A program made the position numbers and the translations under genes. Under the pieces are notes generated by a model. It made no database searches and had not been told where the DNA came from. It saw only the letters and a list, made by a program, of their open reading frames with translations. From positions 1-45,587 of the forward strand of contig JAFNIQ010000010.1 in the NCBI GenBank assembly GCA_017601395.1: a stretch of 45,587 nucleotides of DNA, read 5' to 3'. This DNA is from Candidatus Brockarchaeota archaeon (lineage in GTDB: Archaea; Thermoproteota; EX4484-205; JAAOZP01). Positions 1-45,587 of the stretch are shown here, piece by piece; positions within the stretch are counted from its first letter, which is position 1; every line of letters begins with the position of its first letter.

Positions 1-70
1 GAGGCATGCTCATCTTAAAAAGTTTTCACCATTGTACTTATAAGGGGTGTTTCTAAGTTTTAGAAGCGGT

Positions 71-107
71 TTATGTTTAAAAGTGCTGGTTTACATTTTT
101 AACGGTG
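71..107 (+). repeat. Promoter/start module, copy 1
   Basis: This 37-nt block holds a TATA-like TTTAAAA and ends in TTAACGGTG, the last three bases being a possible GTG start. By hand it aligns without gaps to 404-440 at 25 of 37 positions, with the TATA part and the start-proximal part best conserved. The codons after both blocks also encode similar residues (I-x-S-E-x-K-K-R). It therefore looks like the promoter and start of a duplicated gene. Confidence 0.5.
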
Positions 108-200
108 ATAGGATCTGAACACAAGAAGAGATCAATCGATTTCACGATACCATTTCCGGGCCCTCCACCTTGGAGAATAATGCGACCTTATTTCTTCTGA
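105..200 (+). pseudogene. Truncated paralogue of the 441-896 gene
   Basis: A GTG-started reading frame of 31 codons ends at a TGA. Its first residues, (M)IGSEHKKRSID, resemble MINSELKKRFVD at 441. Its end, WRIMRPYFF, faintly resembles the WxKYLRRPYGG part of that gene, as if the middle had been deleted. It follows a copy of the same promoter block. I do not recognise the family. The 240 bases after it show no convincing gene on either strand, only a 32-codon reverse frame without support. Probably a decayed duplicate. Confidence 0.35.
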
Positions 201-403
201 CCCTTTTCTGCTTTTATCTGTCTTTTCTTCCCAATCACACCTCTAATCTTCATTCTTCATAGTTTCATTGTTTGTTTAATCCTCTGCGCACCAGATAAAG
301 AAGGATATTGAATCTTACGTATTCTAATACCTCGGCTTCACATAATCTTTTCTGCACAAACATATTGGGGAGAAGAACTAAGCTTTTACATGAAATTAAA
401 AAG

Positions 404-440
404 TTATGCTTAAAAGCTGAATTCATGATTATTAACGGTG
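404..440 (+). repeat. Promoter/start module, copy 2
   Basis: Second copy of the block at 71-107, with TATA-like CTTAAAAG near 409-416 and TTAACGGTG directly before the ATG at 441. The TATA-to-start distance fits an archaeal promoter with a short or absent leader. Confidence 0.5.
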
Positions 441-896
441 ATGATAAACTCAGAGCTTAAGAAGCGTTTCGTAGATTCAATAGAATACTTCAGGAAGATG
501 GATTCCTTCCAAAAATATTCCCGTCTCTCCCCAGAGTAGATGCTGGATGAAATACTTAACGACCTAGTCAACGGGAAGTGGTAGAAGTATTTGAGAAGAC
601 CCTATGGTGGCTTTATTCCTACCCTTGTACTGGGGAAAAGAAGTGGCCAGAAGAATAAAGGAAAAAAATACTGGGTAGATGTTGAGTTTGAGCTGAATCC
701 AGGGCGTAGCACGTTTTTCACCTTAGTCTTTAACCCTAAGGATATGTCTGAAGAGCAAGTCTTCAACGAGACGGTGAGGAGGGCTGACGTGGTTCACGCT
801 GCACACTTAATGTGTGAATTTGACTCCAAGGAGAAGGAAAGATTCTGCAAAGAGTTTGTAGAGAAGGTGAGAAGGAATAGGAGGCCACTCGTCTAA
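441..896 (+). pseudogene. Unknown protein gene interrupted by two in-frame TAG codons
   Basis: One frame stays coding-like from ATG 441 to TAA 894-896 (151 sense codons) except for TAG at 537-539 and 582-584. The context of the second is GKW-TAG-KYLRRPYGG. The first lies in LSPE-TAG-MLDEILNDL. Both are one G-to-A change from TGG (Trp). The intact 3' part, from TTG 591, encodes about 101 residues with many charged residues and no motif I know. A promoter-like block precedes the ATG, so the original gene probably began there. A pseudogene with two nonsense mutations is the simplest reading. Readthrough or pyrrolysine is possible but unsupported, since TAG ends many normal genes here. Bases 897-1038 hold nothing else I can identify. 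Confidence 0.55.
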
Positions 897-1038
897 AGGA
901 TAAAGTATGTAAAGCTGTTCAGCAACCAGTTTCCACACGGCTAATCACTGGGAGAGAACACTGGTTCCAACCTTCTAAAGTGAAAAACCCTCGTTACCGG
1001 GTTTAACCCTCCTTTTTCAATGTTGCCTGGGAATAATG

Positions 1039-1045
1039 TTTATAA
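1039..1045 (+). promoter_or_regulatory. TATA box of the S13-S4 operon
   Basis: TTTATAA lies 34 nt before the ATG of rps13. It is the only good TATA match in this short gap. Confidence 0.5.
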
Positions 1046-1078
1046 CCAGCTTTCTCCAAAGCCTCGTCAGGTCTGCTT

Positions 1079-1555
1079 ATGAGCAACAGGGAGTTTAAGG
1101 AGATAGTGCGGATCGCCGGAGTGGACTGCGATGGGAAGAGAAAGGTATTGGACGGCCTCTCGCTAGTTAAAGGCGTAGGTTGGTCTACGGCTAGGGCGTT
1201 ATGCATAGCTCTAAACATACCCATGGACACTAGGCTGGGCTACTTGTCTGATGAGGATGTTGCGAAAATAGAGGCTGCGCTAAACAATCCCAGGTCTCTG
1301 GAAATGCCGGCTTGGATGCTTAACAGGAGGAAGGATCCTATAACTGGTGAGGATAAGCATCTGATAACGTCCGACTTGGAATTGGCTCAGAAGATGGATA
1401 TTGAGAGGATGATGAGGATTAAGTCTTGGAAGGGTGTTAGACACTCGCTCGGCTTAAAGGTAAGGGGTCAGAGGACTAGGACAACCGGCAGGACCGGTGG
1501 GCCGGTTGGTTTTTCAAAGGCTGCTTTGAAGTCTTCTGGAAGCGAGAAAAAGTGA
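1079..1555 (+). CDS. rps13: 30S ribosomal protein S13 (uS13)
   Basis: 158 residues, typical of archaeal uS13. The protein sits in the head of the small subunit and contacts 5S/23S rRNA bridges and P-site tRNA. The sequence shows the helix-two-turn-helix core (IVRIAGVDCDGKRKV, then VKGVGWSTARALC) and the conserved basic tail RHSLGLKVRGQRTRTTGRTGG near residues 121-140. The ATG at 1079 matches the family start and follows a TATA box at a suitable distance. It leads a two-gene unit with rps4, six bases downstream, as in other archaea. Confidence 0.97.
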   Translation: MSNREFKEIVRIAGVDCDGKRKVLDGLSLVKGVGWSTARALCIALNIPMDTRLGYLSDEDVAKIEAALNNPRSLEMPAWMLNRRKDPITGEDKHLITSDLELAQKMDIERMMRIKSWKGVRHSLGLKVRGQRTRTTGRTGGPVGFSKAALKSSGSEKK

Positions 1556-1561
1556 TGAGGA

Positions 1562-2053
1562 ATGGGTGATCCGCGTAAGATTAGAAGCAAAATCCTGCAT
1601 CCGAAGCACCCATGGGTTAAAGAGCGTCTGACGGAGGAGCTTATACTCGTGGGGGAGTATGGTTTAAGGAACAAGAGGGAGCTTTGGAGGGCCGCATCCT
1701 TCCTGAGGGGTGTTAGGGCTTCAGCCCGCTCCTACCTGAGCCTGACGGGCGAGGAAAGGGTTAAGAGGGAGTCGGAGCTTATTTCAAGGCTCTACAGGCT
1801 TGGCCTGGTCGGCAAAGACGCGAAGCTTGACGATGTTCTCTCACTTACTGTTTCAAACATTCTTGAAAGGAGGCTTCAAACAATCGTCTACAGGAAAGGT
1901 TTTGCAAAGACTATTCACAGCGCTAGGCAGGCTATAGTTCACGGCAAGATCATGATAGGCGACCAGATTGTAAGATCCCCAGGGTACTTCGTCACTAGAG
2001 AGGAAGAGCCCCTCGTAAGGGTTAAGACAGTCGAAGAGGCCAAGGCAGCTTAG
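1562..2053 (+). CDS. rps4: 30S ribosomal protein S4 (uS4)
   Basis: 163 residues, an archaeal-length uS4, a primary 16S rRNA binder and assembly initiator. The N-terminal part KHPWVKERLTEELILVGEYGLRNKRELWRA is diagnostic. The S4 RNA-binding domain follows (RRLQTIVYRKGFAKTIHSARQAIVHGKIMIGDQIVRSPGYFV, about residues 103-145). ATG 1562 has a GATGAGGA upstream stretch as a plausible ribosome site. In most archaea rps11 and rpoD would follow on the same strand, but here rps11 lies inverted after a 274-nt gap. Confidence 0.97.
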   Translation: MGDPRKIRSKILHPKHPWVKERLTEELILVGEYGLRNKRELWRAASFLRGVRASARSYLSLTGEERVKRESELISRLYRLGLVGKDAKLDDVLSLTVSNILERRLQTIVYRKGFAKTIHSARQAIVHGKIMIGDQIVRSPGYFVTREEEPLVRVKTVEEAKAA

Positions 2054-2327
2054 TTTTCTCTCGGGGCTTGAAGAGGCCTGCCTGTGATATGAGGGCAAGG
2101 TTGGTAAAAGTTACCACGAAGCTCGCTTAACCAAGCGGTCTAAACAGATGGTTTTGAATAGACCATAGTAGGATAGGTAAGGCTGGGCGTGCATTATGAT
2201 GCTGGGTGAAGCAACCGAGCCTCGCTTGTCTTGCTGTTAAAGGTTTGCAGGAAGAATATTTTCGAAAACTGGGTAAAGCAGGTGGAGAATGGATTTACCA
2301 GTGTAGGTTAAACCCTGTCTTAAAAGG
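2054..2327. other. Unexplained spacer between S4 and the inverted S11
   Basis: No recognised gene. It contains a local inverted repeat (GGTCTA at about 2137 with TAGACC at about 2159). It also contains a GTG-started 41-codon frame at 2206-2331 (begins MKQPSLACLAVKG, no recognised motif) that runs a few bases into the convergent end of rps11. I looked for tRNA, SRP RNA and RNase P RNA signatures. One stretch, GGGTGAAGCAACCGAGCCTC, faintly recalls an RNase P segment, but the other conserved regions are not found. Confidence 0.4.
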
Positions 2328-2723
2328 CTAGAATCTTCTCCCCCTTCTGCCTCCGGGTTTCCTAGTCCCGTCGGTTGGAATTGGTGTTACATCCTCTATC
2401 GCTATTATCCTTAGGCCAGCCCTTGTTAACGCTCTTATAGCTGCCTGAGCCCCCTGCCCAGGGGTTCTAGACTTTATGCCCCCCGGAGCCCTGACCCTTA
2501 CCTTAATGCTTGTTATTCCAAGCTTCTTCAAGGCTCCAGCCACAGCGTTTGCAGCCATCATCGCGCCATAAGGGCTGCCTCCAAGCCTGTCAGCCTTAAC
2601 ATGCTGGCCTGCTGCGGATATTGCGAGTGTTGAGGCGCCGCTTGGATCCGTAGCATGCACTATAGTATTGTTGCTGGAGGAGTATATTCGTACGACTGCA
2701 TACTTCCCCTGTTCAGTGCTCAC
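2328..2723 (-). CDS. rps11: 30S ribosomal protein S11 (uS11)
   Basis: 131 residues, matching archaeal uS11, a platform protein next to the mRNA exit and the E site. The family core is clear: [16 protein letters not shown], the segment [16 protein letters not shown], and [18 protein letters not shown]. The basic C-terminus is [13 protein letters not shown]. The start is GTG at 2723. In canonical archaeal order it would lie on the plus strand between S4 and RpoD. Here it occupies that slot in reverse orientation and is transcribed away from rpoD, so it needs its own promoter in the 2724-2840 gap. Confidence 0.96.
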
Positions 2724-2806
2724 GCGGCCATCCTGCTTAAGGAGGTTAATAAGCGTTCTCCAAGTGCTTCAGCGCCTAGCGGCCCATGACAGTGGAAAAG
2801 CTAACC

Positions 2807-2814
2807 CTTAAATA
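2807..2814 (+). promoter_or_regulatory. TATA box of the rpoD operon
   Basis: CTTAAATA is centred about 30 nt before the ATG of rpoD, which implies a nearly leaderless transcript. Confidence 0.6.
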
Positions 2815-2840
2815 CCTTCTCGGGAAAATAGCACGTTAAT

Positions 2841-3527
2841 ATGGATGTAAAGATACTTAAGCTGAGCGACGATTATCTAGAGGCTAGGCTAGAAGGATGC
2901 TCAGAGGCGCTTGTAAACGCGATAAGAAGGACTATTCTTGAAGAGGTTCCTACGCTGGCGGTTCACGAGGTCTTCATCTTTGAAAACTCGAGCCCGATGT
3001 TCGACGAGGTCCTTTCAAACAGGCTTGGTCTGATACCCTTGAGAACCCCGCCTGGGAAATATCTTCCGATGGATTCCCCGGAGTGCCTGCAGGGCTCTAG
3101 CGAGAAGTGTTTCACCACGCTGAGCATAGATGTTTCAGCCGGCGACTCGCCTTTGACGGTTTACTCTAAGCATCTTGTCTGCAGGGATGAGGATGTTTAC
3201 CCTGTCTACGGCAATATTCCTATAACTAAGCTACCCCCAGGTGGGAAGCTCAGGCTGGAGGCGTTAGCTAGGCTAGGAAGGGGTAAGATGCATGCTAAAT
3301 GGCAGCCCGCCTCCCTGGCCACGTACAGCTTCACGGATTCCCCGGATGCTTTCGTTTTCAGGCTTGAATCAACGGGTTCTCTACCCTCAATAGAGGTTTT
3401 CAGGCAGGCTCTTGATATTTTGAGAGATAAGTTTAAAACGCTTCTGGATTCTCTCACGCTTCCTGAGGTTGAAGAGAAGCGTGGCTGTGAGGAGGGTGTT
3501 GATTTCGGTGAGGAAGGCAGCAGGTGA
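2841..3527 (+). CDS. rpoD: RNA polymerase subunit D (Rpo3)
   Basis: 228 residues. The archaeal counterpart of half of the bacterial alpha dimer; with subunit L it forms the assembly platform of RNA polymerase. The alpha-type dimerisation motif is visible (SEALVNAIRRTILEEVPTLAV, residues 20-40, then EVLSNRLGLIPL). The conserved HAKWQPASLATY stands near residue 152. The Cys-rich ferredoxin-like insertion of some archaeal RpoD proteins (Sulfolobus type) is absent: the protein is short and only isolated cysteines remain. The C-terminal coding end overlaps rpl18e by 59 nt. Confidence 0.96.
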   Translation: MDVKILKLSDDYLEARLEGCSEALVNAIRRTILEEVPTLAVHEVFIFENSSPMFDEVLSNRLGLIPLRTPPGKYLPMDSPECLQGSSEKCFTTLSIDVSAGDSPLTVYSKHLVCRDEDVYPVYGNIPITKLPPGGKLRLEALARLGRGKMHAKWQPASLATYSFTDSPDAFVFRLESTGSLPSIEVFRQALDILRDKFKTLLDSLTLPEVEEKRGCEEGVDFGEEGSR

Positions 3528-3813
3528 CTCCAGGTTCTGGAGAAGGGTTGAGAGCCTTCTGTCCAGGCCTAGGAGCAGGATGGCTGAGGTAAACGTGGGT
3601 AAGATTTCGCGTTTAACCCAGCAGGGTGACCGTGTAGTGGTTCCTGGGAAAGTCCTAGGCAAGGGGGAGATCAACCATAGCGTCACGGTTGCCGCCCTCT
3701 CCTTCTCCTCGGCCGCGCTAGATAAGCTTAGGTCAGCCGGATGCAAGGTTATGCGGCTGGACGAGTTTGCAGAGGTTGAACAGAAGGGCTCGGGGGTGAA
3801 AATAATTGTCTGA
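3469..3813 (+). CDS. rpl18e: 50S ribosomal protein L18e (eL18)
   Basis: 114 residues, close to the usual archaeal length. Signature segments are RPRSRMAEVNVGKISR, VVVPGKVLGKGEINHSVTVAALSFS and the end KGSGVKIIV. The TTG at 3469 gives the expected basic N-terminus (MKRS) but lies inside rpoD. No later start fits the family better. L18e-L13-S9-RpoN-S2 is a conserved archaeal cluster, and translational coupling through overlaps is likely. Confidence 0.95.
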   Translation: MKRSVAVRRVLISVRKAAGDSRFWRRVESLLSRPRSRMAEVNVGKISRLTQQGDRVVVPGKVLGKGEINHSVTVAALSFSSAALDKLRSAGCKVMRLDEFAEVEQKGSGVKIIV

Positions 3814-4246
3814 AAGGATTCTCGTGGTTGACGCAACCAACCAGGTTCTAGGAAGAATGTGTTCAATCATAGCTAAAAGGCTTCTCGAAGGCTACAGGGT
3901 TTATGTGGTTAACGCTGAGAAGACAAGAGTATCTGGGAGAAAGGACAGCTTCATCAGGGAGTACGTGGGCTTCCTGGAGGTGAAGAGCGTTAGGAACCCT
4001 AAGCATACGCCGAGGCATCCTAGGAACCCGGTGACCTATGTTAGGAGCGTTGTAAAAAGCATGCTTCCAATGGATAAGCCTAAGGGGATGAAGGCGTTTA
4101 GAAGGCTCAGAGTCTACTGCGGCTGGCCAAGTAGTGTTAAGGGTGAGGCTGTGAGGTTTAAGGATGCTGACGCCTCTAGGCTTGGGAGAAGCTCTTTCAC
4201 CCTTTCAGACTTGAAAGGGTTTTTCAGCGTTCCGGAGGCTGACTAG
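3806..4246 (+). CDS. rpl13: 50S ribosomal protein L13 (uL13)
   Basis: 146 residues. The N-terminal VVDATNQVLGRMCSIIAKRLLEG and the central NPKHTPRHPRNPVTYVRSVVKSMLP, with KGMKAFRRLRVY after it, are standard uL13 motifs. The protein is an early 23S rRNA-binding assembly protein. The TTG start at 3806 overlaps the last 8 nt of rpl18e. Confidence 0.95.
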   Translation: MSERILVVDATNQVLGRMCSIIAKRLLEGYRVYVVNAEKTRVSGRKDSFIREYVGFLEVKSVRNPKHTPRHPRNPVTYVRSVVKSMLPMDKPKGMKAFRRLRVYCGWPSSVKGEAVRFKDADASRLGRSSFTLSDLKGFFSVPEAD

Positions 4247-4248
4247 GT

Positions 4249-4662
4249 TTGCCCACCCCCAGGAAACTGCCCCTTGTTGTAACTGGTTCCGTCAAGAGCT
4301 CAGTGGCTAGGGCTGTTGTTAAGCAGGGTTCCGGGCGCGTTACGATAAACGGTTACCCTGCTGAAAACTGGCTTTACGATCCCTACAGGATGCTCGCCTT
4401 AACGCCTTTGAAACTTCTCCCTGAACAGTTTAAGGATGTTGACGTCGAGGTTAAGGTTGAAGGCGGGGGTCATGCTTCGCAGGCCAGGGCGGTTATGCAG
4501 GCTTTAGCCAGAGGTATTACTCAGTGGACGAGGAGCTCCACTGTTAGAAACATTTTCAGAAGCTTCGACAGGCATCTCCTCTCTGGAGATCCCAGGAGAA
4601 AGGAGCCTAAGAAATTTGGAGGACCAGGTGCTAGAAGGAGGTTCCAGAAGTCCTACAGGTAG
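4249..4662 (+). CDS. rps9: 30S ribosomal protein S9 (uS9)
   Basis: 137 residues, TTG start two bases after rpl13. Family features are VTGSVKSSVARAVVKQGSGRVTINGYPAE near the start, GGGHASQARAVMQALARGI in the middle, and the C-terminal tail RRKEPKKFGGPGARRRFQKSYR. The final basic residues reach the anticodon of P-site tRNA. Confidence 0.96.
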   Translation: MPTPRKLPLVVTGSVKSSVARAVVKQGSGRVTINGYPAENWLYDPYRMLALTPLKLLPEQFKDVDVEVKVEGGGHASQARAVMQALARGITQWTRSSTVRNIFRSFDRHLLSGDPRRKEPKKFGGPGARRRFQKSYR

Positions 4663-4673
4663 GTGACTATGGC

Positions 4674-4898
4674 TTGATGTTTCCAGTTAGATGTTTCACG
4701 TGTGGCAAGGTAATAGGCCACTTGTGGGAGGAATACCAGAGTAGGGTTGCTTCAGGCGAGGATCCCAAGCAGGTGCTCGACTCTCTCAACGTTACAAGGA
4801 TCTGTTGTAGGCGAATGTTTATTTCTCATGTTGATTATATCGACGAGCTGCTTTCATACTCCCGAGGATTATCGCTGGGGGAGGATTACAGGCAATGA
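4674..4898 (+). CDS. rpoN: RNA polymerase subunit N (Rpo10)
   Basis: About 74 residues. The zinc motif typical of RpoN/RPB10 is present: CFTCGK near the start and the adjacent ICCRRM pair near residue 44. RpoN binds the D-L platform of the polymerase. TTG 4674 and ATG 4677 are both possible starts, and the ATG gives the usual MFPVRCFTCG N-terminus. In many archaea rpoK and enolase follow; neither is present here, and rps2 begins inside the last codons. Confidence 0.95.
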   Translation: MMFPVRCFTCGKVIGHLWEEYQSRVASGEDPKQVLDSLNVTRICCRRMFISHVDYIDELLSYSRGLSLGEDYRQ

Positions 4899-5533
4899 GC
4901 ACGAGTGAGAGGAGCGGGGAAGGACTGTTGATTCTGAGGACGGAGTATATTGCTGCAGGTGTCCATATAGGAACAAAGGTTTGCACTGTCTGCATGAGGC
5001 GCTTCGTAAGGTTCACTAGGCCTGACGGGCTGAACCTGATTGAGATTGCTCAAACCGATGAGAAGATTAGGGTTGCCGGAAAGGGGCTTTCCAGGTATGA
5101 GCCGAGTGACGTGATAATAGTATCCGGGAAAGAGTATGGGAGAACACCGGTCCTTAAAATGTGCGAGTACACTGGTTTCAAGCCTATTGTGGAAAGGTTT
5201 CCGCCGGGCATCTTCTCTAACCCGAAGTATGAAGGCTATATTTCTCCGAAGATAATTCTTGTTTCAGACCCTAAGGTTGACGAGAAGGCTATTCGAGAAG
5301 CAACACTCGTCGGAATACCCGTGATAGGCATATGTGACACCGATGACTCCTGCTCCTACATAGACCTTATAATTCCCGCCAACAACAAGGGGCGCAGCTC
5401 CCTAGCCCTAGTATTCTGGCTGCTGACAAGAGAGGTTCTCAGGAACAAGGGAGTGCTCTCTCCGACTGAAAGCATGAGTGAAAACTTTCACGCTTTCGAG
5501 ACCCAGATTGAGGAGGCTGCGGGGACAGTCTAG
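4895..5533 (+). CDS. rps2: 30S ribosomal protein S2 (uS2)
   Basis: 212 residues, archaeal uS2 (related to eukaryotic SA). Characteristic parts are YIAAGVHIGTKVCT (residues 15-28), KYEGYISPKIILVSDPKVDEKAIREATLVGIPVIGICDTDD (about 110-150) and IIPANNKGRSSLALVFWLL (about 157-175). It overlaps rpoN by 4 nt (ATGA). Confidence 0.96.
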   Translation: MSTSERSGEGLLILRTEYIAAGVHIGTKVCTVCMRRFVRFTRPDGLNLIEIAQTDEKIRVAGKGLSRYEPSDVIIVSGKEYGRTPVLKMCEYTGFKPIVERFPPGIFSNPKYEGYISPKIILVSDPKVDEKAIREATLVGIPVIGICDTDDSCSYIDLIIPANNKGRSSLALVFWLLTREVLRNKGVLSPTESMSENFHAFETQIEEAAGTV

Positions 5534-5534
5534 C

Positions 5535-6380
5535 ATGGCTAGGGTTAGAAAGCCAGCGTACGCTGGAAGCTGGTACGAGGGTACTAGGGAGAGACTCCTA
5601 GAGCAGCTTCAAAGTCTTTTCAAGGGGAGACTGGGATACGGAAGCCTCCCGGTTCTCGGAGAGTACGATCCCCGCTTGCTCGGCCTCATGGTTCCACATG
5701 CCGGATACGTTTACTCAGGTATGGCTGCCACATGGGCATACGGCGAGGCTGCTACCCATGGTCCTAGGGAAACGCTGGTGGTGATGGGGCCCGACCACCA
5801 TATGGCTTCCACGGGCTTCGCCACTATGAGCGAAGGTGTTTGGCGTACTCCGCTCGGTGACGTGGAGGTCGACAGGCAGACGGTAAGCCTGCTGCTCAGC
5901 TCAGTGCCCTTCATCGAGGATAATTTTCACGCGCATGCTTTCGAACACTCTGTTGAAATACAGCTCCCATTCCTCCAGCTTGTCTACGGAGGCTCGTTCA
6001 AGCTCATCCCAATAATAATACACGATTTCAACCTTGAAAGGAACATTAGGCTTGGAAAAGCATTATCCAAGGCTCTTGAAGGGAAGAAGGCCATCGTTAT
6101 CGCCAGCTCGGACATGAGCCATTACGTTCCAGCAGGGGAGGCAGAGGAGAACGATATGAAGACCATCAGAGCAATAGAGTCGCTGGACGAGAAGCTGATT
6201 CACTCCGTCGCCGTCAATTATGAGTCACTCTGCGGCCTAGGTCCAGTTATAGCGCTAGTCTCATGCGTGAAGGAGATGGGGTGCTCTAAATCCGCCTTGT
6301 TAAAATACTATAATAGCGGAGAGATTTCAGGCGATTACGGTGGTGTGGTCGGTTACGCTTCAATAGCCTTCTACAAGTGA
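5535..6380 (+). CDS. MEMO family protein
   Basis: 281 residues, MEMO/AmmeMemoRadiSam protein B family, which resembles class III extradiol dioxygenases. Its cellular role in archaea is not settled. The N-terminal RKPAYAGSWYEG, the PHAGYVYSG motif (about residue 55), GPDHHM (about 90), EHSVEIQLPFLQ (about 138) and SSDMSHY (about 196) supply the usual metal-site-like His/Asp residues. I take ATG 5535, two bases after rps2; a longer frame into rps2 is not supported. MEMO between S2 and mevalonate kinase is a common archaeal arrangement. Confidence 0.93.
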   Translation: MARVRKPAYAGSWYEGTRERLLEQLQSLFKGRLGYGSLPVLGEYDPRLLGLMVPHAGYVYSGMAATWAYGEAATHGPRETLVVMGPDHHMASTGFATMSEGVWRTPLGDVEVDRQTVSLLLSSVPFIEDNFHAHAFEHSVEIQLPFLQLVYGGSFKLIPIIIHDFNLERNIRLGKALSKALEGKKAIVIASSDMSHYVPAGEAEENDMKTIRAIESLDEKLIHSVAVNYESLCGLGPVIALVSCVKEMGCSKSALLKYYNSGEISGDYGGVVGYASIAFYK

Positions 6381-6386
6381 ACACTG

Positions 6387-7343
6387 TTGAAAATAGTCTG
6401 CAAGGCTCCTGGGAAAGTAATCATTTCCGGCGAGCACTCCGTAGTATATGGCCACCCCGCCCTAGTGGCTGCTGTAAACGTTTACTCGAAGGTTTCTGTT
6501 GAAGCTTTCAACGAGATCGGTGCCCACGAAATATTCTCAGACAAGTATGGGTTTGCGAAGATGATAGGCAGAGCTTTCTCAGGCCCAAGCCAGCTGAAGC
6601 CTTTCGCGAGAATCATAGACGTATTCCGGGATTCAGAAGGTTTTAAAGGTAGGCTCAGGATCCGCATAAGCTCAGACATTCCCCCTGCTTCTGGAATGGG
6701 TTCTTCAGCCTCATTATCTGTCGCATTGGCCAATGCTCTGCTCAAACTGGTTTACGAGAAGCCTTTTGACGAAAAAGTTTTTAGCCTCGCGATGGAGGGT
6801 GAAAAGGTTGCGCACGTTAATCCGAGCGGCGTAGACGTGGCGGCAGCACTCTGGGGTGGCTTAATCCTGTTCGTTAAAGACAAGGGGATTGAGAAGCTTG
6901 AGGCAGGCCAAGGCGTATTCCTGCTGGCTGACTCAGGCTTGGAGCGGAGTACGAAGGACATGATTCTCAAAGTAGCGTCCCTCAAGGAGAGGGAACCGGA
7001 TCTCTTCAACATAATTATGTCTTCCATAAGTGATGTCACAATCAAGATAAGCCGCCTCCTTCAGACTGACATGGTTGAAGCAGGCAGGCTAATTACGTTA
7101 AACCATCTTCTCCTCTCCCTAATGGGCGTCTCAAACAGTAGGCTCGACTCCCTGGTGTGGACAAGCATTTCAGCCGGCGCGTATGGTGCTAAGCTTACTG
7201 GCGGAGGCGGTGGAGGATGCGTCCTTACACTGGTTGATGAGGGCTCGTTGAACGCCGTTGAGGAAGCGTTGCGCAATCTGAATGCTTCCACGATGATCCT
7301 TAGAACGGTTGAAAAAGGAGTTTACACGGAGGAATTAGAGTAG
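6387..7343 (+). CDS. mvk: Mevalonate kinase
   Basis: 318 residues, GHMP kinase superfamily. It phosphorylates mevalonate with ATP on the way to archaeal isoprenoid lipids. Visible motifs are APGKVIISGEHSVVYG (motif 1, residues 7-22), PPASGMGSSASLSVALANAL (the ATP loop, about 98-117) and GAKLTGGGGGGCVLTLV (motif 3, about 268-284). The start is TTG 6387, six bases after memo, so it is probably cotranscribed. The isopentenyl phosphate kinase that often follows in archaea is absent; a 229-nt spacer separates it from the isomerase gene. The frame stays open for 45 codons after its TAG stop (to 7481), which may be chance. Confidence 0.95.
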   Translation: MKIVCKAPGKVIISGEHSVVYGHPALVAAVNVYSKVSVEAFNEIGAHEIFSDKYGFAKMIGRAFSGPSQLKPFARIIDVFRDSEGFKGRLRIRISSDIPPASGMGSSASLSVALANALLKLVYEKPFDEKVFSLAMEGEKVAHVNPSGVDVAAALWGGLILFVKDKGIEKLEAGQGVFLLADSGLERSTKDMILKVASLKEREPDLFNIIMSSISDVTIKISRLLQTDMVEAGRLITLNHLLLSLMGVSNSRLDSLVWTSISAGAYGAKLTGGGGGGCVLTLVDEGSLNAVEEALRNLNASTMILRTVEKGVYTEELE

Positions 7344-7572
7344 AAAAACCGTTTCACATCCTTTATAGAATCTCTTGTGGAGACAGTGAATCCGGGTGAT
7401 AAAAAAGTCGCAGAATCTCTACTCGCCACCCGGTCGAGAAACAGTTTACTCTTGGAGTCGGGGTTAACAGCATTCATATAACCCCATTATTCCACGTATA
7501 TTTGGCTAACTTCAGCGGTTGGTTAAACCATGCTGGCAACAGAGTTAAAAACTCTCGAAGAATCCTTAAGCC
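7344..7572 (+). other. Spacer between mevalonate kinase and IPP isomerase
   Basis: No gene is recognised. An inverted repeat, CCGGGTG (7392-7398) with CACCCGG (7427-7433), could form a hairpin. The mevalonate kinase frame continues as 45 sense codons up to TAA 7479-7481. The spacer occupies the place where isopentenyl phosphate kinase lies in some archaea. Confidence 0.4.
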
Positions 7573-8667
7573 GTGGCAACCGAGAGCAGGAAGGCTGAGC
7601 ATATTCGAATAGCCTTGGAGAAGGATGTTTCCTCCAGGGTTTCCGCGGGGTTCGAGGATGTTGAGCTTATTCACAACGCTGTCTGCGAGATTGATGTGAG
7701 CGATGTAGAAACCAGTGTTACAGTCATGGGTAAGAGGCTTAGGCTGCCGCTTATAATAGAGGCTTTAACCGGGGGGACAAAGGAGGCTAAAAGAATAAAC
7801 ATGGGTCTGGCTGAGGTTGCTGAAGCCGAAGGAATAGGGATCGGTGTTGGAAGCGTCAGGGCTGCGATGGAGGATCCTAGTCTTGCAGACACTTATTCAG
7901 TAGTCAGGGAAAGGGCTCCGGGGACGCTGGTGATTTCGAACATAGGTGCCGCCCAAGTTGCTAAACACGGCTCAGAGTATGCTTTGAAAACAATGGAGAT
8001 CGTTGGGGCTGACGCGCTGGCCATACATTTCAACAAGCTTCAGGAGCTTGTTATGCCTGAGGGGGAAACTTGTTTCAAAGGAGTTGGTAACCATGTGGCT
8101 GAACTATCCGGGAGGCTGGGGGAGAGGCTTTGCCTCAAGGAGACTGGCGCCGGCTTCAGCGGGGAGGCTGCTAGGCTCGCAGAGTCCTGGGGCGTTAAAT
8201 GGGTTGACGTAGCCGGTGTCGGAGGGACAAGCTGGTACGCTGTAGAATACTATCGTTCAAGGAGAAGTGGGAGCAAGGCTTCTCTGCTGGGCAAGGCTTT
8301 TTGGGACTGGGGTGTTCCAACAGCCGTCAGCATTGTTGAATCAAAAATGTCAACGCGCAGCCTGAGAGTTATAGCGAGCGGAGGCGTTAGGACTGGTGTT
8401 GACGCTGCGAAAGCCATCGCCCTCGGGGCTAGCTGCACTGGTATGGCTATGCCGTTCCTGGTTTCCTTCTCGAAGGGCGGTGTTGAGGAGGCTAGGAGAC
8501 TGGTTAAATCATTTGAGCTTGCCTTAAGGTTCACAATGTTCCTTGCCGGCGCTAGGAGCATTGAGGAGCTCAGCTCAGCACCGCTTGTTGTAAGAGGTAG
8601 GACGGCTGAATGGCTTGAGCAGAGAGGACTGCTGGCGAGGCTTCTAAACGGGAGGAGAATCATATGA
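7573..8667 (+). CDS. fni: Type 2 isopentenyl-diphosphate delta-isomerase
   Basis: 364 residues. FMN- and NADPH-dependent isomerisation of IPP to DMAPP, a TIM-barrel enzyme. Diagnostic segments are EALTGGTKEAKRIN (about 57-70), GIGVGSVRAAMEDP, ISNIGAAQVAKHG, HFNKLQELVMPEGETCFKG (about 152-170), KETGAGFS, DVAGVGGTSW and SGGVRTGVDAAKAIALGA (about 270-287). The GTG start gives an N-terminus MATESRKAEHIRIAL of the expected form. It overlaps gltX by 4 nt, so the two are likely translated together. Confidence 0.95.
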   Translation: MATESRKAEHIRIALEKDVSSRVSAGFEDVELIHNAVCEIDVSDVETSVTVMGKRLRLPLIIEALTGGTKEAKRINMGLAEVAEAEGIGIGVGSVRAAMEDPSLADTYSVVRERAPGTLVISNIGAAQVAKHGSEYALKTMEIVGADALAIHFNKLQELVMPEGETCFKGVGNHVAELSGRLGERLCLKETGAGFSGEAARLAESWGVKWVDVAGVGGTSWYAVEYYRSRRSGSKASLLGKAFWDWGVPTAVSIVESKMSTRSLRVIASGGVRTGVDAAKAIALGASCTGMAMPFLVSFSKGGVEEARRLVKSFELALRFTMFLAGARSIEELSSAPLVVRGRTAEWLEQRGLLARLLNGRRII

Positions 8668-10388
8668 GCGAGGAGCTCGTCAGCCTGATAGAGAGGCTTG
8701 CGCTTGAGAACGCTTTGGCTTTCAAGGGTGTGGCTAGGGCTGAGGCGGTGCTTGGGAAACTGCTCGGCATGAACCCCAGTTTAAGAAGCAGCGTCAAGGA
8801 GCTTATTCCACTAATCCGGGAGGTGACTGAGAGGGTTAACAGGCTTACGCTTGAAGAGCAGGCCGAGCTAATTAAGAGGCTAGGGGTTGTTGAGAGAACG
8901 GGGAAGGTGTTGAAACAGGAGGTTCCTCCACTGCCTAGGGCAGAGGGCTTCTCTAAAGTTGTTTTAAGGTTCGCTCCGAATCCAGACGGGCCTCTTACGC
9001 TTGGCAACGCTAGGCCGGCTGTGCTCTGCAACTATTACGCCAAGATGATGAACGGTAAGCTTATTCTAAGGTTTGAAGACACGTCTCCCTCAGTCAAGCC
9101 TCCGTTGAAGGAGGCTTACAACTGGATTATTGAAGACCTGGAGTGGCTCGGCATCCATCCCGATGAGATACACTACCAGTCTGACAGGCTTCAAACATAC
9201 TACGAATATGCTGAAAAGTTTATTGAAAGAGGCCTCGCGTACGTCTGCCTCTGCAAACCCGAGGAATTCAGGATTTTCGAAAAGAAGGGTGAACCATGCC
9301 CGCATAGGGATCAGGATCCGAATTTAGGCTTAAGCCTCTGGGAGAAGATGTTGAACGGGAGCCTCAACCCGGGTGAGGCTGTTGTGAGAGTCAAGACCGA
9401 TATGAAGCATCCTAATCCTGCGGTGAGAGACTGGCCCGCGTTAAGGATAGATGTTGCAAAGCATCCTAGGGTCACGGGCTTCAGGGTCTGGCCGCTCTAC
9501 AACTGGTCCTGCGCCATCGACGATCATGAGATGAAGGTTTCCCACGTGATAAGGGGTAAGGAGCATTTGACGAACGAGGTCCGTCAATCATACGTCTTCA
9601 AATACTTGGACTCTCCACCCCCGCTTTCAGTCCACATAGGCAGGGTTAGGCTTGAGGGCAGTGTGTTGAGCAAATCCAGGATAATGAAGGGTCTGGCGGA
9701 GGGTGCTTACACCGGGCTGGACGATCCTAGACTCGGCACGCTTAAGGCTTTAAGGAGAAGAGGATTCAAGCCTGAGGTGGTGAGGAGGATTGTGCTTGAA
9801 ATGGGCTTGAACATAGCTGAGTCAACCGTTAAATGGGAGAATCTTTACGCGTACAACAGGGAGGCTGTAGACTGGGAGGCGGAGCGATACTACTTCGTGA
9901 AAAACCCGTTCACGATGGTTGTCAGAAACATTCCCCAGCAGGTTGAGGCGAGGCTTCTGAGACATCCGAGCAGGCCCGAGCTTGGATCCAGACTCATTGT
10001 TTTAAAACCTTCCAACGGGGAGGCTAGGCTGATTGTTTCATCGGAAGACGTTGAGAACCTGGCTCCGGGTTCAAGGCTTAGGCTAATGTCTCTTTTCAAC
10101 GTTGAGGTTGAAGCTCTTGACCTGCGTAATAAGAAAGTTAAAGCCTTTTTCAAGGGTCTGGAGGTTCCTGAGAAATCCTCTGGGGTGAAACTCATCCAGT
10201 GGGTTCTACCCGGTGACGCTGTTGAAACAAGAGTCATCATGCCTGACGCCAGCCTTACCGAGGGCTTGGGCGAGTCTCCTTTAACACAGCTTGACCCAGG
10301 CAGGGTTATTCAGCTGGTTCGATTCGGATTCTGCAGGGTGGAGGCAGTTTCGAAAAGCACTGTCAACCTGATTTTCTCCCATCCTTAG
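8664..10388 (+). CDS. gltX: Glutamyl-tRNA synthetase, archaeal type
   Basis: 574 residues, class I synthetase of the archaeal/eukaryotic GlxRS branch. About 100 N-terminal helical residues come first. The Rossmann domain carries the HIGH-equivalent region at about 97-110 as NPDGPLTLGNARPA, where the first His appears replaced by Thr. LRFEDTSPSVKPP follows. The KMSKS-like loop is GSVLSKSRI (about 332-340), and beta-barrel anticodon-binding domains occupy the C-terminal third. ATG 8664 overlaps fni. Confidence 0.94.
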   Translation: MSEELVSLIERLALENALAFKGVARAEAVLGKLLGMNPSLRSSVKELIPLIREVTERVNRLTLEEQAELIKRLGVVERTGKVLKQEVPPLPRAEGFSKVVLRFAPNPDGPLTLGNARPAVLCNYYAKMMNGKLILRFEDTSPSVKPPLKEAYNWIIEDLEWLGIHPDEIHYQSDRLQTYYEYAEKFIERGLAYVCLCKPEEFRIFEKKGEPCPHRDQDPNLGLSLWEKMLNGSLNPGEAVVRVKTDMKHPNPAVRDWPALRIDVAKHPRVTGFRVWPLYNWSCAIDDHEMKVSHVIRGKEHLTNEVRQSYVFKYLDSPPPLSVHIGRVRLEGSVLSKSRIMKGLAEGAYTGLDDPRLGTLKALRRRGFKPEVVRRIVLEMGLNIAESTVKWENLYAYNREAVDWEAERYYFVKNPFTMVVRNIPQQVEARLLRHPSRPELGSRLIVLKPSNGEARLIVSSEDVENLAPGSRLRLMSLFNVEVEALDLRNKKVKAFFKGLEVPEKSSGVKLIQWVLPGDAVETRVIMPDASLTEGLGESPLTQLDPGRVIQLVRFGFCRVEAVSKSTVNLIFSHP

Positions 10389-10407
10389 AAAGAGCTTCAA
10401 GTTTAAG

Positions 10408-10415
10408 TTTTTATA
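10408..10415 (+). promoter_or_regulatory. TATA box of the L7Ae operon
   Basis: TTTTTATA lies about 45 nt before the ATG of rpl7ae, so a short leader of roughly 20 nt is expected. Confidence 0.5.
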
Positions 10416-10458
10416 CCCCTCTGTCCCCGCTGTGGAAGGGTAGAGGTGCTTAACGGAA

Positions 10459-10851
10459 ATGGTTAAGGTTAAGACGGCGGACTACGAGCCGAGTAAAGAG
10501 CTTGTTGAGGAGGCTTTAGAACTGCTTAGGATCGCCTCTAAAACTGGTAAGGTTAAAAGAGGCACCAATGAAACCACGAAAGCCCTTGAAAGGGGGGTGG
10601 CTAAAATCGCGTACGTGGCTGACAACACTGACCCTGTCGAGGTCGTCCTCCACATACCTTTGCTGAGCAGGGATAGGAAAATCCCGTATATAGTTGTCCC
10701 AGATAAGAAGCAGCTCGGCGAGGCCGCTGGCCTCTCTAATGTTTCAGCCGCGGCCGTGGCGATAATAGACCCGGGTGATGCTGCTCCAATGCTTGAAAGC
10801 GTGGTTAAGAAGATAGAGTCTGAAAGGGCGAAGGCTGGGGGAAGCGGTTGA
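10459..10851 (+). CDS. rpl7ae: Ribosomal protein L7Ae
   Basis: 130 residues. Kink-turn-binding protein of the ribosome, of box C/D and H/ACA RNPs and of archaeal RNase P. The family core is [30 protein letters not shown] (about 32-60), then [18 protein letters not shown] (about 75-92) and the AAVAIID strand. It leads the conserved L7Ae-S28e-L24e set and overlaps rps28e by 4 nt. Confidence 0.97.
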
Positions 10852-11054
10852 GCGAGGAAGCTACTCCGGCAGAGGTTGTCGAGCTGGTAGCTAGGTCAGG
10901 TGCTTCGGGCGAGGTTACTCAGGTTAGGGTCAGGATTCTCGCGGGCAGAGACAGGGGTAGGGTTATCCTTAGGAATGTGCGGGGCCCAGTTAGGGTTGGA
11001 GACATACTTATGCTTAGGGAGACTGAGAGGGAAGCTAGGAGATTCTCGGGGTGA
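10848..11054 (+). CDS. rps28e: 30S ribosomal protein S28e (eS28)
   Basis: 68 residues, small OB-fold protein near the mRNA exit. The family pattern [47 protein letters not shown], followed by the ETEREARR end, is complete. The start is TTG 10848. Its stop TGA is embedded in GGGGTGATGAG, which also supplies the ribosome site for rpl24e. Confidence 0.95.
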
Positions 11055-11055
11055 T
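11050..11055 (+). promoter_or_regulatory. Ribosome binding site for rpl24e
   Basis: GGTGAT matches the anti-Shine-Dalgarno core at the 3' end of archaeal 16S rRNA. It ends 5 nt before ACG 11061, the start codon that homology predicts for L24e. Confidence 0.55.
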
Positions 11056-11060
11056 GAGTC

Positions 11061-11258
11061 ACGCCTACAGCCTTCAAGTGTAGCTTCTGCAGCAGGACGT
11101 TCCTGATCGGGGAGGGCGTTCTTTACGTTAAGAGGGACGGGAGCATACTTAGGTTCTGCAGCTCCAAGTGTCTCAGAAACTCTGTGAAGCTGGGCAGGAA
11201 TCCAAGGAAGGTTAAGTGGGTCGTTAGGAAGACGCGGCACGGAGGCTCGTCTCCATGA
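11061..11258 (+). CDS. rpl24e: 50S ribosomal protein L24e (eL24), non-standard start
   Basis: 65 residues if read from ACG 11061. The zinc ribbon is clear: KCSFC near the N-terminus and FCSSKC about 30 residues on, with VLYVKRDGSI between and KLGRNPRKVKW after, as in archaeal L24e. Upstream in frame is TGA (11055-11057), and no ATG, GTG or TTG lies between it and the first zinc Cys. Reading ACG as Met gives MPTAFKCSFC, which fits the family N-terminus (MPxxxKCSFC), and a strong GGTGAT site sits 5 nt before it. A sequence error is the other explanation. It overlaps adk by 4 nt. Confidence 0.88.
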   Translation, partial: TPTAFKCSFCSRTFLIGEGVLYVKRDGSILRFCSSKCLRNSVKLGRNPRKVKWVVRKTRHGGSSP

Positions 11259-11911
11259 GGATTGTAATCTTCGGCCCGCCCGGCTCAGGCAAGGGCACGT
11301 ATGCTTCAAGGCTTGCGCCGAGGCTCGGTGTGCCGCATATTTCAACCGGAGACATCTTGAGGGATGAGGTGAAGAGCGGATCTGAGCTAGGGAAAAGCAT
11401 ATCGAGCTATGTTTCAAGCGGGAAACTTGTTCCGGACGAGGTTGTTAACAGGGTTATGGAGAAAAGGCTTTCGCAGGAGGACTGTGGGAGGGGTTTTATT
11501 CTTGACGGTTATCCAAGGACACTTCAGCAGGCCTATTTCCTAGAAGGCGTTTCAAAAATAGACTTCGTGATAAACCTGAACGTTCCGGATGAAGTGATAG
11601 TTAGACGCTTGTCTTCGAGGCTTGTCTGCAGAAAATGCGGCGCAATATACAACAAGATCACGCTGCCGCCGAAGGTTGACGGTGTTTGCGACAAGTGTGG
11701 AGGCGGGCTCTACCAGAGGGATGATGATAAGCCTGAGGTCATAAGGGAGAGGATAAGGGTCTATAAGAATGAGGCTGCTCCACTGCTTGAACACTACCGG
11801 AAGGCTGGTGTGACCGTAATAGATTTCTTCTACGAGCCTGATGAGGCTGGCAGAGATGTTTCACCCGATACTGTCGTAGACAGGATCATTAAGGCTCTTA
11901 AAGGCTCCTAG
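11255..11911 (+). CDS. adk: Adenylate kinase, zinc-LID bacterial type
   Basis: 218 residues. AMP + ATP to 2 ADP. The P-loop is GPPGSGKGT (residues 7-15), the AMP-binding part is HISTGDILRDEV, and DGYPRTLQQA is at about 84-93. The long LID domain carries two CxxC pairs (CRKC near 126, CDKC near 149) and so probably binds zinc. This is the bacterial/eukaryotic-like adenylate kinase, not the trimeric archaeal AdkA form. In other archaea nucleoside diphosphate kinase often follows L24e; here adk takes that place. Confidence 0.93.
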   Translation: MRIVIFGPPGSGKGTYASRLAPRLGVPHISTGDILRDEVKSGSELGKSISSYVSSGKLVPDEVVNRVMEKRLSQEDCGRGFILDGYPRTLQQAYFLEGVSKIDFVINLNVPDEVIVRRLSSRLVCRKCGAIYNKITLPPKVDGVCDKCGGGLYQRDDDKPEVIRERIRVYKNEAAPLLEHYRKAGVTVIDFFYEPDEAGRDVSPDTVVDRIIKALKGS

Positions 11912-12059
11912 TGCTGTTTTCAACAGGCTTTGCCAATGCTTCGAACAACCATACCTGATATTTAAGACTAATAATGCGGTTTTTGACGGCATACCCGTGT
12001 TTTTCAAAACGGTTTTTTCCTACTTCGCTGAAACGGTAGATAGAGATTAATACTCCTGC

Positions 12060-13859
12060 GTGACAATGTCTCGAGGGTGCGGTAAGCAAATGGGTGTTAG
12101 GGAGCCTATTGTGGTTGTGCTAGGGCACGTTGACAGTGGAAAGACGTCTCTACTAGATAAGATACGAGGCACCTTCGTCGCAATGAGGGAGGCCGGCGGT
12201 ATCACTCAACACGTCGGGGCAAGCCTGATTCCGGCTGAGGTAATAGTTAGGGTTGCGAAAACGCTTAACATAAGGCTTGAGGAAAAGCTCAGGGTTCCAG
12301 GCATACTTTTCATCGATACGCCTGGACACGAGGCTTTCGTAAACCTTAGAAGGAGAGGAGGGTCCATCGCTGACTTCGCAATTCTCGTGATAGACCTGGT
12401 TAAGGGAGTTGAGCCTCAGACTGTAGAGTCCCTAGACATCCTTAGAGCTAGGAGAACCCCGTTTTTAATCGCGGCCAATAAGGTTGACCTTCTTCCGGGG
12501 TGGAGACCCCAAGGGGTTTTAAGCGTGCTTCAATCACTCTCCAAGCAGGATGATAGGGTTAAGCGTAGCCTAGACGAGCATCTCTACAGGATAATGGGGG
12601 ATCTTTCAACAATGGGCTTCAGGTCAGACAGGTTCGACAGGCTGACGGACTTCAGGAGGAATGTTGCCATAGTACCTGTTAGCGCGTTAACAGGGGAAGG
12701 AGTCTCAGAGCTTATAGCTGTCTTAATAGGTCTCGTCCAACAGTTTCTAATAAGCAGCCTCGAGTACACCGATGGTCCCGCGAGGGGCGTTGTGCTCGAG
12801 GTTGTTGAAGAGACAGGTATGGGTACTACTGTCAACGCCGTTATCTTCGACGGTGTGCTGAGAAGTAATGACACTATTGTGCTGATGGGGCTGAACAAGC
12901 CGATTGTCACCAGGGTTAGGGCCCTGCTCATGCCTAAGCCTCTCGACGAGATGAGGGATCCGAGGGATAGGTTTAACCAGGTCGATGAGGTCAGGCCTTC
13001 CGCGGGGGTTAAAATTGTCGCGCCAAACCTGGAAGATGCTCTCCCAGGCTCCCCGCTTACAGTTGCCTCCGGGAATATCGAGGAGGCTGTTGAAAAAATC
13101 AAGTCTGAAGTGGAGTCGATAAGGATTAAAAGCGGCGAGGAGGGTGTTGTTGTTAAAGCGGATACGCTCGGCTCTCTAGAGGCTATAGTGGGGGAGCTTG
13201 AGAAAAGAAGTGTTCCAGTCAGGCTTGGAGACCTGGGGCCTGTTTCAGAAAGGGACGTTATTGAAGCATCTATTTCCTCAAAGGACCCGACGCTCAGGGT
13301 TCTGCTAGCATTCAACGTTAGACTAATGCCTGAAGCTGTTGAGGAGGCTAGGAGGAGGAACGTCCCGGTTTTCCAGGGCAGAATCATCTACAGGCTGATC
13401 GAAGAGTTTTCAGAGTGGCGTAGGCGAGAGAAGCAGAGGGAGGCAAGCATGCAGCTTGAGCAACTTATTCTCCCGGGCAGGATTAGAGTCCTGCCGGCAT
13501 ATGTTTTTAGAAGGAGTAAGCCCGCTATAGTCGGTGTTAAGGTTGAGGCGGGTTGCATAAAGCCGGGTTACCCTTTAATCAACAGTGAAGGTGAGAAAAT
13601 AGGGGTGATTGAGCAGATTCAGAAAGAGGGTAAAAGTATTCCCAGGGCTGAGGCGGGGGAGGAGGTTGCAATCTCCATACCAGAGGGAATAGTGGGCAGG
13701 AACCTAAAGGAGGATGATGTTCTTCTCGTCGACGTGCCGAGTAACGATGCTTCCCTCATAAACAGGGTTTTCAAGGATCAGTTGGGGCCTCATTATCTTC
13801 AGGCTTTGGAGGAAGTAGCCAGGCTTAAGAAGAAGGAGAACCCGTTCTACGGTTTATAG
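12060..13859 (+). CDS. infB: Translation initiation factor IF-2 (aIF5B)
   Basis: 599 residues, archaeal/eukaryotic IF5B class, a GTPase that helps subunit joining. G1 GHVDSGKTSL (about residue 21), the switch region EAGGITQHVGAS, G3 FIDTPGHEAF and G4 ANKVDL are all present. Domains II to IV follow. No intein is seen. GTG 12060, ATG 12066 and ATG 12090 are all possible starts; the last gives MGVREPIVVVLGHVD, closest to the short archaeal N-terminus. The 148-nt gap before it contains an A/T-rich TTTAAGA stretch that may be the promoter. Confidence 0.95.
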   Translation: MTMSRGCGKQMGVREPIVVVLGHVDSGKTSLLDKIRGTFVAMREAGGITQHVGASLIPAEVIVRVAKTLNIRLEEKLRVPGILFIDTPGHEAFVNLRRRGGSIADFAILVIDLVKGVEPQTVESLDILRARRTPFLIAANKVDLLPGWRPQGVLSVLQSLSKQDDRVKRSLDEHLYRIMGDLSTMGFRSDRFDRLTDFRRNVAIVPVSALTGEGVSELIAVLIGLVQQFLISSLEYTDGPARGVVLEVVEETGMGTTVNAVIFDGVLRSNDTIVLMGLNKPIVTRVRALLMPKPLDEMRDPRDRFNQVDEVRPSAGVKIVAPNLEDALPGSPLTVASGNIEEAVEKIKSEVESIRIKSGEEGVVVKADTLGSLEAIVGELEKRSVPVRLGDLGPVSERDVIEASISSKDPTLRVLLAFNVRLMPEAVEEARRRNVPVFQGRIIYRLIEEFSEWRRREKQREASMQLEQLILPGRIRVLPAYVFRRSKPAIVGVKVEAGCIKPGYPLINSEGEKIGVIEQIQKEGKSIPRAEAGEEVAISIPEGIVGRNLKEDDVLLVDVPSNDASLINRVFKDQLGPHYLQALEEVARLKKKENPFYGL

Positions 13860-13961
13860 CTTAAAAACCCTAACAAGTTTATACTTAAACGTGTTTTTAA
13901 ACCTTGTAGGCCTACCGCCTTGGGTAATGTTTTAATACTGGTTTAACAAACATACTGCTGC

Positions 13962-14306
13962 ATGCCGCCTGAATTCAAGCTATGCATCTCCGACCCTAAG
14001 AGCGGTAAAACCGAGTCTGTTAAGCTGGAGGGGAGCAACGCTGTCCCCCTGCTCGGCTTAAAGATAGGGAGTATTGTAGACGGTTCTCTAGCCGGTAAGC
14101 CTGGGGTTAAGCTGATGATAACGGGGGGGTCGGATAGGTCCGGCATACCGATGGTCCCCTCTGTCCAAGGCGGTGTTAAAAAGGAGATCTGGGTTAAGAG
14201 GAAGACGGTCGTCGGCGAAACAAGGAGGAAAATGCTGGTTAGGGGAAACCAGATTTCCGAAGAGATCTACCAGATTAACATGAAGATAATCACAGGGGAC
14301 GCTTGA
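13962..14306 (+). CDS. rps6e: 30S ribosomal protein S6e (eS6)
   Basis: 114 residues, archaeal-length eS6 without the phosphorylated tail of eukaryotes. It begins EFKLCISDPKSGKTESVKLEG, has GLKIGSIVDGSLAG and the family motif GGSDRSGIPMVPSVQGG, and ends RRKMLVRGNQISEEIYQINMKI. An own promoter is likely in the 100-nt gap upstream (GTTTTAATAC about 30 nt before the ATG). Confidence 0.96.
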   Translation: MPPEFKLCISDPKSGKTESVKLEGSNAVPLLGLKIGSIVDGSLAGKPGVKLMITGGSDRSGIPMVPSVQGGVKKEIWVKRKTVVGETRRKMLVRGNQISEEIYQINMKIITGDA

Positions 14307-14360
14307 AAACCGAGGGTTATAAGCGTGCCAAGAACCCATATGGAGATTAGTCTTTAAAGA

Positions 14361-14369
14361 TTATAAATA
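14361..14369 (+). promoter_or_regulatory. TATA box of the eIF2-gamma operon
   Basis: TTATAAATA stands about 35 nt before the ATG at 14400 and is the best TATA match in the gap. Confidence 0.6.
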
Positions 14370-14399
14370 GGCCTGCGCCGTCTACACTGAGTTAGAAAT

Positions 14400-15695
14400 A
14401 TGTCGCAGCCAGCCGAGTCCGCGAGAATGACGGTCGTTCACGGTTCTGGTATAGAAATAGATAATTATAAACGTATTCAACCATGTCTAAATTTAGGAAC
14501 TCTGGGTCATGTGGATCATGGGAAGACCACTCTCGTCCAAGCCATTACCGGTGTCTGGACCGCTAAACACAGTGATGAGCTGAAAAGAGGTATAACGATA
14601 AAGCTTGGCTACGCTAACTTCAGCGTTTTCCAATGCCCGAAGTGTCCACCGCCATACAACTTCGTGACGACCCCAAGATGCTCATGCGGCTCCGAGGCTG
14701 TCTTCCAGAGGAAGATAAGCTTCGTGGACTCGCCTGGTCACGAGATACTAATGACAACCATGCTGAGCGGCGCAGCCGTAATGGATGCCGCGATACTGGT
14801 GATCGGCGCGGATGAGGTTTGCCCGCAACCCCAGACCTATGAGCATCTCCTGGCTGCTGAGATAATGGGCATTAAGAGGCTGATCGTAGTCCAGAATAAG
14901 ATCGACATAGTTTCAAGGGAGAGGGCGTTGAAAAACCTAGAGGAGATTAAGAGTTTTCTTTCTGAAACAAGGTTCGCCAACGCTACCATAATACCTATGT
15001 CCGCGCAGCACAAGGTTAACGTGGACGTTCTGCTCTACGTTATTCAGAAAGAGGTTCCGACACCGGTTTTCGACCTCGGTTCTCCGCCGAGGATGATCGT
15101 TATAAGGTCTTTCGACGTTAACAGGCCTGGCACTCCAGTCAGGGATATGCGCGGCGGAATACTGGGCGGCTCGATCATCAGGGGGGAGATAAGGGTTGGC
15201 GACGAGATTGAAATACTGCCCGGCCTCAGGCTTAAGAAGGATGATACTGTTGAAACCATACCACTTATTGCCGAGGTGGTTTCAGTGGGCTTCGACAACG
15301 TTTTTGTCGAAAGTGTTAGAAGCGGTGGCCTCGTAGGGATTGGAACAACCCTCGACCCTTCTCTAACTAAGAACGACATGCTGGTTGGAAACCTTGCCGG
15401 CAAGCCTGGCACGCTACCGCCTGTTACACGAAGCATTACTCTAGAGTACAGTATGTTTGAAAGAGTTGTAGGCGTTAGAGGCCTTGTGAAGGCGGAGCCC
15501 ATCCGGGTTGGGGAAGTTTTAAACATTAATGTTGGATCAGCTTTAACACAGGCCGTAGTGAAGGATGTGAAGGATAACAGGATCGCCCTGAGCCTTAAGA
15601 TGCCTGTTTGCGCCGAGAAGGGTCAGAGGGTTGCTGTAAGCAGGCTTGTAGAGAGGCGTTGGAGGCTTATTGGCCACGGTGTGCTTGTTGGTTGA
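14400..15695 (+). CDS. eif2g: Translation initiation factor 2 subunit gamma (aIF2-gamma)
   Basis: 431 residues. EF-Tu-like GTPase that carries initiator Met-tRNA to the small subunit. G1 GHVDHGKTTLVQAITG (about 38-53), switch 1 DELKRGITIKLGYA, a zinc knuckle (CPKC...CSC), G3 DSPGHE and G4 NKIDIV are visible. Two beta-barrel domains follow. It starts the conserved run aIF2-gamma, PIN protein, RpoE', Spt4, DUF359, and its TGA overlaps the ATG of the PIN gene by 1 nt. Confidence 0.97.
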   Translation: MSQPAESARMTVVHGSGIEIDNYKRIQPCLNLGTLGHVDHGKTTLVQAITGVWTAKHSDELKRGITIKLGYANFSVFQCPKCPPPYNFVTTPRCSCGSEAVFQRKISFVDSPGHEILMTTMLSGAAVMDAAILVIGADEVCPQPQTYEHLLAAEIMGIKRLIVVQNKIDIVSRERALKNLEEIKSFLSETRFANATIIPMSAQHKVNVDVLLYVIQKEVPTPVFDLGSPPRMIVIRSFDVNRPGTPVRDMRGGILGGSIIRGEIRVGDEIEILPGLRLKKDDTVETIPLIAEVVSVGFDNVFVESVRSGGLVGIGTTLDPSLTKNDMLVGNLAGKPGTLPPVTRSITLEYSMFERVVGVRGLVKAEPIRVGEVLNINVGSALTQAVVKDVKDNRIALSLKMPVCAEKGQRVAVSRLVERRWRLIGHGVLVG

Positions 15696-16081
15696 TGGTG
15701 CTTCTGGACTCCAGCGCCCTGCTGGCTCCCTTCGAAACCGGGGTTGATTTCGTAAACGGGATAACGGGTTTAACCCAAGGTAGGGTGCTGTTTCTAGTGC
15801 CTTTCGAAACGCTTGTGGAGCTTAGAAGGCTGAGCACGGATGGGCCTAAGGTTTCCAGTATGGCTAGGCTAGCCCTATCTGTTGCAAGGGGTTTCAGAAT
15901 CATGCTTCCAACCGGGATGGGTTGCGACGATGCGCTCGTCTACCTTGCAAAAACTTATAAAGCGGCTGTGGCAACAGGCGACAGAACTTTAAGCAGGAGG
16001 CTTAGGACCTTGGGTATACCTGTTTTCTATCCTTCCGGGGGGAGAAGGATAGTGGGGAAAGGATGGTTCGAAAAGGGGTGA
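15695..16081 (+). CDS. PIN domain protein (FCF1/VapC9-like)
   Basis: 128 residues from ATG 15695. PIN fold with acidic residues at the expected places: LLDSSALLAPFE (residues 3-14), ETLVELRRL (about 39), GCDDALVYLAK (about 82-92) and ATGDRTLSRRLRTLGIPVFYPSG (about 97-119). Proteins of this kind next to aIF2-gamma are conserved in archaea and resemble the Fcf1/Utp24 rRNA-processing nucleases; a role in rRNA or mRNA processing is inferred. The neighbours are the translation factor upstream and RNA polymerase subunits downstream, so it is not a toxin-antitoxin pair. Confidence 0.85.
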   Translation: MVLLDSSALLAPFETGVDFVNGITGLTQGRVLFLVPFETLVELRRLSTDGPKVSSMARLALSVARGFRIMLPTGMGCDDALVYLAKTYKAAVATGDRTLSRRLRTLGIPVFYPSGGRRIVGKGWFEKG

Positions 16082-16082
16082 T
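16077..16082 (+). promoter_or_regulatory. Ribosome binding site for rpoE'
   Basis: GGTGAT overlaps the stop codon of the PIN gene and ends 5 nt before TTA 16088. The element and the spacing are the same as before the ACG of rpl24e. Confidence 0.55.
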
Positions 16083-16087
16083 GAGGG

Positions 16088-16669
16088 TTATTCAAGATAA
16101 TCGAGCTTGAAGACGTGGTTAAGGTTCCCCCCTCCAGGCTCGGGGATCCCGTAGCCGAGATTTTCAAGAACGTTCTTAAAGACAGATATGAAGGTATGGT
16201 TATAGAGGGAATCGGCTACATAATCCTCCTCGTTGACTATGAGTTTAACCCTGTGGGCCAGATATCCCCCGGAGACGGCCATAGTTATCACAAGGTTAAG
16301 GTGAAGGTGCTCTCCTACTATCCTGAGGTTAACGAGGTTGTTGAGGGAAGGGTTGTTGAGGTAGAGGAGTTCGGAGTCTTCGTGAGGCTTGTTACGACCG
16401 ACGCTTTGATGCATGTGAGCCAGATAACCGATGACTACATGGATTACAACAGTTCCCAAGGGATCTTGGTGGGTAGACAGACCAAGAGGATAATTCAGAA
16501 GAACGATTGGGTTAGGGCTAGGGTAGCCGCAGTGTCAATAGGCAGAGGAGCCATGACTGACAAGATTGGGCTAACCGCCAGGCAGCCGTTCCTAGGGAAG
16601 AGCGAGTGGATTGAGGAGGACATTAGGAAGCTGGCTGGGGAGAAGCCTAAGCAGGAGGCTAAGGCTTAA
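16088..16669 (+). CDS. rpoE1: RNA polymerase subunit E' (Rpo7), non-standard start
   Basis: 193 residues when read from TTA 16088. Stalk subunit of archaeal RNA polymerase, partner of RpoF. It has the N-terminal tip domain followed by an S1/OB domain (EGRVVEVEEFGVFVRLVTTDALMHVSQITDDYM) and the ending LTARQPFLGKSEWIEED. The residues after TTA, FKIIELEDVVKVPP, align with the very N-terminus of archaeal RpoE' (MYKI...DVVKVPP), so TTA stands in the Met position. In-frame codons back to the previous TGA are only GGG and TTA. The first standard start, GTG 16115, would cut off nine conserved residues. Confidence 0.93.
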   Translation, partial: LFKIIELEDVVKVPPSRLGDPVAEIFKNVLKDRYEGMVIEGIGYIILLVDYEFNPVGQISPGDGHSYHKVKVKVLSYYPEVNEVVEGRVVEVEEFGVFVRLVTTDALMHVSQITDDYMDYNSSQGILVGRQTKRIIQKNDWVRARVAAVSIGRGAMTDKIGLTARQPFLGKSEWIEEDIRKLAGEKPKQEAKA

Positions 16670-16854
16670 TGCCCCTCAAAGCGTGTCTAAACTGTAAAAT
16701 GATAAGTGATTCGCCTAAGTGTCCAAACTGTGGCGGTGAGGAGTTCACGCAGGAGTGGAGCGGCGAAGTCCTGGTTTTCAACCCTGAGGCTTCTTCAATA
16801 GCTAAACTCATTGGGGCAAGGGTTCCCGGAAGGTACGCGGTGAGGCTGAGATAA
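16669..16854 (+). CDS. spt4: Transcription elongation factor Spt4 (RpoE'')
   Basis: 61 residues. Zinc-binding partner of Spt5. Two CxxC pairs (CLNCKM, CPNCGG) are followed by the Spt4 pattern FTQEWSGEVLVFNPEASSIAKLIG and PGRYAVRLR. The ATG shares one base with the rpoE' stop. The RpoE'-Spt4 pair is standard in archaea. Confidence 0.95.
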   Translation: MPLKACLNCKMISDSPKCPNCGGEEFTQEWSGEVLVFNPEASSIAKLIGARVPGRYAVRLR

Positions 16855-16856
16855 GC

Positions 16857-17354
16857 GTGTTAAAAGCTTCGGAGGAAACTAGAAGGATCGTTAGAAGGCC
16901 GCTGGGTACTCTGCTCGATACAGACGGGTTGAGGAAGATGTTAAAAGGGTTCAGCGGAATTGTAATCTCTGTCGGCGACGTTGTTTCACAACGCCTCTTA
17001 GACATGGGTTTCAAACCGGGTGTCTGCGTGGTTGACGGGAAAACCCTGCGGACATGCACCCATAGTGTTGAGCGCTTCCAGCAGGGGAGGATGGTTTTAA
17101 GACTGGTCAATCCTCCTGGGACGATATCCAAGGAATCTTGGAAGGTCTTTAAACAGGCTCTCGACTCACAGCCCTCGACTATACTTGTTGAAGGCGAGGA
17201 GGATCTTCTTACGCTCGTAGCAGTTGAAACAGCACCCTACGGCTCCATAGTAGTATACGGGCAGCCGGGAGAGGGCGTGGTAGCGATAGAGGTCAACGAG
17301 TCTTCTAAAAAAACTGTCTTGGAAATCGTTGGAACGATGAAAACATGCGGCTAG
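16857..17354 (+). CDS. GTP-dependent dephospho-CoA kinase (DUF359)
   Basis: 165 residues, the archaeal family that phosphorylates dephospho-CoA with GTP in the last step of CoA synthesis (shown for a Thermococcus member). Family motifs in order are RRPLGTLL (about 14), VISVGDVVSQRLL (about 36-48), CVVDGKTLR, LVNPPGTISKE (about 80), ILVEGEEDLLTL (about 107-118) and VYGQPGEGVVAIEV. The start is GTG 16857, two bases after spt4. The next 190 nt hold no gene I can identify. Confidence 0.93.
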   Translation: MLKASEETRRIVRRPLGTLLDTDGLRKMLKGFSGIVISVGDVVSQRLLDMGFKPGVCVVDGKTLRTCTHSVERFQQGRMVLRLVNPPGTISKESWKVFKQALDSQPSTILVEGEEDLLTLVAVETAPYGSIVVYGQPGEGVVAIEVNESSKKTVLEIVGTMKTCG

Positions 17355-17508
17355 CCTTGCTAGAACAGTGTTGTAGCTAATCCTGCGTAAAAGCCGGCTG
17401 CCGTTAAGACACTGTGCTCCAAGCCTTGTTAAAGCATGCGGGGCCTGCATTTTCCCGGCGTCTATAGACTTTCCATTCCTAACACTGCTCATGCTGCCTA
17501 CAGTAATG

Positions 17509-17514
17509 TTTAAA
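17509..17514 (+). promoter_or_regulatory. TATA box of the S24e-S27ae operon
   Basis: TTTAAA in TGTTTAAAGC is centred about 32 nt before ATG 17544, so the mRNA leader is very short. This distance favours ATG 17544 over GTG 17529. Confidence 0.5.
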
Positions 17515-17543
17515 GCCTGACCACCCTGGTGAAGCACAGTCAA

Positions 17544-17903
17544 ATGACGGAGATCAGGATACTTAAAGAGGTTGAGAATCCTCTTTTAAAGAGGATGGAA
17601 ATAGTGTTCGAGATCCTGCACCCCGGGGGTAAGACTCCCACCATGGCTGAAGCCAGGGAGGCTGTTTCAGCCTTAAAAAGGGCATCCCTTGAAGCAGTCT
17701 ACGTTAGGAGTCTTAAAAGCGTTTCAGGAAGACAATCATCGATCGGCGAGGCACATATCTATTTTTCACCGGAGTACGCTAGGATCGAGCCGATGCACGT
17801 CAGGGTTGCAAACCTGCCTCCGGAGGAGAAGAAGCGCAGGAAAGAGGAGATTAAGAAGATGAGGATGGAGATGAAGGCTAAGGCAGCCGGTGGTAAGAGA
17901 TGA
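17544..17903 (+). CDS. rps24e: 30S ribosomal protein S24e (eS24)
   Basis: 119 residues from ATG 17544, giving [23 protein letters not shown], the usual N-terminus. [17 protein letters not shown] and [32 protein letters not shown] are family segments. The C-terminus is a charged Lys/Arg-rich helix. A GTG 15 nt upstream could add five residues. It overlaps rps27ae by 4 nt (ATGA). Confidence 0.95.
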
Positions 17904-18061
17904 AGGACACTGTGAAATACTACGAGGTTGACGCGAGCAAGGCTTCAGTGAGGCTTAGGAACAGGAAGTGCCCCAGGTGTGGCAGGGTTATGGCGTTCCA
18001 CAAGGAGGGAAAGCCCAGGTGGCACTGCGGCGCGTGCAACTACACCGAGTTCAAAAGATGA
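17900..18061 (+). CDS. rps27ae: 30S ribosomal protein S27ae (eS31)
   Basis: 53 residues, a small zinc ribbon protein of the 30S head; in eukaryotes its homologue is fused to ubiquitin. [11 protein letters not shown] and [10 protein letters not shown] give the four Cys ligands, and the N-terminus [11 protein letters not shown] is typical. The short gene starts within the stop of rps24e and ends 17 nt before kae1. Confidence 0.95.
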
Positions 18062-18078
18062 GGGGGAGCGTCTAGCCT

Positions 18079-19080
18079 GTGGAGGAGCGTCTCACGTGCA
18101 TCGGCGTTGAATCCACTGCCCACACTTTCGGCATAGGTGTTGTTAAGCATCCTCCTTTCGAGGCTCTTTGCGACGTTCGCAGGGTTTACCGGCCTTCGTC
18201 AGGCGGAATACATCCGAGCGAGGCTGCGAAGCATCATCTTCAGAACGCGTCTAATGCTCTTCAGGAGGCGTTGTCTAAAATCAGTGTTGAAGACATAGAC
18301 CTGGTTTCCTTTTCACGCGGCCCAGGCTTGGGGCCGTGTTTAAGGGTTGGAGCCGCCCTAGCAAGAATGATTGCTATGAAGCTTGGAAAACCTCTGGTGG
18401 GGGTTAACCATGCTGCTGCACACGTAGAGATCGCGAGGGCTTTAACCAAGGCTGCTAACCCGGTTGCGCTCTATGTTTCCGGAGGGAACACGCAGGTTAT
18501 TCATCCTTCTGAGGGAAGATACGTGGTTCTCGGGGAGACTGAGGATATTGCTGTTGGAAACCTTATCGACGCTTTTGCTAGGAAAGCCGGCCTCGGGTTC
18601 CCAGGTGGTCCGAGAGTTATGGAGCTGGCTTCAAAGTCGAGCAGGCTGATAAGGCTGCCTTACAGTGTTAAAGGTATGAACGTGTCGTTCTCTGGAATGC
18701 TCACCATGCTTGAAAGCCTCGTTGGGAAGGAGCCGGTTGAAGACCTCTGCTTCTCGCTTCAGGAAACCGCTTTCTCAATGCTGATAGAGGTTTCGGAAAG
18801 GGCTATGGCGATGCTTGGACTCGACGAGTTCATAATAGCCGGTGGCGTGGGCGCCAACCGGAGGCTTAGGGAGATGGCTGGGCAAATGTGTAGGGAGAGG
18901 AAAGCCTTATTCCTAGATTATCCTGTTGAATATTATGCTGACAACGGCGTCATGATCGCTTGGGGAGGAATCGTGCAGTACAGGCTGGGAGAGTCCCTCA
19001 GGGTTGAAGAGTCTTTTGTTAAACCGAGGTGGAGGCTTAGTGATGTTAAGTCTCCTCCCCCAGGGTTGTACTCGAATTAA
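18079..19080 (+). CDS. kae1: Kae1/TsaD, tRNA N6-threonylcarbamoyladenosine synthase subunit
   Basis: 333 residues. Catalytic ASKHA-fold subunit of KEOPS, which transfers threonylcarbamoyl to A37 of ANN-decoding tRNAs. Landmarks are GVESTAHTFGIGVV (about 9-22), SRGPGLGPCLRVGAA (about 80-94), the metal-binding NHAAAHVE (about 111-118), YVSGGNTQV (about 137), and IAGGVGANRRLREM (about 253). Kae1 and Bud32 are separate genes here rather than fused; kae1 overlaps bud32 by 38 nt. Confidence 0.96.
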   Translation: MEERLTCIGVESTAHTFGIGVVKHPPFEALCDVRRVYRPSSGGIHPSEAAKHHLQNASNALQEALSKISVEDIDLVSFSRGPGLGPCLRVGAALARMIAMKLGKPLVGVNHAAAHVEIARALTKAANPVALYVSGGNTQVIHPSEGRYVVLGETEDIAVGNLIDAFARKAGLGFPGGPRVMELASKSSRLIRLPYSVKGMNVSFSGMLTMLESLVGKEPVEDLCFSLQETAFSMLIEVSERAMAMLGLDEFIIAGGVGANRRLREMAGQMCRERKALFLDYPVEYYADNGVMIAWGGIVQYRLGESLRVEESFVKPRWRLSDVKSPPPGLYSN

Positions 19081-19729
19081 AACCCTCTACCAGGGTGCAG
19101 AGGCTATTGTAGACCTCTGCGAATGGCTCGGCAGAGAGGTTGTTGTGAAGACCAGGGTTTCTAAGGGCTACAGGGTTAGGGAGCTTGACGATTTTATAAG
19201 GCGTTCGAGAACAGTTAGGGAAGCATCGCTCCTGAGCTCGGCTAAGAAGGCTGGGGTGAACACTCCCTTCGTCTACCATGTGAACCCTGTAGAGGGCTGG
19301 ATAATAATGAGCTATGCCGGAAGCCAGAGTCTAAGGAGCATGCAGGGCTCAAGCATTTTTGCAAGCCTAATTCATATGCTTGGGGATGCTGTTGGAAGGC
19401 TTCACTCAGCAGGGATTGTTCATGGCGACTTAACGTTTTCAAACGTGCTAGTCTCAGAGACCATGTTGACACTGATAGATTTCGGCCTCGGAGAGTTTTC
19501 AAACGAGGTTGAGAAGAAGGCTGAGGATGTATACACGCTTTTCTCAAGTCTAACTCCTCTTCAGGATTCTGAAACACTAATGAAGCTTTTCCTCGAGGGC
19601 TACAGGGCTTCGGCCGGAGAATCTGCCGCAAGGGTTGAGGATAGGCTTAGAGAGATAGGAAGTAGGGGCAGGTATGTTGAGAAAGAGCTTAGACGCCGCG
19701 CCTCAAGCGGAAAAATAGGGAGAACGTAG
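19043..19729 (+). CDS. bud32: Bud32, KEOPS kinase/ATPase subunit
   Basis: 228 residues from ATG 19043. Small atypical RIO-like kinase that acts as an ATPase on Kae1. QGAEAIVDLC (P-loop-like), EVVVKTRVSKGYR with the ATP-site Lys, GRLHSAGIVHGDLTFSNVLV (the catalytic loop, HGDLTFSN) and TLIDFGLGEFS (DFG) are present, with an Arg/Lys-rich C-terminus. Upstream TTG or ATG codons exist within kae1, but this ATG gives the family length. Confidence 0.93.
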   Translation: MLSLLPQGCTRIKTLYQGAEAIVDLCEWLGREVVVKTRVSKGYRVRELDDFIRRSRTVREASLLSSAKKAGVNTPFVYHVNPVEGWIIMSYAGSQSLRSMQGSSIFASLIHMLGDAVGRLHSAGIVHGDLTFSNVLVSETMLTLIDFGLGEFSNEVEKKAEDVYTLFSSLTPLQDSETLMKLFLEGYRASAGESAARVEDRLREIGSRGRYVEKELRRRASSGKIGRT

Positions 19730-19760
19730 ATGCTTAAACCTGATGTTCCCGCGGAGAAGG

Positions 19761-21113
19761 CTAAACTCCAACTATAACCTTGTCGTGAACCGCTTTAACA
19801 GCTTTCTCAGCGTCCTCCATAGACACTGCGAAAGATATGCTTGTCTCAGACGAGCCTTGAGCTATGGCTAGAACATTAACCCCCGCTTCAGCGACAGCGG
19901 AGAATATTCTGGCTGCAACACCCCTTGTTCCCTTCATGCCCTCCCCGACGGCGGATATTACTGCAACACCCCTCTGTATCCTAATCCTTTTAATAAGCCT
20001 CTGTCTGCTGAATCCCTCCCTCAAGCCTTTCAAAGCCATATCTAAATCCTTGTCTTTGACTAGCATGGTTATGCCGATTTCTGAAGCATCCTGGCTTATC
20101 ATGGATACGCTTACCCCTCTTTTCGCAACTTCTCCAAGTATGGCTGAAGCCACGCCCGGGGTCCCAGCCATAGCTGCCCCCTCCACAGTTAAAATACTCA
20201 TGCCCGGTATCATCGCCACAGCCTTAACTATCTGTTTCTCAACAGCCTTCTCAAAGCCTATCGTCGTGCATTCTTTGAAAGGATCCTGTATGCTTGAAAC
20301 TATTATTCTTACTCCCAGCTCCTCAGCAAGCTCAACAGCCTGGGGGCTTACAACCCATTCTCCAAGCCTTGAGAGCTCCAGTGCCTCAGAGTAGGATAGG
20401 CTGGGAACGATTCTTGCCTTGTCCGTAATCCAGGGGTCGGCCGTGTAGACGCCGCCATTAGCCTTAGGAACATAAACCTCTCCAATTCTCAGCTCGCTGG
20501 CAGCAAGTATCGACACTACGCTACCCATCCCTTTTTTAAGCGAGGCTTCGCCGCCTTCAGGGTCGACGCAAGACCTTCCGGAAACTATGAGAACCCCTTT
20601 TGAAACGCTTTTCAACTCATCCGGGTTAACAAGGCTCACATAATGGCTCCAAGGCGGTTCATAGTCCTCTACGAGTGTGAATCCAGCCTGTCCGGCTGTA
20701 ACCCATTTAGCGTCGACGCCAAGCGCGTTAAAATGGCTTGAAACAACTTTGGTGACAGTGTCTCCGAGCAGGTTTAGCATTACGGGCAGCCCCCTGGGCG
20801 TTGCACCGCCAGCCTTCTTCTCAGCATGCAGGTACTCAGCGATCCTGTTCAAGCTTTCAACAAGCCCGGCTTCAACACTTCTCCTAAGGTCTCCGGGAAT
20901 TCCTTTCACCAGGCCGTTAAGCTCGCCGGCTAGCTTTGCTAAAGCCTCCTCCTCGCTCATGCGTGAAGCAGCAGCCTCGGTTAAAACCCTAAGGATCTCC
21001 TCACGTGGCTCAACTATGATCAATAATCCCTGTGAAGCTTTTTCAGCAAGCTTCTCGCAGAGCCGTTTCAATTCGAGCCCCGTGTTCTCAAGGTTAAGGT
21101 TTACAATTATCAA
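19761..21113 (-). CDS. Aspartokinase-like regulatory protein, catalytic motifs lost
   Basis: 450 residues. The C-terminal third is typical of aspartokinase ACT domains (GVASAILGEVAKRGVSVSMISQ; VAARIFSAVAEAGVNVLAIAQGSSETSISFAV). The middle aligns with the amino acid kinase fold (NGGVYTADPWITDKARIVPSLSYSEA). The N-terminal KFGG motif is missing: the protein starts MIIVNLNLENTGLELK. At the place of the GRGGSD-T/S motif it reads KKGMGSVVS. A catalytically intact aspartokinase is encoded at 33533. The gene overlaps hom by 4 nt, as the kinase half would in a split ThrA. A threonine-sensing regulatory partner of Hom or LysC is my inference. Confidence 0.75.
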   Translation of the reverse strand: MIIVNLNLENTGLELKRLCEKLAEKASQGLLIIVEPREEILRVLTEAAASRMSEEEALAKLAGELNGLVKGIPGDLRRSVEAGLVESLNRIAEYLHAEKKAGGATPRGLPVMLNLLGDTVTKVVSSHFNALGVDAKWVTAGQAGFTLVEDYEPPWSHYVSLVNPDELKSVSKGVLIVSGRSCVDPEGGEASLKKGMGSVVSILAASELRIGEVYVPKANGGVYTADPWITDKARIVPSLSYSEALELSRLGEWVVSPQAVELAEELGVRIIVSSIQDPFKECTTIGFEKAVEKQIVKAVAMIPGMSILTVEGAAMAGTPGVASAILGEVAKRGVSVSMISQDASEIGITMLVKDKDLDMALKGLREGFSRQRLIKRIRIQRGVAVISAVGEGMKGTRGVAARIFSAVAEAGVNVLAIAQGSSETSISFAVSMEDAEKAVKAVHDKVIVGV

Positions 21114-22120
21114 CGCTTCTCCTCCTCCAGTATTTCGAAAATATCTCTAATTATTGCGGCGGCTGTTTCAAACGGTCCAGCGCCTCTTCCAAGCAGGTAA
21201 ACCGGTCCAGCCCTCTTCATTCTGAACTCCACCGCGTTCAGCGTCCCGCTCACATCAAGCACACTCCCCCTCTTAAGCTTTGAAGGACCTACCCTAAGCT
21301 CTCCTTTCTCAGTGAACTCTCCGACGAGCCTTATTGAATACCCGTTTAAAGCAGCTTCACGCAGGTCCCTGGGATTAACTCCCTCTATGCCTTTCAACTC
21401 GACCTCGTCAACCCTGTGGCCCCCCTCAATAGTGTTAGCTATTATGGTTATCTTGTAGGCAGTATCCATCCCGGATACATCCATAGTCGGGTCGGCCTCA
21501 GCAATACCTATTTCACGCGCTAGCCTCAAAGCCTCCTCGTAGCTCCTCCCCTCCTCCATTAATGTGAGAATATAGTTTGAGGTCGCGTTTAGAATCCCCC
21601 TGAAGCTTTCAACAAAATCCCCAACGGTGAGCGTTTTAAGCGTTTTCAAAACAGGCAGTCCACCCCCGACTGTTGCACTATACTTCACTATTCTTCCTCG
21701 GGACAACGCTGTCTTCATAACGGTGTCGTAATCGTATGCGAAAGGAGCCTTGTTTGCTGAGACAACGTGGGAACCGTGTTCGAGAGCCTTAAGAATGTGT
21801 CTTAAAGCAGGTCCTGAGCCCCCCCTGCTAGTTGGGGTTGCCTCAACAGTCACATGGGGCTGGGCAACACTTATCGCCTCCACCGCATCCATGCTTGGGA
21901 AACCCCCCTGCTCAGAATAGGCTACTGAGCCCCTCTTCATCTTGACCTTTAAGAGGCTACTAGCCTTAACACCGTTTTCAGAGAGCGTCGCCCCACCCCT
22001 GTCCACTATTCCAACGATCCTCGGGTCTGCTCCAAGCCTCCTGAACCTCCTCCTCTCCTCCTCCATCAGCTGGAGGAAGGCTCTTCCAACGTTTCCAAAG
22101 CCTATCAGAAGGATCCTCAT
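21110..22120 (-). CDS. hom: Homoserine dehydrogenase
   Basis: 336 residues. Reduces aspartate semialdehyde to homoserine. The Rossmann motif GFGNVGRAFLQ (residues 7-17), VVSANKAPFAYDYD (about 101-114), YSATVGGGLPVLKTL (about 135-149), GILNATSNYILT (about 162) and the catalytic region ADPTMDVSGMDTAYKITIIAN (about 199-219) are present. There is no C-terminal ACT domain, so feedback control may rest with the overlapping aspartokinase-like protein. The ATG overlaps thrC by 4 nt. Confidence 0.95.
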   Translation of the reverse strand: MRILLIGFGNVGRAFLQLMEEERRRFRRLGADPRIVGIVDRGGATLSENGVKASSLLKVKMKRGSVAYSEQGGFPSMDAVEAISVAQPHVTVEATPTSRGGSGPALRHILKALEHGSHVVSANKAPFAYDYDTVMKTALSRGRIVKYSATVGGGLPVLKTLKTLTVGDFVESFRGILNATSNYILTLMEEGRSYEEALRLAREIGIAEADPTMDVSGMDTAYKITIIANTIEGGHRVDEVELKGIEGVNPRDLREAALNGYSIRLVGEFTEKGELRVGPSKLKRGSVLDVSGTLNAVEFRMKRAGPVYLLGRGAGPFETAAAIIRDIFEILEEEKR

Positions 22121-23325
22121 AACAGTTTCCTCAAAGCCTCCGCAGGGTTTTCACCAGGGTGAATTATGAGCTCAGCATAGGGCTCTATGTTTACACTAGG
22201 ATCCTTCAAGCCGTGTCCCGTAACCACGGCGACGATCGTTTCATCACCTTTGAAGAACCCTTGTTTAGAAAGCCTAGCTAGGCCCGCCACCGGGGCTGCT
22301 CCAGCCGGCTCCGCGAACAAGCCCTCCATCCTGGCGAGGTCTAACTGAGCCCTCAATATTTCTTCGTCGCTAACCGTAACCGCTGTCCCCCGTGAGTCTC
22401 TTAACGCTTTGATCGCTTTCTTCCAGGAAAACGGCCTACCGATCCTTATTGCTGTCGCAACAGTCTCAGGCTTCTCAACAGGCTCTATGGCTTCCTCTCC
22501 CCGGAGGAAGGCTGTTGCTATTGGGGCGGCTCCCTCAGCCTGAACCCCTATCATCCTCGGCTTAGAATCAGCTAGCCCAGCTTCAACCAGCTCTTTAAAA
22601 CCCTTCCAGCCTGAGGATATGTTGGCCGCGTTTCCAACAGGGTATACGACGAAATCAGGAGTACGGTTAAGGCCCTCCCATATTTCGAAGGCAACTGTCT
22701 TCTGACCCTCAACCCTATACGGGTTCACTGAGTTTAAAACGTAAACGCCGAGTTCCTCCCGGTGCGAGAGAAGCGTTTTCAACGCTTCGTCAAAGTTCCC
22801 CCTGACCCTGACTATCGTAGACCCATGGGCAACAGCCTGGAGCAGCTTCCCCGGGGCAACGTATCCGTCTGGAAGGAAGACGATGCTCCTTAAGCCAGCC
22901 CTTGCAGCGTAGGCCGACATTGATGCTGAAGTATTTCCTGTTGAAGCACACGCAACGCTCCTAGCATGGAACTTGAGAGCAATGCTGACGGCTACAGTCA
23001 TACCCCTGTCTTTAAAAGAACCAGTTGGATTCGCCCCTTCAAACTTTACGTAAAGGTTTCTCAAACCAAGGGATTCTCCAAGCCTTTCAACCTTAACCAG
23101 CGGAGTGTCTCCCTCGCCCAGAGTGACGGTTCTCTCAACCCTAGGGAGGATGCTCCTATACCTCCAAACACCCCTGCCGTTGAACGAGACGCTTCTGAAA
23201 ACACTCCTAGGGTAAGCAATCTCCAAGAGCCCCCCGCATTTCCCGCAGACAAGTACACCTACCTCAGGCTCATGGGTTGCACCGCAATCCATGCACACCA
23301 GAGTCTCGCCGTCCTGATGCTCCAT
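22117..23325 (-). CDS. thrC: Threonine synthase
   Basis: 402 residues, PLP-dependent conversion of phosphohomoserine to threonine. An N-terminal zinc ribbon (CMDCGATHEPEVGVLVCGKCGG) precedes the fold-type II domain. The PLP lysine lies in GSFKDRG (about residue 107). SVACASTGNTSASMSAYAARAG, YPVGNAANISSGW and VVTGHGLKDP complete the signature. It is the first gene of a leftward thrC-hom-aspartokinase-like operon. A homoserine kinase gene is not seen here. The promoter must lie in the 64-nt gap shared with the divergent XTP pyrophosphatase. Confidence 0.95.
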   Translation of the reverse strand: MEHQDGETLVCMDCGATHEPEVGVLVCGKCGGLLEIAYPRSVFRSVSFNGRGVWRYRSILPRVERTVTLGEGDTPLVKVERLGESLGLRNLYVKFEGANPTGSFKDRGMTVAVSIALKFHARSVACASTGNTSASMSAYAARAGLRSIVFLPDGYVAPGKLLQAVAHGSTIVRVRGNFDEALKTLLSHREELGVYVLNSVNPYRVEGQKTVAFEIWEGLNRTPDFVVYPVGNAANISSGWKGFKELVEAGLADSKPRMIGVQAEGAAPIATAFLRGEEAIEPVEKPETVATAIRIGRPFSWKKAIKALRDSRGTAVTVSDEEILRAQLDLARMEGLFAEPAGAAPVAGLARLSKQGFFKGDETIVAVVTGHGLKDPSVNIEPYAELIIHPGENPAEALRKLL

Positions 23326-23389
23326 ACCCGCATACTCGCCTCCTGAGAAGTTTTAAGCTTTAATAGGTCTAAAAAGGGGAAAATGGCTG

Positions 23390-23956
23390 ATGAAGCTAGT
23401 CTTCATAACGGGGAACCTTGGGAAATTCCTCGAGGCGCAGAAACTGCTCAGAGAATTCGGAATAACGCTTGAACAGGCTGACCTTGAAATAACAGAGCCC
23501 CAGTCGGAAACCCTTGAGGAGGTTGCTGAGAAATGCGCCCAGGAGGCTTTGAAAAAAATAGGGGAACGCTTCATAATCGAGGACTCCGGGCTCTTCGTAA
23601 ACTCTCTGAACGGTTTTCCAGGAGTATACTCCTCATACGTTTACAGGAAGATAGGCTGCGAGGGAATATTAAAGCTTCTAACGGGCTCAGCAGACAGATC
23701 AGCATACTTCATGACAGCCCTAGCATACGGCGAGCCGGGCAAAGATGTTAAAATCTTCACAGGAAGAGTCGACGGAACAATCGCAACAGAGCCACGCGGG
23801 AAAAGCGGGTTCGGTTATGACCCCCTCTTCATACCTTTCGGCTCTAGCCTGACTTTCGCGGAGATGAGCACTGAGGAGAAGAATAAGTTTTCTCACAGGG
23901 CTAGGGCTTTAAGAAAATTTGCATCATGGTTCCTGAGCAGGCATGAGGAAAAGTAA
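23390..23956 (+). CDS. XTP/dITP diphosphatase (HAM1/RdgB family)
   Basis: 188 residues. Cleans the nucleotide pool of XTP/dITP. VFITGNLGKFLEAQKLL (residues 4-20), the metal site IEDSGLFVNSLNGFPGVYSSYV (about 64-85), and GKSGFGYDPLFIPFGSSLTFAEMSTEEKNKFSHRARAL (about 141-178) match the family closely. The start ATG AAG CTA gives the standard MKLVFITGN. It is divergent from thrC. Confidence 0.95.
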   Translation: MKLVFITGNLGKFLEAQKLLREFGITLEQADLEITEPQSETLEEVAEKCAQEALKKIGERFIIEDSGLFVNSLNGFPGVYSSYVYRKIGCEGILKLLTGSADRSAYFMTALAYGEPGKDVKIFTGRVDGTIATEPRGKSGFGYDPLFIPFGSSLTFAEMSTEEKNKFSHRARALRKFASWFLSRHEEK

Positions 23957-24396
23957 GTGCGGAATCTCGTGTAGAGATTGTCATTATTATGATTATAAAC
24001 AGTTATGCTTAGGTTGTAGTATTCTTACAACATGGACTTAATGGTGCGGTGAGCATTACGAAACGGGTCATGCTTTATACGCATACGGCAGAGGTTTTTT
24101 ACGCAGTCCCGAACCCTTTAGGATGAAGCTTGGCTGACAAACCGGAATCTCTCGACTAAAGGGGAATGTGAGGAAGGTTCTGGTAGGCCTCGCCGTGTCC
24201 GTCCTTGAAAATCAATACTTCTTTGTTTTTACCATGCACGTTATGCTAGTCGCACGCAACCTTCGAAGCGGTGTCGATTATACTGCCGGCTATGGAAGCT
24301 TCGTGTGAAAAACGAACGTTTTCGTGCTATTGGGTCAGGGAGTGTTTTCAGGGAACGCTTAAATAGGGGAGTTACAAGAGAAAGTTGGCTTAAAGA
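23957..24396. other. 440-nt spacer with one weak small ORF
   Basis: No recognised protein or tRNA. A GTG-started frame at 24168-24308 encodes 46 residues with a hydrophobic first half (MRKVLVGLAVSVLENQYFF) after an AAAGGGGAAT stretch that could be a ribosome site. I give it low weight. GAGGAAGGTTC at about 24171 resembles the GAGGAAAGTCC region of RNase P RNA, but I cannot fold a full molecule around it. The end of the spacer carries the S15 promoter. Confidence 0.35.
24358..24365 (+). promoter_or_regulatory. TATA box of the S15 operon
   Basis: CTTAAATA is centred about 35 nt before TTG 24397 and 44 nt before ATG 24406. Confidence 0.55.
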
Positions 24397-24837
24397 TTGG
24401 CTAGGATGCATAGCCATAAGAAGGGTAAGTCGGGTTCACGTAGAGTAGTCTACAGTGGGGCTCCGCCATGGTTGTCGTTGAAGCCTGAGGAGGTTGAGGG
24501 GCTCGTGGTCAAGCTTGCGTCAGAGGGGCATGGTCCTTCTCAAATAGGGTTGATCCTGAGGGACTCGTACGGGGTTCCATCCGTCAGGAATATAACTGGT
24601 AAAAAGATTTCAAGGATACTTCTCGAGAAGGGGGTCAGGTTCTCTAGGACTGAGGATCTTGATAGGCTTGTGGCTAAGGCTGAGAGGATGGTTACTCATT
24701 TAACTAGGAACAGGTCTGACCGTTTCAACGTTCACAATCTTCAACTGGTGGAGTCTAAGATTAGGAGGCTTGCTCGTTACTACTCTAGGAGGAAGGTGCC
24801 TCTGCCCGACCTGAAGGTTCTTGAAGCAAAAATATGA
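24397..24837 (+). CDS. rps15: 30S ribosomal protein S15 (uS15)
   Basis: 146 residues, archaeal/eukaryotic uS15 (S13 in eukaryotic naming). It has the N-terminal extension MHSHKKGKSGSRR and PPWLSLKPEEVEGLVVKLA, GHGPSQIGLILRDSYGVPSV (about 47-66) and the S15 core LVAKAERMVTHLTRNRSDRFNVHNLQLVESKIRRLARYY. TTG 24397 or ATG 24406 could be the start; the ATG fits the family (MARMHS versus MHS). It overlaps the DHH gene by 4 nt; S15-RecJ-like-Pcc1-S3Ae is a conserved archaeal neighbourhood. Confidence 0.96.
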   Translation: MARMHSHKKGKSGSRRVVYSGAPPWLSLKPEEVEGLVVKLASEGHGPSQIGLILRDSYGVPSVRNITGKKISRILLEKGVRFSRTEDLDRLVAKAERMVTHLTRNRSDRFNVHNLQLVESKIRRLARYYSRRKVPLPDLKVLEAKI

Positions 24838-26270
24838 GCCATGCTTCGGAGACTCAGAGAAGGTTCATTTTTGAAGCAAGGGATTTTGCGAGCAGGCTGG
24901 GTTCCTTCGACTGGAATGATGCGTTAATAGTTTTCCATGCAGATGCAGACGGGACTGCTGCCGCAGCTATAGCTTGTCTCGCTTTGAAAAGCATGGGTGT
25001 CTCCTTCTCAGCCAGGTCGGTGACTCAGATAGACAGGGTGTTTCTGGAAAGCATCGCATTCCCCCCCAGGCCCGTGCTTTTCCTGGATATTGGGGCAGGA
25101 TACTTGAGCGAGATAACGAGTGCTCTGGATCCTTCTAGGGTCGTCATACTCGACCACCATGAGGTTGAGGGTGATTCGAACAGTGTTCTCATGCTGAACC
25201 CTAATGAGCACGGTTTAAACGGTGGCTCAGAAGTCTCCGGCTCAGGGGTTTCATACCTGGTTTTCAAGAACCTGGTTGAAGACTTCTCAAGGATGAATGA
25301 GCTAGCCATAGTCGGCGCGCTGGCCGACATGCAGGACACGGGTGCTAACAGGTCGCTCACAGGGTTAAACTCTACGATAGTCCTTGAAGGAGAGGAGATG
25401 AACATAGTTAGGGTCGAGGAGGACTTCGTGTTCTTCGGCAGGGAAACCCTGCCGATACATGTCTCAATATCTTCCTCGTCGAACTTCATAATACCTGGGC
25501 TGAGTGGTGATGAGAATGTTGCTCTAAACCTTTTAAGAAGCCTCGGCATAGAGGTTAAGACTGATGACAAATGGAGGACTTTCAGCGACCTCTCACAGGC
25601 TGAGAGGTCAAGACTTCTCGCAGGTTTGATGCAGTATATCGCTGACCTCGGCTTCTCGCCCGAGAGTGCTCAAAACCTTTTTGGCACAATTTATGTCTTT
25701 GAAAAAGAGCCCAGAGGTACTGTTTTAAGAGACGGCAGGGAGTTCTCAGCCCTGTTGAACTCTTGCGCGAGAATGGGGCGTTCAGCCGTAGGCTTAGCCG
25801 TTGCGATGGGTGAAAGAGGCAGAATGTTTGAAGAAGCTCAACGAGTGAGTCGGGAATACAGGACAGCCATCTCAAAGTCTCTCTCAAACCTTCTAAGCAT
25901 GCCGGGGGCCAAGATCGAGTCTGAAAGAATACTGCTTTACAACGGCGAGGGAATCATAGACCAAAGAGTGTTGAGCCCGGTTGCCTCAATAATATTCTCC
26001 AGCCTTCCCAAGGATCTTAGCAAGATCCTGGTCGTAACCGCCGCTGAGGATGATTCGCTAAAAGTTTCAATAAGGGTTCCGAGGAGCCTTGTTGAGAAGG
26101 GTATTAAAGGTAGCATGCTGGCTTCAAACGCTGCCAGGGAATCCGGAGGGCTCGGAGGAGGGCATGATGTTGCAGCCGGTGCAACCGTGCCCAGGAGAAG
26201 ATTTCACTCCTTCATGGAGGCTTTCGAAAGGAATGTGGCAGAACAATTCAGCATGCTTCGCGGTTCTTGA
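24834..26270 (+). CDS. DHH family phosphoesterase (archaeal RecJ-like)
   Basis: 478 residues, single-strand nuclease/phosphoesterase family related to RecJ and to the GINS-associated nuclease. Motifs in order are VFHADADGTAAAA (I, about 32-44), FLDIGAGY (II, about 83), VVILDHHEV (III, DHH, about 101-109), ALADMQDTGANRS (IV, about 162-174), and the DHHA1 motif SGGLGGGHDVAAGATVP near the C-terminus. Archaeal members next to S15 are thought to act on RNA or in replication; which applies here cannot be read from sequence alone. Pcc1 begins inside its last 38 nt. Confidence 0.9.
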   Translation: MSHASETQRRFIFEARDFASRLGSFDWNDALIVFHADADGTAAAAIACLALKSMGVSFSARSVTQIDRVFLESIAFPPRPVLFLDIGAGYLSEITSALDPSRVVILDHHEVEGDSNSVLMLNPNEHGLNGGSEVSGSGVSYLVFKNLVEDFSRMNELAIVGALADMQDTGANRSLTGLNSTIVLEGEEMNIVRVEEDFVFFGRETLPIHVSISSSSNFIIPGLSGDENVALNLLRSLGIEVKTDDKWRTFSDLSQAERSRLLAGLMQYIADLGFSPESAQNLFGTIYVFEKEPRGTVLRDGREFSALLNSCARMGRSAVGLAVAMGERGRMFEEAQRVSREYRTAISKSLSNLLSMPGAKIESERILLYNGEGIIDQRVLSPVASIIFSSLPKDLSKILVVTAAEDDSLKVSIRVPRSLVEKGIKGSMLASNAARESGGLGGGHDVAAGATVPRRRFHSFMEAFERNVAEQFSMLRGS

Positions 26271-26508
26271 AGCTGTTTTCAGGAGCGAGCTTGAAGCAAG
26301 GCTTGCGTACTTAGCGTTGAAGCCGGATGAGGCTTTGAAGGTTAAGGGGCTTAAGGTGTCGTCCAGTTTAAAAGGTCGAAGAATACTTTTTAAAGTAGCT
26401 TGTAAAAGAGGATTAATGTCCCTGGCCTACACGCTGACCGATTACTTGACCCATCTTAAGATGATTCAGGAGGCTTCTTCAACGCTCGAGGAGGCCAGGT
26501 GTCCATGA
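26233..26508 (+). CDS. pcc1: Pcc1, KEOPS dimerisation subunit
   Basis: 91 residues from ATG 26233. Two beta-alpha units of the Pcc1/CTAG family are recognisable: VLEAVFRSELEARLAYLALKPDEAL, then VSSSLKGRRILFKVACKRGLMSLAYTLTDYLTHLKMIQEA. Pcc1 bridges Kae1 dimers and the tRNA site. The start lies within the DHH gene and no later start is in frame before the domain. Its 3' end overlaps the convergent serS end by 53 nt. With kae1 and bud32 in the window, only Cgi121 of the KEOPS set is not seen here. Confidence 0.85.
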   Translation: MWQNNSACFAVLEAVFRSELEARLAYLALKPDEALKVKGLKVSSSLKGRRILFKVACKRGLMSLAYTLTDYLTHLKMIQEASSTLEEARCP

Positions 26509-28006
26509 TCAGAGGCTTAAAGTCTGGCCACCGTCTCTTCACTTCTACAGGCCAGTCTTCAGCGTTGAAGCCATGTCTGGCTAGGAAGGCATAGACCCAT
26601 CTTTCAAGACCATTGCCTGAGCAACCGGTCCAAACCTCTCTCCCCTTTCTCTCCTTAATGTTAAACCAGTCAACATACTTGTCGTAGTGGACAGACGCGT
26701 TGGCTATTTCAAGCCACTCGCTTTCCCTGTCTCCTCTAAACGGGAGGTAGGCCTCAATGTCGAAGGTTGCGGAAACGTTTCTGGAAACATCTTTTATGAC
26801 GCCTGCGTGAGCCATCCAGACCGGGGTTACCTCGGCAGACCTGACCTCTATGTCAAGCGTCTTGTCGAGCAGGCTCAGATAGTTCTCCACCAGCCTATCT
26901 CTAATCTCAACAACCTCCTCAGGCCTGCCAAGATAGACTATCTCTATCCTTGTGAATGCTGTAAGCCTCTCGAGGCTTCTTAAGCCTCCAGCCTCATGCC
27001 TGAAGCTGAACCCGGATCTATCGTAGAGCCTGACAGGAGGGTTGTCAAGGTTCACGGTCTCCCCGGCGAAAAGCTCGTAGAAGGGCTCGCACTGCGCGTA
27101 TGGAAGAGTGTAAGCAGGCTCCTTCAGAAACTTTTTCAAGACTTCAGGCTTAGGCTCGTTGAAAACCTTAACCAGGTCAGTGTAATCCTCGAAGTAGGAA
27201 GGCTCCCTTGAACCGGGTTCGCAGACGTAAAGCATCTCGCTAGGGATTCCGGAGAGGTGGCCCTTCTTCCTCGCGACTTCAAGCGGTATAAGCTTAGGTA
27301 GGACAACCTCCTGAAAGCCCAGCGGCTTCGCAACCTTCTCAATAATCATTTCCTCAAGTATTCTCAGAAGACTAGTGTAGGGCTGGAGGTAGTACCATAT
27401 GCCGGGGTGGAATCTTTTAACCCACCCCTCCTCCTCCAGCAGCAGCCCAGGGTCAGAAGCATACTTAACAGGCTTCTCCGAGCTACGCCAGACAACTCTG
27501 TGAACCTCTCTGCCTATTGCACGGGCCTCCTGCTTCTCCAGGAAAAGGCTTATGATCCTGTCGGGAACCTGAGCGTAGAGGCCAGACTCGTCGACCTCAA
27601 GCCAGTATTTCAAGCCTTCCCCCGTCTTCTCGGCCTTCCTAACAAACGGGAGCCTCACCTCCTTTAGGTTTTCCCCTATGAAAGTTACTTGGAAAGACTT
27701 GACGTTTATCCTCCTGACGCCCAGCCCCATTTTAGGCCCAAGCTCATCGCCCAAGACCTTCCTAGCCCTTTTAACAGCTTCATGCGCCCTAACCCTTCTT
27801 CCAGACTCCACAGTGACGCTCACCCTCTCCCTGGTGACGGTCAGCTCAACCATCTTGGGCTCCTCCCCCTTAACCGCTCCACGGGCGAATACTCTGGGGA
27901 AGCTTGAAACAGCATACTCCGCAACCTTTTCAACCTCATCCTCCCGCAGCTCTCGGCTTAAGTAAAGGTCTGCAGAGACCGTCATCCTTAAATCCTTAAC
28001 CACCAT
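26456..28006 (-). CDS. serS2: Seryl-tRNA synthetase, type 2 (methanogen-type, zinc-dependent)
   Basis: 516 residues, class II synthetase. It does not have the N-terminal coiled coil of ordinary SerRS. It begins with the alpha/beta tRNA-binding domain of the rare type (VESGRRVRAHEAVKRARKVLG). The catalytic core follows, with residues placed like the zinc ligands of the Methanosarcina enzyme: Cys in YAQCEPFYELF, Glu in FTRIEIVYLGRPEEV and Cys in TGCSGNGLERWVYAFL, the last within motif 3. Motif 2 is SFRHEAGGLRSLERLTAFTRIE. This form is best known from methanogens; its presence in this context is unusual. It is a single leftward gene convergent with pcc1. Confidence 0.88.
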   Translation of the reverse strand: MVVKDLRMTVSADLYLSRELREDEVEKVAEYAVSSFPRVFARGAVKGEEPKMVELTVTRERVSVTVESGRRVRAHEAVKRARKVLGDELGPKMGLGVRRINVKSFQVTFIGENLKEVRLPFVRKAEKTGEGLKYWLEVDESGLYAQVPDRIISLFLEKQEARAIGREVHRVVWRSSEKPVKYASDPGLLLEEEGWVKRFHPGIWYYLQPYTSLLRILEEMIIEKVAKPLGFQEVVLPKLIPLEVARKKGHLSGIPSEMLYVCEPGSREPSYFEDYTDLVKVFNEPKPEVLKKFLKEPAYTLPYAQCEPFYELFAGETVNLDNPPVRLYDRSGFSFRHEAGGLRSLERLTAFTRIEIVYLGRPEEVVEIRDRLVENYLSLLDKTLDIEVRSAEVTPVWMAHAGVIKDVSRNVSATFDIEAYLPFRGDRESEWLEIANASVHYDKYVDWFNIKERKGREVWTGCSGNGLERWVYAFLARHGFNAEDWPVEVKRRWPDFKPLIMDTWPPRALKKPPESS

Positions 28007-28111
28007 CTGCTTCTCCTCCGACGTTGCGGTGACAATCCTGCTTAAAATAGGCTTTTATAGGTTATGATGCTGGCAAAAGCTGAATATACGCCGGGCTTCT
28101 GAAGAGCATAG

Positions 28112-28119
28112 TTTAAATA
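28112..28119 (+). promoter_or_regulatory. TATA box of the S3Ae operon
   Basis: TTTAAATA is centred 28 nt before the TTG at 28144, so the transcript is probably leaderless. Confidence 0.6.
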
Positions 28120-28143
28120 CGCTGCCCGCAAGCCTCTTACGGA

Positions 28144-28746
28144 TTGGTGAAGCATAAAAAGGCTAAAAAATGGTTTCCAGTAGTTGCCCCGGACTACCTC
28201 GGGGGCAAGCCAGTGGGCAGCGTCCTAGCCTCAGAGCCGAGCAGCCTAATAGGCAGGAGTATAAGCGTTCTTTTAAGCGAGCTAACAGAAGATCCTTCTC
28301 ACACAACCGTTAAAATAAAGTTCAAAATCACCGGCGTAAAGGGGGAGACTGCTTTCACAGAGCTATGGGGCTACGAGCTTGACAGGGATTTCGTGAGAAG
28401 TCTTCTTAGAAAAGGATCCTCGAGGGTTGACATTATTTTTAACGCCACTACGAAGGATGGCTACCGGATGCGTGTTTCAGCAATCGCCGTGACCCGTTAC
28501 CGTGCTTCGCAATCCCAGAAGAAGAAGATGAGGAAGGCGATGATGAACATAGTTTTAGGCAAGTGTAGCAAGCTGAACTATTCCCAGCTGGTTCAAGAAC
28601 TCGTCTTCGGGAAGATCGAGTCAGACCTTTATAATGAGGCTAAAAAGTTTCATAGGATAAAGCTCGCAGGAATTAAGAAGATGAAGGTTCTCGAATCTCC
28701 AATTAAATTTGAGGAGGTTAGGGTGAGCCTAGCCGAGGCTGTTTAA
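28144..28746 (+). CDS. rps3ae: 30S ribosomal protein S3Ae (eS1)
   Basis: 200 residues. Archaeal eS1, on the platform near the mRNA exit. KKWFPVVAPDYLGGKPVG at the start, SLIGRSISVLLSELTEDPSHTTVKIKFKI (about 32-60), and SQSQKKKMRKAMMNIV are family segments. TTG 28144 or GTG 28147 is the start; the TATA distance allows either. It is followed one base later by the DUF2095-like gene. Confidence 0.95.
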   Translation: MVKHKKAKKWFPVVAPDYLGGKPVGSVLASEPSSLIGRSISVLLSELTEDPSHTTVKIKFKITGVKGETAFTELWGYELDRDFVRSLLRKGSSRVDIIFNATTKDGYRMRVSAIAVTRYRASQSQKKKMRKAMMNIVLGKCSKLNYSQLVQELVFGKIESDLYNEAKKFHRIKLAGIKKMKVLESPIKFEEVRVSLAEAV

Positions 28747-28747
28747 A

Positions 28748-29032
28748 ATGTCTACGGGCCTCAGCGAGGAGGAGCTAATGAAGATCGCGGATGAAGGGTA
28801 CTCTGAGAGCCTTGAGCCCAAGACTCTTAAAGGATATGTTCCAAACGTTTTTGACTATATTAGGAGGTGCGACAGTTTGGAGGAGGCTTTTCAGATAGTG
28901 GACTTCCTCGTCTCCCGGAACGAGCTTCCGGAGAAGGTTGCCCGCGTCATAAAAAAGAGGATAATGGAGAAGGGAGTCAGGTTCTACGGCCCTAAGAAGC
29001 AGGCTGGTTACTACGTTGAGAAATATAGATAG
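28748..29032 (+). CDS. Small conserved archaeal protein (DUF2095-like)
   Basis: 94 residues, acidic N-terminus, basic C-terminus. The helical part VFDYIRRCDSLEEAFQIVDFLVSRNELPEKVARVIKKRIMEKGVRF, followed by YGPKKQAGYYVEKYR, resembles a small uncharacterised archaeal family that I recall as DUF2095. The family name is from memory and not certain. It starts one base after rps3ae and is surely cotranscribed with it. No catalytic motif is visible. A role tied to the ribosome is only suggested by position. Confidence 0.75.
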   Translation: MSTGLSEEELMKIADEGYSESLEPKTLKGYVPNVFDYIRRCDSLEEAFQIVDFLVSRNELPEKVARVIKKRIMEKGVRFYGPKKQAGYYVEKYR

Positions 29033-29057
29033 ATTTAACAATTGTTTTTAGCCTAAG

Positions 29058-30269
29058 TCAGCTCTTCTGCCTGCCGACGGCTACGATGCTAACCACATCA
29101 TCATCCTTTAAAACATAGTCCTCGCCAAGCCTAATCCTACGCCTAGCGTCAATAGCGTAGAGAAAATTGTTCATAAGGTCGCTGTGTATGAGCCCAGCGA
29201 ACTCTTTAACATTCATTCCCATCGGTACAAGGTAGACATCGGGCAGAACATTCCCCTTCTTGTCGGTAAGCTTATTCGGATCTTCAACGGGGTAAACAGT
29301 TATCATTTTAAGAACCCTGAAGTAAACGGTGTTCAAAAGCTCCTGAACACCGGTCGAACCCCAATGCTTCAAAACCTTCTCCCTAACCATTTCAAGAGCC
29401 TCTTTCTGCTTCTCCCTAAGAGCCTCAGGCCTAATAATCTTAAAGTCATTGTCTCCAGGGAAATATTCTACAAGCCCTGCTTCAGCAGCCCTCCTGAGGA
29501 CAAGCTCCGCCTCAGCGCTGATCGGGATGGGATCGTAGCCAGCCTCCCTCATCCGCCTAACCCCTTCCTCAGCCCCCTTCCTGTCAATCTTGTTCGCCGC
29601 TATAACCATCGGCTTAGCAATCTTCCTAACAGCTTTAGCCAGCTCGATCACAGTCTCCCTGCTCCATTTAGAGAACTCGTCAGGCGGGTTAACCCTTTCA
29701 ACAGCCTTCTCAACATCCCCCCTTCCTATCGCTAGGCCGCTTAAAACCTGGCTTAGAACATCCTCAACACTTCTCCTGGTAGGCCTAGCCCTAGGAACCT
29801 TCTGAACACCCCTCTCAATAATTCCGGCGAGCCAGCGATCATACTCGTCCTCCAGAAACCTTATGTCTCTCAAAGTGTTCTCAGGATCGGGATCAACCGG
29901 CCTACCTTCAGCATCCAAGCTGCCTGAAGCGTCAACAACATGAATCAAAGCATCCGCCATACTTATCTCGGATAGAAACTGGTTTCCGAGACCCCTGCCC
30001 TCGTGCGCCCCAGGAACAATACCGGGAAGGTCGACCAGCTCAACCGGAATAAACCTGAAGCCGTTTACACACCTGGAATTCACAGGATTATCGACTACGC
30101 CGAGACTCTTGCAGACGCACTTCTTCCTCAAATAGCCAACACCCTTGTTCGGAGTCAACGTGGTGAAAGGATAATCAGCAATCTTAACAATGTTCAGCGT
30201 CAAGGCTGAGTACAATGTTGACTTGCCAACATTGGGCTTACCCGAGAGACCAACCAGCCTTGTAACCAT
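29058..30269 (-). CDS. OBG/YchF-type GTPase with TGS domain
   Basis: 403 residues. Translation-associated GTPase of the archaeal YchF/OBG branch. G1 GLSGKPNVGKSTLYSALT (residues 8-25), G2 TTLTPNKGVGYL, G3 VDLPGIVPGAHEGRGLGNQFL (about 78-98) and G4 AANKIDR (about 229-235) are clear. A TGS domain closes the protein (YLVPMGMNVKEFAGLIHSDLMNNFLYAID...LGEDYVLKDDDVVSIVA). ATG 30269 gives MVTRLVGLSGKPNVGKS. It is leftward and convergent with the DUF2095-like gene. Confidence 0.93.
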   Translation of the reverse strand: MVTRLVGLSGKPNVGKSTLYSALTLNIVKIADYPFTTLTPNKGVGYLRKKCVCKSLGVVDNPVNSRCVNGFRFIPVELVDLPGIVPGAHEGRGLGNQFLSEISMADALIHVVDASGSLDAEGRPVDPDPENTLRDIRFLEDEYDRWLAGIIERGVQKVPRARPTRRSVEDVLSQVLSGLAIGRGDVEKAVERVNPPDEFSKWSRETVIELAKAVRKIAKPMVIAANKIDRKGAEEGVRRMREAGYDPIPISAEAELVLRRAAEAGLVEYFPGDNDFKIIRPEALREKQKEALEMVREKVLKHWGSTGVQELLNTVYFRVLKMITVYPVEDPNKLTDKKGNVLPDVYLVPMGMNVKEFAGLIHSDLMNNFLYAIDARRRIRLGEDYVLKDDDVVSIVAVGRQKS

Positions 30270-30343
30270 TGAGTAGTCTGTGCGCTACTATAATTTAAGA
30301 TTTTAGACATGTCTTCACTCTTAACTTGTAACGTGTGTCTTTA

Positions 30344-30684
30344 CTAATGGCTCTTGATTTCGACGAGCCCTTTACGTTCGCTGACTGCATGCATGAGTTT
30401 GTTCCAGTAGCATGCTCTTATACAGAAGGTCGAATATGCCGTAACCAGCAGCATAGCGTGCGCTTCGCTGTGCTGGGTTTTTCTCTGTGAAGCTTAGATA
30501 TGAATTCAGCTATGCTCCTATGAGTTCCGAGACTTATGTCCTGTTCAACGGCTACTGCCTTCACTGCTTCTACAAAGGTCCCTCAGAGTTTTTCATATGC
30601 TTGAGAATAATCTTTCTTCTCTAGAAGTTTCTCAGCCTCCTTAAGATGTTTCAAGCTTAGTCTAAGGTATTCAGATTCAGACAT
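30344..30684 (-). pseudogene. PaREP1/HEPN family gene, broken
   Basis: Reading leftward from ATG 30684, the protein starts MSESEYLRLSLKHLKEAEKL, then LEKKDYSQAYEKL. A TGA at 30585-30583 stands where PaREP1 proteins have Trp in EKLWG. The same frame then continues GTFVEAVKAVAVEQDISLG and THRSIAEFISKLHRE, the family's characteristic second part. After that the homologous reading moves to another frame (RYAAGYGIFDLLYKSML), which points to a frameshift near 30460. One nonsense change (TGG to TGA) plus a frameshift make it a pseudogene. PaREP1 proteins are HEPN-like, multi-copy in Thermoproteota, and of uncertain function. Confidence 0.7.
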
Positions 30685-30712
30685 GTCTCTACCTTATTGC
30701 GTCACGTCTGAG

Positions 30713-30718
30713 TTATAA
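30713..30718 (-). promoter_or_regulatory. TATA box of the PaREP1 remnant
   Basis: TTATAA on the minus strand lies about 31 nt before the ATG at 30684, so the promoter outlived the reading frame. Confidence 0.4.
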
Positions 30719-30780
30719 GCGTGCTCTGTCTACAAAGTCTTACTATTTCCCAGCTTTCCAGCGAATGACGTTCACTTTAA

Positions 30781-30933
30781 CTGTACAATAATCTTGAAAA
30801 ACCTTGGGCGACTGCATGTGGACGCCTAATTCTCACTCTCTTCTATCTCGTCGCCACGCCCATACTCCTTGTTCCCCCGGTCGTGATGGGGCTTCCGGGG
30901 TTTATCGGAGGCTTGATGAGCGGGATAGTGTAA
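30781..30933 (+). other. Hydrophobic open frame, possible membrane-protein remnant
   Basis: A 50-codon frame without a credible start reads GRLILTLFYLVATPILLV, then PPVVMGLPGFIGGLMSGIV and stops at TAA. It looks like one or two membrane segments. A competing 83-codon frame over the same bases (30804-31055) has a composition unlike a protein. The rest of 30934-31121 holds nothing I can name. Confidence 0.25.
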
Positions 30934-31121
30934 AGCTGGTTGGACAGCCTAAACGTGCAGAAGAGCTTCCACCTCCTTACCGCCTTCCCCTGAATAGCTG
31001 GCTGAGAATAAGCGTGCAGGAATCCTCCTGCAGGGGTAGAAGCGTTGATAGCTAGCGGATTTCAGGCTTTTCATCAGGATTAATACTAGGAAGTATTTAG
31101 ATTAGCATACTGACTGAATAG

Positions 31122-31129
31122 CTTAAATA
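31122..31129 (+). promoter_or_regulatory. TATA box before L15e
   Basis: CTTAAATA is centred about 32 nt before ATG 31158 but 138 nt before the L15e start. The transcript therefore begins with a leader or a small ORF. Confidence 0.55.
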
Positions 31130-31157
31130 CAGGTGGGATGGGTCAGATACCTACGCT

Positions 31158-31277
31158 ATGCTTTCGAAGCACAGGGTAGCGGTGGTTAAGGCTGGTCGAG
31201 CCCAGGCGTCAGGCTATGCACATCCCCCTCTAGAAGGGGTTTTAATAAGGCGGGTGTCGCAGCATGAAGAGGATTAG
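31158..31277 (+). CDS. Small upstream ORF overlapping L15e
   Basis: 39 codons from ATG 31158 (starts [20 protein letters not shown], ends RRVSQHEED). I do not recognise it. It sits at near-leaderless distance from the TATA box and overlaps the first 14 nt of rpl15e, as coupled genes do. It contains a terminator-like hairpin. It may be a regulatory leader ORF, or only chance. Confidence 0.35.
31225..31243 (+). terminator. Terminator-like hairpin in the L15e leader
   Basis: CCCC (31225-31228) pairs with GGGG (31236-31239), with one more T-A pair inside, and TTTT follows at 31240-31243. It lies between the promoter and the rpl15e start. Confidence 0.35.
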
Positions 31278-31719
31278 GCTTTTAAAGGATTCTGAAAAAC
31301 TTCTACTAGCTTCCGTTGAAGAAGTCCGCAGGAGGAGGCTTATAGAGTGGAGGCGCGAGCCGGCTGTAACCAGGGTTGAGAAGCCTACTGACGTTAACGC
31401 TGCTAGGAGGCTCGGCTACAGGGCTAAGCCCGGTTTCATAATAGTCCGGTCTAGGGTTAGGAAGGGCGGTAGGAGGAAGCCTAGGCCAAGATCTGGAAGG
31501 AGGCCTAAGCATCTTGGCGTTGTTCTGTTTAAACCGGGTAAGAGCAGGCAGAGGATGGCTGAGGAGAGAGCTGCCCGGAAATATCCCAACATGAGGATTC
31601 TTGGGTCATACTGGGTTGGGGAGGACGGGGTATACAAGTGGTTTGAAGTCGTGATGGTTGATCCTAATCACCCTGCTGTCGCCGGCGACCCTAAGTTGAA
31701 ATGGCTTAGGGAAGATTAG
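31264..31719 (+). CDS. rpl15e: 50S ribosomal protein L15e (eL15), unusual N-terminus
   Basis: 151 residues, shorter than the roughly 190 usual for the family. The core is typical: [37 protein letters not shown] (about 25-61), [57 protein letters not shown]. The expected N-terminal part with its MYxYIxExW pattern is replaced by [20 protein letters not shown], and I cannot find the missing piece in another frame upstream. It may be a diverged N-terminus rather than a truncation. Confidence 0.92.
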
Positions 31720-31721
31720 CC

Positions 31722-33287
31722 TTGGAGGAGAGTAAGATCCTTATTTTCGACACCACCCTGAGGGATGGTAACCAGGCTGTAGGCATAAACTTCTCTCTTG
31801 AGGATAAGATTAAGATTGCTCTCAAGCTTGACGACCTTGGGGTAAACTATATTGAGGGAGGATGGCCTAACGAGACTAACCAGGTTGACGTCTCCTTCTT
31901 CCAGAGAATTTTGAAATACAGGCTGAGGGCGAGGGTTTCAACATTCGGGAGGACTCGAAAGCCAGGGGTCAGGGTTGAGGAGGATCCTGATTTAAAATAC
32001 CTTCTTCAACCCAATATTCCGACTGCAACGATATTCGGGAAATCCTGGGTTCTACACGTTAAGGATGTTTTAAACACGACGCTCGAAGAGAACCTGAGCA
32101 TGATTTACGATAGTGTTAAGTATTTGAAGGAATCCGGCAGGGAAGTAGTTTTCGATGCTGAGCATTTCTTCGACGGCTATAGGGATGACCCGGACTACGC
32201 CCTTGAGGTTTTGAAGACTGCTGAGAAGGCCGGCGCATCCTTCCTAGTTTTAGCTGATACAAGGGGTGCTTCAGACCCTCTGGAGGTCTACGAAGTCGTT
32301 AAGAAGATCAAAGGGGTTTTTGAAACCCCGCTGGGGATTCATGCTCATAACGATACAGGTATGGCTGTTGCTAACACTGTTGCCGCTGTTAAAGCCGGGG
32401 CGGTGATGGTGCAGGGTACGATAAACGGAATAGGGGAGAGGTGTGGTAACGCAGACCTTGTTCAGGTCATAGGAGTACTGGCTGCTCGGTTTAACTACAG
32501 GATGGATGTTAACCTGAGAATGCTATCCACGGTCTCCCGGTATCTGCGCGACATCGCTTCGCTGGAGGAGAATCCTAGGCAGCCTTTTGTAGGCAAGTAT
32601 GCTTTCTCCCATAAGGGCGGTGTCCACGGTGACGCTGTTTTAAAGAATAGGGAGGCCTACGAGTTCGCGGATCCAGCTATCTTCGGCAGCACAAGCGCCA
32701 TAATTGTTTCCTCGCAGTCTGGGACGGCGAACCTTGCAGCCAAAGCTAAAGAAATGGGTCTTGAAGTAGACAAGAGGGATCCAAGGATCCTGGAGGCTCT
32801 GAGAAAGATTAAGGATCTGGAGTCGAAAGGCTATGTCTTCGAGGATGCCGACGGAAGTCTTTTCCTGCTTCTCCACGAGGCTCTTCACGGTTCCTCGCAG
32901 CTTTTCGAGCTTGAACACTGGACCTCGATAGTAACGTGGCTTGGAGACAGGCAGATCGTTGAGTGCGTTGTTAAAGTGAGGATCGGCGGAGTCAGCATGT
33001 CTGCTTCAGCAGAGGGAAACGGGCCTGTTAACGCTTTCGACAGTGCTTTGAAGAAAGCCCTAAGCCCAGTCTACCCTGGGATTGCATACGTTTCACTAAC
33101 GGGTTTCAGGGTGAGGGAGATAGACGCGCCCTCCGGTACTGCGGCGTCAGTAAGGATACTAGCCGAGTTTGAATCAAACGGCAACAGGTGGACGACGATA
33201 GGTGTTTCAACAAACATTTTGAAGGCTGCTGAGGAGGCTCTTGTAGCAGGCTACAAGTATTTCCTCTTGAAGCATAATAAACAGTGA
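31722..33287 (+). CDS. cimA: (R)-citramalate synthase
   Basis: 521 residues. Condenses acetyl-CoA and pyruvate in the threonine-independent isoleucine route. The DRE-TIM metallolyase start IFDTTLRDGNQAVGINFSLEDKI and IEGGWPNETNQVDVSFF follow the CimA subgroup pattern rather than LeuA. HAHNDTGMAVANTVAAVKAGA and GTINGIGERCGNADLVQVI (about 208-244) hold the metal His residues and the GxGERxGN loop. The C-terminal LeuA-type dimer domain (EIDAPSGTAASVRILAEFESNGNRWTTIGVSTNI) suggests feedback control. The TTG start is two bases after rpl15e. Confidence 0.9.
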   Translation: MEESKILIFDTTLRDGNQAVGINFSLEDKIKIALKLDDLGVNYIEGGWPNETNQVDVSFFQRILKYRLRARVSTFGRTRKPGVRVEEDPDLKYLLQPNIPTATIFGKSWVLHVKDVLNTTLEENLSMIYDSVKYLKESGREVVFDAEHFFDGYRDDPDYALEVLKTAEKAGASFLVLADTRGASDPLEVYEVVKKIKGVFETPLGIHAHNDTGMAVANTVAAVKAGAVMVQGTINGIGERCGNADLVQVIGVLAARFNYRMDVNLRMLSTVSRYLRDIASLEENPRQPFVGKYAFSHKGGVHGDAVLKNREAYEFADPAIFGSTSAIIVSSQSGTANLAAKAKEMGLEVDKRDPRILEALRKIKDLESKGYVFEDADGSLFLLLHEALHGSSQLFELEHWTSIVTWLGDRQIVECVVKVRIGGVSMSASAEGNGPVNAFDSALKKALSPVYPGIAYVSLTGFRVREIDAPSGTAASVRILAEFESNGNRWTTIGVSTNILKAAEEALVAGYKYFLLKHNKQ

Positions 33288-33393
33288 CGCATGTTCATCG
33301 GATGTTCAACGTCTAACCCTCTAGATTCTTATGCCTGGATTAACGTGGAATTATAAACGGCAGTAATAGGCAGCAGGCTTCTCAAGTAAAATT

Positions 33394-33401
33394 TTTAAAT
33401 A
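33394..33401 (+). promoter_or_regulatory. TATA box of the lysC-aro-pheA operon
   Basis: TTTAAATA inside ATTTTTAAATACAG. Its centre is 23-24 nt before ATG 33421 and 135 nt before the lysC ATG. The start site should fall at or a few bases after 33421, slightly closer than in other promoters of this window. Confidence 0.6.
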
Positions 33402-33420
33402 CAGTGGGCTGTGGGGCCCT

Positions 33421-33510
33421 ATGCTCAAGTCTTTGAGGCCTGTCGGAGAGCCTCCTGAAGCCTCACGGGCTTCGGGAGAAGGCTTTTACCTCATGTTCCA
33501 CTATTATTAA
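33421..33510 (+). CDS. Candidate leader peptide rich in Phe/Tyr at its end
   Basis: 29 codons from ATG 33421 to TAA 33508-33510. It begins MLKSLRPVGEPPEASRAS and ends GEGFYLMFHYY, so five of the last eight residues are Phe or Tyr, directly before the stop. It lies between the TATA box and lysC, the first gene of an operon that makes aromatic amino acids and ends with pheA. If the transcript starts slightly downstream, TTG 33433 is an in-frame alternative start. The lysC ribosome site (GGAG, 33527-33530) is 17 nt after its stop. No homologue is known to me; the role is inferred from composition and place. Confidence 0.5.
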   Translation: MLKSLRPVGEPPEASRASGEGFYLMFHYY

Positions 33511-33514
33511 AAGC
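33435..33514 (+). promoter_or_regulatory. Alternative hairpins in the lysC leader
   Basis: Stem A pairs GAGGC (33435-33439) with GCCTC (33450-33454). Stem B is an 11-bp stem, CTCCTGAAGCC (33452-33462) with GGCTTCGGGAG (33468-33478), with one G-U pair and a 5-nt loop. It shares bases 33452-33454 with stem A, so the two exclude each other. TTTT follows at 33484-33487. Stem C pairs GCTTTTA (33482-33488) with TAAAAGC (33508-33514), enclosing the Phe/Tyr codons and the stop. Pairings were found by eye, without energy calculation. Confidence 0.5.
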
Positions 33515-33532
33515 TTAGGGGGTTTTGGAGAA

Positions 33533-34753
33533 ATGGGTTCCAACGAGGTTCTCGTTGTCAAGTTCGGGGGCGCGGCTCTATCAACCAGGGAGCGAGTTGA
33601 GCATGCTGCTGAACTGGTCGCCCAAGAGGTTAGGAGGGACAGCAAGGTTGTGGTCGTCGTCTCAGCCATGGGCTCGACCACTGATACTCTTCTCCAGCTT
33701 TTCAAGGATGCCGGCGACCCCAGGTTTATGGATGAGGTTCTATCGATGGGTGAGAGGACAAGCGCCAGGGTTTTCTCAACCATGCTCTTGGCAAAGGGCG
33801 TTAAGGCTACTTTCCTAGACCCGTCTCAAGACGACTGGCCCATCCTTACAGACAGCAATTATGGTAACGCTAGGATAACTGTTCAAGAGTCATGCAGGAG
33901 AATCAGACAAGTTGTAGGGGGCCTGCTGGAAGAGTTCGACGTGGTCGTGGTGCCTGGTTTCGTAGGCAAGGATCCTAGGGGTAATGTTACAACGCTCGGC
34001 AGAGGTGGGAGCGACTCAACTGCCTTCATACTGGCCTCAGCCCTAAACCCTAAGGACACTATTCTGGTTACAAGCGTCTCCGGAATAATGTCGGCTGATC
34101 CACGCCTAGTGAAGTCAGCCAGGAGGCTGGAGGAGCTTACAACCGAGGAGCTCGCAGCCTTGGCTGACGTCGGGGTTAAGTTCATACATAAATCGTCCCT
34201 GAAGTATATTCCGCCATCGCTGAAGGTCAGGGTGATAAGCTATGATTCTAAGAGTCTAAGAGGCGATGGCACGCTCATACTTGCCTCAACCCCGCCGTTA
34301 AGCATGGAGATTATTAACGGCAGTGTCTCAGCAGTAATGTTCGTCGGTAGGAGCCTCAGGGCTGTCGGCAGAGCCATGGATGTTCTGAGAAGCGTTGAAA
34401 CGGATGAGCCTAGGCTCCTCGGAGTTGTTTCAAACAACAAGGAGGTCCTAGCATACTTCTCCGGGAGGCTCGGCGAGGAGACTGTTCAAAGGATGCATGA
34501 CGAGTTTCTGCTCGGCGAGGATGCGGTCGGCCTCGCGGTGAGGCAGGGCCTGCGGGGAATAATCATAAGGGGGACAGACCTGCATGAGACCCCCGGCGTC
34601 CTATACAGGATCTCCGCGCCCATGGCTAAGGAGGGTATTAACATACACGGCATCTTGACGCTCGGCTCCTACTTCATAGTGCTTATTCCCGAGGAGCATG
34701 TTGAAAAGGCTTTTAGGCTTCTGGAGGAGGCTTTCAGGGTTGAGGAGGATTAG
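33533..34753 (+). CDS. lysC: Aspartate kinase
   Basis: 406 residues. Makes aspartyl phosphate. The catalytic motifs are intact: VVKFGGAALSTRERVEHA (residues 8-25), VVVVSAMGSTTDTLL, VPGFVGKD and TTLGRGGSDSTAFILASAL (about 153-171). The C-terminal ACT region is present (HETPGVLYRISAPMAKEGINIHGILTLGSYFIVLI), so feedback inhibition is likely. ATG 33533 has GGAG 2 nt upstream. It heads the aromatic operon and overlaps asd by 14 nt. Its product also serves the threonine branch. Confidence 0.95.
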   Translation: MGSNEVLVVKFGGAALSTRERVEHAAELVAQEVRRDSKVVVVVSAMGSTTDTLLQLFKDAGDPRFMDEVLSMGERTSARVFSTMLLAKGVKATFLDPSQDDWPILTDSNYGNARITVQESCRRIRQVVGGLLEEFDVVVVPGFVGKDPRGNVTTLGRGGSDSTAFILASALNPKDTILVTSVSGIMSADPRLVKSARRLEELTTEELAALADVGVKFIHKSSLKYIPPSLKVRVISYDSKSLRGDGTLILASTPPLSMEIINGSVSAVMFVGRSLRAVGRAMDVLRSVETDEPRLLGVVSNNKEVLAYFSGRLGEETVQRMHDEFLLGEDAVGLAVRQGLRGIIIRGTDLHETPGVLYRISAPMAKEGINIHGILTLGSYFIVLIPEEHVEKAFRLLEEAFRVEED

Positions 34754-35780
34754 CGTAGCCGTCCTCGGGGCCACAGGCCTAGTAGGCCAGAGGTTCGTGA
34801 AACTGCTCTCCAGCCATCCGTTCTTCGAAATAAAGGTTTTAACAGCTTCTGAGAGGTCTGCCGGGAAGAAGTATAAGGAGGCTGCGCACTGGCTTCTAGG
34901 AGGCGACCCGCCTGAGCCCGCTTCAGAAATGATTGTTCAGGAAACCAGGGTTGAGGCCTTAAGCGATGTTGAGCTTGTCTTTTCAAGCCTGCCTAGCGAA
35001 GCTGCTTTGAAAGTTGAGCCCATGCTTGCGGAGCAGGGTTTCAAAATCGTCTCCACCGCAAGCACCTTCCGAATGGATCCGCTCGTACCCATGATAATCC
35101 CGGAGGTTAACCCTGGCCACGTAAGCATGATAGAAAGGCAGCGTGAGGAGAAGCGTTGGAAAGGCTTTCTCGTCACTAAGTCGAACTGCACGACGATGCC
35201 TCTGGTAATATCGCTGAAACCCATTTTAGACGTGTTCGGCTTGAGAAGAGTTGTAACAGTCTCGCTGCAAGCCTTGAGCGGAGCAGGCTACCCGGGTGTC
35301 CAGTCGCTCGACATCGTTGACAACGTAATACCCTTCATAAAGGGTGAGGAGGAGAAGCTTCAGGCTGAGACTGTTAAGATACTCGGTGAACCATTTAGGC
35401 CGCTTAACATACCGGTTTTAGCGAGCGTGAACAGGGTTCCGACTCTAGACGGGCATCTGCTGCATGTCTTTGCTGAGCTCGAGAAGGATTTTGAGCCTGA
35501 GGAGGTTAAGAGGGTTTTAAGAGAGTTTAAACCTCTACCGCAGAGGATGGGCCTATACTCGGCGCCAGACCCAGTTATACAGGTTAGGGAGGAGGAGGAC
35601 AGGCCCCAGCCCAGGCTGGACAGGGATTACAAGGGTGGGATGGGGGTTGTCGTTGGGAGAGTTAGCAAGTGCAACTCTTTAACAGTTAAGTATGCTGTTC
35701 TCTCGCATAATACTGTGAGGGGTGCTGCAGGAGGCTCGATACTCGTGGCGGAGCTGCTTAGGGAGATGAGGCTTGTTTGA
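34740..35780 (+). CDS. asd: Aspartate-semialdehyde dehydrogenase
   Basis: 346 residues from TTG 34740. The fungal/archaeal class of the enzyme. NADP-binding VAVLGATGLVGQRFVKLL (about 6-23), VFSSLPSEAALKVEP, the catalytic Cys in KSNCTTMPL (about 147), SLQALSGAGYPGV (about 174-186) and SVNRVPTLDGHLLHVF (about 222) are seen. The track of in-frame codons extends 14 residues further upstream into lysC, but this start gives the usual N-terminus. Its product is the branch point to homoserine and to ADTH. Confidence 0.95.
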   Translation: MRRISVAVLGATGLVGQRFVKLLSSHPFFEIKVLTASERSAGKKYKEAAHWLLGGDPPEPASEMIVQETRVEALSDVELVFSSLPSEAALKVEPMLAEQGFKIVSTASTFRMDPLVPMIIPEVNPGHVSMIERQREEKRWKGFLVTKSNCTTMPLVISLKPILDVFGLRRVVTVSLQALSGAGYPGVQSLDIVDNVIPFIKGEEEKLQAETVKILGEPFRPLNIPVLASVNRVPTLDGHLLHVFAELEKDFEPEEVKRVLREFKPLPQRMGLYSAPDPVIQVREEEDRPQPRLDRDYKGGMGVVVGRVSKCNSLTVKYAVLSHNTVRGAAGGSILVAELLREMRLV

Positions 35781-36580
35781 GCATGCTGGATGTTCCGGAA
35801 CCGGGTAAAAGGAGGAGGCTTAGAAGGATTTTCAGGGAGGATGGGAGAAGCGTAATAGTGCCGATGGACCACGGTGTCTCAATAGGGCCGGTGAAGGGCT
35901 TGCAGAACATGGCGTGGCTTGTGGGCGAGCTGTCTAAGGGCGGTGTCGACGCGATAGTTGTCCACAAGGGTTGGGCGAGAATGGTTGACGCCGCCGGGCT
36001 CGGGCTCATTGTACACGGCTCAGCTGGGACGGACCTCGGCTCAGACAGGCTTAGGAAGACCCGTTGCGCAACCCCTCTTGAAGCGCTTTCACTGGGTGCA
36101 GACGGCTTCTCCATCCATGTTAACGTAGGCTCTGAAACAGACTTTGAACAACTAGCCTTCCTAGCAGAGTCCGCAAGGGTCTGCAGCATCCTGGGCATGC
36201 CTCTGCTGGCGATGATGTACCCTAGGGGTCCGAAGATCGCTGACGAGCATTCTCCAAAGGAGGTTGCTCACGTCGCGAGGATAGGCGTGGAGCTCGGTGC
36301 CGACGTCGTCAAGACGAACTACACCGGGTCGCCGGAGTCTTTCAGGATCGTCGTGGAGTCTACGCGCATACCCGTGGTTATAGCTGGCGGTCCTAAAACA
36401 TCTTCAACCAGAGAGTTTCTCAAAATGGTTAGCGATGCTGTTTCAGCCGGTGCCGCAGGCGTCTCAATAGGCAGGAATGTTTTTCAACACGATAATCCGA
36501 GGAGGATGGCTGAGGCTCTGAAGGCGATTGTCCACGAGAATGCTTCCGTCGAGTATGCGCTGGAGGTAGCTGAATCTTGA
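35777..36580 (+). CDS. aroA': 2-Amino-3,7-dideoxy-D-threo-hept-6-ulosonate (ADTH) synthase
   Basis: 267 residues. First enzyme of the archaeal early shikimate route (MJ0400 family, class I aldolase-like), which joins aspartate semialdehyde to a deoxyketohexose phosphate. RRIFREDGRSVIVPMDHGVSIGPVKGL (residues 16-42), GADGFSIHVNVGS, GADVVKTNYTGS (about 175-186, with the Schiff-base Lys) and IAGGPKTSSTREFLKMVSDAVSAGAAGVSIGRNVFQ are diagnostic. The TTG start overlaps asd by 4 nt. Confidence 0.93.
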   Translation: MSMLDVPEPGKRRRLRRIFREDGRSVIVPMDHGVSIGPVKGLQNMAWLVGELSKGGVDAIVVHKGWARMVDAAGLGLIVHGSAGTDLGSDRLRKTRCATPLEALSLGADGFSIHVNVGSETDFEQLAFLAESARVCSILGMPLLAMMYPRGPKIADEHSPKEVAHVARIGVELGADVVKTNYTGSPESFRIVVESTRIPVVIAGGPKTSSTREFLKMVSDAVSAGAAGVSIGRNVFQHDNPRRMAEALKAIVHENASVEYALEVAES

Positions 36581-37575
36581 AGGAAATATGGATTATCGCT
36601 GAGGGTGTTAACCAGGCTCACGGGGTGGACAGGGTTGTCTCGAGAAGCCGGGGAATGGTGGAGGGTAGGGGTGAAAGCCTTAGACTGGTGAAGTGGAGTC
36701 CCCCGGAGCCTCACGTGGACTTCGACCCCGGTTCAACAGTGCTCGAGCTCGAGGTTAAGAGCTCCGGGGACGAGGAGAATGCTTTGAAGGCTGTGGAAAA
36801 AGGCTTTAGGAAAATACTTGTGAAAACATCCGACTGGAAGGTTATACCGTGGGAGAACCTTGTCGCAAAGCTGAGGGGGAGGGCTATGATCATCGCTGAG
36901 GCTTCCAGCGTCGAGGAGGCTAAGCTCGCCCTCAGAGCTCTTGAGCTCGGCGTTGACGCTGTAGCTTTGAACATGCCTGTCAGCGAGGCTTCGAGAGCCG
37001 CGGTTGAGCTTAGGAGCATTGAAGCCGTGCTGAGCCTCCGTGAGGCCATTGTCGAAAAGGTTTCTGAGGCCGGCGTTGGGCTCAGGGCGTGCATAGATGC
37101 CTGCGACACTATGAGTCCTGGGGAAGGCATGCTGATAGGAGCATTCTCGTCGATGCTGGTTCTAGTGGAGGCGGAGGTGTCTGAATCCGGTTTCACTAAG
37201 CCCAGGCCCTTCCGGGTTAACGCTGGAGCAGTATGCCAGTATGTTCTCTCAACCAGGGGTTTTTCACCATATATTAGCGACCTTAGGTCTGGAGACGTTG
37301 TCCTGGCTGTTTCTAGAAAGGGCGAGGCTAGGCCTCTCACAATATGCAGAATGAAGGTTGAGAAGAGGCCTCTCAGAATGATCGGGATCAGTTTAAACGG
37401 TTCAACGGGGAAGGTTTTTCTGCAGGACGCTGAAACCATAAGGGTTGTAACCCAGCAGGGCTCAATAAGCGTTAGAGACCTTAAGCCGGGTGACAGGGTT
37501 ATCGCCTATTCTCCGGCAAGGGTTGGAAGGCATTTCGGAACCCCTGTGGAAGGGGAGCTGATGCTCGAGTTTTGA
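36577..37575 (+). CDS. aroB': 3-Dehydroquinate synthase II
   Basis: 332 residues. Archaeal enzyme that converts ADTH to 3-dehydroquinate with NAD (MJ1249 family), unrelated to bacterial AroB. Typical parts are VDAVALNMP, FRVNAGAVCQYVL (about 212-224), YISDLRSGDVVLAVSRKGEARPLTICRMKVEKRPL and the end RVVTQQGSISVRDLKPGDRVIAY, EGRHFG-like VGRHFGTPVEGELMLEF. It overlaps its neighbours by 4 nt on both sides. Confidence 0.93.
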   Translation: MKEIWIIAEGVNQAHGVDRVVSRSRGMVEGRGESLRLVKWSPPEPHVDFDPGSTVLELEVKSSGDEENALKAVEKGFRKILVKTSDWKVIPWENLVAKLRGRAMIIAEASSVEEAKLALRALELGVDAVALNMPVSEASRAAVELRSIEAVLSLREAIVEKVSEAGVGLRACIDACDTMSPGEGMLIGAFSSMLVLVEAEVSESGFTKPRPFRVNAGAVCQYVLSTRGFSPYISDLRSGDVVLAVSRKGEARPLTICRMKVEKRPLRMIGISLNGSTGKVFLQDAETIRVVTQQGSISVRDLKPGDRVIAYSPARVGRHFGTPVEGELMLEF

Positions 37576-38252
37576 GGCCTAGAATATGCGTTTCAGTGAA
37601 GGCGGATAGTGTTCCAAGGGTCTTAAGAGCTATAGGGCTTTCCAAGAGGCTTGGGGCCAGTCTTGTTGAGCTTAGGCTTGACCATGCCGGCGAGAAGCAG
37701 TATGAAGCCTTGTTGAAGACTGTTGAGTCGTCGCGCGTCGGCTGCGTGGCGACGATAAGGCCCAGCTGGGATGGTGGTGCTTACCTTGGGGACGAAGACA
37801 GGAGGCTGAGGCTTTTCGAAAAAGCATTGGAAGCCCCCTTCAGATACGTGGATGTTGAGCAGAAATCCAGGATTGTCGACGAGGTTTCAAGGCTGGCCTC
37901 TCAGAAGGGTGTTGGCCTGATTCTTTCACGCCATGAGTGGAACGGAACCCCCAGCGTGAAGACCCTTGGAAAAATTCTTTCAACAATGAAACGTAGGAAC
38001 GCGGATATCTATAAGATTGTCACAAGTATCAGGAGCCCTGTTGACGAGGCGAGCCTACTGTTCTTCCTGAGCAGCATCCGGGAAAGCAGGGTCGTCTGCT
38101 TCGGGATGGGGGAGAAGGGTTTAGCCACAAGAATACTCGCGCCGCTGCTCGGAAGCTTTATGACTTACGCTTCATACGGAGAGGCTCTTGCACCAGGCCA
38201 GGCGGACCTTAGGAGAATGGTCTCGATATACAGGAGAATGGGCGTATGGTAG
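37572..38252 (+). CDS. aroD: 3-Dehydroquinate dehydratase, type I
   Basis: 226 residues, Schiff-base TIM-barrel enzyme. ICVSVKADSVPRVLRAI at the start, LVELRLDH (about 34-41, with the conserved Glu and Arg), VATIRPSWDGG, the His of LSRHEWNGTPS (about 120) and the Schiff-base Lys of IYKIVTSI (about 144) are visible. The TTG start lies inside the end of aroB'. Confidence 0.93.
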   Translation: MRPRICVSVKADSVPRVLRAIGLSKRLGASLVELRLDHAGEKQYEALLKTVESSRVGCVATIRPSWDGGAYLGDEDRRLRLFEKALEAPFRYVDVEQKSRIVDEVSRLASQKGVGLILSRHEWNGTPSVKTLGKILSTMKRRNADIYKIVTSIRSPVDEASLLFFLSSIRESRVVCFGMGEKGLATRILAPLLGSFMTYASYGEALAPGQADLRRMVSIYRRMGVW

Positions 38253-39094
38253 GGTGGCTTCCAACATCAGATTCAAAACTGCTCTTCGTCATAGGAGACC
38301 CGGTTTCACACTCAGTGAGCCCGGCGATCCACAACAGGGCTATAAGGAGGCTTGGCATAGACGCTGTCTATCTTGCCTTAAGAGTAAAAGGGGAAATGCT
38401 CGGGTTCTTCATATCCCTTTGCAGGCTCAACAGAGTACTGGGTTTCAACGTAACTATACCGCATAAGATTGCTGTAGCAAGCCTTGTTGACAGGCTGGAT
38501 GATTCTGCTGAACTAACAGGGTGCGTCAACACCGTCAGGGTTACAAGCGGTCTTCTAGAGGGTTTCAACACGGATGTAGCCGGGGTTGAGAAGTCTTTGA
38601 GGAACGCTGGCTTCAAGGGCGGGGGTGTTGCGGCAGTCATAGGTGCCGGCGGAGGTGCTAGGGCAGCTGTCTTAGCGTTGCTTTCAATGGGGTGTAGAGT
38701 GGTGGTGTTGAACAGGAGCCGGGGGAGAGCGCTTGAGCTTGAGAAACACTTCTTGGAAAGAGGCCTGAGGGTTGAGACGCATGGCCTCGACCATGCTCGA
38801 CAGGTGCTTAAAGATGCTGACCTTGTTGTCAACGCTACGCCAGTAGGCATGGGAAGCAGCGTTGAAACTCCTTTTCCGGCCGAGTTCCTGAGGAGTGGTC
38901 AGACACTCCTAGACATGGTTTACACGCCTCATCCTACTAGGCTCGTCAAGGAGGCGTCTGAAAAAGGGTTGAACACCGTGCCGGGCGTCGAGATGCTTAT
39001 CCACCAGGCTGCTGAAAGCTTCGAAATATGGTTCGGCGTAAAGCCTCCGCTGGAGGAGATGAGGGATGAAGCCTTAAGGAGGCTCAGGGTTTGA
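38246..39094 (+). CDS. aroE: Shikimate dehydrogenase
   Basis: 282 residues. GDPVSHSVSPAIHNRAIRRL (about 17-36) and NVTIPHK (about 72-78, catalytic Lys) form the substrate site. TGCVNTV and GFNTDVAG follow, then the NADP motif VIGAGGGARAAVLAL (about 130-144) and NATPVGM (about 195). The ATG overlaps aroD by 7 nt. Confidence 0.95.
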   Translation: MVGWLPTSDSKLLFVIGDPVSHSVSPAIHNRAIRRLGIDAVYLALRVKGEMLGFFISLCRLNRVLGFNVTIPHKIAVASLVDRLDDSAELTGCVNTVRVTSGLLEGFNTDVAGVEKSLRNAGFKGGGVAAVIGAGGGARAAVLALLSMGCRVVVLNRSRGRALELEKHFLERGLRVETHGLDHARQVLKDADLVVNATPVGMGSSVETPFPAEFLRSGQTLLDMVYTPHPTRLVKEASEKGLNTVPGVEMLIHQAAESFEIWFGVKPPLEEMRDEALRRLRV

Positions 39095-39939
39095 GCAGGG
39101 CCATAGTTCACGGTGCCGTAAGCATTGTTAACGCTATGGCAAACGGCCTGGGTGCAGCACTAGGGGTTGGGCTGAGGGTTGAGGCGAGCTGCAGGCTAAT
39201 GGAAGAGCCAGTGTTCAGAATACGCTCCGGAGAAATTTTTCTCAAAGCCGGCAGCCTGCCTGAAAAGGTTTGCAGACTGATACTGGGGGACTTCGGCGTG
39301 CAGAAGGGATGTGAAGTGAGCATTTACTCTGAAATACCTGCGAGGAAAGGATTGAAGTCGAGCAGCGCCGTCTCCTCAGCTGTTGCCCTCGCATGCCTTA
39401 AAGAAGTCACGGGGGAAGCCGGGCTCATGGAGGCAGCTAAATACTCTGTTGAAGCGAGCATCGAGACAGGAGTGTCGGTGACAGGGGCTTTCGACGATGC
39501 TTCCGCATGCCTCTTAGGTGGAATAGTGGTGACGGATAATTTCGAGAGGAAGGTCCTGGCGAGAAGGCTGGTTGACCCCAGTCTTAGAGTCGTCATACTC
39601 ATACCTTCAGGCGGGATGCTCAGCGGGATGGTTGACACTAGTCTCTTTAAGCCTGTTGAACCCTTGATGAGGCTGGCCCACAGGCTGGCTTTAAACGGGG
39701 AGGAGTGGCTGGCGATGACTCTAAACGGGCTTGCTGTTTCAACAGCCCTCGGCCTGGGCGTGGAGCCAGCGTTAGAAGCTTTGAAGAACGGCGCCATAGC
39801 CTCAGGGGTTTCCGGAAAGGGGCCTGCTGTGGCTGCTGTAGTAAGGCCGCAGGATGTTGAAAAGGTTAGAAGGGCCCTTTCCGGGTTCGGCAGGGTTGTG
39901 GAGACAGGTGTGTGCAACGAGAATGCGAATGTCGAGTAG
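39091..39939 (+). CDS. aroK: Shikimate kinase, archaeal GHMP type
   Basis: 282 residues. GHMP-superfamily kinase that replaces the bacterial P-loop AroK in archaea. HGAVSIVNAMANGLGAALGV (about 7-26), the ATP loop EIPARKGLKSSSAVSSAVALAC (about 85-106), TGAFDDASACLLGG (about 132-145) and SGKGPAVAAV (about 232) are present. The position between aroE and aroA confirms the substrate. It overlaps aroE by 4 nt. Confidence 0.93.
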   Translation: MSRAIVHGAVSIVNAMANGLGAALGVGLRVEASCRLMEEPVFRIRSGEIFLKAGSLPEKVCRLILGDFGVQKGCEVSIYSEIPARKGLKSSSAVSSAVALACLKEVTGEAGLMEAAKYSVEASIETGVSVTGAFDDASACLLGGIVVTDNFERKVLARRLVDPSLRVVILIPSGGMLSGMVDTSLFKPVEPLMRLAHRLALNGEEWLAMTLNGLAVSTALGLGVEPALEALKNGAIASGVSGKGPAVAAVVRPQDVEKVRRALSGFGRVVETGVCNENANVE

Positions 39940-41206
39940 CGTGTTAAAGGTTAAAGGGGGCTGGGCTGGAAGCATCAGCTATGTGGCTCCGCCTTCGAAA
40001 TCCTATTCTCACAGGAGCCTCCTCATTTCAGCTGTTTCCAAAGGTGTTTCAAGGATAACCGGGCTCTCCAAGTGTGACGATGTGGAGGCAACCCTGAGGG
40101 CGCTAAGACTAATGGGTGTTCCTGTATCGACAAGGGGTGGCGAAGTGCTTGTTGAAGGCTGCGAGCTCCAGAGCCCGGGCGGAGAGGTTTACTGCGGCGG
40201 CTCAGCCTCAACGCTCAGAATGCTCGCCCCGGTTTTAGCCGCTAAGCCCTCCTATGCTGTTTACACTGGTGACGAGAGCCTTCGGAGGAGGCCTGTTAGA
40301 ATGCTTGAGGAAGCGTTCGCCACGCTCGGTGTTGAAGCAAGCTCTGCTAACGGGAAGCCTCCTTTAAAAGTTAGAAGCGGCGGCTTCAAGACTAATACTG
40401 TTATGCTGGATGCTTCAGAGTCCAGCCAGCATGTTTCAGGCTTCCTGGTCGCCGGGGCCAGGCTTGGAGAAGGGTTCAGGGTTGCTTTGAAAAACAGGGT
40501 GCTTGTCTCAAAGCCCTACGTGGAACTCACTCTAAGAATGCTCCGCATGCACGGTGTGGAAACCCGTGTGGAGGGGGAGTCTATAACGGTTGAGCCCGGG
40601 GAGCCTAAGCCTTTCAACCATACTGTTCCAGGCGACTATTCTCTTTCAGCAATCCCCTTAGCTATGGCAGCGGTCTCAGGCGGCAGCGTCAAGGTGCACG
40701 GGCTTGTCGACGAGCCTCAGCCGGATAGGGAGATTGTTGAAATACTCAGGCGGATGGGGCTTAAAATAGAGTGGTCGGGCAATACGCTTATAGCTGAGAA
40801 CACCGGGGTCCTGAAAGCATGTGTAATAGACTGTTCGGAGAACCCGGACCTGGTTCCAGCTCTGGCGCTCGCCGCTACGGCAGCGGAGGGTGAGACGATC
40901 CTGAGGAATGTTGGCAGGCTTGAGTCGAAGGAGTCGGCTAGGGCGACGCTCATCACAAAGGCTCTTTCAAAAATGGGTGTGGAAGCGTTTTTCAACGGCG
41001 ACGAGATTCTCATCAAGGGGCCTTGCAGGCTGAGGGGTGCAACCGTTGACGCCGGCGGCGACCATAGGATAGAGATGATGCTTATAATGGCTGGTGCTGC
41101 GGCTGAGGGTGAGACAACCATACTTAACGCGGGCTCAGTTTCAAAGTCTAACCCAGGGTTCTACAGCTGGGTTTTAGAGACTGGGGTTGAGCTCCAATGG
41201 GTTTGA
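39923..41206 (+). CDS. aroA: EPSP synthase (3-phosphoshikimate 1-carboxyvinyltransferase)
   Basis: 427 residues from ATG 39923; ATG 39929 is an equal candidate. Joins PEP to shikimate-3-phosphate. VAPPSKSYSHRSLLISAVSKG (about 22-42), YCGGSASTLRMLAPV (about 91-105, a variant of the GNAGTAxR loop), PGDYSLSAIPLAMAAVSGG (about 233-251) and AGGDHRIEMMLIMAG (about 374-388) match the family. An open frame continues into aroK without homology. It ends 10 nt inside aroC. Confidence 0.94.
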   Translation: MRMSSSVLKVKGGWAGSISYVAPPSKSYSHRSLLISAVSKGVSRITGLSKCDDVEATLRALRLMGVPVSTRGGEVLVEGCELQSPGGEVYCGGSASTLRMLAPVLAAKPSYAVYTGDESLRRRPVRMLEEAFATLGVEASSANGKPPLKVRSGGFKTNTVMLDASESSQHVSGFLVAGARLGEGFRVALKNRVLVSKPYVELTLRMLRMHGVETRVEGESITVEPGEPKPFNHTVPGDYSLSAIPLAMAAVSGGSVKVHGLVDEPQPDREIVEILRRMGLKIEWSGNTLIAENTGVLKACVIDCSENPDLVPALALAATAAEGETILRNVGRLESKESARATLITKALSKMGVEAFFNGDEILIKGPCRLRGATVDAGGDHRIEMMLIMAGAAAEGETTILNAGSVSKSNPGFYSWVLETGVELQWV

Positions 41207-42291
41207 ACACTCTAGGCAGGCTTATTGTCTTCAGCTTCTTCGGGGAGAGCCACGGCAGGCTGGTCGGCTCGCTAATACAGGGCTTCCCGGCCGGCTTAAG
41301 GGTTGACGAGGACAGGATTAGGCTCAGCCTCTCCCGCAGAAGGGTTGGATACGGCTCCACGGCGAGGGTTGAAGAGGATTCCTTCGAAATCCTAACCGGG
41401 GTTTTCAAAGGGTTCACCACGGGGGCTCCCCTGCTCATAGTTGTTTGGAACACTGATGCTGACCCAGGCTTCTACGAGAGGATCAGGAGCACTCCTAGGC
41501 CGAGCCACGTTGACTATCCTTACAGGGTTAGGTACGGCGGCTTCAACGATTACAGGGGAGGAGGATTCTCCTCAGGAAGGTTCACCGCCAGCTGGGTTGC
41601 GGCAGGCTCGCTAGCAGCACAGGTTCTCGAAAGAAAAGGTGTTAGAATATACGCGCACGTCACTAGGATAGGCAGAGCCAGTTACAGGGGTGAGCCGAGC
41701 GAGGATGATTTGAAGAGGGTTTACGAGTCCCCAGTCAGGTGCGTAGACCCGGATGCTTCAAGAATGATGATGAGGGAGATAGACGAGGCCTCGCGTGAAG
41801 GTGACAGCGTGGGCGGTGTTGTGGAGTGCAGGATATACGGTGTGCCCCCTGGCGTTGGAGACCCGCTTTTAGAGGGGCTTGACGTTGAGCTCGCTAGGGC
41901 AGCGATGTCTATCCCCGGCGTCAAAGGGGTGGAGTTCGGCAAGGGTTTCGAAGCCTCCTGCATGAGGGGAAGCTTGTTCAACGATGAGCTGACCGTTAGG
42001 GATGCGAGGGTTGAGGTCGCCGGGTTTAGCGACGGGGGTGTCGTCGGAGGTGTTTCAACGGGAAGCATGATAGTTTTCAGAGCAGCCTTTAAGCCGACCC
42101 CCTCGATAGCGAGGGTTCAACGCACGGTCAACCTTGATGAGATGAGGAGCGTTAACCTGGATCTCTCCGGGGGGAGGTTCGACATCTGCATCGCTCCCAG
42201 GGCTGTTCCAGTTGTCGAGGCTGTCTCAGCAATGGTTCTCGTCGACCATTACGCTAGGGCCGGCCTCGTCGAGAGAGTGGTTAAAGATTGA
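41197..42291 (+). CDS. aroC: Chorismate synthase
   Basis: 364 residues. FMN-dependent 1,4-elimination giving chorismate. FSFFGESHGRLVGSLIQGFPAG (about 11-32), RPSHVDYPYRVRYGGFNDYRGGGFSSGRFTASWVAAGSLA (about 101-140, signature region with FMN and phosphate ligands) and GGVSTGSMIVFRAAFKPTPSI (about 285-305) are all conserved. The ATG overlaps aroA by 10 nt, and the end overlaps pheA by 4 nt. Confidence 0.96.
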   Translation: MGLNTLGRLIVFSFFGESHGRLVGSLIQGFPAGLRVDEDRIRLSLSRRRVGYGSTARVEEDSFEILTGVFKGFTTGAPLLIVVWNTDADPGFYERIRSTPRPSHVDYPYRVRYGGFNDYRGGGFSSGRFTASWVAAGSLAAQVLERKGVRIYAHVTRIGRASYRGEPSEDDLKRVYESPVRCVDPDASRMMMREIDEASREGDSVGGVVECRIYGVPPGVGDPLLEGLDVELARAAMSIPGVKGVEFGKGFEASCMRGSLFNDELTVRDARVEVAGFSDGGVVGGVSTGSMIVFRAAFKPTPSIARVQRTVNLDEMRSVNLDLSGGRFDICIAPRAVPVVEAVSAMVLVDHYARAGLVERVVKD

Positions 42292-43364
42292 GTCTCAAGA
42301 AGCTGAGGAGGATGATGGACAGGGTTGACGAGAAGCTTGTCGAAGCCATCGCTGAGAGGATCAGGGTTGCGAGAATGATAGGCGGGGAGAAGAAGAGGCT
42401 TGGCCTACCCGTTGTCGATGAGAATAGGGAGAGAGAGGTTTACAAGCATGTTCTTGAAAAAGCTTCTGCAAGAGGCTTAGACCCTGTTCTGGTTGAAAAG
42501 GTTTTCAGCATCATAATAGACCACAGCAGGAGGGTCCAGGGGTGCTTCAAAGTAGCCTACCTGGGGCCGAGAGGCTCGTTCACAATGGAGGCTGCTGAGA
42601 AATACTTCTCCGGTAAGCCCTACGCTCTCCAGCCCTACCCCACGATCAGAAGCGTTTTTAAAAGCGTTGAGGAGGCTGAGGCTGACTACGGGGTTACGCC
42701 GGTTGAAAACAGCCTTGAGGGCCCTGTTTCCGAAACGCTTGACTGCCTAGCCTCCTCGAGCCTCAGCATAGTCGGCGAGGAGGTTTTGAAAATAGCTTTC
42801 CACCTTTCATCCAGGGAGAAGAGGCTTGAAGACGTTAGGATTGTTTTCTCCAACCCTCACGCCCTAGCACAGGTCAGGATGTTTCTAGACAGGGTTATGC
42901 CGGAAGCCAGGATAAGGGAGGTTTCAAGCACCTCTAAGGCTGCCTTGATGGCGGCTAAAACAAGGGGTGGAGCGGCGGTGTGCTCCGAGGCTGCTGCAAG
43001 AGAATACGGCTTGAGAATCCTAGCCAGGAATATTCAGGATGAGCGGGAGAACTACACTCGCTTCCTAGTCCTCTCTAGAGAAGCCTCGAAGAGGTTTAAG
43101 GGGGCTGCGAGAACAATGCTTATAATGATTCTGGAGCATAAGCCCGGCTCCCTCTACAGGGCTCTCGGAGTGTTTGCGAAGCATGGTTTAAACCTTACCA
43201 GAATAGAGTCTAGACCCGTCAGGGGTAAGCCCTGGGAGTACATGTTTCTAGTGGAGTTTGAGGGCGCCTCCTGGGACCATGGTGTGCGCAGAGCGCTGGA
43301 GAATCTTAAGCGTAGGGCTGTGGAGATTAGGCTGCTCGGCTCATACAGGCCTGCTGAACACTAG
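42288..43364 (+). CDS. pheA: Chorismate mutase / prephenate dehydratase (P-protein)
   Basis: 358 residues, bifunctional. An N-terminal AroQ helix domain (LKKLRRMMDRVDEKLVEAIAERIRVARMIG, about 3-32) is followed by prephenate dehydratase (KVAYLGPRGSFTMEAAEKYF, about 89-108; YGVTPVENSLEGPVSETLDCL; ENYTRFLVLS near 255) and a C-terminal ACT domain (HKPGSLYRALGVFAKHGLNLTRIESRP) that should sense Phe. It is the last gene of the operon. No tyrA or aminotransferase gene is seen after it. Confidence 0.95.
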   Translation: MSLKKLRRMMDRVDEKLVEAIAERIRVARMIGGEKKRLGLPVVDENREREVYKHVLEKASARGLDPVLVEKVFSIIIDHSRRVQGCFKVAYLGPRGSFTMEAAEKYFSGKPYALQPYPTIRSVFKSVEEAEADYGVTPVENSLEGPVSETLDCLASSSLSIVGEEVLKIAFHLSSREKRLEDVRIVFSNPHALAQVRMFLDRVMPEARIREVSSTSKAALMAAKTRGGAAVCSEAAAREYGLRILARNIQDERENYTRFLVLSREASKRFKGAARTMLIMILEHKPGSLYRALGVFAKHGLNLTRIESRPVRGKPWEYMFLVEFEGASWDHGVRRALENLKRRAVEIRLLGSYRPAEH

Positions 43365-43452
43365 GCTTCACGGCTGCTGGTTTTCACATTTTAAACCGGC
43401 TGACGCGTTACAGACATGATGTTTTTATATTCCTATCGCGTTTTTAAAGCCC

Positions 43453-44217
43453 GTGGAGGAGGAGGGCCTGGAGAAGGTTATACTTGCTCTCTCATACGGC
43501 AAGAGGAGAGCCCTGCTGATGAAGCTAGGGGAATCCGGGTCTATGAGCATCAAGGATCTTAAGAGGGAGCTGGGCCTGAGCACGGGCAGCCTCTACCATA
43601 ATCTCCTAGCGCTCGGGGAGCTCGTCGAACAGACCAGCGACAAGAAGTATGCTTTAAGCGAGCAGGGCAGGAGGGTCTACTTGGCTTTGAAATCAGGCCT
43701 ACTACCCCCTCCGACTTCAGGAGAACTCCCCAGGGTTTTAGAGACGCTCGTCCCAGTATGGTTTTTCACAGGGTTGCCGAGCAGGATGGTGACGCCGATG
43801 GCTGCGCTGATAGTGCTCAGCCTCTCGGCATCCAGCCTCTACGCTAAGATGGGCCTTGCCCTACTGATCCCGGTTGCGAGAGTCAGCTTCTCCTCAACCC
43901 TGGGAAGCGTCGCCCTAAGCCTGCTCCTCGCCTACCTTGTTCCCAGAACTGTTTTCCAGAAGAGGAGTGTTGAAACAGGATTCCTGACGGCTTTACCCTT
44001 CTGCTTCCTTCCCCAGCTCTTCTACAGCCTGATACTGGTGGTTTCAAACCCGCCCAGCCTAGCCACCGGGCTTATTCAAATATTCTCAGGAGGGTTGAGC
44101 GCACTCCTGCTTTCAGCAGCAATAGTGTTCTGGTTTAAGGCTAGTCCTCAGGCGGCAATGCTCACCTCGTTCCTAATGCTCTACCTTGGGGCGGCTATTC
44201 AACAATTAATGGTTTAA
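43453..44217 (+). CDS. Membrane-anchored winged-helix regulator
   Basis: 254 residues. The first 80 form an ArsR-like winged helix: GKRRALLMKLGESGSMSIKDLKRELGLSTGSLYHNLLALGELVEQTSDKKYALSEQGRRVYLAL. From about residue 110 to the end come roughly five hydrophobic segments (MAALIVLSLSASSLY, TLGSVALSLLLAYLV, FLPQLFYSLILVV, ALLLSAAIVFWF, and a final one). A cytoplasmic DNA-binding head on a membrane body is expected. Such proteins are common in archaea, but ligand and targets are unknown. It stands 88 nt after pheA, with TATA-like stretches in the gap, so it is probably its own unit. Confidence 0.75.
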   Translation: MEEEGLEKVILALSYGKRRALLMKLGESGSMSIKDLKRELGLSTGSLYHNLLALGELVEQTSDKKYALSEQGRRVYLALKSGLLPPPTSGELPRVLETLVPVWFFTGLPSRMVTPMAALIVLSLSASSLYAKMGLALLIPVARVSFSSTLGSVALSLLLAYLVPRTVFQKRSVETGFLTALPFCFLPQLFYSLILVVSNPPSLATGLIQIFSGGLSALLLSAAIVFWFKASPQAAMLTSFLMLYLGAAIQQLMV

Positions 44218-44291
44218 CCTTTTAACCCATGTACGTACAGTTCCTTAAGGAAAAATATTTGAAAGAAACCGTTTCCTAAAATCCCTGGGAA

Positions 44292-44474
44292 ATGTGCTGG
44301 GGGAGTGTTCTCATCCTGGTTGGCTGGAAAACTGTAAATCTAGTGGATAGAGACACTCCGCCGAGCTTCCGACCATGCGCCATAACCGGACCCAGAAGAG
44401 CTGGAAAAACATGCTTCATGTTTCAAATAGCACGGAAGCTAATGGAAAAAGGCTTCTCAAAGCGGCGCGCATGA
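44292..44474 (+). pseudogene. N-terminal remnant of an archaeal AAA-type ATPase
   Basis: 60 codons. CAITGPRRAGKTCFMFQIAR carries a Walker A motif in the style of archaeal AAA_14/DUF4143-type ATPases, and ILVGWKTVNLVDRDTPPSF before it resembles their N-terminal segment. The frame then ends in KRRA and TGA, where an intact member would continue for several hundred residues. I see no continuation in other frames before the convergent KaiC-like gene. The name of the family is approximate; truncation is clear. Confidence 0.55.
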
Positions 44475-44508
44475 TTAGAACCGTAGCAAGCCCGTGTGCC
44501 GCATAAAG

Positions 44509-45342
44509 CTATTCTTTAAGCTTCTTAACATACTCGTGTAGGGGCTCCAGAATAACAATCCCCTCCAGGGGCTTAATCTCGTAGACGTAGGGCGTCAGGT
44601 CCACCCTGGTCCACCTTAGCTTCCTAACCATAAGCGTCCTGAGATTCCTGTTCTCAATAGGGGTTATTGAGAGCTTAATGATTCCTGAGGAGAGGAACTC
44701 TTCAACGCCGAACCTGCTGAGAAGCCCACTGCCAGTGGGAACCTCACTAGTTATAATGGTGGTGCAGCCGAGGAACTTTTCAACAGCAGTCACAAAGCCC
44801 CTTATGAAGTCCCTCGTCCATGAAACGTCGACAACCTCGCCGACGAGCGGCGCCACGGGATCTATGACGAGCCTCCTAGCCCCTATCTCGGAAACATGCC
44901 TCTTAAGCTCCTTAACAATCTCCCTCACAACCTCAGCCATGAACTTCTCCCTAGTGACCTCGGCGAAGAAAGGCCTGGCGTCAAGTATCCTAAGCATGTT
45001 CCTCCTCATCGGCGTCTCAAGATCCCAGCCGAGTGTTAACGCTCCTTCAACAGTGCTCTCAACAGTCTCGTCGAAAGGAACGTAGACGCAGGGCTCGCCT
45101 ATCTCAATACCCTTCAGAATAAACCTTAGGCTGAAAATAGTCTTACCAGTGCCTGTTTCCCCTGCAACCAGGTATGTTTTACCCCTAAGCAGACCTCCGT
45201 CTATAATCTTGTCTAAGCCGACTATGCCGGTTGGAGTTCTCAAAGAGTATTCTGGAGCATGCTCCTCCTCTGCTTCAAGCCCAGGCTCCTCCTCAACCGG
45301 CGGCGGGGGCGGGTTCTCCCCATCCCTCCTTCTGATGAGCAT
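44509..45342 (-). CDS. KaiC-like RecA-superfamily ATPase
   Basis: 277 residues. After a flexible, Pro/Glu-rich N-terminus (NPPPPPVEEEPGLEAEEEH) come the KaiC pattern GIVGLDKIIDGGLLRGKTYLVAGETGTGKTIFSLRFI, with Walker A GETGTGKT near residue 56, the FDET segment, the Walker B region RRLVIDPVAPL (about 155-165), and the end of a single RecA domain. Archaeal single-domain KaiC proteins have been linked to signalling and motility control, but no partner gene is adjacent here, so the role is open. ATG 45342 lies 25 nt after a TATA box. Confidence 0.85.
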   Translation of the reverse strand: MLIRRRDGENPPPPPVEEEPGLEAEEEHAPEYSLRTPTGIVGLDKIIDGGLLRGKTYLVAGETGTGKTIFSLRFILKGIEIGEPCVYVPFDETVESTVEGALTLGWDLETPMRRNMLRILDARPFFAEVTREKFMAEVVREIVKELKRHVSEIGARRLVIDPVAPLVGEVVDVSWTRDFIRGFVTAVEKFLGCTTIITSEVPTGSGLLSRFGVEEFLSSGIIKLSITPIENRNLRTLMVRKLRWTRVDLTPYVYEIKPLEGIVILEPLHEYVKKLKE

Positions 45343-45364
45343 GCCTCAGCCTACCGGGAGAGCG

Positions 45365-45370
45365 TTTAAA
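45365..45370 (-). promoter_or_regulatory. TATA box of the KaiC-like gene
   Basis: Minus-strand TTTAAA (in CATTTAAACG) is centred about 25 nt before the ATG at 45342, consistent with a leaderless mRNA. Confidence 0.5.
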
Positions 45371-45444
45371 TGTCTTTTCAACGCGTTTATGCAAGCTTGA
45401 ACCCGACTATGTTTTAAGCATCATTTTAAAGAGGCATAATCATT

Positions 45445-45587
45445 GTGAATTATCCGGAGGGAAAGCCGATTCCGTCTGCCAGCTTTAAAGAGGATTCTAG
45501 GCAGTACTTTGAAAATTTGGAAAGTGGGCTGCGTCGATGAAGCCGTGAGAATGGTCATGGGGATAGGGATAACGATCTATGATACGC
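45445..45587 (+). pseudogene. Decayed PIN (VapC-like) fragment at the window edge
   Basis: A GTG-started frame (45445-45540) ends DSRQYFENLESGLRR-stop. In another frame, from 45524 to the window end, the bases read DEAVRMVMGIGITIYDT, which resembles the C-terminal part of VapC PIN domains (A..LA...GIT.YDA.Y). Together they suggest a PIN toxin gene with a frameshift. The window ends before this can be followed. Confidence 0.35.

Follow-up and report, generated by a model that had tools for sequence, protein, structure and literature searches.

The window analysed here, a stretch of 45,587 nucleotides from a Candidatus Brockarchaeota archaeon (contig JAFNIQ010000010.1), carries an operon with the gene order lysC-asd-aroA'-aroB'-aroD-aroE-shikimate kinase-aroA-aroC-pheA (Table 1). 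We take its products to lead from aspartate to phenylalanine by the archaeal route, via aspartate semialdehyde and the enzymes encoded by aroA' and aroB'. The original prediction had described an operon that makes aromatic amino acids from aspartate and closes with pheA, and the Pfam assignments bear this out, with aroC recognized by eye. Pfam support extends to the LeuA-like gene and to the type I dehydroquinase, the shikimate dehydrogenase, the GHMP kinase and DHQ synthase II. Between the LeuA-like gene and lysC there is a short leader ORF whose product ends in GFYLMFHYY, so that the ORF claimed earlier for the interval between a TATA box and lysC is indeed present. It is presumably translated.

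Table 1. Positions in the window of the leader, its promoter and RNA elements, and the operon genes
Feature	Position	Strand	Basis or conservation
Invariant 18-nt element ATTATAAACGGCAGTAAT, upstream of promoter	33350-33367	+	identical in 5/5 congeneric genomes
TATA box TTTTTAAAT	33392-33400	+	found in all five congeneric genomes
Leader ORF, 29 codons, MLKSLRPVGEPPEASRASGEGFYLMFHYY followed by stop	33421-33510	+	sequence reading; 28-29 codons in five species
Hairpin B in its extended form (pairing of 33446-33462 and 33468-33487; bulge at 33479-33481)	33446-33487	+	alignment of five species
Anti-Shine-Dalgarno segment AGCCUCCU, 5' arm/base of hairpin B	33449-33456	+	complementary to lysC Shine-Dalgarno region, five species
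Control-codon cluster F22 Y23 L24 M25 F26 H27 Y28 Y29	33484-33507	+	
lysC Shine-Dalgarno region AGGGGGTT (AGGAGGTT in three relatives)	33517-33524	+	
lysC (aspartokinase), operon gene 1	33533-34753	+	Pfam AA_kinase, ACT_7
asd (aspartate-semialdehyde dehydrogenase)	34698-35780; real start probably ~34746	+	Pfam Semialdhyde_dh, Semialdhyde_dhC
aroA' (DeoC/LacD-family ADH synthase) and aroB' (3-dehydroquinate synthase II)	35777-37575	+	Pfam DeoC, DHQS
aroD, aroE, GHMP-type shikimate kinase, aroA (EPSP synthase), aroC	37572-42291	+	Pfam for the first four
aroC (chorismate synthase)	41197-42291	+	assigned by eye from sequence
pheA (chorismate mutase-prephenate dehydratase with ACT domain)	42288-43364	+	Pfam CM_2, PDT, ACT

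In each of the five congeneric genomes that carry the leader, 24–25 nt separate the centre of the TATA box from the downstream leader ATG. Based on known archaeal promoter geometry, transcription likely starts at or next to this ATG, and a leaderless mRNA would therefore be expected. The distance had been listed as a weak point for being a little short; measured from the centre of the box, it is the spacing of a leaderless transcript, and the objection falls away. Upstream of the promoter, the 17-nt core of the invariant element occurs as a single copy per genome, at this site only. The element is probably either an operator for some regulator or a second promoter or TATA box, so the operon may be under two layers of control. 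In shuffles of the 140 nt upstream that preserved dinucleotides, an ORF of 20–40 codons with at least 5 aromatics per 10 codons arose in 0.7% of cases.

This lysC is found in five of the eight genomes of the genus, and the leader is kept in all five. The congeneric leaders have 28–29 codons, their frame stays open, and they end in FYLMFHYY, FYQMFHYC, FYSMFHYY, FSSMFQYY and FFWTYY, the last belonging to the most diverged congener (L034; 76% LysC identity). When the upstream regions of lysC were aligned, as had been proposed, the ORF with its aromatic end proved to be retained and the distance from TATA box to ATG constant, while the intervening sequence had drifted. The order of the amino acids varies between the leaders and the aromatic content is retained, a pattern that fits control codons better than a functional peptide. 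The earlier reading had been exposed to contradiction by orthologous operons devoid of an aromatic-ending ORF; on this point the result is in its favour, with the leader in five of five congeners and in at least 11 families.

The lysC loci of 299 genomes, all from the phylum Thermoproteota, were surveyed for short ORFs within 200 nt upstream, which were scored by aromatic residues per 10 codons and taken as positive at 5 or above; family-level groups bear labels internal to the analysis (f1–f52). An aromatic-rich short ORF precedes 40 of the 55 lysC loci with aroA' downstream and one of the 16 without it, the surveyed loci sharing ancestry so that the counts are not independent events. The frequency was 1/55 in the antisense-strand control and 0/127 before other operon genes, and the threshold score was reached in 5.2% of shuffles of the upstream regions surveyed. 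Examples from aroA'-linked loci are MHDAENKTAGNKSQFLSFDYYFYYYYFT, MELTKNACIVFFFSFWSYYYFALA, MTMASEGSRKKVFGFFYGFYFYFYFGP and MFNTENLRPSFGKTFDTYSFSYFFYYSF, each followed by a stop codon. The sole positive locus without aroA' (L061) has aroA' elsewhere in its genome, the low-scoring L075 has an aromatic-rich frame without an ATG, GTG or TTG start, and the L048 leader was hidden at first listing by a longer overlapping frame. Clear leaders occur in at least 11 family-level groups (f1, f4, f5, f11, f12, f17, f20, f23, f26, f30 and f48). Leaders are weak in f18 and f39, and no clear leader of this type was seen in f16 or f31, nor at the aroA'-first loci examined in f7. Where the operon has no lysC, the leader can still come first: it stands before asd-aroA' in f30 and f48 (L172, L173, L188) and before an aroA'-first operon in f12/g76 (L177, L178), where it reads LWSYWYFGFYYFALA up to the stop and has its end in common with the lysC-linked leaders of f12/g41. 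Judged by these positions, the leader tracks the pathway and not lysC. No convincing histidine leader was found before hisG at 29 loci, and Trp-rich leaders before trpE formed no general pattern at 17 loci.

Over the last 14 codons of 48 leaders, Phe, Tyr and Trp together make up 50% of residues in frame versus 8% and 9% when the two remaining frames are read. Relative to LysC, the enrichment in this stretch is 18-fold for Tyr, 9.6-fold for Phe and 4.7-fold for Trp, and Val, Ile, Lys and Leu are depleted. The GC content of the stretch ranges from 21 to 60%, and TTC and TAC are used as well as TTT and TAT.

Two mutually exclusive hairpins, A and B, and a third stem enclosing the Phe/Tyr codons had been proposed for the leader RNA of the window. 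Hairpin B is retained, is longer than was claimed and shows compensatory changes: 92.9% of cells are paired and three pairs are changed on both sides, with a covariation score that was equalled by shuffle controls in 83 of 500 cases for these only five, closely related sequences. Its 3' arm contains the first Phe codon (Phe22) and the first base of the Tyr23 codon; at this site, L034 has a stem of 9 bp whose register is shifted. Hairpin A (68% of cells paired) and the third stem (71%) are both lost in the more diverged species and were rejected as conserved elements. A better-conserved competitor of hairpin B is the 8-bp pairing AGCCUCCU:AGGGGGUU between the anti-Shine-Dalgarno (anti-SD) segment and the lysC SD, in which 97.5% of cells are paired, with 8/8 pairs in four species and 7/8 in L034. 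Hairpin B and this pairing share positions 33449–33456 and both are conserved, the switching between them being a matter of modelling only. Because the anti-SD:SD pairing shows zero covariation beyond column conservation in the five species, and because the SD is conserved for its own sake, the complementarity is only suggestive of a switch element. Whole-leader folds are moderately more stable than those of shuffles (z -0.8 to -2.7). Leader stop and lysC ATG are 22 nt apart, and the SD lies between them. Within the window, no hairpin was found between leader stop and lysC, where there is just a U4 inside the SD region (U5 in L034 and L035), and a transcription terminator was rejected for want of a suitable hairpin or U-tract. 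Also rejected was a frameshift from the leader into lysC, which has an ATG and SD of its own; upstream of lysC, its frame stays open in the window and in the 98% relative of the window, and in none of the others.

The original prediction held that a ribosome waiting at the Phe/Tyr codons could change which hairpin forms or expose the lysC ribosome site. The results support a leader of the attenuation type, but in simple folding models of the five Brockarchaeota a single stalled ribosome did not uniformly open the lysC ribosome-binding site (RBS). In the window, a ribosome at Phe22 would free the anti-SD, which speaks against the proposed direction of the switch. Only a queue of ribosomes that covers this segment makes the RBS easier to open in all five, the modelled cost being 5.4 instead of 9.5 kcal/mol on average; since masking leader sequence takes away pairing partners in general, this is weak evidence, compatible with a switch. 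In f17, the aromatic codons adjoin the leader stop, so that a ribosome there would cover the segment that masks the SD, and at the best stall position the modelled opening cost is 7.9 kcal/mol instead of 17.5, the direction expected of a switch.

The RNA elements around the leader take different forms in other families. In f5, the box GGUUCGAAGC just 5' of the leader ATG is base-paired with the S-F-[ED] codons at the start of the aromatic run, and past the leader stop there is a GCCCAGAAC/GUUCUGGGC hairpin; in these two helices 97% of cells pair, with changes on both sides, and their covariation score was equalled by 4 of 500 control shuffles. The f12/g41 leaders have the same topology in a different sequence (GCUCCAGA:UCUGGAGC), with a z of -2.7 to -5.6 for the duplex between 5' end and codons. 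In f17 and f12/g12, a segment at or just past the leader stop has complementarity to the leader 5' end as well as to the lysC SD, the layout that would be expected for an SD switch; the z of the f17 duplex between leader end and SD is -2.0 to -4.0. A strong hairpin after the leader stop and then U5 were found in f20 (L011, L016) and f26 (L048–L052). U-runs of 4–6 lie past the leader stop at many f5 loci, and at several f5 and g41 loci no run of U reaches 4. The output would be direct sequestration of the SD right past the leader stop in f17, f12/g12, f11 and f23, and the hairpin with U5 in f20 and f26; the sensor appears common to the families and the RNA output to differ. As a separate observation, f12/g12 loci L019, L021, L023, L024, L066 and L069 open their leaders with GTG, and between leader end and lysC SD they share a conserved fold of very high stability (consensus -51 kcal/mol over the stretch aligned). 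Their aromatic codons lie at least 5 codons ahead of the stop, so the stall geometry is unlike that of f17.

Taken together, we consider it probable that the leader is a codon-based sensor of aromatic amino acid starvation, i.e., a leader-peptide attenuator that acts by ribosome-mediated attenuation. The sensor part is well supported, whereas we infer the switch as well as its direction and output. A translational output is the most likely one for the window, because no terminator-like element precedes lysC. According to this proposal, ribosomes would enter the short ORF at the 5' end of a leaderless mRNA and read up to its closing cluster of Phe and Tyr (in some leaders also Trp) codons. When charged Phe-, Tyr- or Trp-tRNA is scarce, ribosomes would slow at the cluster, and their position would set whether hairpin B forms. 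It would also set which of three states the anti-SD takes: bound within hairpin B, hidden under trailing ribosomes, or available for pairing with the lysC SD. Starvation would lead to more translation of lysC and the operon; with amino acids plentiful, ribosomes would leave and the leader RNA would mask the lysC start site.

An alternative with the same codon sensor places the output in termination of transcription before lysC, at a U-tract or by an FttA-type process, when no ribosome is near the leader end. Archaea are known to show polarity and to terminate untranslated RNA through FttA, according to work cited in PMC12548453, and the hairpins with U5 of f20 and f26 and the U-runs of many f5 loci would suit such an output. 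In the window, however, the only candidate is the U4 inside the lysC SD region, with no hairpin ahead of it, and the f5 and g41 loci devoid of a U-run speak against it as well. We regard termination as a doubtful alternative, and equally doubtful its release by a stalled ribosome or an antiterminator fold. The classical transcription attenuator class (trp, phe, his) was rejected for the window, a hairpin with U-tract being present only in f20 and f26.

Should the nascent leader itself stall the ribosome on free aromatic amino acids, as a TnaC-like arrest peptide and not by codon sensing, conserved peptide ends would be expected. The end [F]xxMF[HQ]Y[YC] is indeed conserved in the four closest species and SF[ED]YxFYY in f5, but the f5 motif is at least partly explained by RNA helix 1:2, L034 departs from the pattern of its relatives, and across families order and N-terminus vary and only the aromatic content is common. 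The leader was therefore not assigned to the TnaC class, and this mechanism is improbable. Plain translational coupling, in which the leader would supply ribosomes to lysC by termination-reinitiation with no sensing, would agree with the short distance between leader stop and lysC ATG in the window and the SD between them. In most other lineages, however, the gap from stop to start is 36–63 nt, over the coupling limit of 30 nt in Haloferax (PMC12548453), and the 10–18x enrichment in Phe and Tyr codons would be left unexplained; we judge coupling a shade less probable still. The least credible alternative, which we hardly entertain, is a compositional artefact, in which AT-rich upstream DNA would yield Phe and Tyr codons by chance and the ORF would be untranslated. 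A score of at least 3 is indeed reached in 47% of shuffled upstream regions, but the enrichment occurs only in the frame opened by ATG or GTG, persists up to 60% GC with TTC and TAC included, and is rare at control sites.

Leader-peptide attenuation is a textbook bacterial mechanism, in which pheL is marked by a run of Phe codons, trpL by Trp codons and hisL by His codons, whereas archaeal amino acid operons are usually credited to DNA-binding regulators. Among archaea, the leader described here seems to be the first good candidate for attenuation of the kind found in E. coli and other bacteria. It lies between promoter and first gene, has a cluster of end-product codons and is linked to the matching operon in relatives; like pheL-pheA, trpL and hisL of E. 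coli and other Enterobacteria, it is a short ORF with end-product codons and matching pathway genes behind it, and with candidate alternative leader RNA folds near the codons. Unlike them, it is archaeal and probably leaderless, and Phe, Tyr and sometimes Trp would be sensed together before the whole aspartate-to-aromatics (DKFP) pathway. The window leader also differs in having no hairpin-U terminator and in having its control codons within the conserved stem's 3' arm and past it, and several archaeal lineages show SD-competition folds not shared with the enterobacterial systems. Translational attenuation of erm and cat is alike in its upstream leader ORF, in leader RNA complementary to the downstream SD, and in a stalled ribosome proposed to change the fold; the trigger there is an antibiotic, whereas here it would be uncharged tRNA, and unmasking by a single stalled ribosome is not supported by the models for the window. 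The conserved complementarity between leader and SD that marks a translational attenuator was found here, without covariation. The comparative-genomic signature is the same as that of the actinobacterial and proteobacterial amino acid attenuators, which combine a codon-rich leader ORF with RNA alternatives (PMC1262725).

The Rfam leader families (Phe, Trp, His, Leu, Thr) and riboswitches gave nothing above gathering score in the window, where the one match was at chance level (S4-Fusobacteriales, E value 0.36), and no Rfam match above gathering score was obtained at 13 relative loci. No case of archaeal leader-peptide attenuation was found in the full-text papers searched, which include few subscription titles; both searches are in line with the original remark that no proven archaeal case was known. 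We lean towards the view that ribosome-mediated attenuation is general in Archaea (Thermoproteota), ancient or repeatedly evolved, with leader ORFs, some of them on leaderless mRNAs, that sense the charging of aromatic tRNAs. With a similar inclination, we would place its output mainly in competing folds at the SD of the first gene and, in some lineages, see the leader replaced by a +1 frameshift at a hungry aromatic codon. If the attenuator reading is right, archaea sense amino acid supply through translation of short ORFs on transcripts that seem to start at or near the leader AUG, and archaeal transcription-translation coupling would become directly testable. The combination of TATA box, short leader ORF, codon cluster and SD-competing fold offers a search signature for other archaeal operons. 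The families would also form a natural series for attenuator evolution, because the outputs differ among them and the sensor stays.

Putative frameshift sites at aromatic codons were noted in three families. In f14 and f52 (L091, L101, L102, L104, L105, L191, L193, L196), a short ORF that starts past a TATA box (MGDLVWHAART, MRDIIWHYWFNR and others, each closed by a stop codon) is followed by trpE in the +1 frame. The conserved TrpE N-terminus is entered in the +1 frame at (G/A)TT-T-GG(C/A), the shift site being a Trp codon, and trpE often has no usable start codon of its own. L192, L194 and L195 have GTT-TGG-A, read by eye from the sequence and not matched by script; L103 has a plain in-frame trpE start and L106 has CTT-TAG-C. 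Expression of trpE in f14 and f52 thus appears to need a programmed +1 frameshift at the Trp codon, and the arrangement looks like a tryptophan-starvation frameshift switch. In f31, known from two genomes (L072, L073), the lysC of lysC-asd-aroA' has no in-frame start until 222 nt into the gene and is overlapped in the zero frame by a 10-codon TTG ORF with its own SD (LRGDCVYNCQ or LRGGCVYSCQ, then a stop). Ribosomes would enter lysC by shifting into the +1 frame at the Tyr codon of GUU-UAU; f31 is without the leader, yet carries this putative Tyr-codon frameshift at an aro-linked lysC. The cases in f31, f14 and f52 suggest that aromatic codons heading such operons have more than one mode of use as sensors. 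Among the Brockarchaeota, a trpE match (PF04715) is absent in G000, G003 and G005, which may reflect incomplete assembly or Trp auxotrophy, and present in G004 and G007. One in-frame TGA, perhaps through recoding, a frameshift or an assembly error, interrupts the aroA' matches of both G073 and G169 (family f17, genus g46).
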